From Litchfieldia alkalitelluris (GTDB taxonomy: Bacteria; Bacillota; Bacilli; Bacillales; Bacillaceae_L): a DNA stretch of 64,000 bases. Numbering within the stretch: the first letter of the stretch is position 1; every line of letters starts with the position of its first letter. The notes under the pieces were generated by a model. The model did no database searches and was not told where the DNA came from. It saw only the letters and a program-made list of their open reading frames with translations. Location: positions 1,205,452 through 1,269,451 of the forward strand of contig NZ_KV917374.1 of NCBI RefSeq assembly GCF_002019645.1. The letters run 5' to 3'. This document shows, piece by piece, positions 1 through 64,000 of this stretch. The translations under genes and the position numbers were made by a program.

Positions 1-462
1 ATTTTTGGGGTTATTCCTAGCTTTTTTTTAACTGCTGCTAATATTATTGTGTTTGGTTTTTGGGAAGGCATGTTTTTAGCTTTCATCGGAGAAACATTAG
101 GGGCTATTATTGCTTTTTGGGTTTACAGAAAGGGATTTAAAAATATTGTTCAACAGAAGAACTCAAACAAGTTGCTAACAAAGTTGTTGTTAGTAAAAGG
201 AAGAGACGCCTTTTTCCTGGTGATTTTCCTTCGTTTTCTCCCTTTTGTCCCATCAGGTTTGGTTACATTTACGGCGGCGGTAGGAGCGGTAAGCGGATGG
301 ATATTTGTTATAGCAAGTTCCATAGGTAAAATGCCAGCACTCTTTATTGAAGGTTATTCTGTCTATCATGTGACAAATTGGACAACTGAAGGAAAATGGA
401 TATTGTCAATCATTGCTGTTGTCGGACTTGTTTTATTAGTTGTAAAATATCGAAGAAGATAA
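1..462 (+). CDS. TVP38/TMEM64 (DedA-like) family membrane protein, 5' truncated by window edge
   Basis: The reading frame is open from base 1, so the N-terminus lies outside the window; about 153 residues are visible. It shows the TVP38/TMEM64 (SNARE-associated, DedA-like) pattern: a hydrophobic segment with a Gly-Glu pair (IGETLG), an amphipathic stretch, then the family hallmark FLRFLPFVPSG, a Gly/Ala-rich membrane segment and a final transmembrane helix ending in a basic tail (KYRRR). Members are polytopic inner-membrane proteins linked to lipid scrambling or transport and envelope integrity; the substrate cannot be told here. The next gene starts 26 bases downstream with its own ribosome binding site, so the two are probably co-transcribed. 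Confidence 0.85.
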   Translation: MFGVIPSFFLTAANIIVFGFWEGMFLAFIGETLGAIIAFWVYRKGFKNIVQQKNSNKLLTKLLLVKGRDAFFLVIFLRFLPFVPSGLVTFTAAVGAVSGWIFVIASSIGKMPALFIEGYSVYHVTNWTTEGKWILSIIAVVGLVLLVVKYRRR

Positions 463-488
463 TTATCTTAATGTAAGGGGTAGAACAT

Positions 489-1109
489 ATGGAGAAAACG
501 GTTAAATTAGCAGTGAACGCTGGCATTGGGTTTGGAGCGAAGATTACTGCTCCACAATTAATTTCATTAGCAAAATATATAAAAGAAGATAGTGAAGTGG
601 AATTAACAACTTTTCAACAGTTATATATAGATGTACTTGAAAGCCAAATTGATGTTGTCAGGGAAGAATTCGAAAAAGTAGGCTTGAAGATTTATCCTGT
701 TGGTGCATATGTAAAAAGTTTACGTACTTGCGGATTCTGCAAAGGAGCAGAAGAAGAGGGAATGCCGGTTGCAATCGAGTTAAATAATCGAATTGCTGGA
801 AGAGAGGTACCATGGCCATTACGCCCAGCTTATACAGGTTGCCAAAATGCTTGTGGCGAACCGCTTGTTAATGATATTGGAGTAATTAAGGTGAAAGATC
901 ATTTTGATTTATATATTGGTGGAAAGGCAACTGGTGAAAATGCTAGAACTGCTCTGAAGTTAAGAGAAGGTCTAAGTGAACAAGAATTATATCAAACTAT
1001 CGAATTGCTTCTTGATGTGTATAAAGAAAACGGTAAGAGGCGAGAAGCGTTTTGGAAGTTTATTAGCCGCTTTGGATTTGATCAGTTACAAGAGGCAGTT
1101 TCTATATAA
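489..1109 (+). CDS. Small nitrite/sulfite reductase-like (siroheme / 4Fe-4S) protein
   Basis: A 206-residue protein with the half-domain layout of nitrite/sulfite reductases: an N-terminal ferredoxin-like part (residues 1-70) and a cofactor part with cysteines in RTCGFCKGA (about residues 80-86) and TGCQNACGEP (about 117-124). The second Cys-x3-Cys is the canonical siroheme/4Fe-4S signature; the first pair is C-x2-C rather than the usual C-x5-C, so cofactor content is uncertain. It is far shorter than assimilatory reductases and resembles the stand-alone small SiR-like proteins of Firmicutes, whose role is not established. An AAGGGG-type ribosome binding site precedes the ATG. It follows the TVP38 gene and ends at a convergent terminator. 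Confidence 0.7.
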   Translation: MEKTVKLAVNAGIGFGAKITAPQLISLAKYIKEDSEVELTTFQQLYIDVLESQIDVVREEFEKVGLKIYPVGAYVKSLRTCGFCKGAEEEGMPVAIELNNRIAGREVPWPLRPAYTGCQNACGEPLVNDIGVIKVKDHFDLYIGGKATGENARTALKLREGLSEQELYQTIELLLDVYKENGKRREAFWKFISRFGFDQLQEAVSI

Positions 1110-1113
1110 AACA

Positions 1114-1153
1114 GAAAGGCTCAGTTCATTCTAAGCCTTTCTTGCTCTTTTTT
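1114..1153. terminator. Convergent intrinsic terminator
   Basis: A perfect 8-bp stem (GAAAGGCT / AGCCTTTC, 1114-1121 with 1134-1141) is followed by a T-rich tract on the + strand. It ends the reductase-like gene; its right arm overlaps the 3' end of the opposing decayed gene. Confidence 0.75.
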
Positions 1154-1874
1154 TATAAAAAGCTATAAATGACAAGAAAAATAAGCAGATTCCGACCACT
1201 CCTGAAAAAAGAGGGTAGATTAACGGAAACAAAAGACTTGGATAACCTTGAGTAATATCAGAATAGTATCCCATCGACACCATTGAAGTGCCAGAAAAAT
1301 TAATGAGCTTCACACCTAGGTTATTCTCGTCTCTCTCAGAAAAGAGAAACTGCTCTTCCTCAAATGTCCCATCTTCAGCAATCGATATGATTTTCCACTT
1401 TCTTTCGTCCATTGGTTGGGCATCATCTGAAAGTCTCTGGATAATTTTGATTTGGTGTTTTCCTGTGGACCGGTCCTCAACAATCACTACATCGAGCCCA
1501 GAAAAATACCTATTGCCTCTATTTCGGTTAGATAATCAGATTTCGTCAGGTGTTGAGATTTCTTCATCGTTTAAAAGTAAATGGATTTTTACGATATCCC
1601 CCGGGGGAACAACTTCATCATCATCCCAACTAGTCAGTGGAGCCTTCTTTCCAGTTTGTTCTTCAACAATTTCAAAGGTTAAACCGTTCATAGTCAGTTT
1701 GTGAGTATCTAAAGTAGTTTCAAAGCCATGTTCATCTCGAAACGCATGATGGAATTCATAACGATCAGAAATTCGAGATTCCGTCCAATACTCTCGTGTC
1801 ATCATAAATAATGGACTAATTGATACACCTAATAAAAAAAAGGAAAGAGTAAATAAGATAATTGTTTTTTTCAC
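1131..1874 (-). pseudogene. Membrane-anchored hypothetical protein interrupted by one in-frame TGA
   Basis: On the minus strand one continuous frame runs from a GTG at 1874 to a TAG at 1131-1133, broken by a single TGA at 1536-1538 (plus-strand TCA). The parts before and after the stop are in the same frame. The 5' part (112 codons) begins with a hydrophobic signal/anchor segment; the sequence after the stop (LSNRNRGNRYFSGLDVV and onward) runs into a 3' part ending in a second transmembrane helix and a basic tail. Intact, it would be about 247 residues with an extracytoplasmic domain between two membrane anchors. I do not recognise the family. A CGA or TGG codon mutated to TGA is the simplest explanation. 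Confidence 0.65.
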
Positions 1875-2041
1875 GGTAGCCCCAAATGTTTCGTATTATA
1901 TCAATTTACCTCTTATTAAATTTTAACATAACAATTAATAAGGTTTTAATTTAATAGATTCGTGCAAACATAAAGTTAATTACCATAAAGAGTGACAGAT
2001 GATATATATTTGGGAGATAATTTTATGACTGCTTTTTTAAT

Positions 2042-2070
2042 TTGAAATGTCACTTGTTTTAAGGTAAAAT
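2042..2070 (+). promoter_or_regulatory. Putative sigma-A promoter of the arsR-type gene
   Basis: TTGAAA (2042-2047) and TAAAAT (2065-2070) are separated by 17 bases and lie 46 bases upstream of the chosen start. This is a pattern match only; no clear ArsR inverted repeat was found next to it. Confidence 0.4.
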
Positions 2071-2115
2071 AATATTAATCAAAAAAAATAGATGTAAAGA
2101 AACGTGGTGAAAGAG

Positions 2116-2469
2116 ATGAATAACAATGTAACAATTTCATTAACAGACGTTTCACTTGAATCAACATTTGAAAAATACGAAGCAAAATTTAAAGCGTTGG
2201 CAGATAAAAAAAGATTAAGAATTATGAATGAGATTGTTCAGCGTGGTAATGTGTGTGTATGTGATTTATGCGAAATTATGGATTTGCCACAATCAAAGCT
2301 TTCATATCATTTGAAAATATTATTAGATGCGAACTTAATTTCAAAGGTAACCAAGGGAACTTGGAGTTATTATGAATTAAATCCAAAGGAAGTTAACAAC
2401 CTTTTGTCAGAAGAATTATGTTGTTTGTTTAGAGCGGATGATACTACACCAAAAGATGGGTGTTGCTAA
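2116..2469 (+). CDS. ArsR/SmtB-family metal(loid)-responsive repressor
   Basis: A 117-residue winged-helix repressor. The recognition region (LPQSKLSYHLKILLDANLIS) and wing are typical of ArsR/SmtB. The Cys-Val-Cys motif just before it (C47, C49, with C52 beyond) is the alpha-3 arsenic(III)/antimonite type inducer site; extra cysteines (CC near residue 95 and a terminal CC) could add ligands. I chose ATG 2116, five codons inside the longest frame, because a GGTGA ribosome binding site sits six bases upstream. No arsenical efflux or reductase gene adjoins it, so its target may lie elsewhere or it may control only itself. It is monocistronic, ending at a strong terminator. Confidence 0.85.
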   Translation: MNNNVTISLTDVSLESTFEKYEAKFKALADKKRLRIMNEIVQRGNVCVCDLCEIMDLPQSKLSYHLKILLDANLISKVTKGTWSYYELNPKEVNNLLSEELCCLFRADDTTPKDGCC

Positions 2470-2470
2470 A

Positions 2471-2507
2471 GATAGAAAAGTCATTAAGATTTTTCTATCT
2501 TTTTTTA
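2471..2507 (+). terminator. Intrinsic terminator after the arsR-type gene
   Basis: A perfect 9-bp stem (GATAGAAAA / TTTTCTATC) with an 11-base loop, followed by eight T residues, begins one base after the stop codon. Confidence 0.85.
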
Positions 2508-2513
2508 TTTGTT

Positions 2514-3321
2514 TTATCTTATAACTGCACAAATTAAACCAAAATAAGTAGGCGCCTCATAGGAGAGAAATTTGATTTGTCTTTCATCCTTCGGAATAGC
2601 TCCAGCTAAAAAATTAATGATTGCCAGATTCCGTCAGGCTTTGCTTGATCGATAAAAATAGGATCAAAGTTTGCTAAAGTCTCTAAGTTATTTTTTTTGA
2701 TGAGGTCAACTACTTGTTCATCTAACTTTTTAGCTGATTCATGAAAGCCATAGGGGCCAGTTTCATCATGTGTATGTGACCAGTCACAGCTCGCAATCAA
2801 ACCTATTCTTTTGTTAGAAACCCGAACGGCTTGTTTAATCGCTTGGCCAAAAGACAGATGTTGCTCAAAGCTCAAATTTCTAGAAGGAGTGATAACGACA
2901 ATTGGAACGTTAGGCATAAAGCTTAATGGGACAATAGCTCCCCAATCCAAAGGAAGGCAAGAATACGGACCAGCTGCTGTTCCAAAGTTAATTGTCCCTA
3001 CAGGCAGATCATTCTCCAACGCTTGATCAGCAATAAGTCCTGCAAGCTCTCGATCAACCGCTCGTTCCATGGAATATGCTTGATCATTCTCACATACTTC
3101 TCCTACCATCGCTCGGAGTCAACGACACAGAATTGTCCGTTTATTTTTGTCCCATGAGGGGTAAGTAAGATGATAGAATCAACACCTGAATCACTCATAC
3201 TTTTACCAAGCTGTCCCATACTTTTTCTCGTTGTCTCCATACGAGAAGGAATCCCACCAGCCAGCTCTGGAATAATTTCACCACCATGCGGGACAATACA
3301 AGCAAAATCAAATGAATTCAT
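2514..3321 (-). pseudogene. Class III extradiol dioxygenase-like (LigB/MEMO fold) gene with two frameshifts
   Basis: Three pieces in different frames make one protein. Piece 1 starts at ATG 3321 behind an AAAGGAG site and carries the fold's first motif (CIVPHGGEIIPE) and LLTPHGTKI. Near 3105-3112 the frame breaks and resumes as MVGEVCEND..., continuing through GTAAGPYSCLPLDWG and ASCDWSHTHDE. A second break, in the A/T homopolymer near 2607-2613, is followed by LAGAIPKDERQIKFLSYEAP and ends at TAA 2514-2516, the typical C-terminus of this family. Corrected length is about 268 residues. Both breaks are single-base indels, so either the gene is recently inactivated or the assembly has errors. 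Members are non-heme iron or related enzymes; the substrate is unknown. Confidence 0.75.
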
Positions 3322-3465
3322 TTAATTCACTCCTTTTATTCGGGTTAAGATGAATTCGATATATAACAAATAGATACCTGCAAGCAGGAGGATTTTTATA
3401 TCAGGATAGACATCCAAGCGAATGAGTATTAGCCCATGGAAGACGAAAATGTTTATCACTATGTG

Positions 3466-3610
3466 TGGAATGAGCGGAGAGCCACCTGACTCCTGCGGGA
3501 TATAGCGGTCCTCGTGGAGCTCAGGAAGCGATGAGGAGGCTCACGGGCCGCCCCGCGGAAAGCAAGTGGATTGCAGCGAATGGAGCTCCCAATCTAAGTT
3601 ATTTTCAATG
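3466..3610 (+). repeat. GC-rich dispersed intergenic repeat, copy A
   Basis: The 400-base gap between 3322 and 3727 is mostly this element. It runs from TGGAATGAGCGGAGAGC through ACTCCTGCGGGATA, GAGGAGGCTCACGG and CCCGCGGAAAGCAAGTGGA to CTAAGTTATTTTCAATG. The same ordered blocks recur near 10.4, 28.9, 38.1 and 60.3 kb. It stands out by its high GC in an AT-rich background and contains no gene. Confidence 0.8.
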
Positions 3611-3681
3611 TAAAATATAAGAATGACAAACAATATTCACATTTGTAAAAAATAAAAATTAAATAAAAGATTAACTCTTTA

Positions 3682-3700
3682 CATACAGTAGGGGGGTATG
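3682..3700 (+). promoter_or_regulatory. CsoR-type copper operator upstream of csoR-copZ
   Basis: CATACAGTAGGGGGGTATG is a GC-core pseudo-palindrome of the CsoR operator type, 27 bases before the csoR start. A near copy in reverse orientation lies upstream of copA (4351-4368). Copper binding to CsoR would release the repressor and turn on the operon. Confidence 0.8.
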
Positions 3701-3727
3701 GTAAATTTTATGTAGGAGGGGATGGGA

Positions 3728-4069
3728 ATGAGTGAAAACCCTACTTTAAATGAAGAGCTTACAGAAGATTGTTGCTCTCCCCAAGGTGAAAGAAAAAGTC
3801 ATCATTCAGATAATACCAAAAAGAACCTGGTGAGTCGTTTAAACCGAATTGAGGGTCAAATTCGCGGTGTCAAAGGTCTTATTGAAAAGGACACTTACTG
3901 TGATGATGTAATCACCCAAATATCGGCAATTCAATCAGCATTGAACAGTGTGAGTAAAATATTACTCGAAGGACACTTGAAAAGCTGTGTCTTAGAACGT
4001 ATTCAAGAGGGCGATTTAGAAGTATTAGATGAAGTATTAACTACAGTTCATAAATTAATGAAAAAATAG
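3728..4069 (+). CDS. csoR: Copper-sensing transcriptional repressor CsoR
   Basis: A 113-residue all-helical DUF156 repressor. The Cu(I) ligand set is complete: C58, H83 and C87, with the exact family spacing (25 and 4), plus the upstream RLNRIEGQIRGV helix. This separates it from the FrmR and RcnR groups. The N-terminal tail holds a Cys-Cys and a His-His pair that are not part of the core fold. ATG 3728 is preferred to ATG 3722 because the AGGAGG sequence ends only two or three bases before the latter. It is followed 19 bases later by copZ. It most likely represses both its own operon and copA through the two operators. Confidence 0.93.
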   Translation: MSENPTLNEELTEDCCSPQGERKSHHSDNTKKNLVSRLNRIEGQIRGVKGLIEKDTYCDDVITQISAIQSALNSVSKILLEGHLKSCVLERIQEGDLEVLDEVLTTVHKLMKK

Positions 4070-4088
4070 AAAAGGAAGTGTTTTTTAA

Positions 4089-4295
4089 ATGGAACAAATC
4101 ACGCTAAATGTTAAAGGAATGTCTTGCGGACATTGTGTGAAGGCAGTAGAAGGTAGTGTTGGTGAATTAGCAGGAGTTAGCACGGTTAGTGTTAATCTGA
4201 ACGAAGGGAAAGTAGATGTATCATTTGATCCAGCTGCAGTATCTGTTGAAAAAATTAAAGAAACAATCGATGATCAAGGTTACGACGTAGAATAA
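4089..4295 (+). CDS. copZ: Copper chaperone CopZ
   Basis: A 68-residue single heavy-metal-associated domain (beta-alpha-beta-beta-alpha-beta) with the copper-binding loop GMSCGHC (C13, C16). It carries cytosolic Cu(I) and passes it to the N-terminal domains of CopA. It lies between csoR and copA and is expressed from the csoR promoter. A stem-loop follows, so copA has its own start. Confidence 0.93.
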   Translation: MEQITLNVKGMSCGHCVKAVEGSVGELAGVSTVSVNLNEGKVDVSFDPAAVSVEKIKETIDDQGYDVE

Positions 4296-4312
4296 TTTTT
4301 AAGTAATAACAA

Positions 4313-4342
4313 CGTGCTACTTGCTAGCACGCTTTATTTTAG
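4313..4342 (+). terminator. Stem-loop between copZ and copA
   Basis: A perfect 7-bp stem (CGTGCTA / TAGCACG, 4313-4331) with a 5-base loop, followed by a moderate T-rich tract. It may end or attenuate the csoR-copZ transcript. Confidence 0.55.
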
Positions 4343-4350
4343 AAATAAAT

Positions 4351-4368
4351 ATACCCCTATACAGTATG
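4351..4368 (-). promoter_or_regulatory. Second CsoR-type operator, upstream of copA
   Basis: ATACCCCTATACAGTATG; its reverse complement matches the csoR operator at 16 of 18 positions. It lies 17 bases before the copA start, so copA can be induced by copper independently of the csoR promoter. Confidence 0.75.
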
Positions 4369-4384
4369 TTTGGAGGGATTCGTA

Positions 4385-6802
4385 ATGGGTAATCTTAGTA
4401 AAGAAACGACTTTACAGATATCAGGAATGACATGTGCTGCATGCGCAAACCGGATTGAGAAAGGCTTAAAGAAAATACAAGGTGTTGAAGAGGCATCGGT
4501 TAATCTTGCTCTTGAAAAAGGCACGATTAAATTTAACCCTGAAGCGACGAATGTAAAAGCTTTTGAAGATAAAATTGAAGCATTAGGCTTTGTGGTCATA
4601 CATGAGAAACAAGAATTTTCAATTACCGGTATGACTTGTGCTGCATGTTCTACTAGAATCGAAAAAGGTTTAAATAAATTAGATGGAGTCGCAGAAGCTA
4701 CTGTAAATTTAGCATTAGAAACAGCCTCTGTTGAATATAATCCAGCGATCGTTTCAGTATCCGATATTATAACTAAAGTAGATAAGCTAGGATATGGTGC
4801 AAAGATAAAAAGCGAAAATATTGAAGAACAAATCGATCATAAAGCAAAGGAAGTTGAGACTCAAACAGGTAAATTCTTATTTTCAGCGATTTTATCATTG
4901 CCACTTTTATGGGCAATGGTAGGGCACTTTGAGTTTACACGCTTCCTATATGTACCTGATATGTTCATGAATCCATGGGTACAGCTTGCCTTAGCAACAC
5001 CTGTTCAATTTATCATTGGAAAACAATTTTATGTAGGAGCTTATAAGGCACTACGAAATGGCAGTGCCAATATGGATGTCCTAGTTGCGTTAGGTACATC
5101 AGCTGCCTATTTTTATAGTCTGTTTTTATCATTCGCTTCAATTGGATCCAATGCCCATATGGTTGAATTATATTATGAGACAAGTGCGATTTTAATCACA
5201 TTAATCATTCTTGGAAAGCTATTTGAAGCTCGCGCGAAGGGTAGATCTTCAGAAGCGATTAAGAAGCTAATGAATCTTCAAGCAAAAACAGCTACCGTTG
5301 TGAGGGATGGAGTTGAACAAAATATCCCTCTTGAAGAGGTGCAAGTAGCAGATATCGTTTATGTAAAGCCTGGTGAAAAAGTACCCGTTGATGGAGAGAT
5401 TGTTGAAGGGAAATCTGCTCTAGATGAATCTATGTTAACAGGTGAAAGTGTTCCTGTAGATAAGGAAATTGGAGATACAGTTATTGGTGCAACAATTAAT
5501 AAAAATGGCTTCTTGAAAATTAAAGCGACAAAAGTTGGTCGCGATACAGCTTTGGCTCAAATCATTAAGGTGGTAGAGGAAGCACAAGGTTCCAAAGCAC
5601 CAATTCAGCGCTTAGCGGATCAAATTTCAGGGGTTTTTGTACCAATCGTTGTTGGTATTGCGATTGTCACATTTTTAGTTTGGTTTTTAATGGTTGATCA
5701 AGGAAATTTTGCAGGTGCACTTGAAAAAATGATTGCTGTGTTAGTTATTGCTTGTCCCTGTGCATTAGGATTAGCTACACCAACATCAATCATGGCAGGA
5801 TCAGGGCGGGCAGCTGAGTTTGGTGTATTATTTAAAGGTGGAGAACATCTTGAAATGACCCACCGTATAACAACAGTTATTCTTGATAAAACTGGTACTG
5901 TTACAAATGGAAAACCGGTTTTAACCGATATTCTTTTACAAGATTCAGCACGTGAAGAAGAATTATTAGGATTGATTGGGGCTGCAGAAAAACAATCAGA
6001 GCATCCTCTCGCACAATCAATTGTTCAAGGCTTAAAGGAGAAGGGAATTACGTTTCCGGAAGTATCTGCATTTGAAGCGATACCTGGATTTGGTGTAAAA
6101 GCAACAGTTGCGGAGCAAGAGTTGTTAATTGGCACAAGAAAACTAATGTTTAAAAATGATATCGATTTTACTGATAGTCTTGCAACAATGGAAGAGTTAG
6201 AGAATGAAGGAAAAACAGCGATGCTCGTTGCTCTTAATGGAAAATATGCAGGTATAGTTGCCGTAGCTGATACCATTAAGGAAACATCAAAAGAAGCTGT
6301 TAAACGATTAAAAGGGCTAGGACTAGAGGTTGTTATGATTACTGGTGACAACCAACGTACAGCAAATGCGATTGGAAAGCAAGCAGGAATTGAACATGTC
6401 GTAGCGGAAGTACTACCTGAGGGAAAAGCTGAGGCCGTAAAAGAATTCCAAAAGAATGGAAAGAAAGTAGCAATGGTTGGCGATGGTATTAATGATGCAC
6501 CTGCTCTCGCGACAGCTGACATTGGTATGGCAATTGGAACAGGAACAGATGTTGCGATGGAAGCGGCTGATATTACACTTATACGAGGAGATTTAAATAG
6601 TATTGCTGATGCCATTTTTATGAGTAAAAGAACCATCCGTAACATTAAACAAAATCTATTCTGGGCGTTTGCTTATAACACATTAGGCATACCTGTAGCA
6701 GCCCTTGGGTTCTTAGCACCATGGCTTGCAGGAGCAGCAATGGCATTTAGTTCAGTGTCAGTAGTGCTAAATGCATTACGATTGCAACGAGTAAAATTAT
6801 AA
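4385..6802 (+). CDS. copA: Copper-exporting P1B-type ATPase CopA
   Basis: An 805-residue Cu(I) export ATPase. Two N-terminal metal-binding domains each carry GMTCAAC (near residues 15-20 and 82-88). They are followed by paired membrane helices, the actuator loop (LTGES), the intramembrane CPC motif (about 455-457), the phosphorylation site DKTGT (about 500), SEHPLA (about 538), MITGDN and GDGINDAP (about 698), then the last two helices. All catalytic elements are present. The start is ATG 4385, seven bases after GGAGGGA; the TTG at 4370 lies before that site. It pumps copper out of the cytosol, loaded by CopZ, under CsoR control. A His-rich anchored protein follows 60 bases downstream, probably in the same transcript. 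Confidence 0.96.
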
Positions 6803-6862
6803 TATTTAAACCATTCGCCCATTACCCTGGGACGGGAATAGATACGGAAGGGAGAATTGCTC

Positions 6863-7726
6863 ATGAAAAAATGGATTAGCTGGGCGGTTGTTTACCTAGT
6901 TATAGTAATTGCTGGATATAATATTTACGATTTAGTTACACGTGGTAATGATAATAGTGCTGAAATGGTAGAAACCGATACTGAGCATGGACATAGTGAT
7001 CAAAAAGATGCACATGGTGAACATGATGATCATGGTGAACATGATGATCATGGTGAACATGGTGAACATGGTACAACAACCGAAGGTGAAAGTGAAGTTG
7101 ACGTACAGCTAAGGGTGACTGGAAAAGGGTTAAATATATATTTAACTGATTTGAGTGGAAACCCGATTGAAGACTTAGAGGTCAATCATGAAAAGCTATT
7201 ACACTTAATTGTCGTTGATGAGCATCTAGACAACTATTATCACTTACATCCATCTCAAATCGATGTTGGTGTTTTTCAAACAGATATTGATTTGCCAGAT
7301 GGAGCTTATAAAGCGTTTATTGATATTCTTCCGGTAGATCATCAATATCAGGTCACACCAATTAGCTTTGAGATAGGTGAAGTTGAAGATGCACATGAAC
7401 ATGGGCATTTAACAGTTGATACTGAATTAACAAAGGTGATAGACGGTAAAACTGCCACCCTTGAATTGAGTTCAATGAACGCTGGGGAACCAATAACGCT
7501 TACTTTCACACTACCAGATGTCACAATTGAACCATATCTTGGTGCAATGGGGCATGTTGTCATACTAGATGAAGAAGCAGAAAATTACCTTCATGTTCAT
7601 CCTCTAAATGATGAAGAACCTATTTTTGAAACCAGCTTTGATAAACCTGGCATTTATAAAATATGGGCTGAATTCCAAATAGAAGGGGAAGTTTATGTAT
7701 TCCCATACACAATAGAAATAGAATAA
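6863..7726 (+). CDS. Membrane-anchored His-rich protein with duplicated H-x-H domains, probable copper-binding accessory
   Basis: A 287-residue protein: N-terminal signal/anchor helix (residues 3-21), then a low-complexity His/Asp/Glu linker (about 35-72) built from tandem HGEHDD units, then two related beta-rich domains. Each domain holds a His-rich core: DEHLDNYYHLHP in the first and DEEAENYLHVHP in the second, so the module is an internal duplication. The start is ATG 6863, eight bases after GAAGGGAG. Position directly after copA suggests capture or buffering of metal outside the membrane, but this is inference; the family's biochemical role is not known to me. It ends at a strong terminator. 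Confidence 0.7.
   Translation: MKKWISWAVVYLVIVIAGYNIYDLVTRGNDNSAEMVETDTEHGHSDQKDAHGEHDDHGEHDDHGEHGEHGTTTEGESEVDVQLRVTGKGLNIYLTDLSGNPIEDLEVNHEKLLHLIVVDEHLDNYYHLHPSQIDVGVFQTDIDLPDGAYKAFIDILPVDHQYQVTPISFEIGEVEDAHEHGHLTVDTELTKVIDGKTATLELSSMNAGEPITLTFTLPDVTIEPYLGAMGHVVILDEEAENYLHVHPLNDEEPIFETSFDKPGIYKIWAEFQIEGEVYVFPYTIEIE
7013..7071 (+). repeat. In-frame tandem repeat coding HGEHDD units
   Basis: An 18-base unit CATGGTGAACATGATGAT occurs twice exactly and then in part. Repeat number sets the length of the His-rich linker, and slippage here would change it in multiples of six residues. Confidence 0.85.
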
Positions 7727-7736
7727 AATATACGCT

Positions 7737-7785
7737 AGCTCTCTTGGTTTCCAGCTTATATATGGGGAATACCAGAGAGCTTTCT
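7737..7785 (+). terminator. Intrinsic terminator of the copper operon
   Basis: AGCTCTCTTGGT (7737-7748) pairs with ACCAGAGAGCT (7771-7781), followed by a short T-rich stretch. Confidence 0.7.
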
Positions 7786-7892
7786 ATTTGTTTGGATTAC
7801 CAATAACTCTCAAAATTCTACTAGTGTATTCTTACTAGCTAATGTAATCTGAATATAGGGTATTTTTCATCATGTTAGAAAAGAGGAGATTT

Positions 7893-8366
7893 ATGAACAT
7901 TAGTCTTACAAAAGCGACAATTAAAGAAAAACTAATTTTTGAACGGCTATTTGAACTTTATGTGTACGAGTTTAGTAAGTACATTGAATCCATTCAAATA
8001 CGAGAAGATGGCACATACGGTTTTGATAAATTGAATAATTATTTTACCGACTCAAAGTATCATTGTTATCTAGTGAAAGTAGATAACCTCCTTGCAGGTT
8101 TTGCGATAGTAAAAGAGAATAATCAAAACCAACAGAGTTTCTTTTCAATAGATGAATTTTTTATTGTGAAAAAAGGAAAAGGTATTGGAACATTTGTTGC
8201 ACATCAGTTGTTTAACCAATTTAAAGGAACTTGGATCATTACACAATCTAAAAATAACTATCCAGCACAGGCTTTTTGGAGAAAAACCATTACAGAATAT
8301 ACTAATAATAGTCATAGTGAACACTATGATCAAGCAAGAAGGTCCGTTCAGGAATTTGTTAGTTGA
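7893..8366 (+). CDS. GNAT-family N-acetyltransferase
   Basis: A 157-residue protein. The central strands and the acetyl-CoA pyrophosphate loop (FIVKKGKGIGTFVAHQLF, about residues 93-110) follow the GNAT pattern Q/R-x-x-G-x-G/A, and the C-terminal NNYPAQAFWRK matches the conserved N-x-A-x-x-(F/W) region. I chose ATG 7893 because GAGGAG lies just upstream; ATG 7872 has no such site. The substrate is unknown. It is a single gene between two terminators. Confidence 0.75.
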   Translation: MNISLTKATIKEKLIFERLFELYVYEFSKYIESIQIREDGTYGFDKLNNYFTDSKYHCYLVKVDNLLAGFAIVKENNQNQQSFFSIDEFFIVKKGKGIGTFVAHQLFNQFKGTWIITQSKNNYPAQAFWRKTITEYTNNSHSEHYDQARRSVQEFVS

Positions 8367-8377
8367 ATAATATAGAT

Positions 8378-8415
8378 AGGGCAGCTTCCGATTAGTTTTG
8401 GGGCTGTCTTTTTTG
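8378..8415 (+). terminator. Intrinsic terminator after the GNAT gene
   Basis: AGGGCAGC (8378-8385) pairs with GCTGTCTT (8403-8410) with two G-U pairs, followed by a run of T. Confidence 0.65.
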
Positions 8416-8454
8416 TGTAAGAAAACTTAATTGTAATTATTTTCAAATTATCTA

Positions 8455-8484
8455 TTGTAAAACGACACAATTGTCGTTTATAAT
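8455..8484 (+). promoter_or_regulatory. Promoter of the MFS-TetR operon
   Basis: TTGTAA (8455-8460) and a perfect TATAAT (8479-8484) are spaced by 18 bases. Two palindromic operators embrace the -10 element. Confidence 0.75.
8463..8476. promoter_or_regulatory. TetR-type operator 1
   Basis: CGACACAATTGTCG is an inverted repeat with 5-bp arms (CGACA / TGTCG). It lies between the -35 and -10 boxes, where a bound repressor would block polymerase. Operator 2 lies 24 bp away, centre to centre. Confidence 0.7.
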
Positions 8485-8486
8485 AA

Positions 8487-8500
8487 CGACAAAGGTGTCG
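8487..8500. promoter_or_regulatory. TetR-type operator 2
   Basis: CGACAAAGGTGTCG has the same arms and 4-base centre layout as operator 1, immediately downstream of the -10 box. The likely ligand protein is the TetR encoded at the end of this operon. Confidence 0.7.
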
Positions 8501-8535
8501 GTAAAACACTTGAACTATATTTGGGGGAATGCAAA

Positions 8536-9819
8536 GTGGAAACGATTCAGACTGAAAAGAGTTTGTTGAAAAATAAACCATACCTATATTTAATTAGTTC
8601 TCAAGTTGTTTCGAGTCTTGGTGATTGGCTTGATATGATTGCTTTAATGGCATTGGTCGCATTAAAATGGGAGGCATCACCAATTGAGATGGCTGGAATA
8701 GGCTTATGTCTATTAGGCCCCATGGCTGTAGCAAGTCCGATTGCTGGCATATTTGCTGATAAATATGACCGCAAGAAGCTCATGATCTTAGCCGATATTA
8801 TTAGATGTATAGTTGTAGTCGGGTTTGTATTTGCGACAGCATTGTGGCAGGTTTATATGTTATTAATCATCAAAAGTTTGTTTGCTGCGTTATTTCTTCC
8901 AGCGAAAAATGGAAAGCTTAAGGAAATTGTTCCAGAATCTCAAATGCAGGCTGCAATGGCTATAAGTGGAGTTGTTGATAATGGGAGTAAAATTGTCGGG
9001 CCCTTAATTAGTGGTTTGGTGGTTTCCTTAGTCGGGATCCATTGGTCGTTTTATATTGATGCCTTTACATTTATTCTTTCTGGAATATTATTAATTGGTG
9101 TACCCAAAACGACTCATCAGTTAACTAACATAGTTAAAGAGAATGAAGAGAAACAATCTATCTTACAAGAATTAAAAGAAGGGTTACGTGTAGTGAGGAA
9201 CATCCCTTTTCTATTTGCTGGATTACTCGTTTTTAGCTTGGCCTTACTGGTGATTCAAATTGCTGATACACAAATTATGGTTTTGTTACGTCAAATAGAT
9301 GCTGATCCTACAAGTATAGTAGGCTATGCAGTTGCTGCAAACGGAATTGGAATGCTATTAATGTCAATCATCTTAAGTAAGAAAAAGATACATTCAATGG
9401 CTATATATATAGGGACGGGGACGGTAATCGTCGGAGTCTGCTTTGCTTCTATAGTATGGTTTTTAACCCTTTCAACTAGCCTGATGATGATTCTAATCCC
9501 AACCGTCTTTTTTTTAGCAGGACTTGGGGCAGCGGCAATCTTTATCCCATTTCAAATTAGTGCTCAACTAGGAACTCCTGTTCAATATACAGGACGGGTA
9601 TTTGGTACAATAAGTAGTATAACAACAATTGCAGCACTAATTGGGATGGTGAGTGGTGGGGTGTTGGCTGAAATATTCGGAGTAAATATGGCATTTATTC
9701 TTTCAGGTAGTTTATTAGTTATAGTTGGAATAGGTGTACTGCTCAAAAGAACAAGACTGGAAAGTAGGGGGAAAATTGCCGAAAGTAAGCGAGGAATACA
9801 AGGAGAAACGTCGGCTTGA
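8536..9819 (+). CDS. MFS transporter (probable drug/metabolite exporter)
   Basis: A 427-residue, 12-helix major facilitator of the MFS_3 / enterobactin-exporter-like type: the N-terminal GDWLDMIAL helix and the loop-2 signature GIFADKYDRKKLM (about residues 71-83) are clear. The start is GTG 8536, eight bases after GGGGGA. The tail of the gene overlaps the start of a TetR regulator, so both come from one transcript controlled by the operators at 8463-8500. An efflux role with ligand-induced derepression is the usual logic of such pairs; the substrate is unknown. Confidence 0.85.
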   Translation: METIQTEKSLLKNKPYLYLISSQVVSSLGDWLDMIALMALVALKWEASPIEMAGIGLCLLGPMAVASPIAGIFADKYDRKKLMILADIIRCIVVVGFVFATALWQVYMLLIIKSLFAALFLPAKNGKLKEIVPESQMQAAMAISGVVDNGSKIVGPLISGLVVSLVGIHWSFYIDAFTFILSGILLIGVPKTTHQLTNIVKENEEKQSILQELKEGLRVVRNIPFLFAGLLVFSLALLVIQIADTQIMVLLRQIDADPTSIVGYAVAANGIGMLLMSIILSKKKIHSMAIYIGTGTVIVGVCFASIVWFLTLSTSLMMILIPTVFFLAGLGAAAIFIPFQISAQLGTPVQYTGRVFGTISSITTIAALIGMVSGGVLAEIFGVNMAFILSGSLLVIVGIGVLLKRTRLESRGKIAESKRGIQGETSA

Positions 9820-10399
9820 AATACTTGAAATAGCCGAAAAGACTTTTATTGATAAGGGTTTTTCTGAGACAACAATGACAGATATTGTCAATGCTACTGG
9901 TTTAAGTAGGGGTGGATTATATCACTATTTTTCTAATACAGATGAACTATATCAAGCCATTATTCATGAAAAGGATAAAACAGCAGGTGCATTTTTTCAC
10001 CAATTAGTGAATGACTTTGATACAGCTTGGGAAGGAATTGAACATTACTTAATCCAAGCAGAGCGAGCATTACTAAATAATCAATCCAGCTTTGCTTCAG
10101 TGAATCTTGAATACTTTATCGTAGGAAGAAGTGAACTAGGAAGAAAAGAGTTTATTAGCAAGAGATATGCAAAAGGAATCCAGTGGCTAGTGGAACTCCT
10201 ATCAAAAGGTGTTAGGAGAGGAGAATTTACGCCAATCCAGCCTCTAGAAGCAATTGCCATTTACTTACTTAATATCATTGACTCTATTCATATCCAATTA
10301 CTTGTTATCAATGTTGAAGATTCAAAAGTTCCTGAACAATTTGAAGGTGTGAGAATCTATCTGAAACATGCACTAGGTTACAAGGAACTGGGGAATTAA
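9776..10399 (+). CDS. TetR/AcrR-family repressor, autoregulating the MFS operon
   Basis: A 207-residue regulator. Its N-terminal helix-turn-helix (TMTDIVNATGLSRGGLYHYF, about residues 29-48) is typical of TetR/AcrR; the C-terminal ligand/dimer domain is all-helical and variable. The start is TTG 9776, just after TAGGGGG; it overlaps the MFS gene by 44 bases, which suggests translational coupling. Its predicted targets are the paired CGACA-n4-TGTCG palindromes around the operon promoter. The inducer is unknown. Confidence 0.85.
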   Translation: MPKVSEEYKEKRRLEILEIAEKTFIDKGFSETTMTDIVNATGLSRGGLYHYFSNTDELYQAIIHEKDKTAGAFFHQLVNDFDTAWEGIEHYLIQAERALLNNQSSFASVNLEYFIVGRSELGRKEFISKRYAKGIQWLVELLSKGVRRGEFTPIQPLEAIAIYLLNIIDSIHIQLLVINVEDSKVPEQFEGVRIYLKHALGYKELGN

Positions 10400-10422
10400 T
10401 ATACATGTAGCTAAAAGGAAAT

Positions 10423-10605
10423 GTGGAATGAGAAAGGGAATCGGACATCGGCTTTGATTCCTTTGCTTGGGCATTTGGTATGAAAAGGGAATGGAGCACC
10501 GCCGAAGGAGCCAAAAGCGATGACGAGGCTCCCGGACGTCCGCGGTATTCCACGACTGAAATGCAGCGATTGCAACTCCATTACCTAGGTTATTTTCAGG
10601 GTAAC
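10423..10605 (+). repeat. GC-rich dispersed intergenic repeat, copy B (diverged)
   Basis: This fills most of the 407-base gap between the TetR gene and the carboxypeptidase. The 5' block GTGGAATGAG, the central GACGAGGCTCCCGG and the 3' blocks TGCAGCGATTG and CTAGGTTATTTTCAGG align in order with copy A, with an extra insertion in the 5' half. The remaining 10606-10806 holds only an AT-rich leader; no gene was seen. Confidence 0.65.
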
Positions 10606-10806
10606 AAAATACACATCTCTTAATATCAAAATGATTTTCCGCGTTTCTCATAAAAAACTAATTGTCATTCGATAACAGAAATTTTCTATAGGTGCTATTT
10701 CATTTTTCTGCTAAAATACGGTTAGACATATCTTATTTTATTCGTATAGTTTAAAAAAGGGATGTCTACAATTAACAACATAAGAAAAATCGGTTGGAGA
10801 ATGAAA

Positions 10807-11985
10807 ATGAAATTACTTTTAATAATACTTCAAGTAATCCTAATAGTAATTATATTACCTGTTCACTCTTTTGCAGAGAGTACCGCACCTAAACACCCCG
10901 CTATTCAGAGCGAAACAGCTGTATTAATTGATGCTGTAAGCGGAGCTATTTTGTATGAGCAAGATAGCGAAAAAGTGATGTATCCTGCTAGTTTAACAAA
11001 GATTGTAACAGCAATTATGGCTATCGAATCTGGTCGTTTAGATGAAACTGTTACAGTAAGTAAAAGAGCACGAGAAGTTGACGGGACACGTGTATATTTG
11101 GAAGAAGGAGAACAAGTACCTTTGAAAAAGCTTGTTCAAGGTCTAATGATTAATTCAGGTAATGATGCTGGTGTTGCAATTGCTGAGCATCTAGGTGGAA
11201 GCGTAGAAGGCTTTGCTGAAATGATGAATACATTTGTTGAAAATAAAGTCGGTGTCAAGGATACGAATTTTGAAAATCCCCATGGATTATTCGGTGAAAA
11301 CCATTATAGCACTGCCTACGATTTTGCTTTAATCACAAAGTATGCCATTAAAGATCCTACCTTCAGAGAAATTATGGGAACAAGTGAATTAAAATGGGTT
11401 GGTGAGAGCTGGGATACCACCATATATAACCATCACTGGATGTTAAGAGAGTGGCCATATGAAGGAATTATTGGTGGGAAAAACGGATATATCAACCAAT
11501 CTGGCCATACATTAGTGACTGCGGCTCAAAGAGAAGACCTTACATTAATTGCAGTAGTCTTAAATGCAACTACAAAACGAATGATGTACAATGATACAGA
11601 AAAATTATTTGACTTCGGGTTTGAACATTTTGAAACTGGTGAACTCATAGCTCCTCAAGAGTTCAAAGTAGATTCTATTGTTTACCATCTTAAAGAGAAT
11701 CTATATTTTACGAAGATGCTTAAGGAGAATGTAAGACAAGAGGTTAGTCAAAGTGGTGAATTAACCATTTATGGCGAAGACGACAGAGTAATTGCGAATC
11801 ACACACTAATCAACCCATTAGAGGAAATCGATAAATCCACAATAGTAGAGTCAACAATTCCATTAGGTGACGTCTATACTGAAGAGAAAAATAATGATTC
11901 AGCAGTAAGTTATATTCTATTATTGGTTCTCTTTTTCATCATTACCTCATTTTTATATCTTAAAAAAAGACGTAGAAAAACCTAG
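10807..11985 (+). CDS. D-alanyl-D-alanine carboxypeptidase (DacF-like, S11 family)
   Basis: A 392-residue secreted penicillin-binding protein that trims the terminal D-Ala of peptidoglycan stem peptides. It has a signal peptide (residues 1-23), the S-x-x-K active site (PASLTK, S62 and K65), the second motif SGN (in INSGNDAG), and a third box reading KNG (GGKNGYINQSG) rather than KTG. A C-terminal beta domain and a final transmembrane helix with a basic tail (KKRRRKT) anchor it. ATG 10807 is six bases after GGAGA; ATG 10801 and 10762 are alternatives with poorer spacing. It resembles sporulation and vegetative DacF/DacB proteins; which one cannot be decided here. Confidence 0.85.
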   Translation: MKLLLIILQVILIVIILPVHSFAESTAPKHPAIQSETAVLIDAVSGAILYEQDSEKVMYPASLTKIVTAIMAIESGRLDETVTVSKRAREVDGTRVYLEEGEQVPLKKLVQGLMINSGNDAGVAIAEHLGGSVEGFAEMMNTFVENKVGVKDTNFENPHGLFGENHYSTAYDFALITKYAIKDPTFREIMGTSELKWVGESWDTTIYNHHWMLREWPYEGIIGGKNGYINQSGHTLVTAAQREDLTLIAVVLNATTKRMMYNDTEKLFDFGFEHFETGELIAPQEFKVDSIVYHLKENLYFTKMLKENVRQEVSQSGELTIYGEDDRVIANHTLINPLEEIDKSTIVESTIPLGDVYTEEKNNDSAVSYILLLVLFFIITSFLYLKKRRRKT

Positions 11986-12006
11986 TCCAAACGACTAGGT
12001 TTTTTA
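11979..12006. terminator. Bidirectional intrinsic terminator
   Basis: AACCTAGT / ACTAGGTT form a perfect 8-bp stem with a 7-base loop and T runs on both strands, between the convergent carboxypeptidase and ykoT-like genes. Confidence 0.85.
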
Positions 12007-12007
12007 T

Positions 12008-13021
12008 TCAGCCTTTTGTAAATGAAAATAAGCTAGTGTCATCATTACTTTCTACTTTATTCCGAAAACCCAAGTTATAGGTATCAATCTCAACAATATA
12101 TCTAGGCCGCTGCTTCGTTTCTTTATAAATTTTCCCGATATATTCGCCAATTAAACCAACAGCAATCAGCTGTAAACCCCCAATAAGCCAAATTGATGTG
12201 ATTAAAGAGGTCCAACCAGTTGTCGTATTGCCACTAAATTTTAAAAGTAAAAAATAGACTCCAAACATAAGGCTTACAAAAAATGAAGCAAAGCCTATAA
12301 GTGAAACAAATCGGATCGGGGTGACGCTAAAGGATGTAACTCCATCAATCGCAAAGGAAACCATCTTTTTTAATGGGTATTTTGTTTCCCCAGCTAGACG
12401 CTCTTTCCGGTCATAAAAAACCTTTGTCGTCTGAAATCCGATCAGAGGGACAATTCCTCTTAAGAATAAGTTGATTTCATTAAATCTTTCAAGTTCCTCG
12501 ATTGCTCGTTTACTAAGTAATCGAAAATCTGCATGATTATATACAATATTTACGCCTAATTTTTTCATGATTTTATAAAACCCCTGTGCTGTATGCTTCT
12601 TAAAAAATGTATCTGTCTTTCTCTCATTTCTAACACCTAGAACCACTTCATAGCCTTCACGAAACTTTAGAATGAAATCCCTGATAACATCGATATCATC
12701 CTGTAAATCAGCGTCAATTGAAACAACACAATCCGACTGACTTTTTGCTGAAAATAAACCAGCAAGCAGTGCACTTTGATGTCCAGAGTTTCTAGAGAGT
12801 TTAATCCCCTTTATACGTCGGTCGTTCAACCCTGTTTGGTAAATAATTTTCCAGGTTTGATCTGTACTTCCATCATCGACAAAAAGTAATTTACTATGTT
12901 TTGAAACTAATGATTGATTCTCTAGTCTTTCAAGTAGATTTAGTAACTGTTTAATGGTTTCTGGTAAGACCTCTTCTTCATTAAAACAAGGCACGACAAT
13001 CGTTAAAATAGGCTCGTTCAT
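12008..13021 (-). CDS. ykoT: Family 2 glycosyltransferase, undecaprenyl-phosphate type (YkoT-like)
   Basis: A 337-residue membrane GT2. The N-terminal GT-A domain has VVPCFNEEE, LFVDDGSTD and the metal-binding DADLQDD (about residues 100-106), then two C-terminal transmembrane helices (about 230-300) typical of GtrB/CsbB/YkoT enzymes that load a sugar onto undecaprenyl phosphate. TAGGAGG lies eight bases before the ATG. The neighbouring polytopic protein 13239-14927 is YkoS-like, the usual partner pairing: one makes the lipid-linked sugar, the other may transfer it outside the membrane. The symbol rests on similarity to B. subtilis YkoT from memory. Confidence 0.8.
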   Translation of the reverse strand: MNEPILTIVVPCFNEEEVLPETIKQLLNLLERLENQSLVSKHSKLLFVDDGSTDQTWKIIYQTGLNDRRIKGIKLSRNSGHQSALLAGLFSAKSQSDCVVSIDADLQDDIDVIRDFILKFREGYEVVLGVRNERKTDTFFKKHTAQGFYKIMKKLGVNIVYNHADFRLLSKRAIEELERFNEINLFLRGIVPLIGFQTTKVFYDRKERLAGETKYPLKKMVSFAIDGVTSFSVTPIRFVSLIGFASFFVSLMFGVYFLLLKFSGNTTTGWTSLITSIWLIGGLQLIAVGLIGEYIGKIYKETKQRPRYIVEIDTYNLGFRNKVESNDDTSLFSFTKG

Positions 13022-13062
13022 TCCTTCATCCTCCTAAGGTTGTCCGTTTTTCTTAGAGGCTA

Positions 13063-13085
13063 TTTTCGTAAACTTTGTTGCTTTT
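13063..13085 (+). repeat. Short dispersed motif, copy 1
   Basis: The motif TTTTCGTAAACTTTGTTGCT with flanking bases lies in the 217-base gap between the two ykoST-like genes. It recurs with 22 of 23 matches at 52303-52325 and in weaker form near 49625. Confidence 0.6.
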
Positions 13086-13238
13086 AAAGGTCTTTTATAA
13101 TCACTATGAACTTGATAGAGTGGCATCTTTTCTTCCTAAATGATAACCATAATATCAAGTGAAATAGTGTATCCTACCAAAAAAGGTCAATTAGCAACCA
13201 TCTTTCAGAAATGAGCCTTCTTAGATGATGATTTTGGG

Positions 13239-14927
13239 CTATAAGTTCACTTTGTACAGATAAATCTTCCATGCAGATTCTTTTGCTTCGAATGTTCTTT
13301 CTAGCTCCAAGTGATTTTCTTCATTATTCAAAATAGGTAAAGAAGAAAGGATATACCGTCCCCCTAAATCATAAAAAGCTTGTGTATTGAGATTTAGCGA
13401 TTTTATCTCTCGTTTTGAGTTCTTTTTGAACATATAGTGTTTTCCAAGTTCATCAACAAAGATATAGCAGCGTCCACCCCACTCATCAAAATACTGCTTT
13501 AGCTTTTTATTACCTTCGATTTCATGCTCGATGATTTCTCGAAATTGATATTTGTATGTTAGCGGATAGAAATTGTTATAAGTATCAAGAGTATAAAACC
13601 CGTTATATTGTGAGATCGCAGGGTGCAAGCCAATACTAGCAACTCGGTATTCATGTTCGGGTAATCCAATAAACTGCTTAATTTCGGTAAACTGTTCTTC
13701 TGCATAAAATTCTTTGAAGGATGGCTTTTTATGATAATAAATTTCTTCATTAAATCCACATAAAATAAGAATTTGAGCAGTGATGAGAAAGATGCCGGTT
13801 CTTCTCCATGAAATCCCAAGATTCATTAGAATTTTTAAGGAAAGTGCAAATAATACATAAATCACTAAAGGGCGCAAAAAGTGATAGCGAGCAAAATTAA
13901 AGGTATCTAAAAAGTGAAACCGCTCAGTTAATGGTACCCAGCCTTTGTAAAACCAAAAAGCATACCAAGTGGATAATGCTAGGTTTAATATATGTAAAAA
14001 GATGAACGGTTTCTCATGTCTCAACTGTTTCTTCACGATCACGTAATATAAAGCAAATAAAGAGACTGGAAGAATAATTAGCCCATGTACTGTCATCACA
14101 TGGGTATGACCTAGTACATAATTTTTAAAAGTTAAACGAATGGATCTCCAAAGCGATAACCTAGCATGAAAATATTCATCTCGACTATTTGGAATATGAT
14201 CAAATAGAAATGAATATACAAGCCGATATTCTACTCCAAAAAAGATGATGGTCATAAAAACGATAGAAAGGAAAAACCGCACATTCCATCCCTTACCACG
14301 GATTACATCAACTAACCAAAACACACCCATCGCACTCAAAAAAAAGAAAAATCCTAAAACAATACTTGCGTATAAAGGAATTAAAGCGAGCGTTAACCAA
14401 TTTATGATGGATTTCTCACCGGATCGAATATTTAAAAAAGCCCAAAGTGCAAGGGGCATACCAAGAGTGCTAAGCATTCCAGAGGGCCAAAAAGGGGTAA
14501 GTGCAAAAGCTAGCGAAACACCCACTCGAATCCAAGCTAAATCAGGAGCCTGTATGAAATGCTTTCTTAGTAAGAGATACATTCCTAGAAAGGCAATGAA
14601 TCTAGTGATTAGTTGGCTTAGTCCATATGCCATCATAGGTTCAAATAGGGCATGAAGCATAACAATCCCACTGATTTCTGTTCCAAATGCATTTCGGGAC
14701 AGATTGCCGTTAATCACCTGAGGAATGGTTGCTGTCACTGGACCAAACAACTGACCGCTATTTTTCAACACTTGATACCAGGCGATATTTGAGTCGAGAT
14801 TATCATGTACTCGAAGATGTGCATTTTCTCCCAAGATAAAGTAAGGGGAAACGAAAAGTAAAATAAAAATAAATGCAAAAAAGAGTAATTTTTGTTCAAA
14901 ATGATCGATTTGTTTTCGTTGATACAA
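13239..14927 (-). CDS. ykoS: Polytopic membrane protein, DUF6044 / YkoS-like
   Basis: A 562-residue protein with about ten to twelve transmembrane helices and an extracytoplasmic C-terminal domain (about residues 400-562), an arrangement like GT-C glycosyltransferases. The N-terminal loop contains RVHDNLDSNIAWY, with acidic residues placed as in GT-C catalytic loops, but activity is inferred. The start is TTG 14927 with GGAGG about nine bases upstream. It precedes the YkoT-like gene in the same direction, 217 bases away. Together they probably decorate an envelope glycan. Family name from memory of YkoS. Confidence 0.7.
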   Translation of the reverse strand: MYQRKQIDHFEQKLLFFAFIFILLFVSPYFILGENAHLRVHDNLDSNIAWYQVLKNSGQLFGPVTATIPQVINGNLSRNAFGTEISGIVMLHALFEPMMAYGLSQLITRFIAFLGMYLLLRKHFIQAPDLAWIRVGVSLAFALTPFWPSGMLSTLGMPLALWAFLNIRSGEKSIINWLTLALIPLYASIVLGFFFFLSAMGVFWLVDVIRGKGWNVRFFLSIVFMTIIFFGVEYRLVYSFLFDHIPNSRDEYFHARLSLWRSIRLTFKNYVLGHTHVMTVHGLIILPVSLFALYYVIVKKQLRHEKPFIFLHILNLALSTWYAFWFYKGWVPLTERFHFLDTFNFARYHFLRPLVIYVLFALSLKILMNLGISWRRTGIFLITAQILILCGFNEEIYYHKKPSFKEFYAEEQFTEIKQFIGLPEHEYRVASIGLHPAISQYNGFYTLDTYNNFYPLTYKYQFREIIEHEIEGNKKLKQYFDEWGGRCYIFVDELGKHYMFKKNSKREIKSLNLNTQAFYDLGGRYILSSLPILNNEENHLELERTFEAKESAWKIYLYKVNL

Positions 14928-14990
14928 GTATAACTGCCTCCATATCTTACATTTTGAATGGTATTAGTTTTTTTAAAAATAGGGTAAAGC

Positions 14991-15008
14991 AGGACGAAGA
15001 ATCGTCCT
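14991..15008 (-). terminator. Stem-loop after the subtilase gene
   Basis: AGGACGA / TCGTCCT form a 7-bp stem with a 4-base loop; on the minus strand a T-rich but interrupted tract follows. A likely, though weak, terminator for the minus-strand protease gene. Confidence 0.5.
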
Positions 15009-15061
15009 ACTTCTTATTGACACCAAATCATTTGACACCACGGTACCTTTTTATCATCCTT

Positions 15062-16507
15062 TCAAGGATGTGACGCATTTTCTAATGCTCCAGAAATATT
15101 AATTAATCCTTGACCAAAATAGTTATCTTTTCCTTTTGGGCCTAAATCGATAGCAGTTCCTCTAATTATTTCCATTACCTCAGTGTTTTTTAAATCGGGT
15201 TGGACAGAGCGAATTAATCCTGCTAGTGCAGCAACATGAGGTGTGGCCATGGAAGTTCCTGATAGTGCAGCGTACTGGCTATCGATATAAGTACTAGGAA
15301 TTTGAACACCGGGTGCAGTTACGTCAATATAATCTCCATAATTGGAAAATGACGCTTTATCTCCTCTATAATCAACTGCTCCAACGCTTAATACCTCGGA
15401 GTATGCAGCTGGATAGCTCGGTTGATCCGTATTATCATTTCCAGATGCCGCTATCACTACAACATCATGATCATATGCATATCTAACAGCTTCGTGTAAA
15501 AGGTCTGAATCACGATAATTCCCTAAACTCATGTTAATCACATCCGCACCGTTATCTGTTGCCCAAATAATGCCGTTAGCAATGTCAAAAGAAGATCCAT
15601 AACCTTCGTCGCCCATTACTTTTACAGGCATAATAGGATTAAACCATGTAATGCCGGCAATACCTTCTCGATTGTTCGTTTCAGATGCGATTACACCAGC
15701 AACATGTGTCCCATGACCGTTATCATCATCTGCATTATTATCATCTGTGATAACGTTATAGCCTTTCGTTAATCTACTTACAAGGTCAGGATGATCTAAG
15801 TCTACCCCTGTATCTAGAACTGCTATCCTAATGTCTTCTACACCGCGACTGATATTCCAGCCGGATTCCGCTTGAATCATCGGGAGATTCCACTGATACC
15901 GTTGATAAAGGAGATCATTGGGACCATCTAATAACGCTTCATTTTGTTGATTTTGAATTAAAATGAAATTCGGCTCAACAATATGGACATCTGCTCTTTT
16001 TGAAAAATATGCTTGAAGTTCAGATGTACTAAGCGAGTTTGATTCAAAGATCACGGAATAGTTAAACTTCTTTAACAGTCTTCCATCTATCTCTTTCGCA
16101 ATAGATGCAAGCTCTTCTTTAGGGGGAACCTGTTCATCCATAAAGTTGACTACTACCTGTTGTTTCACATAATGACTCTTTTCCGTACCATTATGGTTAA
16201 TGATCGAAATAGATTCATCTGTATTTAGTTCGTCTAAAGTTTCTTGATACAAAAGAATCGAATCAATATCCATGATTCTCGATTGACCTTCATTACCAGG
16301 GATAATTTGTTTTTCACCAGTTACCTGCGGGTGTTTATTTCTCTCTTCATCGTATAAATTGGTTTGACTCATATTGCTTTCACTATAATTATCATAAGTA
16401 GCATGATGATCATTATTTATACGGTTAATAAAAGGAGTTAGCACTAACACAAGAAGCCCTAACACGACAGCAATACTAAATCCGTAGCCACGTTTATTTT
16501 TCATCAT
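15062..16507 (-). CDS. Secreted subtilisin-like serine protease (S8)
   Basis: A 481-residue protease with an N-terminal signal/anchor helix (about residues 8-28), an unstructured segment, an I9-type propeptide (about 115-185, QQVVVNFMDEQ... to HIVEPNF), and a catalytic domain from about 205. The triad is complete: D232 (VLDTGVD), H265 (GHGTHVAG), S419 (SGTSMATPHVA), with the oxyanion N357 (ASGN). It would be exported and matured by removal of the propeptide. GAGGTGA precedes two adjacent ATG codons. It is a single gene between ykoST and a divergent DUF2512 gene. Substrate specificity is unknown. Confidence 0.92.
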   Translation of the reverse strand: MMKNKRGYGFSIAVVLGLLVLVLTPFINRINNDHHATYDNYSESNMSQTNLYDEERNKHPQVTGEKQIIPGNEGQSRIMDIDSILLYQETLDELNTDESISIINHNGTEKSHYVKQQVVVNFMDEQVPPKEELASIAKEIDGRLLKKFNYSVIFESNSLSTSELQAYFSKRADVHIVEPNFILIQNQQNEALLDGPNDLLYQRYQWNLPMIQAESGWNISRGVEDIRIAVLDTGVDLDHPDLVSRLTKGYNVITDDNNADDDNGHGTHVAGVIASETNNREGIAGITWFNPIMPVKVMGDEGYGSSFDIANGIIWATDNGADVINMSLGNYRDSDLLHEAVRYAYDHDVVVIAASGNDNTDQPSYPAAYSEVLSVGAVDYRGDKASFSNYGDYIDVTAPGVQIPSTYIDSQYAALSGTSMATPHVAALAGLIRSVQPDLKNTEVMEIIRGTAIDLGPKGKDNYFGQGLINISGALENASHP

Positions 16508-16669
16508 TGTTCACCTCAGGTTCTATAATCTATTGGTATGTTTTAGTATGAGGAGAACTTAAGAAAATCATGCTTTGTTCCAAAAAGATGAGTTTCCAAT
16601 TTTTTCAGTTTTTATTTTAAGGTAAATAGTAAAAAATAGATAAGACTTGAATCTAAGGAGTGAAGTGAT

Positions 16670-17173
16670 TTGAAACATTTAAAAGCCTTAGGAATTAAAT
16701 TTATTGTCATTTCAATCGTTTTGTTGTCTGTTTTAACGATATTCTCAAATGCGACAATAGGTGGGGTATTAGTCATTTCAGCAATGGTAACTGGGGTATC
16801 TTATATCATTGGTGATTTGTTTATCTTACCAAGACTTGGAAATATGATTGCAACTATTGCTGATTTTGGTTTGGCTTTTGCATCTGTATGGATTTTAAGT
16901 GCGATTTTTATTGGAACAGCCTTTCCGATACTCACAGCGTCTGTTTTCGCAGCTATATTCATCTCTTTAGGAGAAGCCTTGTTCCATGCATATATGCAAA
17001 GCAGAGTTTTGAATGAGGAAAATAATAACGACAATATTAAATTGCATGAAGATTTAAGGGAGAAACAAACGCATAATGCGTTTCACCGATATCAAACGGA
17101 ATTTGGAGAAGAAGAAGGGCCAATTCCATTTCATAACGGCCAACAAGATACATCACAAGATAAAGAGGACTAA
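16670..17173 (+). CDS. YndM-like DUF2512 membrane protein
   Basis: A 167-residue protein with four transmembrane helices in residues 8-115 and an acidic, hydrophilic C-terminal tail. The small helix-packed layout and the GDLFILPRLGN motif match the YndM/DUF2512 family found in spore formers; its function is unknown. TTG 16670 follows an AAGGAG site. A strong terminator closes it. It sits just before a germinant receptor operon, recalling the yndM-yndDEF neighbourhood of B. subtilis. Confidence 0.75.
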   Translation: MKHLKALGIKFIVISIVLLSVLTIFSNATIGGVLVISAMVTGVSYIIGDLFILPRLGNMIATIADFGLAFASVWILSAIFIGTAFPILTASVFAAIFISLGEALFHAYMQSRVLNEENNNDNIKLHEDLREKQTHNAFHRYQTEFGEEEGPIPFHNGQQDTSQDKED

Positions 17174-17190
17174 TATCAACAGGTTTCTTT

Positions 17191-17218
17191 AAGACTGTCT
17201 AAGTGACAGTCTTTTTTT
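17191..17218 (+). terminator. Intrinsic terminator after the DUF2512 gene
   Basis: AAGACTGTC / GACAGTCTT form a perfect 9-bp stem with a 5-base loop, followed by seven T residues. Confidence 0.9.
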
Positions 17219-17456
17219 CGTTACAGAAATATTACCAAGTTTATGGAATCTAGCTACAGGCGCTATCGGCTCTCGGTTCTAAGAAAAATTTTCCTAGTTA
17301 GAATAACGCACGTAATAAGTTATAAAGGTGAACATCGAAAATAAATGGTTATAGTGAATTTCGACATTTATAACAAAATTTCTTTATTAATGCATATTTA
17401 CCAATCATTTCAACAATAACTAACATATCTTAGAACTTTAAAAGAGTGGTGTGATA

Positions 17457-18941
17457 ATGTTTAAATGGCCAAATAAACAAGAGAAAAAACCAAAGTTGAT
17501 TGAAGAGGTTCATAATATATTTAAGAAATCAACCGATTTTTTATGCTATCACAGCACTGAAGCTGTAAGTCCATATTGGATCTATTATCAAAAATCACTT
17601 GTCGATTCAAAAAAATTACATGAAATGATCTTACCATATTTACAGTATTATCCTACTGAAAAGGCAAAGGATATTAAGAAAATAATACCAATTGAAGGTA
17701 TTATCATAACGGACAATATTGATGAGATCAAAGAGAAAGTCATGACAGGTTTTGTTATGGTCCAATTAAGTAAAAAAGACCGTAATTGTGCTTTAATAAG
17801 GGCGGAACTTCACGAAACCCGAAGTGTAACAGTGCCAGAAGTAGAATTTAGTGTACTTGGACCTAAGGAAGCATTTGTGGAATCATTAGATACAAATCTG
17901 AATCTAATCCGAAAACGATTGCCCATAGAACAGTTGAGAGTTAAAGAAGTAACTGTCGGTAAACTCTCGAAGACTCGAATTGCGGTATTATATGTTGATC
18001 ATATTGTGGATAAAGAAAATGTACAAACGGTTCTTCAGAGGCTGTCAGATATTGAATTCGACCACATCAATGATAGTACATATGTTAGTCAAATGATGGC
18101 TGATAATCATTCCTCACCATTCCCACAGCTTCTTGGTTCAGAAAGGCCGGATCGGGTCGTCTCTATTTTGGTTGAAGGAAAAGTAGCCATTATTGCTGAT
18201 GGTTCTCCACAAGCGATGATTGGACCAACAACCTTGGTTGAATTCTTCTCTTCCTTTGAAGACTATTATTTAAATTGGTACATCTCATCGTTTTTTAGAT
18301 TAATAAGGTTTTTTTCTGTTACATTTTCTCTTCTCGTAACACCGCTTTATGTCGCTGTATTAAGCTATCATTACGAATTAATTCCGAGAGATTTGATGAG
18401 TACACTGATCACTTCTAGAAGAGAGGTACCTTTACCGCCAATATTAGAGGCAGTATTCCTTGAACTTACAATTGAATTACTAAGAGAGGCTGGAGCGAGA
18501 CTTCCGACCAAAGTAGGTCAAACAATCGGTATCGTTGGAGGAATCGTAATAGGAACAGCATCTGTTGAAGCTGGTTTAACGAGTAATGTACTTTTAATCA
18601 TGGTCGCACTCGCTGCACTTGCTTCATTCACTACACCAATTTATAGCATGGGTAATACGATAAGGCTAATTCGTTTTCCGTTTCTTCTTTTTGCTGAGCT
18701 TTGGGGGTTACTAGGTATTGTCTTATGTTTTTCATTCATGCTCACCCATCTTCTTCGATTAACATCATTAGGAAGACCATACTTAGAGCCAATGTATCCG
18801 TTAAGGCTCAATGACCTGAAAGATTCACTTGTGCGTTTTCCTTTTTCAACTTTATCAAAACGTCCAGTGTTCACTGGAGATAAGAATAGAAGTAGGTTCA
18901 ATCAGAAACAGGCTCAAGAGAAGAAAGATATTGATGAGTAG
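17457..18941 (+). CDS. Spore germinant receptor A subunit (GerA family)
   Basis: A 494-residue GerAA/GerKA/YndD-type protein: a large N-terminal hydrophilic domain (to about residue 270) containing the VSILVEGKVAIIADGSP segment, then about five or six transmembrane helices with the conserved PLYVAVLSYHYELIP and REVPLPPILEA motifs, and a hydrophilic C-terminal tail. It is an inner spore membrane subunit that, with the B and C subunits, senses nutrients and starts germination. ATG 17457 is preferred, following GTGGTG. First gene of a three-gene operon; no confident sigma-G promoter could be placed in the 240-base gap upstream. Confidence 0.93.
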   Translation: MFKWPNKQEKKPKLIEEVHNIFKKSTDFLCYHSTEAVSPYWIYYQKSLVDSKKLHEMILPYLQYYPTEKAKDIKKIIPIEGIIITDNIDEIKEKVMTGFVMVQLSKKDRNCALIRAELHETRSVTVPEVEFSVLGPKEAFVESLDTNLNLIRKRLPIEQLRVKEVTVGKLSKTRIAVLYVDHIVDKENVQTVLQRLSDIEFDHINDSTYVSQMMADNHSSPFPQLLGSERPDRVVSILVEGKVAIIADGSPQAMIGPTTLVEFFSSFEDYYLNWYISSFFRLIRFFSVTFSLLVTPLYVAVLSYHYELIPRDLMSTLITSRREVPLPPILEAVFLELTIELLREAGARLPTKVGQTIGIVGGIVIGTASVEAGLTSNVLLIMVALAALASFTTPIYSMGNTIRLIRFPFLLFAELWGLLGIVLCFSFMLTHLLRLTSLGRPYLEPMYPLRLNDLKDSLVRFPFSTLSKRPVFTGDKNRSRFNQKQAQEKKDIDE

Positions 18942-18963
18942 TGTGTTTTAAGGAGCTGTTACA

Positions 18964-20046
18964 ATGGTTAAAGAAAGATTTTTAATATCACCACACTTGG
19001 TTTTTTTTGTCATATCTTCTTCACAAATAGGCATTGGGGTTCTTGGATTCCAACGAATTATTGCAAAAGAAGCAGGCAAAGATAGCTGGATGGCAATTCT
19101 CTTAGCAGCACTTTGTGTTCACATTATTGTTTTTATTATGTATCGAATGTTAAAGGAGTCAAAAGGAGATCTGATAAGTATTCATCAATTAACCTTTGGT
19201 AAATGGATGGGTAACGGGTTGAGCCTGTTTTTTATTGTATATCTGGTTCTTAAGTCTATTGCTATACTTAGGTCATATGTTGAAGTCATACAGGTATGGA
19301 TGTTCCCAGAACTAAATTTATGGGTTTTTAACTTATATTTTCTTCTATTAGTGATTTATATTGTTACAGGTGGATTCCGAGTTGTGGCTGGAATTTGTTT
19401 ATTTAGCATTATCCTACCTTTTTATTTAATCTTTTCAATTATGTTTCCTATTGAGTTTTCGAGTTTTCGAAACTTAGTACCACCCTTTACTCACTCAGTC
19501 GTTGATATTTTAAAAGCTACTAAGTCAATGTCCCTAACAGTGATTGGGTTTGAAATTTTATTGCTAATTTATCCTTATATAAAAAATCCAGAGAAATCAA
19601 AAAAATGGGCTCACTTAGGTGTGATGTACTCAACTTTTATTTTTTTGCTTACTGGAGTTGTTTCCCTAATATTTTTTAGTGAAGGACAGTTAGAAAAAAT
19701 GATATGGGCAACATTGTCAATGTGGAAAATCGTTGAAATACCTATTGTCGAAAGGTTTGAATATGTAGGAATTACTTCTTGGTTGATTCTAGTTATACCG
19801 AATGTATGCTTAGAACTATGGGCCTCGAGTCGGATAATTAAAAGAGTTTCCTCATTTAAACAGAGACATGCTCTTATAGTGTTAGCAGGACTCGTATTAA
19901 TCTGCTCTAGTCTTCTAACAACAAGGACTCAAATTAATATGGTGAATGACATTGTTGCTCAAATAGGTTTTTATTTCGTGTTTTTTTATATTCCATTTCT
20001 GTATGTACTATTTTTGGTTGTACAAAAAGTGAGGAAAAAACAATGA
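18964..20046 (+). CDS. Spore germinant receptor B subunit (GerB family, APC-like)
   Basis: A 360-residue polytopic protein of the GerAB/GerKB/YndE type, with about ten transmembrane helices and an amino-acid-transporter fold. The N-terminus (ISPHLVFFVISSSQIGIGVL) is the usual ligand-binding start of the family. B subunits bind the germinant, so this chain largely sets specificity; the ligand cannot be read from sequence. AAGGAG precedes ATG 18964. The stop overlaps the next gene's start (ATGA), indicating coupled translation. Confidence 0.92.
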   Translation: MVKERFLISPHLVFFVISSSQIGIGVLGFQRIIAKEAGKDSWMAILLAALCVHIIVFIMYRMLKESKGDLISIHQLTFGKWMGNGLSLFFIVYLVLKSIAILRSYVEVIQVWMFPELNLWVFNLYFLLLVIYIVTGGFRVVAGICLFSIILPFYLIFSIMFPIEFSSFRNLVPPFTHSVVDILKATKSMSLTVIGFEILLLIYPYIKNPEKSKKWAHLGVMYSTFIFLLTGVVSLIFFSEGQLEKMIWATLSMWKIVEIPIVERFEYVGITSWLILVIPNVCLELWASSRIIKRVSSFKQRHALIVLAGLVLICSSLLTTRTQINMVNDIVAQIGFYFVFFYIPFLYVLFLVVQKVRKKQ

Positions 20047-21125
20047 GAACTATAGTCATTGGAATGGCCTTTTTTATACTCGTGGTAGTAACCTTTACAA
20101 GTGGTAGAGTTGAAAAAGAAATCGTTGACGAGATTAACATAGCTACTGCGATTGGCATTGATGCAGCTAAAGAAAATGAAATTAAGGGAACAGTAGTAAT
20201 ACCCGTATTTTTAGCTGATCAGAGCATTGAAAATGCATCGTTTGAGGGGAAATCAGTTTTAGCCCGTGAAGTTGTTAATGAACTTCAAAATAAATCGGCG
20301 GATCCATTAGTTACCGGTGGAATAAGGGTAGCATTATATGGTGAAGAAGTGGCTAAAAAGGGAATCAATGAATATGTAGACGCACTGCAAAGAGATGCTA
20401 GTATTGGTTCAAGGGTGTTTTTAGCTGTTGTTGATGGTGAAGCAAGCGAAATACTAACTAAAACACTAGGTAACCGTGGGACTGGAACATATTTAAGAGA
20501 TATGTTAAGCCATAACATGAATAGACGTGATTTACCTGAAATGAATCTCCATTTATTTGTGTTCCGCTACTACACAAAAGGGATGGACCCGTTTTTACCG
20601 TATATAAAGCTTATAGAAGATAAAGTAGAGATAAAAGGGCTTGCTATTTTTAAAGAAGAAAAAATGATTGACGTGGTTGATCAAGACAATCTCTTTTTCT
20701 TTAAAGCATTGGTACAGAATTTTGGCGAAGGAACTCATACAGTTTATTTAGAAGAAGAAGATGAATACGCATCTATAAAAAGAATCGTTTCTAAGAGGAA
20801 AATAAAGGTAGAAGAAGTTAATGGAGATCCAAAGGTAACAGTACAAGTTTATTTGCAAGGTGTATTAAGTGAGTATTCTGGTAGAAAAACTGACGAAGGA
20901 ACAGTTCAAGCAATTATTTCAGAATTGGAAAAAGAGATTATATACAGATCTGAAAAACTGATAAAAAAATACCAAAAAATGAATGCAGACCCAATAGGGA
21001 TAGGATATTTTGCTCAAAGTACTTTACGTGGTTTTGATGAAGAAAAATGGAGGAATGGATATCCTGACGTGGAAATAAAAGTTGAAGCAGAGGTAGACTT
21101 GATTCAAACTGGTATAATAGAGTAA
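20043..21125 (+). CDS. Spore germinant receptor C subunit (Ger(x)C family) lacking the lipobox cysteine
   Basis: A 360-residue Ger(x)C protein with the usual three-domain layout: N-terminal export helix (residues 3-19), then NIATAIGIDA..., the central domain and the C-terminal domain with the GIGYFAQSTLRGFDE segment. Most family members are lipoproteins with a Gly-Cys lipobox; here that point reads TSGRVEKE, with no cysteine, so acylation by Lgt would not occur and the helix would act as an uncleaved anchor or simple signal. Its start overlaps the B-subunit stop by four bases. No terminator follows before the M50 gene. Confidence 0.88.
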   Translation: MRTIVIGMAFFILVVVTFTSGRVEKEIVDEINIATAIGIDAAKENEIKGTVVIPVFLADQSIENASFEGKSVLAREVVNELQNKSADPLVTGGIRVALYGEEVAKKGINEYVDALQRDASIGSRVFLAVVDGEASEILTKTLGNRGTGTYLRDMLSHNMNRRDLPEMNLHLFVFRYYTKGMDPFLPYIKLIEDKVEIKGLAIFKEEKMIDVVDQDNLFFFKALVQNFGEGTHTVYLEEEDEYASIKRIVSKRKIKVEEVNGDPKVTVQVYLQGVLSEYSGRKTDEGTVQAIISELEKEIIYRSEKLIKKYQKMNADPIGIGYFAQSTLRGFDEEKWRNGYPDVEIKVEAEVDLIQTGIIE

Positions 21126-21178
21126 CAATTGGTACAATTTAGCATAGGAGAAATTCATAAAAACAAAGGATTGGGGAA

Positions 21179-21643
21179 ATGCTTTTTATTATCTATTTGT
21201 TATTGCTAATTGTACCAGTAACTAACCTTTTCCACGAAATGGGTCATGCTTTGTGTGCAAAGCTTTTTAAGTTAAGTGAAATACATATAGGAATAGGAAC
21301 AGGAAAGTTGTTATATAGGTTTAAAATAGTGGGAATTGTTATTAACATACATATGTTGTATTTCATAGGTGCATATACAACCAATGAGGGTTCTACAAAT
21401 GAGATACCTCAATGGCAAAAAGGCCTCATTTCTCTAGGTGGACCTTTTATAAATATTGTTATTTCCATTATTGTATTGCTAGTAACTACACAGGAAAGTA
21501 TGTTCTTTGAGTTGTTTATACTATTTAATCTGTGGGTAGGTCTTATGAATTTGTTGCCTTACAGAATAAAAAAACGAGAATCAGACGGTCTTATATTTTT
21601 AAAATCGATGCTACACGAATTAAAGGCTATTAAAACAAAATAA
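21179..21643 (+). CDS. M50-family (site-2 protease-like) membrane metalloprotease
   Basis: A 154-residue hydrophobic protein. The zinc motif HEMGH (H19, E20, H23) lies in the first transmembrane helix, and the third-ligand region reads NLLPYRIKKRESDG (about residues 124-137), matching the N-x-x-P-x-x-x-x-D-G pattern of intramembrane M50 peptidases. It lacks PDZ and CBS domains, so it is a minimal version. AAAGGA precedes the ATG by eight bases. The substrate is unknown. It lies downstream of the germinant receptor genes and 12 bases before an SDR gene. Confidence 0.8.
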   Translation: MLFIIYLLLLIVPVTNLFHEMGHALCAKLFKLSEIHIGIGTGKLLYRFKIVGIVINIHMLYFIGAYTTNEGSTNEIPQWQKGLISLGGPFINIVISIIVLLVTTQESMFFELFILFNLWVGLMNLLPYRIKKRESDGLIFLKSMLHELKAIKTK

Positions 21644-21655
21644 GAGGTGTATGTT

Positions 21656-22411
21656 TTGAAGTATTTTATTGTCACTGGGACCTCACGCGGTCTTGGGAAA
21701 GCGATAACTGAACAACTCATTGCAAAGGATCATACGATATTTTGTATTTCAAGAAAACAGAATAACGAACTAAAAAATCTTGCAAGTAGTCAGGGCATTC
21801 CATTATATTATTTTTCATGTGATCTACAAAAAGTTGAAGAAGTCGAGCGGGTTATGGAGAAAATCTTTACAACAATTGATTTTTCAAGTGCAGAAGGAAT
21901 TTACTTGATTAATAATGCAGGTGTGATTCAGCCTATTAAACCAATCGGCAAAGCAACATCAAATGAAATCGCTACGAATGTCCAAGTCAATTTAATTGCT
22001 CCGATGATTTTATCAACATACTTTATCCAATATACAAGTAATATTAATACGGTGAAAATGATTATAAATATATCATCTGGTGCAGCGAATCGACCAAGTG
22101 TCGGTTGGGCAACTTATTGTAGTTCAAAATCAGGATTAGATATGTTCACTAAGGCAGTTAGTATCGAGCAGGAAAATGTAGCAAATCCTGCAGTGGTTAT
22201 CTCTTTTTCACCAGGTATTATGGATACGGATATGCAAGCAGACATACGTCAATCAGATAAAGACGATTTTGCAGAGTTAGAAAAATTTGTAGAATTTGAA
22301 CAACAAGGACTATTGAGGTCAACAGAAACCGTTGCAAAAATTTTACTTAACTTGGTGTTCAATGGATTACCTGTTAACGGGAAAATTTATGATATAAAAG
22401 AAATGATCTAA
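21656..22411 (+). CDS. Short-chain dehydrogenase, YueD / benzil-reductase type
   Basis: A 251-residue Rossmann-fold reductase. The NADP(H) loop TGTSRGLG (residues 7-14), the NNAG motif, and the catalytic Ser and Tyr-x-x-x-Lys (ISSGAA and YCSSK) are all present. The sequence resembles YueD, described as a (S)-benzoin-forming benzil reductase and related to sepiapterin reductase. TTG 21656 fits the AGAGGTG site best; GTG 21647 lies inside that site. The physiological substrate is unknown. Confidence 0.8.
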   Translation: MKYFIVTGTSRGLGKAITEQLIAKDHTIFCISRKQNNELKNLASSQGIPLYYFSCDLQKVEEVERVMEKIFTTIDFSSAEGIYLINNAGVIQPIKPIGKATSNEIATNVQVNLIAPMILSTYFIQYTSNINTVKMIINISSGAANRPSVGWATYCSSKSGLDMFTKAVSIEQENVANPAVVISFSPGIMDTDMQADIRQSDKDDFAELEKFVEFEQQGLLRSTETVAKILLNLVFNGLPVNGKIYDIKEMI

Positions 22412-22470
22412 AAAACGAGCCTTGAGGTTAGTAACTAGTTTCATAGAACAAGAAATGTGGGGGAATAAAG

Positions 22471-23421
22471 ATGGCTAAAACAATAAATGTTGGTGTGATA
22501 GGTTTAGGAGCAATAGGGGAAAGGCTGATTGGAGCATTTTCGCAGTATCCGGAGACAAGCGTAGTTGCTGTTTGTGATACGATGACGGAGCGAGTCGAGG
22601 CGATGACTAGTAAAGCTGATGGAGTTAAAGGCTATACAGATTACAATGAAATGATTAATGAAACAAACTTGGATTTAGTTTATATTGCAGTTCCACCGAA
22701 GTTTCATCATAAAATTGCTTTAGATGTGATTGAAAAGGGTATACATATTTTATGTGAAAAGCCTCTTGCTAATTCGATTGAAGAAGCAAAAGAAATGATG
22801 GACAAAGCCAATGAAAAAGGAATTACACAAGCGATGAATTTTCCTTTAAACTATAGTCCTGGTGCGAACACGTTTAAAAAGCTAATTGATGAAGGTTATG
22901 TTGGGGAATTACGAAGAGTAGAACTAACTATGCACTTTCCACAGTGGCCGCGATCTTGGCAACAAAACGATTGGGTGGCAAGTAGGGAACAAGGTGGTTT
23001 TGTTCTTGAGGTGGGTGTCCACTTTATCCAACAAACTCAGCGCATCTTTGGTTCCGTTAAGCCAATTCAAAGTTTGTTAGAGCTACCAAGTGATCAAGCG
23101 AGATCAGAAGTTGGAATTTTTGCTAATCTTGAATTAGAAGGCGGTATTCCATTCATCATAAATGGTCTAAGTGATATCGCAGGTGATGAGAGGATATCAT
23201 TTACTGCTTATGGCACAGAAGGAACTCTTTCTTTAATTAATTGGTCTGCAGTTGAAGGTGGAAAACTGGGAGAGTCAATCAAACCGATAGAAATGGTTGA
23301 CCAATCAGATAGCCTTATAAGTAATATTGTAAAAGCTCTTAATGGAGAGAAAGCAGAGCTTTATGACTTTGCAGCTGGATATGAAGCGCAGGTTGTTTTG
23401 GAGAAGTTGAGAAATAGATAG
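22471..23421 (+). CDS. Gfo/Idh/MocA-family oxidoreductase
   Basis: A 316-residue NAD(P)-dependent dehydrogenase. The N-terminal Rossmann domain has GVIGLGAIGERL and the family's EKP motif (LCEKPLANS, about residues 93-101); the C-terminal alpha/beta domain includes the EVGVHFIQQ segment, where the His usually serves in catalysis or binding. Substrates of this family are commonly sugars or inositols; none can be assigned. GTGGGGG precedes the ATG. A terminator-like hairpin follows. Confidence 0.88.
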   Translation: MAKTINVGVIGLGAIGERLIGAFSQYPETSVVAVCDTMTERVEAMTSKADGVKGYTDYNEMINETNLDLVYIAVPPKFHHKIALDVIEKGIHILCEKPLANSIEEAKEMMDKANEKGITQAMNFPLNYSPGANTFKKLIDEGYVGELRRVELTMHFPQWPRSWQQNDWVASREQGGFVLEVGVHFIQQTQRIFGSVKPIQSLLELPSDQARSEVGIFANLELEGGIPFIINGLSDIAGDERISFTAYGTEGTLSLINWSAVEGGKLGESIKPIEMVDQSDSLISNIVKALNGEKAELYDFAAGYEAQVVLEKLRNR

Positions 23422-23434
23422 GTAGTTAATGATT

Positions 23435-23469
23435 AGTGGCTGTTCCGTTGAGGGATGGCTACTTTTTTT
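23435..23469 (+). terminator. Probable intrinsic terminator
   Basis: AGTGGC pairs with GCTACT (one G-U pair), followed by seven T residues, 14 bases after the oxidoreductase stop. Confidence 0.55.
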
Positions 23470-23707
23470 ATGAAGATTAAGAGGCAGCGGGAAAGTGACG
23501 GGGTCTGGCGTTGAGACAGGAAGTTGGTTTCTTCAGGTGTTCGTCTGTTGCATCAACTAACATGTAGATTGGATTATCACTAGTTTAAGTTGAACTTCAA
23601 CCTGACAGTATTATTGCAATATTGCTGAATGAATATAATTTGTTTGTTAATTGATTTTCATTTACCGCTAGAGTAATAATACGTTCTCAAAATTGTAAAC
23701 TGGTAAA

Positions 23708-23729
23708 TGAAAATGATTTTCAAAATCAT
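23708..23729. promoter_or_regulatory. Fur box (iron-regulated operator)
   Basis: Two overlapping perfect palindromes: TGAAAATGATTTTCA (7-1-7 layout, 23708-23722) and ATGATTTTCAAAATCAT (23713-23729). Both match the Fur operator type TGATAATNATTATCA closely. A possible -35 TTGACT at 23729-23734 overlaps its end. It would repress the downstream iron genes when iron is plentiful. Confidence 0.8.
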
Positions 23730-23830
23730 TGACTTCACAAACGACTTAAAATAGACTTATATTTATAGAAAACATCAGCAGTGGGGTGAGCTTAACACTT
23801 GTATAAAATTATTCAAGTGTTAATGAAGAG

Positions 23831-24383
23831 AACAAGAAGAACCACTTAACAATTAGCTAGGTTTTCCACGGGTTACTATCGGATTCCTAGTGAGTGCTAG
23901 CAATGAGATAGTAGCTGATAGCTTACCGTGGAGTCATTAGACAATCACTTGCATCGCCAGAACGTATTATCCTAACATGAGGAGCTTTTGTTGCGTTTGT
24001 ATCTTTTTTGGGGAATTTTAGTGATAAAAACAATTCTTTTACAGTAAGTATACAGTGGTACCTTTAGCTGCATTTTTAGGTGTTTACGACTAGGGTTTAT
24101 AATATATCAATTTAGTTAGCAAATATATGAATTACCTGGTTTGATTACGTATTAAACTTGGAAAATGGATTGATTTAACACCAGCAGTCATTAATTCTAA
24201 GTTGCGCATGCATCTTTTTAGCTCTGATATTTATTTAAGGGTATTTGTAATGATTGCCGATTTATTTGGCAGAACGGTCACTCCACTACACATTCCAGCA
24301 GGGGTGTTCACAGCAGGAATAGGTGCACCTTATATCATTTATTTATTATGTAAAAAGCCGAAATTTCTAAATAGAGGGAGGGA
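23831..24383 (+). pseudogene. Collapsed FecCD-family siderophore permease gene
   Basis: Fragments in several frames line up in order with an iron-siderophore permease: LGFPRVTIGFLVSAS (near 23857), VIRQSLASPERIIL (near 23931), GAFVAFVSFLGNF, VPLAAFLGVYD (near 24058), and the C-terminal MIADLFGRTVTP...IPAGVFTAGIGAPY (24250-24350). Stops and frame changes separate the blocks and the total length is about half of a normal gene, so large deletions and many indels have occurred. The Fur box and the downstream ATPase and reductase genes are intact, so decay is confined to the permease. Confidence 0.85.
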
Positions 24384-24392
24384 GTTAATGAT

Positions 24393-25202
24393 ATGCATGC
24401 ATTGGAAACAAAAGATCTGAAATTATCATATGGTGATTCTTTAATTATAGATGAGCTAAACCTTCATATTCCAAAGGGTGAAATTACCGTTTTTATTGGA
24501 GGAAATGGTTGTGGAAAGTCGACGCTATTACGTTCAATGGCGCGTTTACTTAAACCTCAGCAGGGGTCAGTCTTACTAGAAGGGCATTCCATTTCTAGGC
24601 TCGCGACAAAAGAAGTTGCAAAAAAGTTAGCGATATTACCACAAGGACCGATAGCACCCGAGGGACTAACCGTCCTGCAGTTAGTCAAACAAGGAAGATA
24701 TCCTTATCAAAGCTGGTTAAAGCAATGGACTGAAGAAGATGAGAGAGTTGTTAACAACGCACTTCAATCAACAAGAATGGAAGAGTTGGCTGATAAACCA
24801 GTTGATTCACTTTCAGGGGGTCAACGCCAAAGAGCATGGATTGCGATGACATTGGCACAGCAAACTGAGATCATTCTACTAGATGAACCAACAACATATC
24901 TTGACATGACTCACCAAATTGAAATATTAGATTTGCTATTTGAACTTAATGAAAAAGAGAAAAGAACGATAATCATGGTATTACATGATTTAAACCTTGC
25001 ATGTCGATATGCTCACCACATTGTTGCAATTAAAGATAAGAAAATATTTGCAGAAGGAAAACCAGAACATGTGATTAATTGTGACTTAGTTAAGAATGTC
25101 TTTGATATGAATTGTGAGGTTACCATTGACCCCTTATTTGGGACTCCTTTATGTATCCCACATGGAAAAGGACGTTGTATTTTAAATAGAGTGGGTGTGT
25201 AA
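24393..25202 (+). CDS. yusV: Siderophore ABC transporter ATP-binding protein (YusV/FepC type)
   Basis: A 269-residue ABC ATPase with Walker [10 protein letters not shown] (about residues 36-44), Q-loop LPQG, signature [13 protein letters not shown], Walker B IILLDEPT and the switch His (LHDLN). It is complete. Its own permease has collapsed upstream, but in B. subtilis YusV serves as a shared ATPase for several siderophore permeases encoded elsewhere, so this protein can still be functional in trans. GAGGGAGGGAG precedes the ATG. Expression is presumably driven by the Fur-box promoter. The neighbour yusU supports the assignment. Confidence 0.88.
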
Positions 25203-25205
25203 GAA

Positions 25206-25979
25206 ATGAAGATGAATCTTCTAAAAGAGGAAATTGATCAGTTAAAACAATATCGTTTAGGGGAGGCTTCTTTGAATATGGATTCTATTGTCCAATTGGA
25301 GGATCTACTAATTAAGGAAAATCTAGTCGCCTTTTTGACTGATATCAAGGAAAGTATCAATGCTCCAGACCTTTTAGTGGCAGGATCGATGTTTGCAAAA
25401 AGATATGGTTTTTTTGCAGTATTATCCCTATATTCAATGACGATATTAAATAAACGGTTAAATACTTCGATTAATAATGTGTTATTGGATGTTAATCAAA
25501 AGGGTGATATTTGGCTACCTACATTTATTTTTGAAGATACAGCCGTCGAGTCAACTGATGAGCAAAGGATCGCATGGCGTGATGAGACTATTCATGGAAT
25601 CTTTAATGAACACATAGATGTTGTGGTTAAACAATTGGCTTCTGTTTCAAATCTTTCTAAACAGACTCTTTGGGAAAATATCGCAATATATATCTTTTGG
25701 TTTTACGAACGGTTACTTGAAGAAAATGGAGACTTTGATGAAGTGACAAAAGCGAGAATTCAAGATGATTTCTCGTATGTTGTAACGGAGGCGAAGTCCG
25801 ACTTGTTTGGTGCATATCGTAAAAATCCTCTTCAAAAATTTTATCATAAAAAAGTAAAGCTGGAAGTTACCGACCAAGAAATAAGGGTTCGCTCTACGTG
25901 TTGTTTGTACTATAAAACAAATGCAGAGCAAACCAAATGTACTACATGTCCACTGCAATTTAAAAAAGCTGCTATTTAG
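25206..25979 (+). CDS. FhuF-like ferric-siderophore reductase, 2Fe-2S
   Basis: A 257-residue protein with the FhuF-type C-terminal iron-sulfur motif Cys-Cys-x(10)-Cys-x2-Cys (STCCLYYKTNAEQTKCTTC, about residues 228-246). The rest is the usual helical domain. FhuF-type proteins reduce ferric siderophores in the cytosol to release iron. It starts three bases after the yusV stop, so the two genes are one transcription unit and form the uptake-plus-release part of a siderophore system. Confidence 0.85.
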   Translation: MKMNLLKEEIDQLKQYRLGEASLNMDSIVQLEDLLIKENLVAFLTDIKESINAPDLLVAGSMFAKRYGFFAVLSLYSMTILNKRLNTSINNVLLDVNQKGDIWLPTFIFEDTAVESTDEQRIAWRDETIHGIFNEHIDVVVKQLASVSNLSKQTLWENIAIYIFWFYERLLEENGDFDEVTKARIQDDFSYVVTEAKSDLFGAYRKNPLQKFYHKKVKLEVTDQEIRVRSTCCLYYKTNAEQTKCTTCPLQFKKAAI

Positions 25980-26042
25980 TGATAAACTGATATCAGTGTG
26001 TGTATCCTTCCTTTACCAATAAGATGAAAGGGGGAGAGTGAA

Positions 26043-26288
26043 TTGGAACAAAAGCTAAAAGAACAATTTAATGGTCTGTTAGAAAAATACACGGAATTAA
26101 TGGTAGGGAAAAGTGATCCTGAGTTAATTGAAAAGGTTCAAATGTGGGCACTTTATTCCCATATTGCCAAATCAATGCCACCACTTGCAAAGCACTGGAA
26201 TGAGACATATCCTGATGCGAAAGATGGAATGAAACAATTAGTTAATGAAATTAAGGAATTAAATGAAGAACACCGCGCGAAGAAATGA
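26043..26288 (+). CDS. yusU: YusU-like DUF2573 protein
   Basis: An 81-residue, highly charged helical protein (EKYTELMVGKSDPELIEKV...), matching my memory of the YusU/DUF2573 family, which sits next to yusV in Bacillus. Function unknown. TTG 26043 follows AAGGGGGAG. No signal peptide or membrane helix. Confidence 0.7.
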   Translation: MEQKLKEQFNGLLEKYTELMVGKSDPELIEKVQMWALYSHIAKSMPPLAKHWNETYPDAKDGMKQLVNEIKELNEEHRAKK

Positions 26289-26427
26289 AGAATCTTTTCT
26301 GAAGGATTTGTTTTATTGAGCTAATTTAAAGTAAATGTAAGAATAGATTAGAATGGTCGGGAAAAAGCCAAACTACTTGGTTTAACGGGTTCGGATTTCG
26401 AATAAAAAAACTAACCTCTGATTTTTT

Positions 26428-26618
26428 ATAAGGGGAGTTTTTCCCGTTAGCCTGCAGAATTGGGCTTGGTTAGGGTGATATAAGGGAAGTTTTTCCCGTT
26501 AAGTCAAAGCAAAATGGTCCATTTTAATGTTTTTCGCGTAAATAGGGAGAATTTTTCCCTTTATTTACTCTATATTTGGTGCTATTTCCTCAATAAGAGG
26601 AATTTCTTCCCTTATTTT
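26428..26618 (+). repeat. Composite four-hairpin repeat, array 1
   Basis: Four purine/pyrimidine palindromes lie at 26428-26449, 26480-26501, 26540-26566 and 26592-26618, of the type ATAAGGGAAGTTTTTCCCGT. Centre spacings are about 52, 62 and 52 bases. Spacer sequences resemble those of array 3 in the same orientation (for example TGTTTTTCGCGTAAATAG before the third hairpin). This array occupies the gene-free region 26289-26968, where otherwise only hairpin terminators were seen. Confidence 0.8.
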
Positions 26619-26683
26619 TGTAGCTTATTTGCTGGCAACTTTTGTAGATTTGTAAATCGCTAACCGGTGCTTATATTGGGATG

Positions 26684-26722
26684 AAAAATGCTTGAAGCAT
26701 ATGTCTCCGAGCATTTTTTTTC
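26684..26722 (+). terminator. Terminator-like stem-loop
   Basis: AAAAATGCT / AGCATTTTT form a 9-bp stem with a 17-base loop and a long T run. No gene immediately precedes it; it may end transcripts reading through from yusU. Confidence 0.55.
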
Positions 26723-26871
26723 GGATTACTTGCCATATTGCTTTTTAATTTTGGTGCGAATTACTATAGAAAAAGCAATGTTAATTCATATTTCACTTCA
26801 AAACAAAACCAGTTATACAGGTTTATAGCGTTTTTTTTATAAACTCTAAAGTTTATGTGAATAGCTTAATA

Positions 26872-26906
26872 AAAAGGGAGATAGCGAAAAAGTTGCTATC
26901 TCTTTT
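26872..26906. terminator. Hairpin, probable terminator
   Basis: AAAGGGAGATAGC pairs with GCTATCTCTTT around a 9-base loop, followed by a short T-rich stretch. Confidence 0.55.
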
Positions 26907-26931
26907 GTATGTAAAAATAAAGAGGGATGGC

Positions 26932-26953
26932 ATCGCTTTCACGAAACCATCCT
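26932..26953 (-). terminator. Terminator of the coat-gene operon
   Basis: GAGGGATGG / CCATCCTT form a stem just past the minus-strand stop; on the minus strand a T-rich tract follows. Confidence 0.6.
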
Positions 26954-26968
26954 TAACTTTATATACTG

Positions 26969-27322
26969 TTACTGTAACATTCCATTCCCGTGGTTTGGAA
27001 ATTGGGTCGTTGTATAATTGTAGAATTGTTGCTGCTTTTTTTGTACCTTTTGAGGTTCTTCAGCTTCCAATTTATACCAGCCATTTTTATACATGAGGTT
27101 GAATAATTGGCGCTGGCAGTCTTGAGTTTCATTGAAAATTTGACGTACGTCTTGATAAAGAGCTTCGTGACTCATCTCATTGAGTGCTGTGCAATAAGCA
27201 TCTGTCATGTACTTTTCAGTTGCAAGCATGTCATTTAAGAAATCACGATCATTCATATCGGGCGTTTTTGGTACGGTTGACTTTGGGTTTTTAATCATGC
27301 TTGAGTTTTGGTTTTGTTGCAT
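26969..27322 (-). CDS. yusN: CotF-like spore coat protein (YusN type)
   Basis: A 117-residue protein with the CotF core: DFLNDMLATEKYMTDAYCTALNEM... (about residues 28-48), a four-helix, ferritin-like layout, and a short hydrophilic N-terminus rich in Gln/Asn. The C-terminal tail is Gln-rich. Position next to fadM fits yusN. Expression in the mother cell late in sporulation is expected but no promoter is assigned. It follows the next gene with a 21-base gap on the minus strand. Confidence 0.75.
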   Translation of the reverse strand: MQQNQNSSMIKNPKSTVPKTPDMNDRDFLNDMLATEKYMTDAYCTALNEMSHEALYQDVRQIFNETQDCQRQLFNLMYKNGWYKLEAEEPQKVQKKQQQFYNYTTTQFPNHGNGMLQ

Positions 27323-27343
27323 AATAAACCTCCTAACTTGAAA

Positions 27344-27679
<336 letters not shown>

Positions 27680-27881
27680 AGAAACCCTCCTATGTAAAAA
27701 GTAATTCTTTACTATCGTTCCTTAAATGAACCATACTATTCTCTTTCTTTTTGACAAAATGAGTAATATCTCGACAAAATTTTTAGTAACTAATATTCAA
27801 GGAGTTTGATTGGTGATAAAATGAGGGTATTATTCTACAAAAATATATATAAGTCTTATTTGGGGAAATGGGGGCTTACTG

Positions 27882-28799
27882 ATGGAACAATTAATGAGAA
27901 ACTTCTTTTTATTTTTATCAAAAAATAGGCCGTTAACAAAAGTAGCGAAAAAATACGGTCTAAGATTTGGTGCAGCCCGTTTTGTCGCAGGTGAAACAGT
28001 ACCATTAGCAGTAAAGACGATTAAAGAATTAAACCAAAAGAACTTAGCTGTAACTTTGGATTATTTGGGAGAATTCGTTGACAATGAAGCCGAAGCTAAT
28101 GAAATGGCTGATTACTCAATCAAGGCTATTGAAGCAATTGGTAAAGACAAATTAAATGCGCAGCTATCTTTAAAGATGACCTCAATGGGTCTTGACATCT
28201 CAGAAAAGGTTGTTATGCATAATATGCGTAGAATCCTAGAAGCAGCAAGAAAACATAATGTATTTGTGACCATTGATATGGAGGATTATTCTCGCTGTCA
28301 AAAAACAATTGATGTTTTCAAAGAACTAAAAAAAGAGTTTGATAATGTCGGTACGGTCATTCAAGCTTATCTTTATCGAACAGTAGCTGACATGGAGGAT
28401 CTCAATTCATATAAACCCAACCTTCGTCTAGTGAAGGGAGCTTATAAGGAGTCCCCTGAAGTTGCCTTCCCGGATAAGAAAGATGTAGATGAAAATTTCA
28501 AAAAAATCATAAAAATGCATTTGCTGAACGGAAACTATACGGCAATTGCTACTCATGATGATGAGATGATTGAATATACAAGGCAATTAGTAAAAGAAGA
28601 AAACATTAGTAAAGATCAGTTTGAATTTCAAATGTTGTATGGGATTCGTCCGGAGCGACAAGAGCAATTAGCAGGAGAAGGATATACGATGAGAGTATAT
28701 GTGCCATTTGGTAACGATTGGTATGGTTACTTTATGCGCAGATTAGCAGAACGTCCGGCTAATGTTGCGTTTGTATTGAAAGGGATTATTAAGAAATAG
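27882..28799 (+). CDS. fadM: Proline dehydrogenase-like flavoprotein FadM (YusM)
   Basis: A 305-residue PRODH-domain TIM barrel. Landmarks are LRLVKGAYKES (about residue 184 onward) and the flavin/substrate C-terminal segment FQMLYGIRPERQ ... RRLAERPAN. It would oxidise proline to pyrroline-5-carboxylate, donating electrons to the respiratory chain. In Bacillus this paralogue sits next to the fadNAE operon and is named fadM. No P5C dehydrogenase is adjacent. Divergent to the coat genes. ATG 27882 follows GGGGAAATGGGGG. Confidence 0.8.
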   Translation: MEQLMRNFFLFLSKNRPLTKVAKKYGLRFGAARFVAGETVPLAVKTIKELNQKNLAVTLDYLGEFVDNEAEANEMADYSIKAIEAIGKDKLNAQLSLKMTSMGLDISEKVVMHNMRRILEAARKHNVFVTIDMEDYSRCQKTIDVFKELKKEFDNVGTVIQAYLYRTVADMEDLNSYKPNLRLVKGAYKESPEVAFPDKKDVDENFKKIIKMHLLNGNYTAIATHDDEMIEYTRQLVKEENISKDQFEFQMLYGIRPERQEQLAGEGYTMRVYVPFGNDWYGYFMRRLAERPANVAFVLKGIIKK

Positions 28800-28823
28800 T
28801 CTACCGTAAAAAAGTGGATTAAA

Positions 28824-28952
28824 CTTTCCATTCGCTGCGATCCATGCCCTTTCCGCGGGCGGTACGGTGAGCCTCCTCGTCGCAGGCTCCTGCGGGGTCT
28901 CACTGTACCCCGTGTATCCCGCAGGAGTGGCATTGCTCTCCGCTCATTCCAA
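28824..28952 (-). repeat. GC-rich dispersed intergenic repeat, copy C (inverted)
   Basis: Read on the minus strand: TGGAATGAGCGGAGAGC, CACTCCTGCGGGATA, GAGGAGGCTCACCG, CCGCGGAAAG and CGCAGCGAATGGAAAG, the same block order as copy A. It carries a self-complementary pair CTCCTGCGGG / CCCCGCAGGAG. It fills the gap after fadM and may serve as its 3' end. Confidence 0.8.
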
Positions 28953-29044
28953 GTACTTGATGAGCAAAAAACTATTTTCATACTTCATTGTGCAAACTAA
29001 ATTGCAATGAAATACCTCCAAAGCTTTCTATTGCGAAGGTAAAA

Positions 29045-29081
29045 AAGTAATGTCACGGCCTTAGAGGTCGTGACATTACTT
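29045..29081 (-). terminator. Strong terminator of yuzL
   Basis: AAGTAATGTCACG / CGTGACATTACTT form a perfect 13-bp stem with an 11-base loop; on the minus strand a run of T follows. Confidence 0.85.
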
Positions 29082-29083
29082 AA

Positions 29084-29233
29084 TTAAAAGTCCTTTTGAG
29101 TTGAATCTGAACCGTATTGTTGGTTGGTTGTTTGAGTTTTACCAAAATGCTCTCTTGTATGTGGACCAGCATTTCCTTTTACACTTGCTGCACTAACAGC
29201 AGCTTTCGATGGGTTTTTATCTCGCTTTGCCAT
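29084..29233 (-). CDS. yuzL: YuzL-like small protein
   Basis: A 49-residue basic protein that begins MAKRDKNPSKAAVSAASVKG and continues NAGPHTREHFGKTQ, matching the YuzL family known from Bacillus genomes and lying, as there, between yusM and yusL. A perfect GGAGGTGAT site stands before the ATG. The small, hydrophilic, low-complexity composition suggests a spore-associated protein, but the function is unknown. It is followed by a strong terminator. Confidence 0.8.
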   Translation of the reverse strand: MAKRDKNPSKAAVSAASVKGNAGPHTREHFGKTQTTNQQYGSDSTQKDF

Positions 29234-29416
29234 TACAAATCACCTCCGTTTTTAGAATCACCATTTACCTTGGTTTCAATTCTGAGGATTAGAATGATCT
29301 GAATTTTACAGATAAGTCGAAAAAAAATGAACTATTTATTGCATAGATTTGTAAAATTAGATATATTATTAGTAAGAAATCATATCTGAAAAGCGGATAT
29401 TTTTTTAACCACAAAA

Positions 29417-29434
29417 TGAATGAGTATTCATTCA
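29417..29434. promoter_or_regulatory. FadR operator upstream of fadNAE
   Basis: TGAATGAGTATTCATTCA matches the B. subtilis FadR consensus TGAATGANTANTCATTCA at every fixed position. It lies 25 bases before the fadN start. Long-chain acyl-CoA would release FadR and allow beta-oxidation gene expression. Confidence 0.92.
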
Positions 29435-29458
29435 AAGTTCAAAAGGGGGAAACGATGA

Positions 29459-31843
29459 ATGATCCAGCGTATTAAGAAGGCTGCTGTTCTAGGTTCGGGA
29501 GTCATGGGTTCAGGGATAGCTGCACATTTAGCGAACATTGGGATACCCACATTATTACTAGATATAGTTCCTAAGGATGTAACAGAAACCGAAAAAAAGA
29601 AAGGGCTTACAATCGGTAATAAGCTTGTTAGAAATCGGTTAGCAGATACAGCGCTACAAAAATTATTTAAGCAAAAACCTGCTCCATTAACTGCGAAACA
29701 TAATGCGTCATTGATAGCGACAGGTAACTTTGAAGATGATATGGAAAAGCTTTCAGAGGTTGATTGGATTATTGAAGTGGTTGTAGAAAACCTTGAGATA
29801 AAAAAGAAAGTGTTCGCAAAGGTAGATGAAGTTAGAAAGCAAGGAAGCATTGTAAGTTCAAATACATCAGGGATCTCAGTCGAAGCAATGGCTGACGGAC
29901 GATCCGAAGATTTCAAAAAGCATTTTCTTGGTACTCACTTCTTTAACCCTCCTAGATACTTAAAATTACTTGAAATCATACCAACGAAACATACGGACGA
30001 AAAAGTGTTAAGCTTCATGAAAATGTTCGGAGAAGATGTACTTGGAAAAGGTGTCGTGTTTGCAAAAGATACGCCAAACTTTATTGCAAACCGGATAGGG
30101 ACATATGGTCTCCTTGTGACACTTAGAGAGATGCTAAAAGGAGAATACAGTGTAGGTGAAGTGGACTCTGTTACTGGGCCACTTGTAGGTCGACCAAAGA
30201 GTGCCACCTTTAGGACATTGGATGTAGTTGGCTTAGATACGTTCGTTCATGTTGCTAATAATGTTTATCAGCAAGTTGACGGGGCTGAAAAGGATGTATT
30301 CGAAGTCCCTGGGTTTATGAGGCAGATGCTTGAAAAGGGCTGGATTGGCAGTAAAACAGGTCAAGGATTTTTCTTGAAAAAAGGAAAAGAAATCCTTGAG
30401 CTAAATCCAAAAACTCTAGAGTATGAACCACGTAAGAAGTTATCATCACCTTCAATTGAAATGAGCAAGCAACAAAAGGGTCTTGCTAACAAAGTTAAAA
30501 CACTTATTTATGCAAATGATCGCGTTGGTCAGCTTTTATGGAATATTACAAGCCCAACACTAGTTTATTCAGCTGCACTATTGGGAGAAATCGCTGATGA
30601 TATTGTTGCGATTGACCAAGCGATGAAATGGGGATTTGGTTGGGAATTAGGGCCGTTTGAAACCTGGGATGCAATTGGTTTAAAACAATCTGTCGAGCGA
30701 CTGAAGAGCGACGGTATCGAGATTCCAAAGTGGATTGATGAAATGTTAGCCTCAGGGTTTACATCCTTTTATAAGAGGGAAGGTTCTAGCATTTCCTATT
30801 ATCAAAATGGAGACTATGTTTCATTACAACAGAATCCAAAGAATATTAATATTAAGCGCTTAAAAGATGAAAAAGGTGTGATTAAAAAGAATGGTGGTGC
30901 TAGTTTAGTTGATTTAGGAGATGATGTTGCATTACTTGAATTCCATTCACAAAGTAATTCAATTGGACCAGACATTCTCCAAATGATTAACTACTCCATC
31001 AATGAAGTGGATCGCAACTTTAAAGGGCTTGTTATCGGGAACCAAGGTAAAAACTTCTGTGTAGGTGCAAACCTTGCAATGATCTTGATGGAAGCTCAAG
31101 ATGATAATTATTTTGAAATAGATATGGTTGTACGACACTTCCAACAAGCGATGATGAACATTAAATATAGTGCAAAGCCTGTAGTTGCTGCACCGTTTGC
31201 AATGACACTTGGTGGAGGGGCAGAAATTTGCTTGCCTGCAAGCGCTATTCAAGCATCAAGCGAGACATACATGGGACTAGTGGAAGCAGGTGTTGGTTTG
31301 ATTCCTGGTGGTGGTGGTAACAAAGAATTATACATTCATCATTTAGAAGGAATGGCAAATGGAGTAAATTATGATTTACAAAACGTTGCTAATAAGGTCT
31401 TTGAGACAATTGCTACAGCAAAGGTATCTACATCAGCAGAAGAAGCGCGACTAAATAACTTTTTGTCGGCAGATGATGGTGTGAGCTTTAATAGTGAGCA
31501 TTTATTACATGACGCAAAACAAAGGGTAATTTCCTTGTATGATACTGGATATAAAGCTCCTGTCCGCAAGAAAATTCCAGTTACCGGAGAATCTGGATAT
31601 GCTGCACTTTTATTAGGTGCTCAGACAATGAAATACTCTGGATATATTTCAGATCATGATTTAAAGATTGCTGGAAAACTTGCAACTGTAATCTCAGGTG
31701 GAAAAATTTCATTTGGTACAGAAGTAGATGAACAATACTTACTTGACCTTGAACGTGAGGCCTTCTTAAGTCTTGTTGGTGAACCAAAATCACAAGCAAG
31801 AATGCAGCATATGCTCGTAAAGGGTAAACCATTACGTAATTAA
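29459..31843 (+). CDS. fadN: 3-hydroxyacyl-CoA dehydrogenase / enoyl-CoA hydratase FadN
   Basis: A 794-residue bifunctional beta-oxidation enzyme. The NAD-binding domain comes first (AVLGSGVMGSGIAAHLA, about residues 9-25), followed by the dehydrogenase C-terminal domains (with FFNPPRYLKLLE), and the crotonase/hydratase domain is at the C-terminal side (GKNFCVGANL and GGGAEICLPA, about residues 535-600). This inverted domain order is typical of the Bacillus FadN type. It hydrates enoyl-CoA and oxidises 3-hydroxyacyl-CoA. First gene of fadNAE, directly behind a FadR operator. Confidence 0.93.
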   Translation: MIQRIKKAAVLGSGVMGSGIAAHLANIGIPTLLLDIVPKDVTETEKKKGLTIGNKLVRNRLADTALQKLFKQKPAPLTAKHNASLIATGNFEDDMEKLSEVDWIIEVVVENLEIKKKVFAKVDEVRKQGSIVSSNTSGISVEAMADGRSEDFKKHFLGTHFFNPPRYLKLLEIIPTKHTDEKVLSFMKMFGEDVLGKGVVFAKDTPNFIANRIGTYGLLVTLREMLKGEYSVGEVDSVTGPLVGRPKSATFRTLDVVGLDTFVHVANNVYQQVDGAEKDVFEVPGFMRQMLEKGWIGSKTGQGFFLKKGKEILELNPKTLEYEPRKKLSSPSIEMSKQQKGLANKVKTLIYANDRVGQLLWNITSPTLVYSAALLGEIADDIVAIDQAMKWGFGWELGPFETWDAIGLKQSVERLKSDGIEIPKWIDEMLASGFTSFYKREGSSISYYQNGDYVSLQQNPKNINIKRLKDEKGVIKKNGGASLVDLGDDVALLEFHSQSNSIGPDILQMINYSINEVDRNFKGLVIGNQGKNFCVGANLAMILMEAQDDNYFEIDMVVRHFQQAMMNIKYSAKPVVAAPFAMTLGGGAEICLPASAIQASSETYMGLVEAGVGLIPGGGGNKELYIHHLEGMANGVNYDLQNVANKVFETIATAKVSTSAEEARLNNFLSADDGVSFNSEHLLHDAKQRVISLYDTGYKAPVRKKIPVTGESGYAALLLGAQTMKYSGYISDHDLKIAGKLATVISGGKISFGTEVDEQYLLDLEREAFLSLVGEPKSQARMQHMLVKGKPLRN

Positions 31844-31914
31844 TGCCTTATTTTTTAATAGATTACAAGAAAAGCTCTAGTAAACTCTAAAAACGAAAAA
31901 CAGGGGGGAATATT

Positions 31915-33090
31915 GTGAGGGAAGCAGTCATTGTTGCAGGGGCTCGAACTCCAGTAGGAAAAGCAAAAAAAGGCTCACTAGCAAGTGTTAGACCCGATGA
32001 TTTAGGCGCCTTAGTCGTTAGAGAAACATTAAAACGAGCAGGAAATTACGAAGGGAATATCGATGATTTAATTATAGGTTGTGCGATGCCTGAGGCGGAA
32101 CAAGGGCTAAATATGGCTAGAAATATTGGTGCACTTGCAGGGCTTTCACATACAGTTCCAGCAATTACAATTAACCGTTATTGTTCTTCAGGGCTTCAAT
32201 CAATTGCTTATGCGGCTGAAAAAATTATGTTAGGACATTCAGATACGATTATTGCGGGTGGTGCAGAATCAATGAGTCTTGTCCCAATGATGGGGCATGT
32301 CGTTCGTCCTAATGCAAAACTTGCAGAAAGTGCTCCGGAGTACTATATGGGAATGGGACATACTGCTGAGCAGGTAGCAATAAAGTATGGAATCAGTCGA
32401 GAGGATCAGGATGCATTTGCAGTGCGGAGTCATGCTCGAGCGACTGCTGCAATCCATGAAGGAAAATTCGTAGATGAGATCATACCAGTTGATGTAACTT
32501 TTAGATCGGTGGGACCGGATCATAAGTTGAAGGAAAAGAATTTTACCTTCTCAACAGATGAAGGCATTCGGGCCGATACATCTTTGGAGGTTTTATCTAA
32601 ATTACGACCGGCATTTTCGGTGACTGGATCGGTTACAGCTGGAAATTCTTCACAAACAAGTGACGGTGCTGCAGCTGTAATGGTCATGGATCGTGAAAAA
32701 GCTGAAAGTTTGGGCTTAAAGCCATTAGCAAGGTTTAGATCATTCGCAGTTGCTGGTGTTCCACCAGAAGTGATGGGAATCGGACCGGTTGCAGCCATTC
32801 CAAAGGCATTAAAGATGGCTGGCCTTGAACTTTCTGATATAAATCTGTTTGAACTTAATGAAGCGTTCGCTTCACAATCATTACAAGTTATTCGTGAGCT
32901 AGGCCTAGATGAAGATAAAGTGAATGTAAATGGCGGTGCAATCGCTCTTGGTCATCCACTTGGATGTACAGGTGCAAAGCTGACACTTTCACTTTTACAT
33001 GAATTACACCGACGACAGCAGCAATTCGGTGTTGTAACAATGTGTATTGGTGGCGGAATGGGTGCTGCGGGAGTATTTGAACTTATTTAA
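31915..33090 (+). CDS. fadA: Acetyl-CoA acyltransferase (thiolase) FadA
   Basis: A 391-residue degradative thiolase. The nucleophile is C90 in [10 protein letters not shown]; the His and second Cys motifs are [22 protein letters not shown] and CIGGGMGA near the C-terminus. It cleaves 3-ketoacyl-CoA with CoA to give acetyl-CoA. GTG 31915 follows AGGGGGGA. Middle gene of the fad operon, 71 bases after fadN and 22 before fadE. Confidence 0.94.
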
Positions 33091-33112
33091 CCAATAAGAG
33101 GAGGATATAAAT

Positions 33113-34897
33113 ATGTCAAAAACGACTGAAGGTTTAGTTAAAGGTGGAGCATTCTTAATCGAGGATTTACAAGCGGATCAGATTTTCACACCAGAGGATT
33201 TTAATGAAGAGCATATCATGATTGGAAAGACGACTGAAGATTTTATCAGTGGAGAAGTAAAGCCACATATTGAAGAAATTGAAAATCATAATTTCGACAT
33301 TTCCGTTAAGCTTTTAAAACAGGCTGGGGATTTAGGTTTATTAGGGGTAGATGTCCCTGAGGAATATGGTGGATTGGGGCTTGATAAAATTAGTTCTGCC
33401 GTAATTACAGAAAAGTTTTCTGGTGCTGGTGGATTTTCTTTATCATATGGAGCGCATGTGGGGATTGGATCTTTACCAATCGTTTTATTTGGAAATGAAG
33501 AACAAAAACAAAAATACCTACCATACTTAGCGACCGGGGAAAAACTTGCTGCCTATGCGTTGACTGAACCTGGTTCTGGTTCAGATGCTTTAGGTGCGAA
33601 AACAACAGCGAAATTAAATGCTGAAGGAACACATTATATCTTAAATGGCGAAAAGCAGTGGATTACAAATGCCGGATTCGCTGATGTATTTGTTGTTTAT
33701 GCAAAAGTGGATGGTGAGCACTTTACAGCATTTATTGTTGATAGGGCTTTCTCTGGTGTTTCAACTGGACCTGAAGAAAAGAAGATGGGAATTAAAGGTT
33801 CTTCAACACGTACGTTAATTTTGGAGGATGTTGCTGTACCTAAAGAAAATCTCCTAGGGGAGCTAGGAAAAGGTCATATTATTGCTTTCAATATTTTAAA
33901 TATCGGTCGTTATAAATTAGCTGTTGGTACAATTGGTGGTTCTAAAAATATCATCGAATTGGCTGTCAAATATGCGAATCAACGTCAACAATTTAAAACG
34001 CCGATCTCTAAATTTACTCTTATCCAGGAAAAGCTAGCGAATATGGCGACAAAAACTTATGCGATGGAAAGCTCTGTATATCGTACGGTTGGTTTGTATG
34101 AAGACCGTATGGGACAATTAACTGACGAAGAGGTAAAGGATGGCAAATCGATCGCTGTAGCTATTAGTGAATATGCAATTGAATGTTCATTAAATAAAGT
34201 GTTTGGATCAGAGACCCTTGATTATTGTGCGGATGAAGGTGTACAAATTCATGGTGGATATGGATTTATGGCTGAATATGAGGTGGAAAGAGCTTACCGA
34301 GATTCACGTATTAATCGTATCTTCGAAGGAACGAATGAAATTAATCGCCTATTAGTACCTGGAACGTTCTTAAGAAAAGCATTTAAAGGTGAGCTTCCTT
34401 TATTACAAAAAGCACAGGCTCTTCAAGAGGAATTAATGATGTTAATGCCAGAAGAAGTTGGAGACGGAGTGTTAGAACAAGAGAAATATCTTGTTAAAAA
34501 TGCCAAGAAAATTGGCTTGCTGATTGCTGGTTTAGCTGTACAGAAGTATGGTAAATCACTAGAAAAAGAACAGGAAATTTTAGCTAATATTGCGGACATT
34601 GTGAGTAATGTATATGCGATGGAATCAGCAGTACTAAGAACTGAGAAAGCCATTAATAGAACTGGCTTTGAGAAGAATAGTCAGAAGGTTTTATATACTC
34701 AAGTATACTGTCAAGAAGCTTTTAATGAAATTGAAGCACATGCCAAAGAAACATTAATTGCGACAGAACAAGGTGACGCACTAAGAATGATGCTTTCAGC
34801 ATTACGTAAATTTACTCGCTATACACCAGTTAATGTGATTGCTAAAAAACGTGAAATCGCAGCAAGTGTAATAGAAGCAGAAAAGTTTACAGTGTAA
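33113..34897 (+). CDS. fadE: Acyl-CoA dehydrogenase FadE
   Basis: A 594-residue FAD-dependent acyl-CoA dehydrogenase with the ACAD fold (about residues 30-430): YALTEPGSGSDA and WITNAGFAD for FAD/substrate contacts, GGYGFMAEYEVERAYRDSR, and the catalytic Glu region IFEGTNEINRLL. The C-terminal extension of about 150 helical residues is normal for the Bacillus and VLCAD-like group. It performs the first oxidation of the beta-oxidation spiral. Ends at a strong terminator. Confidence 0.94.
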   Translation: MSKTTEGLVKGGAFLIEDLQADQIFTPEDFNEEHIMIGKTTEDFISGEVKPHIEEIENHNFDISVKLLKQAGDLGLLGVDVPEEYGGLGLDKISSAVITEKFSGAGGFSLSYGAHVGIGSLPIVLFGNEEQKQKYLPYLATGEKLAAYALTEPGSGSDALGAKTTAKLNAEGTHYILNGEKQWITNAGFADVFVVYAKVDGEHFTAFIVDRAFSGVSTGPEEKKMGIKGSSTRTLILEDVAVPKENLLGELGKGHIIAFNILNIGRYKLAVGTIGGSKNIIELAVKYANQRQQFKTPISKFTLIQEKLANMATKTYAMESSVYRTVGLYEDRMGQLTDEEVKDGKSIAVAISEYAIECSLNKVFGSETLDYCADEGVQIHGGYGFMAEYEVERAYRDSRINRIFEGTNEINRLLVPGTFLRKAFKGELPLLQKAQALQEELMMLMPEEVGDGVLEQEKYLVKNAKKIGLLIAGLAVQKYGKSLEKEQEILANIADIVSNVYAMESAVLRTEKAINRTGFEKNSQKVLYTQVYCQEAFNEIEAHAKETLIATEQGDALRMMLSALRKFTRYTPVNVIAKKREIAASVIEAEKFTV

Positions 34898-34913
34898 ATA
34901 AAAAAATACTTTG

Positions 34914-34950
34914 AAAAGGTGCTTATCTAAAAGGTAAGCACCTTTTAGTT
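34914..34950 (+). terminator. Terminator of fadNAE
   Basis: AAAAGGTGCTTA / TAAGCACCTTTT form a perfect 12-bp stem with a 9-base loop. Confidence 0.85.
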
Positions 34951-35106
34951 AGACGTTTTTATAAAAGGAATGCTTCTTATAAGTTAATAAGCATTATTTA
35001 TAAACAAAATTCTTATAAGTTTTAGTTTGGATATTATGAATTGGACAAGGCATATGTTAAAATAAAAAATTAGAGTGGAATGTTTTGCTAAGAATGGGGT
35101 GAGGTT

Positions 35107-35463
35107 ATGGCTTTAACATTTTATTGGTATCCAAAATGTAGTACATGTCGCAATGCAAAAAAACTTTTAGAAGAGCATAATATCTCTTTCGAGGAAGTAC
35201 ACATCGTCGAACAAAATCCGTCACGTGAGGTACTAGCTGACCTTTATCAAAAAAGCGGATTTGAGTTAAAAAAATTCTTTAATACGAGTGGACAAAAGTA
35301 TCGAGAACTAGGATTAAAGGATAAAATAAAAACTAGCACAGATGATGAACTATTAGATATATTAGCTTCGGATGGTATGCTTGTTAAACGACCACTTTTA
35401 ACAGATGGTGAAAAAGTAACACTGGGCTTCAAAGAGGAACAGTATAAGGACACATGGCTTTAA
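35107..35463 (+). CDS. yusI: ArsC/Spx-fold protein YusI
   Basis: A 118-residue thioredoxin-fold protein of the ArsC/Spx family, with C11-S-T-C14 at the N-terminus and the conserved KRPLL (about residue 94) of the Arg-containing cis-Pro loop. The two-cysteine motif resembles Spx more than true arsenate reductases, but the Spx RNA-polymerase contact pattern is not evident. Function unknown; possibly a thiol oxidoreductase. It lies 64 bases before gcvH. Confidence 0.82.
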   Translation: MALTFYWYPKCSTCRNAKKLLEEHNISFEEVHIVEQNPSREVLADLYQKSGFELKKFFNTSGQKYRELGLKDKIKTSTDDELLDILASDGMLVKRPLLTDGEKVTLGFKEEQYKDTWL

Positions 35464-35527
35464 TAAAATTAAAAGATCGAACATCTTTTAATCATATAAT
35501 TTACATAATCATGGAGGGAACATTAAA

Positions 35528-35911
35528 ATGAATACACCAAAGGAATTACGTTATTCAGAAGAACATGAGTGGGTAAAGGTTGAAGGAGATCGTATCCGTA
35601 TTGGGATTACAGATTTTGCTCAATCTGAACTAGGTGATATCGTGTTTGTTGAACTACCAGAAGTTGGAGATACAATTGAAGCTAATGAGCCTTTCGGAAG
35701 CGTAGAATCAGTAAAAACTGTTTCAGAGCTTTATGCCCCAATAAGCGGAAAAATTGTTGAAATCAATGAAGAGTTAGATGATAGCCCAGAGTTTGTTAAT
35801 GAATCACCATATGAAAAAGCTTGGATGATTGTAATCGAACCATCCGAACCAAGCCAAGTAGAAGGCTTAATGACTGCAGAACAATATGAAGAAATGGTGA
35901 ATCAAGACTAA
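35528..35911 (+). CDS. gcvH: Glycine cleavage system H protein
   Basis: A 127-residue lipoyl carrier with the attachment lysine K63 in [13 protein letters not shown] and the N-terminal YSEEHEWVK motif. It shuttles the aminomethyl group between GcvP and GcvT and, in Bacillus, also serves as the entry carrier for lipoate assembly (octanoyl from LipM, then passed on by LipL). No other gcv gene is adjacent, which suits that second role. AGGGAA precedes the ATG. Confidence 0.96.
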
Positions 35912-35921
35912 GTTACTAATA

Positions 35922-35966
35922 AAAAAGGCTGTCCAAGAGTGTGTCGCACTTTTTGGGCAGCTTTTT
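35922..35966 (+). terminator. Terminator of gcvH
   Basis: AAAAAGGCTGTCCAA pairs with TTGGGCAGCTTTTT with one G-U pair, ending in a T run. Confidence 0.85.
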
Positions 35967-36080
35967 AATTATAGTATTTTCTCAACTAGTCGATAAAAAG
36001 AGATTCTGATTTCCGCATCTGAGATAGTAAAGAGTTCACTTTTATCGGTTATGGCATCAGGTTAGGCACTTTGATCTACT

Positions 36081-36272
36081 AAATAGAGGGGAAAATTCCC
36101 CTTAATTTATTAATAACACCGAAAATAGCTTAAATAGACGGAGAAATTTCTTTTATTTGACTCTAAAAGCTTGGAAATAGATAGTTTTGGTTTGTATAGA
36201 GGGAAAAATTTCCCTTATTTCCCCCAAAACGAGCTCTAATCTTCAATTAACGGAAAAATCTCCGCTTATTTA
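36081..36272 (-). repeat. Composite four-hairpin repeat, array 2 (inverted)
   Basis: Palindromes lie at 36081-36109, 36132-36158, 36195-36220 and 36245-36272, with centre spacings of about 50, 62 and 52. The first is AGAGGGGAAAATTCCCCTT. Read on the minus strand, its spacers match array 3 in order, for example AGCTATTTTCGGTG against TGCTATTTTCAGTG and ATCTATTTCCAAGCTTTT against ATCTATTTTCACGTTTTT. It lies in the 470-base gap after gcvH, where nothing else was seen apart from the gcvH terminator. Confidence 0.8.
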
Positions 36273-36384
36273 CTTTTGATCGTTAGTTGACAAAGGATAA
36301 GACATGAAAGGGAATTCAGTATAGCTACAAAATACAATAGATACTCAAATTGATGCTATGTGGAGACGCACGCTTCCTCCGATA

Positions 36385-36741
36385 TTAGTAATTAATGTCA
36401 TACCTTATATAGTTGTAGTTTGACGTAGGCACCGTTTTAAGAAGCTTCCCATTTTCGTCTATATAAAGCTCATACTCACGATATTCCTCCACAATATACC
36501 CGTCCTTAAGCTGTGTATCGACAAGTCTGTCTTCAAAAACCGGAATAATGTTCTCAAGCGCTTGGTCAGCTCCTTCATTAGCACCAGTTTCCTCCACTTC
36601 ACCATTTGCTGAATAACTAGTAAGGAAACCAGATAAGGAGTCATTTTCTTCTACATGTGCATTCTCTAAATATGAGGTCACTCCAAATAAGAATAATAAA
36701 AACAGGATAGTAAATATTGTAGACATCGTTTTTGACAGCAT
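36385..36741 (-). CDS. Small membrane-anchored hypothetical protein
   Basis: A 118-residue protein with one N-terminal transmembrane or signal helix (about residues 5-20), an acidic linker and a small C-terminal domain (YEYELYIDENGKLLKTVPTS...). I do not recognise the family. The start is ATG 36741, ten bases inside an AAGGAG-led leader; the longer frame begins upstream of that site. It probably faces outside the membrane. Single gene, opposite to yusG. Confidence 0.6.
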   Translation of the reverse strand: MLSKTMSTIFTILFLLFLFGVTSYLENAHVEENDSLSGFLTSYSANGEVEETGANEGADQALENIIPVFEDRLVDTQLKDGYIVEEYREYELYIDENGKLLKTVPTSNYNYIRYDINY

Positions 36742-36899
36742 AAAGATAACTCCTTTCCGTGTGGCGGTCACTACTCTATCTTACGCATGTCCTATCAAGT
36801 AATATGACTACCTTTATAAAGTTTGTGGAAATATTCGTTAGATTATCTTGATAGATAAATGCAAAAGATAAGTTTATCCTTCATTAAGAGGTGTTAAAA

Positions 36900-37145
36900 A
36901 TGGTACTTGAAAAAAGACGTTTAGATATAACAGATCGCGTTGTAGGAAAAATAGGACAGAATCAAGTTGACTTATTTTTAGAAAATGAGCCAATCGGAAG
37001 AATGGTGACTACTCGTCAAGGAAATGAATATGAATTGAATAATGGATTCGAAGAGGAAGAAAGTAAAATTTATCAATTTGTAGATATTACTACGGGTCCT
37101 GATCAGAAATATGTAGATTGTGATGATGAAAATGGTTGGTGTTAA
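36900..37145 (+). CDS. yusG: YusG-like DUF2553 protein
   Basis: An 81-residue protein ending YVDCDDENGWC, the hallmark C-terminus of the YusG/DUF2553 family, in its usual place after gcvH. Function unknown; the two conserved cysteines near the end could bind metal or form a disulfide. AGAGGTG precedes ATG 36900; the GTG at 36891 falls within that site. Confidence 0.8.
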   Translation: MVLEKRRLDITDRVVGKIGQNQVDLFLENEPIGRMVTTRQGNEYELNNGFEEEESKIYQFVDITTGPDQKYVDCDDENGWC

Positions 37146-37172
37146 AGACAGCGGGTGACCTCTGTCTTTTTT
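37144..37172 (+). terminator. Terminator of yusG
   Basis: AAAGACAG / CTGTCTTT form an 8-bp stem with a 10-base loop and a T run. Confidence 0.85.
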
Positions 37173-37354
37173 CATAACCCTTTTCCTCCATAAGATTTGA
37201 CTAATCTCTAATGAAAAACTAAATGAAACCTAATGATAACCATTAGCTGTGATATAGCATATCCTATTTTAAAAACAAATATGGAAAGGAATAATCAAAA
37301 AGCAAGAAGAATAATAATTTATAACGTTTTAGAATGAAAAACAGGGTGATTATA

Positions 37355-37702
37355 TTGATTAATGAAGAAATAGAAAGGGTTTTAATCGTTGAGGGTAAAT
37401 CGGATAAAAAAAAGGTTGAGGCAGTATTAAAAGATCAGATTGAAATCATTTGTACAAACGGGACAATTAGTATTTCAAGGCTTGATGAGCTAATTGAATA
37501 TCTTTTTAACAAAGACGTATACATCCTTGTTGACTCAGATGATTCTGGTGATAAATTGAGAAAACAATTTAAAAGGGAACTTCCAGAAGCAGAACATCTA
37601 TATGTCGATAGAAACTATCGGGAAGTAGCAACTGCACCAGAGCAACATATTGCCACCGTTCTTCTAGGTGCGGATATTGATGTTCACGCTGACTTTTTGT
37701 AG
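37355..37702 (+). CDS. yusF: Toprim-domain protein YusF
   Basis: A 115-residue stand-alone Toprim domain like that of RNase M5 and OLD-type nucleases. The catalytic Glu lies in VEGKSDKKKVE (about residues 12-22) and the acidic DxD-type motif in VDSDDSGDKLR (about 59-69), so a metal-dependent nucleic-acid activity is possible. TTG 37355 fits the AGGGTGA site; ATG 37334 has none. It is followed by yusE 53 bases later. Confidence 0.8.
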   Translation: MINEEIERVLIVEGKSDKKKVEAVLKDQIEIICTNGTISISRLDELIEYLFNKDVYILVDSDDSGDKLRKQFKRELPEAEHLYVDRNYREVATAPEQHIATVLLGADIDVHADFL

Positions 37703-37755
37703 ATACTTTTGTTAAAATGAATGTAACAATCAATTTTAACAAAAGGGGAATAGTA

Positions 37756-38055
37756 ATGATTGAATGGAATAAAGAAGTTATCGAGTCAAACTTAGAACGG
37801 GGTGGTACAATCTTTATCTATTTGTATACACCCCTTTGTGGTACCTGCCAACTAGCAAAAAAGATGTTAGATGTTGTTGAACAAACAGTCCCTAACCTTG
37901 AAATAGGTATGTGTGACTTGAATTATTTTTCTGAGTTAGCTGAAAAGTGGGAAATCAAGAGTGTCCCATGTCTAGTTAAAGTTCAGGACCGAGAAATTGT
38001 TGAGCAAATTTACGCATTTCAGTCAGTACAATATCTCTACTCGATACTCAAGTAA
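37756..38055 (+). CDS. yusE: Thioredoxin-like protein YusE
   Basis: A 99-residue thioredoxin fold with the redox motif C28-G-T-C31 (PLCGTC) and the cis-Pro region SVPCLVKV. It is shorter than thioredoxin and lacks an export signal, so it acts in the cytosol. ATG 37756 follows AAAAGGGGA. It is probably co-transcribed with yusF; partner unknown. Confidence 0.82.
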   Translation: MIEWNKEVIESNLERGGTIFIYLYTPLCGTCQLAKKMLDVVEQTVPNLEIGMCDLNYFSELAEKWEIKSVPCLVKVQDREIVEQIYAFQSVQYLYSILK

Positions 38056-38058
38056 TCC

Positions 38059-38084
38059 AATCTCCTTCGGGGGATTTTTTTTTT
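38059..38084 (+). terminator. Terminator of yusFE
   Basis: AATCTCC / GGGGATT form a stem with a tight TTCG-containing loop, followed by about ten T residues. Confidence 0.85.
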
Positions 38085-38130
38085 GAATGGAAAGGTTCGT
38101 CTATTAAAACATTGGATGTGATAGACATTG

Positions 38131-38222
38131 GTTGACCTGAGATTACTAAGGAGATAAAGCGACTCACACTCCGCCCGCGGAAAGCGGGGAGATCGAAGCG
38201 AAGGGCACTAAGTTATTAACAG
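38131..38222 (+). repeat. GC-rich dispersed intergenic repeat, copy D (degraded)
   Basis: GACTCACACTCCGCCCGCGG, AAAGCGGGGA, ATCGAAGCGAAGGGCA and CTAAGTTATTAACAGG correspond to the 3' half of copies A and C with deletions. It lies in the 350-base gap between yusE and the MFS gene. Confidence 0.6.
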
Positions 38223-38330
38223 GACTTCCGGAATGCTTTCTGGAAAGTAATTGGAGCGCAATGATGAAACCTTTACCTAAATAATTCTTAATGAATTCAT
38301 GTCAAAAAAAGAACTATTCTGTACTTTATC

Positions 38331-38394
38331 TTGCAATTTTAGTTCATTGATGTATGATATTTAGGGATTCGAAATAAAATTAATGAACTAAAAT
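38331..38394 (+). promoter_or_regulatory. Promoter and inverted-repeat control region of the MFS gene
   Basis: TTGCAA (38331-38336) and TATGAT (38353-38358) are 16 bases apart. A perfect 13-base inverted repeat, ATTTTAGTTCATT (38336-38348) and AATGAACTAAAAT (38382-38394), places one arm between the boxes and the other in the leader just before the AGAGG ribosome binding site. It could be a pair of operator half-sites or an RNA hairpin limiting translation. Confidence 0.6.
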
Positions 38395-38406
38395 AGAGGT
38401 AAATTC

Positions 38407-39687
38407 ATGAACATCGTAACTGAATGGAAACAACAATTTTCTTCATACAACTCAAATATAAAATTGTTTTTCATTACCAATATTTGTACACAAATTGGAA
38501 TGGGAATTTTTATGGTTATCTATAATTTTTATATTCGTGAGTTGGGCTTTAACGAAAATTTGAATGGAAATATCATTGCAATGACGGCACTTGCTTCAGC
38601 AATTATATTAATACCGGCTGGTATCATTAGTGATCGCTTGGGAAGAAAAAAAGTCATGTTATTGGGAATTGTAACTACAGCTTGTGCATTAATGGCAAGA
38701 AGTATATTTGAAATGGAGTCTTTTTTGTTAATCGCTGCATTTATTGGAGGATTATCAAATGCATTTATTCAGGTATCTGCCATCCCTTGGTTAGCTGAAA
38801 ACTCTAATCAATCCCAGAGAGTTCATTTATTTAGTTACCATGCAGCGACAATGATGGTTGCAAATGTAATTGGTAATGCTGCTGGAGGGTTGTTGACTGA
38901 CACCTTTTCCATACTTCTTCAGATTCCACAAATATGGAGTATTAGGATTACATTAATCATAGCATCCATAATCTTTTTTATAGGGATATTACCAATTTTT
39001 AAAATGAGTGAACAAACGAAAGTAAAAGTCAATTCAATAAATAAAAAGAAATTCTCAATAAAAAAGGCATGGAATCAAAATAGAAAGCATTTCAAACTTA
39101 TTGCCCTATTTGCGATTGCACAGTTAATCATCGGGTTTGGGTCAGGGCTCGTGATTCCATATTTAAATTTATATTTTGCTGACCGCTTTAACACAAATAA
39201 TTCTACAATAGGAATCATTTTATCTTTAGGTCAAGCAGCAACGGCAATAGCGATGATCATTGGTCCATTAGTAGTTAAAAAAGTGGGTGAAGTAAAGGCT
39301 GTTGTTTATTTGCAGCTTTGTTCTTTGCCATTCTTACTATTAACCGCTTATACAGAAAGCCTTCTCTTGGCTTCAATTGGTTTCCTATTTCGACAAGCGC
39401 TTATGAATGCCGGTAATCCAATACAAGCATCTCTGATGATGGCCCGTGTTGATGATTCAATGAAAGGTTTCGCAAACTCAGTTAATCAAATGGTTTTCTC
39501 ATTAGGATGGGCATTGATGGGACCTGTATCAACGTCCATAGTCGTTATATATGGGGCATATTGGGGTTATGCTTATGTATTCAGTATAACCGCAAGCTTG
39601 TACTTAATAGGCTCGCTATATTTTTATTTTATGTTCAAAGATCGTGCTCGAATGAAGCCTCAACAAACTTTTGCAAAGATTTCATGA
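38407..39687 (+). CDS. MFS transporter
   Basis: A 426-residue, 12-helix major facilitator. The loop-2 motif is GIISDRLGRKKVMLLG (about residues 73-88). The halves are joined by a basic cytoplasmic loop (NSINKKKFSIKKAW). It resembles the YfmI/YfkF-like efflux group in general layout; the substrate is unknown. It occupies the place of yusD in the B. subtilis order. AGAGGT precedes the ATG, and an inverted repeat in the leader suggests regulation. Confidence 0.82.
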   Translation: MNIVTEWKQQFSSYNSNIKLFFITNICTQIGMGIFMVIYNFYIRELGFNENLNGNIIAMTALASAIILIPAGIISDRLGRKKVMLLGIVTTACALMARSIFEMESFLLIAAFIGGLSNAFIQVSAIPWLAENSNQSQRVHLFSYHAATMMVANVIGNAAGGLLTDTFSILLQIPQIWSIRITLIIASIIFFIGILPIFKMSEQTKVKVNSINKKKFSIKKAWNQNRKHFKLIALFAIAQLIIGFGSGLVIPYLNLYFADRFNTNNSTIGIILSLGQAATAIAMIIGPLVVKKVGEVKAVVYLQLCSLPFLLLTAYTESLLLASIGFLFRQALMNAGNPIQASLMMARVDDSMKGFANSVNQMVFSLGWALMGPVSTSIVVIYGAYWGYAYVFSITASLYLIGSLYFYFMFKDRARMKPQQTFAKIS

Positions 39688-39717
39688 TATTGACATATTT
39701 CTCGGGAAATTTATACA

Positions 39718-39755
39718 AAAAGAACTAATAATTTCGTTTTATTAGTTCTTTTTTA
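39718..39755 (+). terminator. Terminator of the MFS gene
   Basis: AGAACTAATA / TATTAGTTCT form a perfect 10-bp stem followed by seven T residues. Confidence 0.85.
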
Positions 39756-39934
39756 TAATAATAAAAATAAACCTCGGAAAATTATGTCGAACCTCTCTTT
39801 GGAGACTTGTTTGGCATTTATTATTAAGTATAAAACATTTTTTTGGATTTTTTGAAAGGGTTTTCTTATTTGGTGGGACAATTAAAATAAAAGGGAGCTC
39901 TCACAAGCTAGTCTTGATTATCTAAATATAATAA

Positions 39935-39963
39935 TTGACAACCTATTTTTATTGTTATACAAT
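39935..39963 (+). promoter_or_regulatory. Sigma-A promoter of the met riboswitch transcript
   Basis: Consensus TTGACA (39935-39940), 17-base spacer, TACAAT (39958-39963), about 45 bases before the riboswitch. The stretch 39756-39934 shows nothing else. Confidence 0.8.
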
Positions 39964-40007
39964 CACCCTCGTACTTAAAAATCACATACAATCACATATA
40001 TATTTAC

Positions 40008-40113
40008 TCTTATTTAGAGAGGTGGAGGGATGTGCCCTATGAAGCCCGGCAACCGTCAACATTTGTTGAAATGGTGCCAATTCACACAAAGCGTTAGCTT
40101 TGGGAAATGAGAG
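40008..40113 (+). ncRNA. SAM-I riboswitch (S-box leader)
   Basis: The S-box core is clear: AGAGGTGGAGGGA, TGTGCCCTATGAAGCCCGGC and AACCGTCAAC near the 5' side, then TGGTGCCAATTC and the 3' closing strand. P1 pairs CTCTTAT (40008-40014) with ATGAGAG (40107-40113). It is followed by a terminator hairpin upstream of metNPQ. Bound SAM stabilises the aptamer and favours termination, so the transporter is made when methionine/SAM is low. Confidence 0.95.
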
Positions 40114-40126
40114 AAAGGGAAAAACC

Positions 40127-40162
40127 ATGCCTTTCTGCTCATATGTAGAAGTGGCATTTTTT
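40127..40162 (+). terminator. Riboswitch-controlled terminator
   Basis: ATGCCTTTCT pairs with AGAAGTGGCAT (one unpaired T), followed by six T residues. This is the OFF-state hairpin of the SAM riboswitch. Confidence 0.88.
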
Positions 40163-40247
40163 GTTTGATTAGAAAAAATACATGTATTAATTTTCTGAGA
40201 GTAAACTAAACGTATTGTGTGTAGGGATTTGAAGGAAGGTGAAAAAC

Positions 40248-41273
40248 ATGATTAAATTGTCGAACGTATCAAAAATCTATGAATCGAAAAACAATAAGGT
40301 AACGGCAGTTAATGATATAAATTTAAATGTAAATTCAGGAGAAATATTTGGAATTATTGGATATAGTGGAGCTGGGAAAAGCACATTAATTCGATTATTA
40401 AATGGGTTAGAAACACCGACAAATGGAACGATTGATGTTGCAGGTCATAATATCACTAAAGCAAATTCAACGTCTCTTCGGAAAGCAAGAAGAGAAATTA
40501 GTATGATCTTTCAACACTTTAACTTACTATGGTCTCGAACAGTTCGGGAAAACATCGCCTTCCCATTAGAAATAAACGGAGTTCCCAAAAAGAAACGGCT
40601 ACAAAGAGTAGATGAGTTAATTAAACTTGTGGGACTTGAAGGTAGAGAAAATGCTTATCCTTCCCAACTGAGTGGTGGACAAAAACAAAGAGTCGGGATT
40701 GCAAGAGCACTTGCAAATAACCCTAAAGTATTACTTTGTGACGAAGCAACCTCTGCACTTGATCCACAAACTACTGATTCCATTTTAGAATTATTAGTTG
40801 ATATTAACGAAAGACTTGGTTTAACCATTGTTTTAATAACACATGAAATGCATGTTATCCGTAAAATTTGTCATCGTGTAGCAGTTATGGATAGTGGAGC
40901 TATTGTTGAACAAGGCGAAGTACTAGAGGTGTTTAAAAAACCTAAGCAACCGATTACTAAGCGTTTTGTCCAACAAGTCACCGAACCAGAAGAAACAAAA
41001 GAGACAATTGCACACCTGGTTGATCAATACCCAAATGGTAGAGTCGTACAATTAACTTTTGTAGGAGAAGCTGCAGAGCAGCCAGTTATTACACATATCA
41101 TTCGTCACTTTGAACTTAATGTGAATATCCTCCAAGGGAAAATCTCACAAACACAAAATGGTTCGTATGGAACACTTTTCATTCATATGGATGGAGAGTT
41201 AACCGAAGTTGAACGAGCGATTGATTATATAAAAGAGCAACAAGTAGAAGTGGAGGTGGTAGCAAATGCTTAA
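40248..41273 (+). CDS. metN: Methionine ABC transporter ATP-binding protein MetN
   Basis: A 341-residue ABC ATPase, the exact family length. Walker A GYSGAGKST (about residues 38-46), signature LSGGQKQRVGIARAL, Walker B LLCDEATSALD, and a C-terminal NIL (ACT-like) domain (about 260-340) that binds methionine for feedback inhibition. ATG 40248 lies seven bases after GGAAGGTGA. First gene after a SAM riboswitch. Its end overlaps metP by eight bases. Confidence 0.96.
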   Translation: MIKLSNVSKIYESKNNKVTAVNDINLNVNSGEIFGIIGYSGAGKSTLIRLLNGLETPTNGTIDVAGHNITKANSTSLRKARREISMIFQHFNLLWSRTVRENIAFPLEINGVPKKKRLQRVDELIKLVGLEGRENAYPSQLSGGQKQRVGIARALANNPKVLLCDEATSALDPQTTDSILELLVDINERLGLTIVLITHEMHVIRKICHRVAVMDSGAIVEQGEVLEVFKKPKQPITKRFVQQVTEPEETKETIAHLVDQYPNGRVVQLTFVGEAAEQPVITHIIRHFELNVNILQGKISQTQNGSYGTLFIHMDGELTEVERAIDYIKEQQVEVEVVANA

Positions 41274-41934
41274 TGAGCTATTACCAGAGGTCAAATGGGA
41301 CCGTGTAATTATTGCCACAAATGAAACCTTATATATGACAGTAATTTCAGTCTTAGTCACATTTCTCTTAGGAATTATTTTAGGATTGTTATTATTTCTG
41401 ACGTCAAAGGGCAACATATGGGAGAATAAATTTTTTAATTTTGTTATAGCAGCAGTGGTGAATATCTTTCGTTCAATTCCATTCATCATATTGATTATCC
41501 TATTGATACCATTTACAAAAACAATTGTAGGAACCATTCTTGGTGCAGATGCTGCTCTTCCAGCTTTAATCATTGGAGCTGCGCCATTTTATGCACGAAT
41601 GGTTGAGATTGCATTACGAGAAATCGATAAAGGTGTTATTGAAGCTGCTAAGTCAATGGGAGCTAGAACAAGTACGATCATTTTAAAAGTACTTCTTCCA
41701 GAATCAAAACCAGCATTAGTATCTGGAATAACTGTAACGGCAATCGCTCTAGTCAGTTATACTGCCATGGCGGGAGTAATCGGTGCAGGTGGACTTGGGA
41801 ATCTGGCATATCTAGAAGGATTTCAACGATCTAACAATCAAGTAACAATTGTTGCAACAGCACTTATCTTGGTTATTGTATTTATACTTCAGTTTATTGG
41901 TGACATTGTCACTTCTAAAATAGATAAAAGATAA
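41266..41934 (+). CDS. metP: Methionine ABC transporter permease MetP
   Basis: A 222-residue inner-membrane permease with five transmembrane helices and the EAA loop EAAKSMGARTSTIILKVLLP that contacts MetN. Member of the MetI/MetP family. It overlaps metN and is followed by metQ after 14 bases. Under SAM riboswitch control. Confidence 0.95.
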   Translation: MLNELLPEVKWDRVIIATNETLYMTVISVLVTFLLGIILGLLLFLTSKGNIWENKFFNFVIAAVVNIFRSIPFIILIILLIPFTKTIVGTILGADAALPALIIGAAPFYARMVEIALREIDKGVIEAAKSMGARTSTIILKVLLPESKPALVSGITVTAIALVSYTAMAGVIGAGGLGNLAYLEGFQRSNNQVTIVATALILVIVFILQFIGDIVTSKIDKR

Positions 41935-41948
41935 AAGGGGAGTTAAAC

Positions 41949-42806
41949 ATGAAGAAGTTTTTAAGTTTTTTATTCGTAATAGGATTAGTTCTTACTCTTG
42001 CCGCTTGCGGAACTGCTAATGAGGGTGAAGGTACAACTGGTGCAGGTGAGGAAACTGAAGATCAAACGGCAAAATTAGTAGTCGGAGCATCAAATGTTCC
42101 ACATGCTGAAATCCTAGAACAAGTACAACCGATTTTAGCTGAAAGAGGAATTGAATTAGAAATCGTTCCTTTTCAAGATTATATCTTACCTAATAAGGCT
42201 TTAGCAGACAAAGAAATTGATGCAAACTATTTTCAACACATACCATATTTAAACTCGCAAATGGCTGAGAATGAGGAATATGATTTTGTAAACGCAGGTG
42301 GAATTCATATTGAACCAATCGGAGTTTACTCAAAGAAATATAAAAGTCTAGAAGAACTACCAGAAGGTGCTTTAATTATTATGAGTAGTTCAGTAGCTGA
42401 CCATGGTCGTATTTTAACAATGCTTCAAGATCAAGGTGTTATTACATTAAGAGAAGACCTTGAAGATACTACTACTGCAACAATCGATGATATTGCAGAT
42501 AACCCTAAAAACATTGAATTCAAAGCAGATGTAGAAGCTGCATTGTTACCACAGATTTATAATAATGACGAAGGTGATGCAGTATTAATTAACACAAACT
42601 ATGCGATTGATGCTGGATTAAACCCAATGGAAGATGCTATAGCAATTGAAGGTCCTGAATCACCATATGTGAATATTATTGCAGTTCGCTCAGGTGATGA
42701 AACTCGTGAAGAAGTAACAGCACTAGTTGAAGTTTTACGTTCAGAAGAGATTCAAAACTTCATTTTAGAAAAATATGAGGGTGCGGTAGTACCTGTAAGT
42801 GAATAA
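41949..42806 (+). CDS. metQ: Methionine-binding lipoprotein MetQ
   Basis: A 285-residue NlpA-family lipoprotein with a lipobox LTLAAC (acylated C20), then a short acidic linker and the binding domain (LVVGASNVPHAEILE ... NANYFQHIPYL ...). It captures L- and D-methionine outside the membrane for MetNP. AAAAGGGGAG precedes the ATG. Ends at a strong terminator. Confidence 0.95.
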   Translation: MKKFLSFLFVIGLVLTLAACGTANEGEGTTGAGEETEDQTAKLVVGASNVPHAEILEQVQPILAERGIELEIVPFQDYILPNKALADKEIDANYFQHIPYLNSQMAENEEYDFVNAGGIHIEPIGVYSKKYKSLEELPEGALIIMSSSVADHGRILTMLQDQGVITLREDLEDTTTATIDDIADNPKNIEFKADVEAALLPQIYNNDEGDAVLINTNYAIDAGLNPMEDAIAIEGPESPYVNIIAVRSGDETREEVTALVEVLRSEEIQNFILEKYEGAVVPVSE

Positions 42807-42813
42807 AACAACG

Positions 42814-42846
42814 GTCTGGCTGTTTCAACAGTCAGACTTTTTTGTT
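42814..42846 (+). terminator. Terminator of metNPQ
   Basis: GTCTGGCTGTT pairs with AACAGTCAGAC (one G-T pair) around a 2-base loop, followed by a T run. Confidence 0.88.
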
Positions 42847-42935
42847 TTAAAAAAATTATCATGAGAAGAGAGCATATTACGAATTTTTTGGACTCATACT
42901 AACGTAGAAAATTAAATTGAATGGAGTTGTCACGT

Positions 42936-43301
42936 ATGGAGTTTGAACCACGCAATAATACTGAGGAAGCATTGCATGACTATAAACTAGGATTAGGAAC
43001 TTTTACACAAAAGATGCCTGATATTGCTCACCATTTTAATGCATTTACCGAAGCGTGCTTCAAGGATGGAACGCTCTCACAAAAAGAAAAGCAGCTCATT
43101 GCTCTTGGGATTAGTATTTATTCACAAGATGAATACTGTATTATTTATCATACAAAAGGGTGCTTAGATCAAGGTGCATCAGAAGAAGAAATACTAGAAG
43201 CCATCGGAGTAACTGCTGCATTTGGTGGTGGGGCAGCGATGAGCCAAGCTGTTACACTTGTACAAGAATGTATTTCTGATTTGAACCAATATAAACAGTA
43301 A
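42936..43301 (+). CDS. yurZ: AhpD/carboxymuconolactone decarboxylase-like protein YurZ
   Basis: A 121-residue all-helical AhpD-fold protein. The motif [17 protein letters not shown] holds a Cys and a His with the family spacing, but the classic C-x-x-C is altered to C-x6-C, so peroxidase-coupled activity is uncertain. ATG 42936 is preferred over ATG 42921 because the GGAG lies nine bases before it. It precedes the suf genes as in B. subtilis. Confidence 0.8.
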
Positions 43302-43309
43302 GTGAGCGT

Positions 43310-43343
43310 AAGGACTGACTAAATTTTAAAGTCGGTCTTTTTT
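43310..43343 (+). terminator. Terminator of yurZ
   Basis: AAGGACTGACT / AGTCGGTCTTT form an 11-bp stem with G-U pairs and a T run. Confidence 0.8.
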
Positions 43344-43513
43344 AGTGTGAGAAATACATAGCATTTGGGAGGAATTCTAACAAAGAGGTTTCTATTTTAT
43401 TTATATAGAAACCCAACAAGTTATGTGGAGGTATAACAGGTTTTCTCCTGATTGTGGTAAACCTATGGAATTGTTACCATTATTAATAACAATAAATAAG
43501 GAGATGAGAGTTC

Positions 43514-43696
43514 ATTAATCATTTAAGAATAAACTATACGTCAGAATTGGAAAAAGCGATGTTTCAATCGCATGGGATTGGTTATGAGGAATATTGTCTG
43601 GATTTTGATTGTCGAATGGAAGTAGAGAAAAGTAGACAAGAAAATTATCAGCAAGAAAAAACTCTTTTATTAAAATTATCGAAAAATCTCACATGA
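43514..43696 (+). CDS. Possible 60-residue small protein with a non-canonical ATT start
   Basis: In the 845-base gap between yurZ and sufC a frame reads NHLRINYTSELEKAMFQSHG, then IGYEEYCLDFDCRMEVEKSR, to TGA 43694-43696. No ATG, GTG or TTG stands at its head, but AAGGAGATGAG lies ten bases before an ATT, and a good terminator follows 36 bases after the stop. The sequence is charged and looks like real protein. It may use ATT, or be a gene whose ATG mutated, or be a remnant. I do not recognise the family. Confidence 0.35.
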   Translation: MNHLRINYTSELEKAMFQSHGIGYEEYCLDFDCRMEVEKSRQENYQQEKTLLLKLSKNLT

Positions 43697-43731
43697 ACCA
43701 TTAATATTATGGGAAACTATAGATAAGATTT

Positions 43732-43757
43732 AAAACCAGCTATATGCTGGTTTTTTA
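43732..43757 (+). terminator. Intrinsic terminator in the yurZ-sufC gap
   Basis: AAACCAGC / GCTGGTTT form a perfect 8-bp stem with a 5-base loop and six T residues. With no standard gene upstream, it supports a transcript covering the small frame at 43514-43696. Confidence 0.8.
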
Positions 43758-43960
43758 AATAAAGAAAAAACTCGAATTTAGGAGTAGTTAAAATTAAGAA
43801 ATCAACCTCATCCGCTTCAGAACATAAAATTTGCCACAGTTTTTACTCAGTAATTGGATAAATGAATAGATAGTGTTTAATTAATGAGTATAACATTTAT
43901 AAGAAGCAAATTAAGAGATCTAAAACCTGTTCTAATTGAGAATGGTCATCATTAACAATT

Positions 43961-44002
43961 AACATCTCAAAATCCTTAGAAAGTACATACTTTTGAGATG
44001 TT
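43961..44002. other. Unassigned 12-bp stem-loop upstream of suf
   Basis: AACATCTCAAAA / TTTTGAGATGTT pair perfectly around an 18-base loop; only a weak T tract follows. It lies 145 bases before sufC. Another perfect hairpin (GGTTTCTAT / ATAGAAACC, 43387-43413) lies earlier in the same gap. Role unknown. Confidence 0.5.
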
Positions 44003-44146
44003 GCTTGAATATTTTTATAATAAATCAAATAGTTGCTATCACTTTTAATTTGTTATAAGATTGTAATGAGAATAAATTGAGAATAAAAGTAGCGACAAAT
44101 CACGTCAAAACTTTTCAAATTTTATAGGTAACTGGAGGTATTGGTT

Positions 44147-44932
44147 ATGGCAGGTTCAACATTAACAATTAAGGATCTACATGTAGCAATTGATGGTAAA
44201 GAAATTCTTAAAGGTGTAAACCTTGAAGTAAAAGGTGGAGAAATCCATGCAATCATGGGACCAAATGGTACAGGTAAATCCACTCTATCATCTGCAATCA
44301 TGGGACACCCAAAATATGAGGTAACAAGTGGAAGCATCACTTTTGATGGTGAAGATGTACTAGAAATGGAAGTAGACGAGCGTGCACGTGTCGGTCTTTT
44401 CCTTGCTATGCAATATCCAAGTGAAATTAGTGGTGTAACAAATGCTGACTTTTTACGTTCTGCAATTAATGCACGTCGCGAAGAAGGCGATGAAATTTCA
44501 TTAATGAAGTTCATCCGTACAATGGATAAAAACATGGAATACCTTGAAATGGATCCAGATATGGCCCAACGTTATTTAAATGAAGGATTCTCTGGTGGAG
44601 AAAAGAAACGTAATGAAATTCTTCAATTAATGATGATTCAACCAAAAATTGCAATCCTTGATGAAATTGACTCAGGGTTAGATATTGATGCGTTAAAGGT
44701 TGTATCAAAAGGGATTAATCAAATGCGTGGAGAAGAGTTTGGCTGTTTAATCATTACTCACTATCAACGTTTATTAAACTATATTACTCCAGACTTCGTT
44801 CACGTTATGATGCAAGGCCGTGTAGTAAAATCAGGTGGACCTGAGCTTGCACAAAGACTTGAAGCTGAAGGATATGACTGGATTAAGCAAGAGCTTGGAA
44901 TTGAAGATGAGACAGTAGGTCAAGAAGCGTAA
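44147..44932 (+). CDS. sufC: Fe-S assembly ATPase SufC
   Basis: A 261-residue ABC-type ATPase, soluble, with Walker A GPNGTGKST (about residues 37-45), the SufC-type signature FSGGEKKRNEIL and Walker B AILDEIDSGLD. It forms the SufBC2D scaffold that builds iron-sulfur clusters. ATG 44147 is seven bases after GGAGGT; TTG 44141 is less likely. First gene of sufCDSUB. Confidence 0.96.
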   Translation: MAGSTLTIKDLHVAIDGKEILKGVNLEVKGGEIHAIMGPNGTGKSTLSSAIMGHPKYEVTSGSITFDGEDVLEMEVDERARVGLFLAMQYPSEISGVTNADFLRSAINARREEGDEISLMKFIRTMDKNMEYLEMDPDMAQRYLNEGFSGGEKKRNEILQLMMIQPKIAILDEIDSGLDIDALKVVSKGINQMRGEEFGCLIITHYQRLLNYITPDFVHVMMQGRVVKSGGPELAQRLEAEGYDWIKQELGIEDETVGQEA

Positions 44933-44949
44933 GCGTTAGGGGGATTAAA

Positions 44950-47904
<2,955 letters not shown>

Positions 47905-47971
47905 CAACGAAGAAAGGTTACGGTCATGTTCATTGAACACGACCTACACCTTTTGAATGGAGGGAAAATGA

Positions 47972-49369
47972 ATGGCTAAGAAAATGCCTGAAATCGGTGA
48001 TTACAAATATGGATTTGCTGATAAAGATGTCTCTATTTTCCGTTCTGAACGTGGATTAACAAAGGAAATCGTAGAACAAATTTCACGTATGAAGGAAGAG
48101 CCACAATGGATGCTTGACTTCCGTTTAAAGTCTTTAGAACATTTCTATAAAATGCCAATGCCACAATGGGGTGGCGATCTTCAAAGTTTAAACTTTGATG
48201 AAATCACTTATTATGTTAAACCATCAGAAAAATCTCAGAAATCATGGGATGAAGTACCAGAAGAAATTAAAGCTACATTTGATAAATTGGGGATTCCAGA
48301 AGCTGAGCAGAAATATCTTGCGGGTGTTTCTGCTCAATATGAATCAGAAGTTGTTTACCACAATATGCGGGAAGATCTTGAAAACCTGGGCATCGTTTTC
48401 AAAGATACTGGTACTGCCCTAAAAGAAAATGAAGAGATCTTTAGAAAGCACTTTGCAACTGTTATCCCACCAACAGATAACAAGTTCTCTGCATTGAACT
48501 CGGCAGTATGGTCAGGTGGATCATTCATCTATGTACCACCTGGTATTAAGGTAGATACACCACTTCAAGCGTATTTCCGTATTAACTCAGAAAACATGGG
48601 TCAATTTGAGCGTACACTTATCATTGTTGATGAAGGCGCACATGTACACTATGTTGAAGGCTGTACTGCACCAGTTTATACAACTAACTCACTACACAGT
48701 GCAGTTGTTGAAATTGCAATTAAAAAAGGTGCTTATTGCCGTTACACAACGATTCAAAACTGGGCGAACAATGTATTTAACCTTGTTACAAAGCGTGCAG
48801 TTTGTGAAGAAAATGCAACAATGGAATGGATTGATGGAAACATCGGTTCAAAACTAACAATGAAGTATCCAGCAGTTATCTTAAAAGGTGAAGGCGCTCG
48901 TGGTATGACACTTTCGATTGCAATTGCAGGTAAAGGCCAGCATCAGGATGCTGGAGCTAAAATGATTCACTTAGCGCCAAATACATCTTCTACAATCGTT
49001 TCTAAATCAATCTCTAAACACGGTGGTAAAGTAACATACCGTGGGATTGTACATTTTGGACGTAAAGCAGATGGAGCGCGTGCTAATATCGAGTGTGATA
49101 CACTAATCATGGATAATCAATCAACTTCTGATACAATTCCTTATAACGAAATCTTTAATGACAACATTTCATTAGAGCATGAAGCTAAGGTATCAAAAGT
49201 ATCTGAAGAGCAATTGTTCTATCTAATGAGCCGTGGTATTTCTGAGCAAGAAGCTACAGAAATGATCGTAATGGGCTTCATTGAGCCATTTACAAAAGAA
49301 CTACCAATGGAATATGCAGTAGAAATGAACCGTCTGATCAAGTTTGAGATGGAAGGTTCTATCGGGTAA
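47972..49369 (+). CDS. sufB: Fe-S assembly scaffold protein SufB
   Basis: A 465-residue beta-helix scaffold. The conserved core regions [28 protein letters not shown] (with the Cys that takes sulfur), and [18 protein letters not shown] are present. It holds the nascent cluster with SufD and SufC. Last gene of the operon; GGAGGG precedes the ATG, and a strong terminator follows. Confidence 0.96.
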
Positions 49370-49374
49370 TAATA

Positions 49375-49410
49375 AAAAACCTTGATGTAGTAGGTTACAT
49401 CAAGGTTTTT
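49375..49410 (+). terminator. Terminator of the suf operon
   Basis: AAAAACCTTGATGTA / TACATCAAGGTTTTT form a perfect 15-bp stem with a 6-base loop and a T run. Confidence 0.93.
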
Positions 49411-49825
49411 TTTATAAAGATTTTTAGTCGTGCCGATTTTTTGCCGACTTTGGCTTTTAGTGTAAGAGGCGAACTTCGTCTTCTTCTATTAGTACGGTAA
49501 TACTGGTATCACACTCTATTCAAGTAATAAGTTAACCCTCATACAGTTTATGCTTCATTAACACCCCAATTATTATTAAGGTGAATTTTCATCATATTAG
49601 TTATGTATCCTTTAATTAATGCTGCTTGCGTAAACTTTGTTTCTGGTGAAAGCAAAGTGGATTGTCATTTTTTCTTCTAAAACGTAAAATAAAATACCGA
49701 AAGAACAGTGTTCTTTATTTTAAAACTAGGTCAAAAATCATCAATCTTTTAAAAAAAAGCATGCATTCATAATAGTGCAATTGCTAAACAATTGCATAAT
49801 AGCTTTATAAAAAAAGTTGAAAGGA
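49411..49825. other. Gene-free region before the cupin pseudogene
   Basis: No convincing reading frame on either strand. A weak copy of the short dispersed motif (GCGTAAACTTTGTTTCTGG) lies near 49628. The rest is AT-rich sequence with no assigned signal. Confidence 0.5.
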
Positions 49826-50379
49826 TTGATCTTATTTAATCCTTACCGATATCATTATCGTTACCATTTTACTGCACCAAGCTATAACTTTAGTAGACAG
49901 CCTGCTTAGTGGACTATTCCTAATCAAACAAAATATTACGATCATCGCTCTTCCAACGGTGGGGGAAGTAATTCGTTAAAGGACTATGGAACAAAACCAT
50001 TTGTCTTGAATATTGATCAGACAACAAGCAAAATCGTACCGCTATATGGACAGCAACACATTTACAAACCACTTTAATGAGTATTGATGTTGGCAGTGAT
50101 ATCGGATTGGTAATGCATCTAGATGTTGATCAATTTTTACGAAGTGAGCAAGGACAAGGACTTGTTCAAATGGGTCAAAGTAAAAATAATTTTACATTTG
50201 AAAGAAGTGTATCAGATGATTATGCGATATTTACACCAGCTGGGACGTGGCATAATTTAACTAACACAGTTAATATTCCGTTAAAACTTTACTCGATATA
50301 TGCTCCTCCTAACCATCGATTTGGGACTGTCCACGCAACAAAAGAAGTTGCTTTAGCTGCAGAAAATCATAGTTATTAA
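49826..50379 (+). pseudogene. Cupin-domain protein (mannose-6-phosphate isomerase-like) gene, broken
   Basis: The first part (TTG 49826 onward) is an aromatic, His/Tyr-rich N-terminus (RYHYRYHFTAPSYNFSRQPA), interrupted by TAG 49907-49909, then resuming with QTKYYDHRSSNG...LKDYGTKPFVLNID. Near 50020-50030 a frameshift moves to RTAIWTATHLQTTLM and the complete cupin barrel: MSIDVGSDIGLVMHLDVDQF, EQGQGLVQMG and IFTPAGTWHNLTNT, ending at 50379. So one nonsense mutation and one indel separate the pieces. The C-terminal barrel alone has an ATG (50077) but no evident ribosome binding site. Intact homologues are common in Bacillaceae; function unknown. Confidence 0.75.
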
Positions 50380-50548
50380 ATGGAATTTGGTGACAAATCA
50401 AAAAAGAGACTGTCCTTAGGGTACCCTACAAACAACTGTCGGTAGGGTGCTAATTTGGTTGACAATTATAATACCAAAAGTAATGTTATTTCTATGTAAA
50501 CATTACTATATCAACCATAATTGCTAATTGAGTAACCAGTGATAGAAA

Positions 50549-50736
50549 AATAAGGGGAGATTTTACCGCTAGATGCAGATTAAAGTCTGATTTTGGGAAA
50601 ATAGAGGGAGTTTTTTCCTCTATTTAACAAAAAGATATCTATTTTCACGTTTTTGGAGTAAATAAGAGCAATTTCTCCCTCTATGTTTGCTATTTTCAGT
50701 GGTATTAAATAATTAAGGGAAATTTTTACCTCTAAA
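50549..50736 (+). repeat. Composite four-hairpin repeat, array 3
   Basis: Imperfect palindromes lie at 50549-50571, 50598-50626, 50660-50685 and 50711-50736, with centre spacings of about 52, 61 and 50. The second is AATAGAGGGAG / CTCTATTT in outline. Spacers match those of arrays 1 (same direction) and 2 (inverted). It sits in the 586-base gap between two pseudogenes; the rest of that gap shows only the hairpin at 50852. Confidence 0.8.
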
Positions 50737-50851
50737 AATCTCAAATAGCAGTAAACTAAACCTAGTTTCATTGTTTAAGAATGTAAAAGTCTGACCAACT
50801 ATTCGGCCAAAAGATACTTTAGTTGGAACAAGACAATACAGTTAACAAAGA

Positions 50852-50881
50852 AAAACGCTTGGATATTTATCTAAGCGTTTT
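50852..50881 (+). terminator. Terminator-like stem-loop
   Basis: AAAACGCTT / AAGCGTTTT with further pairing GGAT/ATCT; short T tract. No intact gene immediately upstream. Confidence 0.5.
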
Positions 50882-50965
50882 GCGTGTACATGTGTCAAAA
50901 TGGTTTTTATTTATGATGCGAAACCATATGCTATTTGGTGTGCGTTTTGACGTTTTCTCCATAGT

Positions 50966-52203
50966 AAGTTTACACGTAATATTGTTGTATTAAAGGATAG
51001 CAAGGGGAATCTCGGTATTGGAGAGATGCCTGGAGGAGAAGGAATTCGCCAGACCCTTGAAGACTCAAAATCAATTGTTATAGGTGCTTCGATTGGTAAC
51101 TACAACAATATTTTAAATAAAGTAAGAAAAAAGTTCGCAGACCGAGATGCTGATGGACGTGGTCTACAAACATTTGATTTGAGAATTACCATTCATGCAG
51201 TGACGGCACTTGAGGCGGCACTTTTGGATTTACTAGGTAAACATTTAAATGTCCCAGTTGCTGCATTATTAGGTGAAGGTCAGCAGCGTGATAAAGTAAA
51301 AACATTAGGCTATCTCCTCTATATAGGTGATCGCAACAAAACAGACCTCCCTTATTATAGTAATGAAAATGCTGAAGATGAGTGGCTTCGAATTCGTCAT
51401 GAAGAAGCATTAACACCAGAATCTGTTGTCGTCTGGCAGAAGCAGCTCAAAAACGTTATGGATTTAAAGATTTTAAGCTAAAAGGTGGAGTGCTTGAAGG
51501 AAAAGAAGAAATCAAAGCAATTAAGGCTTTAGCTGAGCGCTTCCATGATTCTCGTATCACACTTAGATCCAAACGGTGCTTGGTCTCTTGCTGAAGCAGT
51601 TGAGTTGTGTAAAGATCTCCATGGTGTCTTAGCTTATGCTGAAGATCCTTGTGGGGCAGAGAATGGATATTCGGGTCGTGAAATCATAGCAGAATTCCGA
51701 CGACAAACAGGGCTTCCAACTGCAACAAATATGATTGAACAGACTGGCGTCAAATGGGGCATACTGTTTCATTGCAATCGGTAGATATTCCATTAGCTGA
51801 TCCACATTTTTGGACGATGCAAGGCTCAGTTCGTGTCCCACAAATGTGTAATGAATCGGGACTAACATGGGGATCGCACTCAAATAACCATTTTGACATT
51901 TCTCTTGCAATGTTTACTCATGTAGCAGCTGCTGCACCAGGTGAAATTACAGCAATTGATACCCATTGGATTTGGCAGGAAGATACAGAACGTTTAACAA
52001 AGGAACCTATGAAAATTGTGGACGGTCATATAGCTATTCCTGATAAACCAGGGTTAGGAATTGAAGTCGATATGGATCAAATTTTAAAAGCACATGATTT
52101 ATATAACAATATGGGATTAGGTTCTCGTGATGATGCTGTTGCGATGCAATATTTAATTCCAAATCGGATTTTTAATAATAAAAAGCCATGTCTTGTAAGA
52201 TAA
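50966..52203 (+). pseudogene. gudD: Glucarate dehydratase-like (enolase superfamily) gene with three frameshifts
   Basis: From [15 protein letters not shown] (50966) the sequence follows glucarate dehydratase closely. Three single-base changes break it: a deletion near 51429 (before [20 protein letters not shown]), an insertion near 51562 (before [13 protein letters not shown]), and a deletion near 51737 (before [12 protein letters not shown]). The final frame runs through [20 protein letters not shown] and [14 protein letters not shown] to TAA at 52201-52203. The catalytic FKLKGG and metal-ligand regions are recognisable. The first 30 or so N-terminal residues are missing or degraded upstream. 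An intact enzyme would dehydrate D-glucarate. No other glucarate genes adjoin it. Confidence 0.85.
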
Positions 52204-52212
52204 AAAACATGC

Positions 52213-52247
52213 AAAAAACTACTCATATTCTGTGGGGAGTTTTTTTT
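52213..52247 (+). terminator. Terminator after the gudD pseudogene
   Basis: AAAAAACT / AGTTTTTT flank a short stem, ending in eight T residues. Confidence 0.65.
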
Positions 52248-52302
52248 GATATTTCAAGATTGATGATTGTTTTTACAACGTTTATGATATTTATAAATGG
52301 AT

Positions 52303-52325
52303 GTTTTCGTAAACTTTGTTGCTTT
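52303..52325 (+). repeat. Short dispersed motif, copy 2
   Basis: GTTTTCGTAAACTTTGTTGC with flanks, 22 of 23 identical to 13063-13085. It ends at the yunF ribosome binding site, so it is part of the yunF leader. Confidence 0.6.
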
Positions 52326-52338
52326 GGAGGTGTTGTTA

Positions 52339-53184
52339 GTGATTTATATCGGTTTAACTGGGTGGGGAGATCATGATGACCTATATACAGCAGGTATTAA
52401 ATCAGGAGAAAAGTTAAAGGAATATGCTGGACATTTTCCAATTGTAGAAGTCGACTCTTCCTTTTATGCCATACAACCAATAAAAAATAGTGAAAAATGG
52501 GTGACAGACACTCCAGGTTCTTTTCAGTTTATTATCAAAGCATACCAAGGGATGACTCTGCATTTGAGGGGAGAGATTCCCTTTGAGACTAGAGAAAAGA
52601 TGTTTAGGGCTTTTCGTGAATCTCTAAAACCATATCTTAACCACTCTAAACTTGCAACTGTTTTGTTTCAGTTTCCACCTTGGTTTGAATGTAAAAAAGA
52701 AAATGTTGAATATTTAAGATGGTGCCGAGAACAAATGGCAGATTTACCAGTTTCACTGGAATTCCGTCATCAATCATGGTTCACATCAAAATATAAAGAA
52801 AGAACATTAGCCTTTATGGAAAGTGAGAATTGGATTCATAGTATTTGTGATGAGCCACAGGCTGGAGCAGGTTCAGTTCCAACTGTCATACATCCTACTA
52901 CAGGTGATAAAACGATCGTGCGGTTTCATGGTCGTAATATTCACGGCTGGAATCGTCCAAATGAGGGGAATTGGAGGGAAGTCAGATATTTATACAACTA
53001 CAATGAACATGAACTTCTTCAATGGGTAAATCACCTAAATGAGCTTAAAAAAAAAACTGACCATATTTATGTATTATTTAATAATAATTCAGGTGGAGAT
53101 GCTGCAAATAACGCAAAGCATTTAATGGAGTTGTTAAAGGTTGACTATGATGACTTAGCGCCACGCCAGTTGAATTTATTTTAA
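52339..53184 (+). CDS. yunF: DUF72-family protein YunF
   Basis: A 281-residue TIM-barrel-like protein of the DUF72/YecE family: YIGLTGWGDHD at the N-terminus, VEVDSSFYA, FQFPPWF and SLEFRHQSWF in order, and RFHGRN near residue 195. GTG 52339 follows GGAGGTG by seven bases. The family is widespread but its activity is not established. It lies next to yunE and yunD in B. subtilis; here the beta-glucoside operon separates them. Confidence 0.85.
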   Translation: MIYIGLTGWGDHDDLYTAGIKSGEKLKEYAGHFPIVEVDSSFYAIQPIKNSEKWVTDTPGSFQFIIKAYQGMTLHLRGEIPFETREKMFRAFRESLKPYLNHSKLATVLFQFPPWFECKKENVEYLRWCREQMADLPVSLEFRHQSWFTSKYKERTLAFMESENWIHSICDEPQAGAGSVPTVIHPTTGDKTIVRFHGRNIHGWNRPNEGNWREVRYLYNYNEHELLQWVNHLNELKKKTDHIYVLFNNNSGGDAANNAKHLMELLKVDYDDLAPRQLNLF

Positions 53185-53331
53185 ACCTTATTATCGTTGC
53201 ATTTTTTCTACTTTTGTTAAATTAACCAACAATCAGTTGTGTATTTTCTACTGCTCATAATGATAGACTTATTGTTAAAATCTTTTACTATACAGCAAAA
53301 CGTTGTTACTGTGTGGTGGAGATACCATTTT

Positions 53332-53344
53332 GGAAACCGGTTTA
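53332..53344. promoter_or_regulatory. LacI-type operator 1 (upstream)
   Basis: GGAAACCGGTTTA contains the perfect palindrome AAACCGGTTT with a central CpG. It lies about 43 bases upstream of the -35 box, suited to looping with the downstream sites. Confidence 0.65.
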
Positions 53345-53374
53345 TAAAATTTTAGTTTTTTTATAAAAAAGTAG

Positions 53375-53403
53375 TTGATTTATCTTTTGGTAGGGGTTAC
53401 AAT
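53375..53403 (+). promoter_or_regulatory. Promoter of the beta-glucoside operon
   Basis: TTGATT (53375-53380), 17-base spacer, TACAAT (53398-53403). Three LacI-type operators surround it. The 308-base gap 53185-53492 holds no gene. Confidence 0.65.
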
Positions 53404-53411
53404 TTGGTTAA

Positions 53412-53424
53412 GAAAACGGTTTCC
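53412..53424. promoter_or_regulatory. LacI/CcpA-type operator 2
   Basis: GAAAACGGTTTCC lies just downstream of the -10 box. It fits both the local LacI-type sites and a catabolite-responsive element (GAAAACGNTTTC core), so CcpA may also act here. Confidence 0.65.
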
Positions 53425-53447
53425 GTATTATTTTTTTAACAAAAAAG

Positions 53448-53460
53448 GAAATCGGTTTCT
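53448..53460. promoter_or_regulatory. LacI-type operator 3
   Basis: GAAATCGGTTTCT is 36 bases, centre to centre, from operator 2, in the leader of the binding-protein gene. Confidence 0.65.
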
Positions 53461-53492
53461 ATAAATTAAATTTAAGTAGGGGGAAAATAAAG

Positions 53493-54791
53493 ATGAAGAG
53501 TTATAAAAAATGGCTAGCTTCAGGTATGGCAGCTGCATTAGCGTTCTCACTTGTTGCATGTAGTAGCGGTGGCGGCAATGAAGGCGCTTCTGAAGGCGGC
53601 GAAAAAGCTGAAACTGTTGAATTGAATTTCTGGGCATTCGGATCTACTGGCTATGAAGATCTAATTAAGGAATATGAAGCGCAAAATCCAAATGTAACAG
53701 TAAAATTCAGATCTGCTGAAACGGCAGAACATCATGATGCGCTATTTACAGCTTTATCGGCTGGAAGCGGTGCACCTGACATTGCAATGCTAGAGGTTGA
53801 CCAACTTGACCGTTTTAAAGCAGCTCAAGATCGTTTTTCAAACTTATATGATTTAGGAGCAAAGGATGTTCAAGATCAATATCTTGACTGGAAATGGAAT
53901 GCTGGAGAAACAGCTAGTGGAGATTTCCTAATCGGTATGCCAACTGATATCGGTCCTAAAGGATTATATTACCGTACAGATGTATTTGAAGCAGCTGGAT
54001 TACCAACTGACCCAGCAGAAGTTTCAGCTTTAATCAATTCTCCAGAAGCATTTAAAGAAGCTGGAATTCAAGTGAAAGAAAAAACTGGAAAACCATTTGT
54101 AGATAGTATTGAAATGGCTTTCAGAGCAAAATTAGACCCTGCGGTTGAAACATACTTAAACCCAGAAGGTGAATTAATTATTGAAGAACCAGGAAGTGCA
54201 GTTAAGGAAGCATGGGATTACGCAGTTGAATTACACCAAGCTGGTGTAGTAGGTAAATTTGATATGTGGACTCCTGAGTGGGCTAGTGCTGTTAACACAG
54301 GTGAATTTGCTGCTGAGTTAGGCGCTGGTTGGTTAAAAGGTTGGATGGAAGGTAATGCTCCTGATGCTTCTGGATTATTCCGTGTAGCAACATTACCTAC
54401 TGAGTTTGCTGCTAACTGGGGTGGTTCTTACATCGCGGTACCAAGTGAAACAGAACATCCACAAGAAGCTTATGATTTAATCGAATGGTTAGTATCACCA
54501 GAAAATCAATTAAAATCATTCCAAAGTCATGGATTATTCCCATCAGCTCCATCAGTATATGAAATGCCTGAATTCACTGCAAACGAAGATGAGTTCTTCG
54601 GTGGACAAGTAACATCAGCTGTGTTCGCTCAAGCTGCTCAAGATATCGAAGGTGCAGTATTTAAAGGTGAAAAGTATTTCCCAGTTCACCAACAAATTCT
54701 TGATGGACTTAAAAACGTTGTGAATGGTGGAGACCCTGAAGAAGAGTGGGAAGCTGCTGTTAAACGTGCAAAAGACTTAGTAAGTCGTTAA
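53493..54791 (+). CDS. Sugar ABC transporter substrate-binding lipoprotein (family 1)
   Basis: A 432-residue extracellular solute-binding protein. The N-terminus has a signal helix and lipobox SLVAC (acylated C23) followed by a Gly/Ser-rich linker. The two-lobed domain carries LNFWAFGSTGYEDLIKEYEA and MPTDIGPKGLYYRTDVFEAAG. Downstream permeases and a GH1 beta-glucosidase suggest a beta-glucoside or cello-oligosaccharide ligand; this is inferred from context. TAGGGGG precedes the ATG. A large hairpin follows the gene, perhaps to favour its expression over the permeases. Confidence 0.88.
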   Translation: MKSYKKWLASGMAAALAFSLVACSSGGGNEGASEGGEKAETVELNFWAFGSTGYEDLIKEYEAQNPNVTVKFRSAETAEHHDALFTALSAGSGAPDIAMLEVDQLDRFKAAQDRFSNLYDLGAKDVQDQYLDWKWNAGETASGDFLIGMPTDIGPKGLYYRTDVFEAAGLPTDPAEVSALINSPEAFKEAGIQVKEKTGKPFVDSIEMAFRAKLDPAVETYLNPEGELIIEEPGSAVKEAWDYAVELHQAGVVGKFDMWTPEWASAVNTGEFAAELGAGWLKGWMEGNAPDASGLFRVATLPTEFAANWGGSYIAVPSETEHPQEAYDLIEWLVSPENQLKSFQSHGLFPSAPSVYEMPEFTANEDEFFGGQVTSAVFAQAAQDIEGAVFKGEKYFPVHQQILDGLKNVVNGGDPEEEWEAAVKRAKDLVSR

Positions 54792-54820
54792 TTATTTTTT
54801 TGAAAACTAATTTTTACCTT

Positions 54821-54854
54821 AGTAAGGTGTCCTTACCTTAAGGGACACCTTACT
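54821..54854 (+). other. Intercistronic stem-loop after the binding-protein gene
   Basis: AGTAAGGTGTCC / GGACACCTTACT form a perfect 12-bp stem with a 10-base loop and extended partial pairing (ACCT/AGGT). No T run follows, so it is not a terminator; it probably stabilises the upstream mRNA end. Confidence 0.75.
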
Positions 54855-54884
54855 CTAGGTTTTGAAGAAGGACGGGGAGTGAAA

Positions 54885-55817
54885 ATGGCATCAGCGAAAA
54901 TTTCTAGCAACAAGAAGTCAATGTCTGAAGAAAAAAAAGATATGATTTCAGGTTATTTATATATAGCGCCTTTCTTTATTATCTTTGCTGTAATTGGCCT
55001 TTATCCAGCATTATTTAGTATGTTTCTTGCATTCCAAAAATGGAATGGATTGGCTCCAATGGAGTTCGTAGGATTACACAATTTTAAAATTGTATTAATG
55101 GATCCACTTTTTTGGAAATCCTTATATAACACAATTATTATCGCATTAATGGGTACTGCCCCACAATTAGTCATAGGGATTATCCTTGCATTTCTATTAA
55201 ACCTATCGTTTCTTCGTTTTAGAAATTTCTTCCGAGTTACGATCTTCATGCCTTATATTACGTCAATGGTTGCAGTAGCCCTTATTTTTAGTGTGTTGTT
55301 TAGTAATCATGAATCATCACTTGCTAACTACACCTTAGGGTTATTCGGATTTGATCCAGTGAACTGGGGAGCGTCTGAATGGGGTACTAAAATTGCTATA
55401 TCTGTAATGGTATTTTGGCGATGGGTTGGATATAATACCATCATTTATCTTGCTGGAATTCAGAGTATCTCAAATGACCTTTACGAAGCGGCAACAATTG
55501 ATGGAGCTAATAAATTCCAACAACTTATCCATATCACGATGCCACTATTAAAACCATTTATTATTTTAACTGTGTTCTTCTCAACTGTTGGATCTTTACA
55601 GTTATTTGCAGAACCAACCGTATTCTTAGGAGCATCAGCTTTTACAAGAGATGAAGCGATGACAGTTGTAATGTACTTATACCGAGATGCATTTAAATTA
55701 CAATCATTTGGTACTGCCTCTGCCACAGCAGTTATTTTATTAGTGATTATTATCTTATTCTCTGCTATTAATACGTTAGCGACATCAGGTTTTGGCAGAA
55801 AGAAGAAAGGAGCATAA
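54885..55817 (+). CDS. Sugar ABC transporter permease (MalF/UgpA type)
   Basis: A 310-residue permease with six transmembrane helices; the N-terminus is cytoplasmic and hydrophilic. The EAA loop reads DLYEAATIDGANKFQQLIHITMP (about residues 203-225). GGGGAG lies five to six bases before ATG 54885. It pairs with the next gene as the membrane channel. No ATPase gene is in the operon, so a shared MsmX-type ATPase from elsewhere would be needed. Confidence 0.9.
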   Translation: MASAKISSNKKSMSEEKKDMISGYLYIAPFFIIFAVIGLYPALFSMFLAFQKWNGLAPMEFVGLHNFKIVLMDPLFWKSLYNTIIIALMGTAPQLVIGIILAFLLNLSFLRFRNFFRVTIFMPYITSMVAVALIFSVLFSNHESSLANYTLGLFGFDPVNWGASEWGTKIAISVMVFWRWVGYNTIIYLAGIQSISNDLYEAATIDGANKFQQLIHITMPLLKPFIILTVFFSTVGSLQLFAEPTVFLGASAFTRDEAMTVVMYLYRDAFKLQSFGTASATAVILLVIIILFSAINTLATSGFGRKKKGA

Positions 55818-55819
55818 TA

Positions 55820-56662
55820 ATGAGTCAGCAAGCAGGATCAAAAAAGTTTTCACCAGGTAGAATATTTATTTATTTGTTTCTTTCATTAGCATCTCTATTA
55901 TCATTATTCCCATTTTACTGGATGTTTGTCATGGCGACACGTCCTAGTGCTGCTTACAACTCAATTCCACCAACAATAACACCTGGAAATCTCTTAGTAG
56001 ATAATTTTCAAAAGGTGTTAGGGGCTATTGATTTCTTCAGAGCAATGGGAAACACTGTTATTCTTTGTATATCCGTAACACTTGTTGTGTTAATCATTAG
56101 TTCATTGGCTGGATATGCATTTGCAAAATTTAAGTTTCCTGGAAAAAATGGATTATTCATAGCAATCCTACTAACGATGGTTATACCACCGCAATTAGGT
56201 TTAATACCACAATATTATTTAATTGCAGAGGCTGGATTACTAGACACGTTACAAGGGGTAGCTGTTCTATTTTTCTTAAATCCACTTGGAATCTTCCTTA
56301 TGAGACAATATGTAAGTAATTCTGTCCCAGATGAATTGATAGAAGCAGCTAAATTAGATGGCTGTTCTAATTTTAGAATTTATCGCAGTATTGCATTACC
56401 TATTATTTTACCAGCATTCGCTACGCTAGGAATTATCGTTTTCACAGCTGTTTGGGGAGAATTCTTATGGCAGTTTACGATTTTACGTGATCCAGAAATG
56501 TATACTATTCAGGTTGCATTAGCAACACTAAGTAATACTTTCAATATAGACTTTGGAATGATCATGTCTGGTGTGTTCTGGGCAACGGTTCCATTAATCA
56601 TCATATTCCTACTATTTAATAGATTATTTATCTCTAGTATTACTGAAGGTGCTGTTAAATAA
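55820..56662 (+). CDS. Sugar ABC transporter permease (MalG/UgpE type)
   Basis: A 280-residue permease with six transmembrane helices and the EAA loop ELIEAAKLDGCSNFRIYRSI (about residues 172-191). It starts two bases after the upstream permease's stop, indicating coupled translation. Partner of the MalF-type subunit. Confidence 0.9.
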   Translation: MSQQAGSKKFSPGRIFIYLFLSLASLLSLFPFYWMFVMATRPSAAYNSIPPTITPGNLLVDNFQKVLGAIDFFRAMGNTVILCISVTLVVLIISSLAGYAFAKFKFPGKNGLFIAILLTMVIPPQLGLIPQYYLIAEAGLLDTLQGVAVLFFLNPLGIFLMRQYVSNSVPDELIEAAKLDGCSNFRIYRSIALPIILPAFATLGIIVFTAVWGEFLWQFTILRDPEMYTIQVALATLSNTFNIDFGMIMSGVFWATVPLIIIFLLFNRLFISSITEGAVK

Positions 56663-56752
56663 GTAAAACAACATTTCAGATGTTCTTTACTTATTCATAG
56701 AATCTTAGTAATCTTACAGTAGATAAAACTATAAAGGATGTGGGGGATCACA

Positions 56753-57772
56753 ATGAACTTAACAATTAAAGATATTGCAAAAATGGCAGGAGTATCCCCG
56801 TCTACTGTATCAAAGGTTATGAATAATTATGGTGGCATTGGCGAAAAAACGAAGAAAAAGGTCATGGACGTTATTCAAGAGACAAATTACCAACCAACTT
56901 TTTCGGCAAAAGCCCTTGCCACTAAAAGATCAAACTTAATTGGATTAATTTTTGCAGGAAAAGTAAATGTTGATTTTACAAATCCTTTCTTTAATGAAGT
57001 TGTGACTTCTTTTAAAAAGACAATTGGCCAACTTGGCTACGATATCATTATGTTTTCAAATGAACAATTTTTAAAAGACAATGGAAGCTATTTAGCAAGA
57101 TGTAGGCATTTCCATGTGGATGGTTGCTTAATTATTGCTGGTGAAGAAATAGAAGATCCGATTTACGAGTTAGTTGAAGCAGGTATTAACTGCATTGGTA
57201 TTGATATTGAGTTAAAAGGACCAAGATCGAGCTTTGTTATGACAGATAATATAAATCTGTCACGCAAAGTTGTTCAACACCTTTATTTAAATAATGTACG
57301 GGAAATAGGGTTTATAGGTGGTAAGCAGGATTCAGCAATTGCCATATATCGTGAAAAAGGTTTTAAAGAGGTTATGAACCAATTAGGCCTGGAGATAAAG
57401 AAAGAATGGGTTGAATACGGGGATTTCCATGAGGAAAGTGGCTATATAGCTATGAAAACAATTCTCGAAAGACCAGTTCTTCCGCAAGCGATTTTTGCGG
57501 CTTCTGACTTAATGGCATTTGGAGCACTTAGAGCAGTTAAGGAAAGTGGTTTAAAGGTTCCACAAGATATACGAATTGTTGGAATTGATGATATTGACGC
57601 TTGCCGGTATAGTGATCCAAAACTTACAACGGTAAAACAGGATAAAGACCGATTAGGCAAATTAGCTGCGTATATGCTTAATGACTTAATCAATGGTTCA
57701 TCATTAATTAAACCAATTTTTATTGATTCCGAGCTAATGATTAGAGAATCATGCGGGAGCAATTTACGGTAA
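56753..57772 (+). CDS. LacI-family transcriptional regulator of the beta-glucoside operon
   Basis: A 339-residue LacI/GalR regulator. The helix-turn-helix and hinge (IKDIAKMAGVSPSTVSKVMN) are at residues 4-24, followed by a periplasmic-binding-like effector domain (LIGLIFAGKVNVDFTNPFF to the C-terminus). ATG 56753 follows GGGGGA by five bases. It lies within the operon it most likely controls, by binding the GAAANCGGTTTC operators before the binding-protein gene. Confidence 0.9.
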   Translation: MNLTIKDIAKMAGVSPSTVSKVMNNYGGIGEKTKKKVMDVIQETNYQPTFSAKALATKRSNLIGLIFAGKVNVDFTNPFFNEVVTSFKKTIGQLGYDIIMFSNEQFLKDNGSYLARCRHFHVDGCLIIAGEEIEDPIYELVEAGINCIGIDIELKGPRSSFVMTDNINLSRKVVQHLYLNNVREIGFIGGKQDSAIAIYREKGFKEVMNQLGLEIKKEWVEYGDFHEESGYIAMKTILERPVLPQAIFAASDLMAFGALRAVKESGLKVPQDIRIVGIDDIDACRYSDPKLTTVKQDKDRLGKLAAYMLNDLINGSSLIKPIFIDSELMIRESCGSNLR

Positions 57773-57846
57773 ATAGGTGAATTATTATCTGAAATAGTTA
57801 AACAATACAATTAGAGGATTTAATAGATATTTTTGGAGGTAAAATA

Positions 57847-59190
57847 ATGGCTATCATAGAATTTCCTAAAGATATGAAATGGGGAGCAGCAACAGCTTCT
57901 TACCAAATTGAAGGGGCAGCATTTGAAGATGGAAGAGAAGCATCCATCTGGGACACTTTTTGTCGAATTCCTGGAAAAGTGCGTGACGGAGATAATGGGG
58001 ATATTGCTTGTGATTCGTATCACCGATATGAGGAAGATATTAAAATCATGAAGGAATTAGGAATTGATACGTACCGTTTTTCAGTAGCTTGGCCACGTAT
58101 TTTTCCAAAAGGTAGAGGACAAGTAAATCAAGCTGGTGTTGATTTCTATCATCGTTTCGTAGATGCTCTTCTAGAGAATGGAATTGAACCAATGTGTACT
58201 CTTTATCACTGGGACCTTCCGCAAGCCCTACAAGATGAAGGCGGCTGGGGAAATCGTTCAACAATTGATGCATTTGTTGAGTACTCTGAATTTATGTTCA
58301 AAGAATTTAGTGGCAAAATTAAGAATTGGATTACACTAAATGAACCATGGTGTGTATCATTCTTATCTAATTTTATCGGTGAGCATGCTCCAGGGTTTAA
58401 GGATCTTCAGTTAGCAACAGATGTATCACATCATTTATTAGTTGCACATGGTAGATCAGTAAAAGCGTTTAGAGCATTAGGTGTTGACGGTCAAATCGGT
58501 TATGCTCCAAACGTTACATGGAAAGAACCATTTAGTGATAAGCAAGAAGATATTGATGCTTGTAAAAGAGAAGTAGCATGGTTTGTTGAGTGGTTTATGG
58601 ATCCTGTGTTTAAAGGGAGCTATCCACAATTTATGGTAGACTGGTTTGCTGATAAAGGTGTTAAGATGAATATCCAAGATGGCGATTTAGAAGATATTAG
58701 TCAACCAATCGACTTTATGGGTATCAACTACTATACAGGAAACGTTGCTCGATATAAGGAAGATAATGGGTTATTCTCTTCTGAAGATTTAGATATGAAC
58801 TATGATCGTACAGATATCGGTTGGCCGATTTATCCAGAAGGATTCTACAAAGTATTATGCTATATCACTGAATTATATGGAGAAGTACCTATATATATCA
58901 CTGAAAACGGTTCTTGCTACAATGACGAGCCAGTGGATGGAAGAGTAAAAGATGATCGTAGGATCTCTTACTTAAAACTTCACCTTGCTGCATTAAAACG
59001 AAGTATGGATTCAGGTGTAAATATTAAAGGCTACTTAACATGGTCTTTACTTGATAATTTTGAATGGGCATTTGGTTATAGTATGCGCTTTGGAATCGTT
59101 CACGTAAATTATCGTACATTAGAACGTACACCAAAAGATAGCTACTATTGGTATAAGCAAACTCTAGCAAATGGGTTTTATGAACTTTAA
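57847..59190 (+). CDS. bglA: Family GH1 beta-glucosidase
   Basis: A 447-residue TIM-barrel glycoside hydrolase. The catalytic acid/base is E166 in LNEPW and the nucleophile E353 in YITENG; GH1 sugar-binding residues (SYQIEGA near the N-terminus and SLLDNFEWAFGY near the C-terminus) are intact. No signal peptide, so it acts on imported, unphosphorylated beta-glucosides, in keeping with ABC import rather than a PTS. TTGGAGG precedes the ATG. The symbol is by function. Confidence 0.93.
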   Translation: MAIIEFPKDMKWGAATASYQIEGAAFEDGREASIWDTFCRIPGKVRDGDNGDIACDSYHRYEEDIKIMKELGIDTYRFSVAWPRIFPKGRGQVNQAGVDFYHRFVDALLENGIEPMCTLYHWDLPQALQDEGGWGNRSTIDAFVEYSEFMFKEFSGKIKNWITLNEPWCVSFLSNFIGEHAPGFKDLQLATDVSHHLLVAHGRSVKAFRALGVDGQIGYAPNVTWKEPFSDKQEDIDACKREVAWFVEWFMDPVFKGSYPQFMVDWFADKGVKMNIQDGDLEDISQPIDFMGINYYTGNVARYKEDNGLFSSEDLDMNYDRTDIGWPIYPEGFYKVLCYITELYGEVPIYITENGSCYNDEPVDGRVKDDRRISYLKLHLAALKRSMDSGVNIKGYLTWSLLDNFEWAFGYSMRFGIVHVNYRTLERTPKDSYYWYKQTLANGFYEL

Positions 59191-59238
59191 TAATTTTTAA
59201 AAGCGACAGAGCCTACGAATTAACCTTAATAATTAAAT

Positions 59239-59268
59239 GGGGAGTTAACATTTGTTAACTCCTTTTAT
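59239..59268 (+). terminator. Terminator after the GH1 gene
   Basis: GGAGTTAAC / GTTAACTCC form a perfect 9-bp stem with a short loop and a modest T run. Confidence 0.7.
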
Positions 59269-59301
59269 ACTTTTAAAATTGTACATAGGAGATGAAATGT
59301 G

Positions 59302-60009
59302 ATGACAAGACTTAAAGGGAAACTAGCATTTGTGACAGGCTCAAGTAGAGGAGTCGGACAGCAAATCGCGCTAGGATTAGCTCAAGAAGGCTGTGATTTA
59401 ATTATTCATGGTAGAAAAGCTGAAAATACACAAAAAACTCAAGAGTTATTAAAACAATATGGTGTTAATGTTGACGTTGTGGAAGGAGAACTATCATCGC
59501 CAGAAGATATCGAAAAGATAGTTAGTACGATAAAAGCAAAGCGCCAATCAGTTGATATCCTTTATAATAATGCGGGAGTCCAAGCAGAATGGAAAGATAT
59601 ATGGGATTTCAAAATAAGTGATTTTGAACATCTGCTTCAAAATAATTTTTATAGTATTGTTCTACTTTGCCAAGCTTTTGGTAAGGAGATGAAGGAAAAA
59701 GGATACGGTAGAATTATAAACATTACATCTGGAATTAAGGATACTCCACACCTAACCCCATATGGTGTTTCAAAAGCAGCGGTAGATAAATTTACAGAGG
59801 ATCTTGCTGCAGAATTAAAAGGAACAGGCGTACTTGTTAACTGTCTTGATCCAGGTTGGTTGAGAACAGACTTAGGTGGGCCAAACGCAGAACATGATGT
59901 AACAACTGTTTTACCTGGAGCAATTGAACTAGCACTATACGATAATGATGGTCCAACTGGTCAGTGGATAAGTGCTCAGGAATTAAGGTTAAAATCAGAA
60001 AATAAATAA
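59302..60009 (+). CDS. Short-chain dehydrogenase/reductase
   Basis: A 235-residue classical SDR. TGSSRGVGQ (about residues 11-19) binds the cofactor, NNAG follows, and the catalytic residues lie in ITSGIKD and YGVSK (Tyr-x-x-x-Lys). It may act on a sugar or other alcohol released in the operon, but no substrate can be named. ATG 59302 or GTG 59299 both fit the TAGGAGATGA site. It lies after the GH1 terminator and may have its own transcript. Confidence 0.83.
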   Translation: MTRLKGKLAFVTGSSRGVGQQIALGLAQEGCDLIIHGRKAENTQKTQELLKQYGVNVDVVEGELSSPEDIEKIVSTIKAKRQSVDILYNNAGVQAEWKDIWDFKISDFEHLLQNNFYSIVLLCQAFGKEMKEKGYGRIINITSGIKDTPHLTPYGVSKAAVDKFTEDLAAELKGTGVLVNCLDPGWLRTDLGGPNAEHDVTTVLPGAIELALYDNDGPTGQWISAQELRLKSENK

Positions 60010-60278
60010 GATGAACATTGATGTTGAATTTGAATGGAGGATTGTTTACCCATCGGATTCAGCATTTTTGTGTTCTTGGTAAATGAGGGAAATGAATTAT
60101 AATTCCTGTGTTTCGGTTAGAAGGGGAAAGTTACCTGAGCGAAAAGAAGGAGAAAGTGAATCATAGCTTCTCTGATGCAGTTACCCAAAATAGACGAATT
60201 ACAAACCTGATTTTTCAGCGAAGAAATCCATGCTAATCCGATTCGCACCATGGAAGTTGAAAAGTTTTTACACTAAGT
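60010..60278. other. Gene-free region after the SDR gene
   Basis: No convincing reading frame or RNA was seen. The sequence is AT-rich with stray purine-rich tracts. Together with copy E and the yunE leader it makes up the 554-base gap to yunE. Confidence 0.5.
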
Positions 60279-60337
60279 GTGGAAAGCGAGTGGATTGCAG
60301 CTCATGGAACTTCGCTAACTAAGGTATTTTCAGGTTA
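60279..60337 (+). repeat. GC-rich dispersed intergenic repeat, copy E (3' fragment)
   Basis: GTGGAAAGCGAGTGGATTGC, then AGCTCATGGAACTTCGC and CTAAGGTATTTTCAGG, aligns with the 3' end of copy A (GCGGAAAGCAAGTGGATTGC ... CTAAGTTATTTTCA). The GC-rich 5' part is missing. Confidence 0.65.
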
Positions 60338-60563
60338 GACATTTAGAGTGGAAAAGGGTTAAAAAAATGTAATTCTTTCAAAAACGGATGTAACTGAATG
60401 AAATTAACTTTTATAATGTATTTACATTTCTAGGACGCATCTATAACTCCACGCAGTTAAACTTTCCTGATTTATGAGTTATTTTTAGTTTCTTATTAAT
60501 TTTCACTAATGGTATGATGAGAATATCAATTTTCAATTCGTCGTCGAATAAAGGGGAAAACGT

Positions 60564-61388
60564 ATGGTTTGGATTTTTTTATTATTTGTTGGAGTCGCTG
60601 CCGGAACGATTGGTGGATTAATTGGATTAGGCGGCGGTATCATAACGGTACCTGCGTTGATTTATCTAAGTGGAATGATTCCAGAACTAAGTCATATCAC
60701 TCCACAAGTTGCAGTAGGGACATCGTTGCTAGTTATTATCTTTACAGGTCTTTCATCAACTCTGTCTTATATGAAACGCAAACTTGTTGACTATAAAAGT
60801 GGCTTTATTTTTTTCATTGGAAGTGCTCCGGGAGGAATTGTTGGTGCATGGTTAAATTCATTCTTTAATGTACATACATTTTTAATTTATTTTGGAATTT
60901 TTATGATTGTTATTGCCGGTATATTAATGATCAGAGAACATATAAAGCCCTTAGCTGTTAAGCAAGGCTTACATACAATAAGTAGAGGTTATATAGATGA
61001 AAATCAAAAAGAAAAGTTCTATGGATATCATCCTACAATAGCTGTTATCATATCGTTTATCGTAGGGTTATTGGGTGGATTATTTGGTGTTGGTGGGGGA
61101 GCTTTAATGGTACCCGCGATGCTTCTTTTGTTTGCATTCCCGCCCAATATTGCGATTGCAACGTCAATGATGCTGATTTTTCTATCATCGGTCGTAAGCT
61201 CTGTTGCACATATAAGTATGAATAATGTGAATTGGTTGCTAGCAGCAATACTAATTCCAGGAGCATGGTTTGGTGGCAAATTAGGGGCTTATATTAACTC
61301 AAAGCTAAAAAGTAATACCATTATTATTATTTTTAGGTTTGCTTTGATGGTGTTAGGAGCTAGGTTAATTTATCAAGGATTGTTTTAA
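60564..61388 (+). CDS. yunE: TauE/SafE-family permease YunE
   Basis: A 274-residue membrane protein with about eight transmembrane helices and two related Gly-rich repeats (GGLIGLGGGIITVPAL near residue 18 and GGLFGVGGGALMVPAM near residue 178), the TauE/SafE signature. The family exports or imports small sulfur or carbon acids such as sulfite or sulfoacetate; the substrate is not known here. AAAGGGGA precedes the ATG. It leads yunD. Confidence 0.88.
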   Translation: MVWIFLLFVGVAAGTIGGLIGLGGGIITVPALIYLSGMIPELSHITPQVAVGTSLLVIIFTGLSSTLSYMKRKLVDYKSGFIFFIGSAPGGIVGAWLNSFFNVHTFLIYFGIFMIVIAGILMIREHIKPLAVKQGLHTISRGYIDENQKEKFYGYHPTIAVIISFIVGLLGGLFGVGGGALMVPAMLLLFAFPPNIAIATSMMLIFLSSVVSSVAHISMNNVNWLLAAILIPGAWFGGKLGAYINSKLKSNTIIIIFRFALMVLGARLIYQGLF

Positions 61389-61420
61389 GCAATCGTGGAT
61401 TTTAAAGGGGAGAAGATCTT

Positions 61421-62818
61421 TTGATTGAAAAAATTCATATTTATCATACGAATGACTTACACAGTCATTTTGAGCCATGGCCTAAAATCGTTCAATATAT
61501 AGAGGATATGCGTAAACTTCACTCTGAGAAAAATGAAGAGATGTTTTTATTTGATATTGGTGACCATATGGATCGTTTTCACCCTATAACCGAATCAACA
61601 TTTGGGAAGTTAAATGTAAGGCTACTAAATCAATTAAACTATAACGCTGTGACCATTGGGAATAATGAGGGAATTACTTTACCCTATGAGGCATTAAATG
61701 AATTATATCGAGATGCTACCTTTGATGTTGTATTAGCTAATCTATTTACACCTGATGGCACGAGGCCTAGTTGGGCAAAGGCTTATCAAATATATACGAC
61801 AAAGGAAAATACCCGTATTGGAATCATTGGTTTAACGGTCTTTTATCAACTTTTTTATGAATTATTAGGTTGGAAGATACATGACCCATTTGAGCTTTTA
61901 AGAACTCTGCTTGTTGAACTTAATGACCAGACAGACGTTATTATTGTGTTGTCACATCTAGGGATCACTGAGGATGAAGAGCTCGCTAAAATACCTGGAA
62001 TTGATATCATTCTAGGAGGTCACACACATCATTTATTTGAAGAAGGAAAAATCGTAGATGATGTGTTACTATGTGGAGCGGGTAAATATGGACAATATAT
62101 TGGCTATGTAGAACTGAAGGTCAATCAAGCATCAAAAGCAATTGTGGAAAAAAGAGCAACTGTAATAGCAACAAGTCAACTTAATTCTGAATCTATTTCT
62201 ACTAAAGAGACACTCAATGATGCAATGAAAGAAAGTGAATTAATCTTAAATGAAAAAATAGGACATATACCAGATGAATTAATAAATAACTGGTTTGAAA
62301 TATCTCCATTTTCTCAACTTTTGGCCGATATATTAAAAGAATGGTGTGCTGGGGAGATATCTATGGTTAATGCAGGTGTTCTTTTGGACTCTCTACCTAA
62401 AGGGCCAATTTCTAAAGGTGAGATCCATAGAGTTTGTCCTCATCCGATAAATCCATGCAATGTATGGTTAAAAGGATATGAATTAAAGGAAATTATTCTC
62501 CAGGCGAATACAGAAAGAATGGAGAACTTAAGATTTAAGGGATTAGGCTTTAGAGGAGAGGTTATGGGGAAAATGGTCTTTTCTGGAGTAGGGATTGATG
62601 TAAAGGTCCTTTCCGATGGATTAAAGCATATTCAAAACATAACTATTAATGGAGACCCAATCGAGTTGAAAAGAACCTATAAAGTGTCAACCATTGATAT
62701 GTTTACATTAGGATACCTGTTTCCAATTATCCGAGATACAAAACGAAAAGAATATTTCATGCCAGAAATGCTACGTGATCTACTTATATCAAAATTGGCT
62801 GAAAATCATCGTCTATAA
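61421..62818 (+). CDS. yunD: 5'-nucleotidase-family metallophosphoesterase YunD
   Basis: A 465-residue calcineurin-like phosphoesterase with a C-terminal 5'-nucleotidase domain. Metal-binding motifs are HTNDLHSHFEPW (about residues 9-20), FDIGDHMD, IGNNEG and ILGGHTHHLFEEG. In place of GNHE it has GNNEG, with His changed to Asn. No signal peptide, so it is a cytosolic member; the substrate is probably a nucleotide or related phosphate. TTG 61421 is eight bases after AAAGGGGAG. It is downstream of yunE. Confidence 0.88.
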   Translation: MIEKIHIYHTNDLHSHFEPWPKIVQYIEDMRKLHSEKNEEMFLFDIGDHMDRFHPITESTFGKLNVRLLNQLNYNAVTIGNNEGITLPYEALNELYRDATFDVVLANLFTPDGTRPSWAKAYQIYTTKENTRIGIIGLTVFYQLFYELLGWKIHDPFELLRTLLVELNDQTDVIIVLSHLGITEDEELAKIPGIDIILGGHTHHLFEEGKIVDDVLLCGAGKYGQYIGYVELKVNQASKAIVEKRATVIATSQLNSESISTKETLNDAMKESELILNEKIGHIPDELINNWFEISPFSQLLADILKEWCAGEISMVNAGVLLDSLPKGPISKGEIHRVCPHPINPCNVWLKGYELKEIILQANTERMENLRFKGLGFRGEVMGKMVFSGVGIDVKVLSDGLKHIQNITINGDPIELKRTYKVSTIDMFTLGYLFPIIRDTKRKEYFMPEMLRDLLISKLAENHRL

Positions 62819-62903
62819 TAATAAAACAGGCTATTACCTACAATTTTTTTTTCACGAATTTCTTTAATATTCATAATGTGTTAAAGAAAGGAGTGTTATA
62901 GGA

Positions 62904-63206
62904 ATGGTTACAATGACACCGATTGTTATCGATAATCAACAGTTTACAGCCATTACCGTCAAGCTGCCTAAAACAAATTTCATGGCTGTTACAAATGATA
63001 ATGGTTATATTATGTGTGGCGCTCTTGATGTAGCACTTTTAAATGAAAAGTTGAAGGATCGAGGGATTATTGCGGGTAGAGCGGTAGGCGTTAGAACAAT
63101 TGAACAATTACTTGAAGCTCCACTTGAATCTGTTACAATAGAAGCAGAAAATAAAGGGATAACAGTAGGCATGAAAGGGAAAGATGCCCTTTTAAAAATG
63201 ATATAA
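62904..63206 (+). CDS. yunC: YunC-like DUF1805 protein
   Basis: A 100-residue cytosolic protein of the YunC/DUF1805 family, with the central segment GYIMCGALDVALLNEKLKDR and AGRAVGVRTIEQLL. A structure of the family is known but the function is not. AAAGGAG precedes the start. It follows yunD as in B. subtilis. Confidence 0.85.
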   Translation: MVTMTPIVIDNQQFTAITVKLPKTNFMAVTNDNGYIMCGALDVALLNEKLKDRGIIAGRAVGVRTIEQLLEAPLESVTIEAENKGITVGMKGKDALLKMI

Positions 63207-63240
63207 AAGATTTGTTTGATGCTGAAATTTTATAAACATC

Positions 63241-63292
63241 GAGGGGGCCACTATAAACGATATCAACCTGAGATTGTTGTTTATAGCCCCTC
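63241..63292. terminator. Large stem-loop after yunC
   Basis: GAGGGGG..CTATAAAC pairs with GTTTATAG..CCCCTC (8-bp and 7-bp segments around a 3-base bulge). No long T run follows, so termination is probable but not certain. Confidence 0.6.
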
Positions 63293-63323
63293 TATTATAT
63301 CGCACCTTAGAACGGAGTTTACG

Positions 63324-64000
63324 ATGATACTAGTGTCAACACATACCTTAAAACCAGGAATATGTTTAGCTAAACCAATACATAATGAAAATGGTTTTGT
63401 TTTAATTAGTGAAGGAATTCCTCTGACAGAAAGAATGATCATCAGACTAAATGAATTAGGAATATCATATGTGTATGTTGAAGATGAACGCACCAGTGAC
63501 CTAAAGCCAGTTAAGCCAATATCAGATGAAGTAAGATTGAAAGCAAAGAAAGTTATTGAAGTTAACTTAATGGGGATTCAGGATAAAGAAGTACTAAGGC
63601 AATCATTCATACTTGAAAAAACAACGAAAGAGCTGTCTAAAATTATTAAAGCGCTTTTACATGAAATTAAAACAAATAAAGAGCTAATCACTTTACTATC
63701 GGAAGTGATTACATACGATAACTATATCTTTTCTCATTCCTTGAACGTAACTCTTTATTCTTTGGCGATTGGAACACAGTTAAATCTCTCAGAAAAAGAG
63801 TTAGAAGTCCTCGGGTTAGGTGCGATTCTTCATGATGTTGGGAAAATGACTATACCCACATCGATATTAATGAAACCAGGTAAATTAACAAATGAAGAAT
63901 TTGAGATTATCAAAAAACATACTGAAAGTGGCTTTGAGATTTTAAGGAATGTTTTAACGATTCCATTAATCGCTGCGCACTGTGCATATCAGCATCACGA
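63324..64000 (+). CDS. HD-GYP domain protein (c-di-GMP phosphodiesterase-like), 3' cut by window edge
   Basis: ATG 63324, six bases after GGAG, opens a frame that runs off the window (225 codons seen). The N-terminal part (TLKPGICLAKPIHNENGFVL...LNELGISYVYVED) is the domain usual before HD-GYP modules. It is followed by the HD-GYP core: HSLNVTLYS, LGAILHDVGKM, LMKPGKLTNEEFEIIKKHTE and AAHCAYQHH. The HD pair is intact; the GYP loop lies beyond the edge. It would hydrolyse cyclic di-GMP or a related dinucleotide if the missing part is complete. Confidence 0.85.
   Translation, partial: MILVSTHTLKPGICLAKPIHNENGFVLISEGIPLTERMIIRLNELGISYVYVEDERTSDLKPVKPISDEVRLKAKKVIEVNLMGIQDKEVLRQSFILEKTTKELSKIIKALLHEIKTNKELITLLSEVITYDNYIFSHSLNVTLYSLAIGTQLNLSEKELEVLGLGAILHDVGKMTIPTSILMKPGKLTNEEFEIIKKHTESGFEILRNVLTIPLIAAHCAYQHH

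Follow-up and report, generated by a model that had tools for sequence, protein, structure and literature searches.

The window (the whole stretch of Litchfieldia alkalitelluris DNA that was analysed, 64,000 nucleotides) contains three arrays of four palindromes each, with centres about 51, 62, and 51 bp apart. I lean towards the view that these are DNA-level arrays of four sites for a dimeric protein, carried as non-coding passengers by elements mobilised by Tn7491-like transposons and by elements derived from an IS91-type transposon. Two half-sites of the form TAAnSGGA would make up a 21-bp dyad, a putative site for a dimeric DNA-binding protein, and four such dyads, separated by about 5, 6, and 5 helical turns and so all on the same face, would bring four dimers into one nucleoprotein complex. 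The array would ride as a non-coding passenger of non-autonomous transposons. Carriers of the type found in the window (R), as well as carriers in other genomes that resemble a second type (S), have TAAnnnGTTC repeats and would be moved in trans by IS1-like transposons related to Tn7491. Their transposase would make its 9-bp staggered cut in the loops of intrinsic terminator hairpins, which would bring the arrays to the 3' ends of genes and between convergent genes. The main class of S arrays, S1, would ride instead in internally deleted derivatives of an IS91-type element. Copies that bear the array would be favoured, the complex helping the element to be mobilised or kept.

A 21-bp dyad, TAAnSGGAnnnnnTCCSnTTA, fits all 12 palindromes of the window at 11 to 14 of its 14 informative positions. 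The features are these:

26426..26618, plus strand, 193 bp: array 1, R-type with four dyads, among the 28 aligned copies and recovered by the model searches
26429..26449, no strand: dyad site 1 of array 1, motif score 14 of 14
26481..26501, no strand: dyad site 2 of array 1, motif score 13 of 14
26543..26563, no strand: dyad site 3 of array 1, motif score 12 of 14
26594..26614, no strand: dyad site 4 of array 1, motif score 12 of 14
36080..36271, minus strand: array 2, R-type, with dyads at 36084, 36135, 36197, and 36248
50548..50742, plus strand: array 3, R-type, with dyads at 50551, 50602, 50663, and 50714
26383..26815, plus strand, 433 bp: probable carrier transposon of array 1, subfamily A, with left end TAACGGGTTC and right end ..CCAGTTA
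26684..26718, no strand: terminator-like hairpin (inverted repeat) within the carrier of array 1

The first-pass annotation had described three arrays of evenly phased palindromes with corresponding spacers. The arrays are real: motif scoring gives steps between dyad starts of 52, 62, and 51 in array 1, 51, 62, and 51 in array 2, and 51, 61, and 51 in array 3, that is, 51-52/61-62/51 in all three, and the spacers do correspond once array 2 is reversed. Eleven further places in the window score 11 or 12 of 14 for the dyad motif, so lone weak dyads mean little and arrays mean much. The ends of the carrier of array 1 were read by eye and from the alignment of subfamily A, having been missed by strict searches for inverted repeats and duplications. 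The 9-mers that flank it are identical at only 6 of 9 positions; supposing that they are a 9-bp duplication, it has decayed. By eye, no terminal inverted repeat could be recognised around either array 2 or array 3.

The three arrays are a small sample of what the host genome holds, at least 87 R-type and at least 43 S-type arrays, the two types having different spacers and the same spacing. All counts of arrays in the host genome are lower bounds. BLAST with array 1, in which 40 of 95 candidates were scored, gave at least 47 matches, arrays 2 and 3 not being among them. A model of R arrays, made from 28 copies (26 of 30 fetched loci, with the window's own sequence used for array 1, together with arrays 2 and 3), gave at least 149 matches in the host genome, with 150 of 4663 candidates scored. 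Run over the fetched host regions, it finds at least 116 copies at 35 bits or better, at least 87 of them above 100 bits; above 60 bits there are 90 after removal of one overlap with an S-type array, three of the 90 being partial. The weaker matches make up the second type, S, with other spacers, and a model of its own finds 43 copies at 131 bits or better. The exact dyad pattern occurs at 114 places in the host genome, the reversed pattern at none. With short matches extended to the ends of the model, 82 of the 87 R arrays measure 190-193 bp. Arrays also occur in tandem, four of them 290-297 bp apart at C1:3892258-3893332 and three about 257 bp apart at C1:4923133-4923836.

Beyond this genome, R-type arrays are present in 12 of 17 genomes and 3 of 4 genera of the family, and in 24 of 199 genomes, 16 of 97 genera, and 11 families of the order, nearly all of those listed having a length of 190-193 bp. 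One genome of another genus, G004, has undergone a recent burst, with at least 80 array matches, many of them near-identical. A search of plasmids and phages with a single 400-base query gave no array match. The genome-wide search with a model built from the arrays, which the first-pass annotation had suggested, thus turns up many copies beyond the three, in the family and in other families of the order as well.

The arrays invite comparison with REP and BIME sequences, which are likewise repeated extragenic palindromes, many of them between convergent genes, and which are associated with a RAYT transposase. One paper on such sequences is PMC3733652. The difference is that here there are four dyads at fixed spacing inside longer elements. 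Single or variably clustered palindromes, the trait of REP/BIME, are not what is found: of the dyads that score at least 12 of 14, 777 lie inside arrays and 21 outside, compared with 31 in the reversed control, which is chance level. Nor was a lone dyad found near a regulator gene, whether among near-matches in 1.13 Mb of partly overlapping sequence or among the exact matches listed. Another element to compare is bcr1, from the Bacillus cereus group (PMC2267715), also described as a dispersed intergenic repeat, of about 150-170 bp and with folding potential; it belongs to another host group and is likened here on that description alone.

What carries the array can be seen around recent copies. 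The R core sits in longer repeats that vary by subfamily; their arms differ, and between subfamilies it is mainly the core that aligns. Recent-looking R copies have TAAnnnGTTC.. inverted repeats and 9-bp duplications, and a strict search for both is passed by 18 of 158 copies, many old R copies (arrays 2 and 3 among them) having no recognisable ends. A scan of fetched loci gave 42 insertions with a 9-bp duplication at least 8/9 identical. Twenty-one are array carriers (19 R, 2 S-like) and 15 are transposase-bearing elements; the rest are three with passenger genes (L208, L228, and L229), L260 and L279, which both represent a single insertion containing a transposase fragment, and L206, taken to be spurious. 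The array carriers among them are 0.48-1.2 kb long, except for L203, which contains a nested insertion sequence. The suggestion that the arrays might be a non-autonomous mobile element has come out well, given the terminal inverted repeats and 9-bp target duplications of the carriers and the homology of their ends to those of transposase-bearing partners. Judged by their sequence, R carriers are non-autonomous transposons of the Tn7491 type, which is to say of a known kind.

Such carriers resemble MITEs, as these are described in the accessible passages of PMC10969869: they are short and non-autonomous, with inverted repeats, target duplications, and high copy number. They differ in being most conserved at the centre rather than at the ends, in containing an array of fixed length, and in that carriers of the array have more than one origin. 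Some of their relatives hold a passenger gene in place of the array. In this they recall mobile insertion cassettes, short non-autonomous elements akin to MITEs. The relatives in question (L208 560-1558, L228 467-1853, and L229 516-1427) have the same inverted repeats, and their passengers encode a VOC-type protein, DUF2975, and DUF3995, respectively. In L225 (449-2677) the same inverted repeats enclose an array together with three ORFs of no assigned family. In L012 (about 1677-1853), an insert of about 177 bp lies within the fourth dyad; it has ends GAGACTGTCGATTAA and an apparent GTTTC duplication, and it is itself MITE-like. The thought that the dyads are copies of the transposon tips, since both start with TAAnnG, was dropped: by eye, a carrier with TAAGTAG ends has no TAAGTAG dyads.

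A search for large elements with the repeats of R carriers led to L224, in another genome, which has a small ORF, a gene for a 653-aa transposase, and a 112-aa ORF. The transposase has no Pfam match, its matches to the IS1 family falling below curated cut-offs, and the small upstream ORF matches no family. Among the best 25 matches, the ends of L224 are homologous to those of the array carriers L170, L183, L220, and L231 (right end against L170, E 1.4e-32), and the ends of other transposase-bearing elements to those of L186, L188, L194, L199, and the S-like L235 and L204 (the last with L245, E 5.7e-25). Shared ends suggest that the partners move the carriers. The host genome itself has one intact copy of the transposase, with duplication CAATTTATG; the best named relative is in Cytobacillus firmus (94%). 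No solved structure was matched by sequence, and the transposase as predicted (mean pLDDT 69) resembles DDE transposases in fold only weakly.

The array and the transposase gene appear in different elements. None of 16 transposase-bearing elements contains the array; three of the 16 (L242, L252, and L253) have broken genes, and one transposon is represented twice, from two sites, as L282 and L283. Among 20 array carriers, L203 being left aside, the array is complete in 19 and partial in the other, L124. Nor do the two go together by genome: a transposase match occurs in 5 of 24 array-bearing genomes of the order sample and in 25 of the 175 others, showing no association, and of 16 array-bearing genomes tested separately, 15 gave no match and G004 gave broken pieces. 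An earlier idea, that the dyads serve as titration sites for a repressor of the partner transposon, was dropped, the partners having no run of such sites.

Relatives of the host transposase occur in 114 plasmid records, 90 of them from Enterococcus. In both plasmid records that were opened, dfrG adjoins the relative, which is labelled 'insertion element protein' or 'hypothetical protein'. The inverted repeat of the plasmid relatives is the repeat published for Tn7491, a 3.3-kb dfrG transposon (PMC10763498). Relatives of Tn7491 and R carriers share the TAAnnnGTTC.. type of repeat, the 9-bp duplication, and subterminal homology; the array carriers differ in that they lack a transposase gene and have the four-dyad array instead. 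The first-pass annotation knew of no named element with this layout. That stands for the array, for which no description was found in the open-access literature, and fails for the R carriers, which belong with Tn7491, judging by the accessible passages of the Tn7491 paper; those passages mention neither terminators nor arrays (PMC10763498).

The duplications reveal where these elements go. With the flanks of each insertion joined around one copy of the 9-mer and a stem score centred on it (cut-off at least 7), the 9-mer lies in the loop of a hairpin with an A-tract, a stem, and a T-tract in 33 of 40 insertions (the 42 minus L206 and L279). The same stem-score test at six offset centres gives 3, 5, 4, 3, 5, and 2 of 40. 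Array carriers, transposase-bearing elements, and elements with passenger genes all contribute terminator-loop cases. The placement of the duplication within the loops of intrinsic terminators accounts for the excess of arrays between convergent genes: by ORF-based gene calls, and with R and S pooled, 42 of 105 arrays have convergent flanks and 2 of 105 divergent, the corresponding figures for the 115 other gaps of 50 bp or more in those loci being 6 and 30. The second copy of Tn7491 lies between convergent genes, according to the accessible part of its description (PMC10763498), which fits the preference for terminators found here. No description of terminator-loop targeting by Tn7491-type transposons was found in the open-access literature. 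Group IIC introns are another kind of mobile element that sits at terminators. Empty sites were sought as well, and none was found in three relatives of the same genus; G004 itself yielded only two halves. L224 (480-560 and 3540-3580) also sits in a terminator hairpin, its flanking 9-mers being inverted rather than direct copies.

S arrays have a different setting. The 43 S loci, taken with 700-bp flanks, are split by their spacers into 38 S1 and 5 S2. Strict inverted repeats on both sides are found in 0 of 38 S1 and 2 of 5 S2 loci (reversed control, 0), and the strict rule of inverted repeats plus duplication is satisfied by 0 of the 43 S loci of the host genome, a duplication being present in 0 of 5 S2. 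A loose inverted-repeat pattern occurs in the flanks of 22 of 38 S1 loci compared with 15 of 38 in the reversed control and was not used by itself. At 18 S1 loci the flanks are ragged and the array complete, a result biased by the use of the array as the search key. Near some S1 arrays lie what look like the remains of another kind of transposon: pieces like the N-terminal zinc-binding part of an IS91-type transposase are found at E <= 0.01 in 6 of 38 S1 loci, 0 of 5 S2 loci, and no locus in 20 shuffles. Three of the 38 still have them at E <= 1e-5, and 32 of the 38 show none at E 0.01. The longest match, at L157, has 79 residues, and Pfam PF14319 reaches E 0.018 on S1, which is below its cut-off. 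Unlike in an IS91-type element, the gene at these loci is broken, with the array inside the remnant.

S1 arrays are also set apart by polarity. Relative to replication they run in one direction in 38 of 38 cases, compared with 3 of 5 for S2 and 56 of 90 for R, the reference being an origin at about 0.3 Mb and a terminus at about 3.2 Mb, derived from GC skew and gene strand in the fetched loci; no S1 array falls in the uncertain zones. IS91-type elements, which have oriIS and terIS ends and a tetranucleotide target, are thought to insert through single-stranded DNA. A single polarity fits a transposon that inserts in this way, or else a polar function, and S1 as a whole would be derived from an IS91-type element. 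A sequence similar to a GC-rich dispersed repeat (..GAGGAGGCTCAC..GCCCCGCGGAAAGC..) adjoins two S1 arrays; the repeat itself occurs in both orientations in the window, at 3466-3587, 28827-28951, 38171-38209, and 60281-60311.

An alternative view, which I consider less likely, is that the array is a transposition enhancer, an internal site that aids assembly of the transposase or a helper protein on short elements, with no gain to the host and with old copies as relics. Its presence with the ends of several partner lineages speaks for this, as does its occurrence in recent bursts such as that of G004, where it is constrained even among young copies. However, all 16 of the transposase-bearing elements examined are without an array, so the reaction can do without one in cis, and the array also occurs with remnants of an IS91-type element, which is unrelated and would have a different transposase.

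Averaged over 85 R copies, the palindrome score is 5.6-7.2 at the four places where centres are expected and 0.4-1.2 at five control places. For pairs of centres that both reach a score of 4, the median spacings in R are 51.25, 61, and 51 (n = 54, 53, and 38 copies), and those in S, measured in 14, 14, and 15 of 21 copies, are 51, 62, and 51. The S spacer that separates sites 1 and 2 is palindromic too, scoring 5.7 as a control place. The spacings are close to 5, 6, and 5 times 10.25 bp, which would allow all four dyads to lie on the same side of the helix. Information content averages 1.49 bits in dyad columns and 1.15 in spacer columns. R and S arrays may share descent, and their equal spacing need not be independent.

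It is also conceivable that the array is transcribed and acts as four RNA hairpins (a leader, a 3' element, or a small RNA), though I regard this as improbable. The dyads are AT-rich palindromes and do fold as RNA. The folds of single array copies are better than those of shuffles (z -3.68, -3.97, and -1.68), and that of an entire 665-nt carrier is strongly so (z -10.05, 20 shuffles); terminator-like hairpins are present in carriers. Against this, the predicted minimum-energy structures differ from copy to copy, and RNAalifold on 28 copies recovers another, weak structure and not the four hairpins. No Rfam family reaches threshold over the arrays, and the spacings match turns of the DNA helix. 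Imposed on the same 28 copies, the four-hairpin structure pairs 80.8% of cells compared with 80.4% in shuffles, with changes on both sides in 8 pairs compared with 8.5. There is no base-pair covariation, all five measures lying inside the shuffled range. Slid controls have fewer paired cells (42.6-62.9%), which means that the palindromes are real and has no bearing on covariation. A covariance model was made and searched with, and the idea of an RNA structure family was rejected, its consensus fold not being four hairpins and its pair counts being those of shuffles; model R1 acts mainly as a sequence model, the structural reading having failed.

These results bear on what the first-pass annotation had offered. 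Structured RNA leaders or 3' elements fare badly, on the grounds of the RNAalifold result, the pair counts, and the silence of Rfam, and the compensating differences noted in the hairpins are no commoner than in shuffled columns. Of the outcomes that it said would count against it, three regions only or a lack of covariation together with random spacing, neither came about: the copies are many and their spacing is fixed, covariation being absent all the same. Its third option, a protein-binding array, is the best reading of the core, in view of the lack of covariation, the conserved half-sites, the helical phasing, and the same layout in two spacer backgrounds. To go by the sequence pattern, a protein presumably binds the dyads, and would do so as a complex.

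The core is also better preserved than what surrounds it. Within one subfamily of six copies, its identity is 0.839 compared with 0.687-0.689 in the arms, and it has 0.59 gap openings per 100 columns compared with 2.65-2.87, making gaps four to five times rarer. In the burst of G004 (11 copies, chosen for an intact left arm from 23 array loci examined), the core has an identity of 0.978 and zero gap openings in 10,505 pair columns; the left arm has 0.940 and 1.26 gap openings per 100, and the right arm 0.808 and 0.31. With core identity higher and gaps rarer than in the arms, the array is constrained, at least in the moving lineage. Selection after insertion need not be the source of its conservation, which could lie in the active lineage. 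That the array is a selfish relic without function, the centre of small non-autonomous transposons conserved by descent from a few recent sources, would suit the patchy distribution and the bursts and is nonetheless the least credible alternative, considering that mainly the core aligns between subfamilies whose arms differ, that core gaps are four to five times rarer than those of the arms and wholly absent among the 11 young copies, and that S arrays keep the layout despite other spacers.

If the array is a set of protein sites that travels with transposons, it may serve either its carrier or its host. One may go further, tentatively, and suppose a portable docking module for a chromosome-associated protein, taken up by two unrelated transposon classes (Tn7491-like and IS91-like) and installed at about 130 places in one genome, many at terminators, where it would serve chromosome-wide binding or insulation, with transposases of the Tn7491 type, including the one that spreads dfrG, targeting the loops of terminator hairpins. 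No description of the array as a module of fixed length, present also beside the remnants of a second transposon class, was found in the open-access literature. The case links a transposon family with a clear choice of target, the loops of terminators, and with a clinically known resistance transposon among its members, to a non-coding passenger that holds its length almost to the base pair across 11 families of a single order and that has been reused with an apparently unrelated class of transposon. If the terminator-loop target holds, then the family's insertion sites become predictable, and it is clear why the elements are mild for their hosts. If a host protein binds the array, then a DNA-organising or regulatory protein of these bacteria would so far have gone unrecognised.

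Two other features of the window were seen in passing. A repeat around TTTTCGTAAACTTTGTTGCTTT occurs at 13049-13084, 49611-49646, and 52290-52325, and also at L217, in the genome of another family. A SAM riboswitch (Rfam RF00162) lies at 40007-40113.
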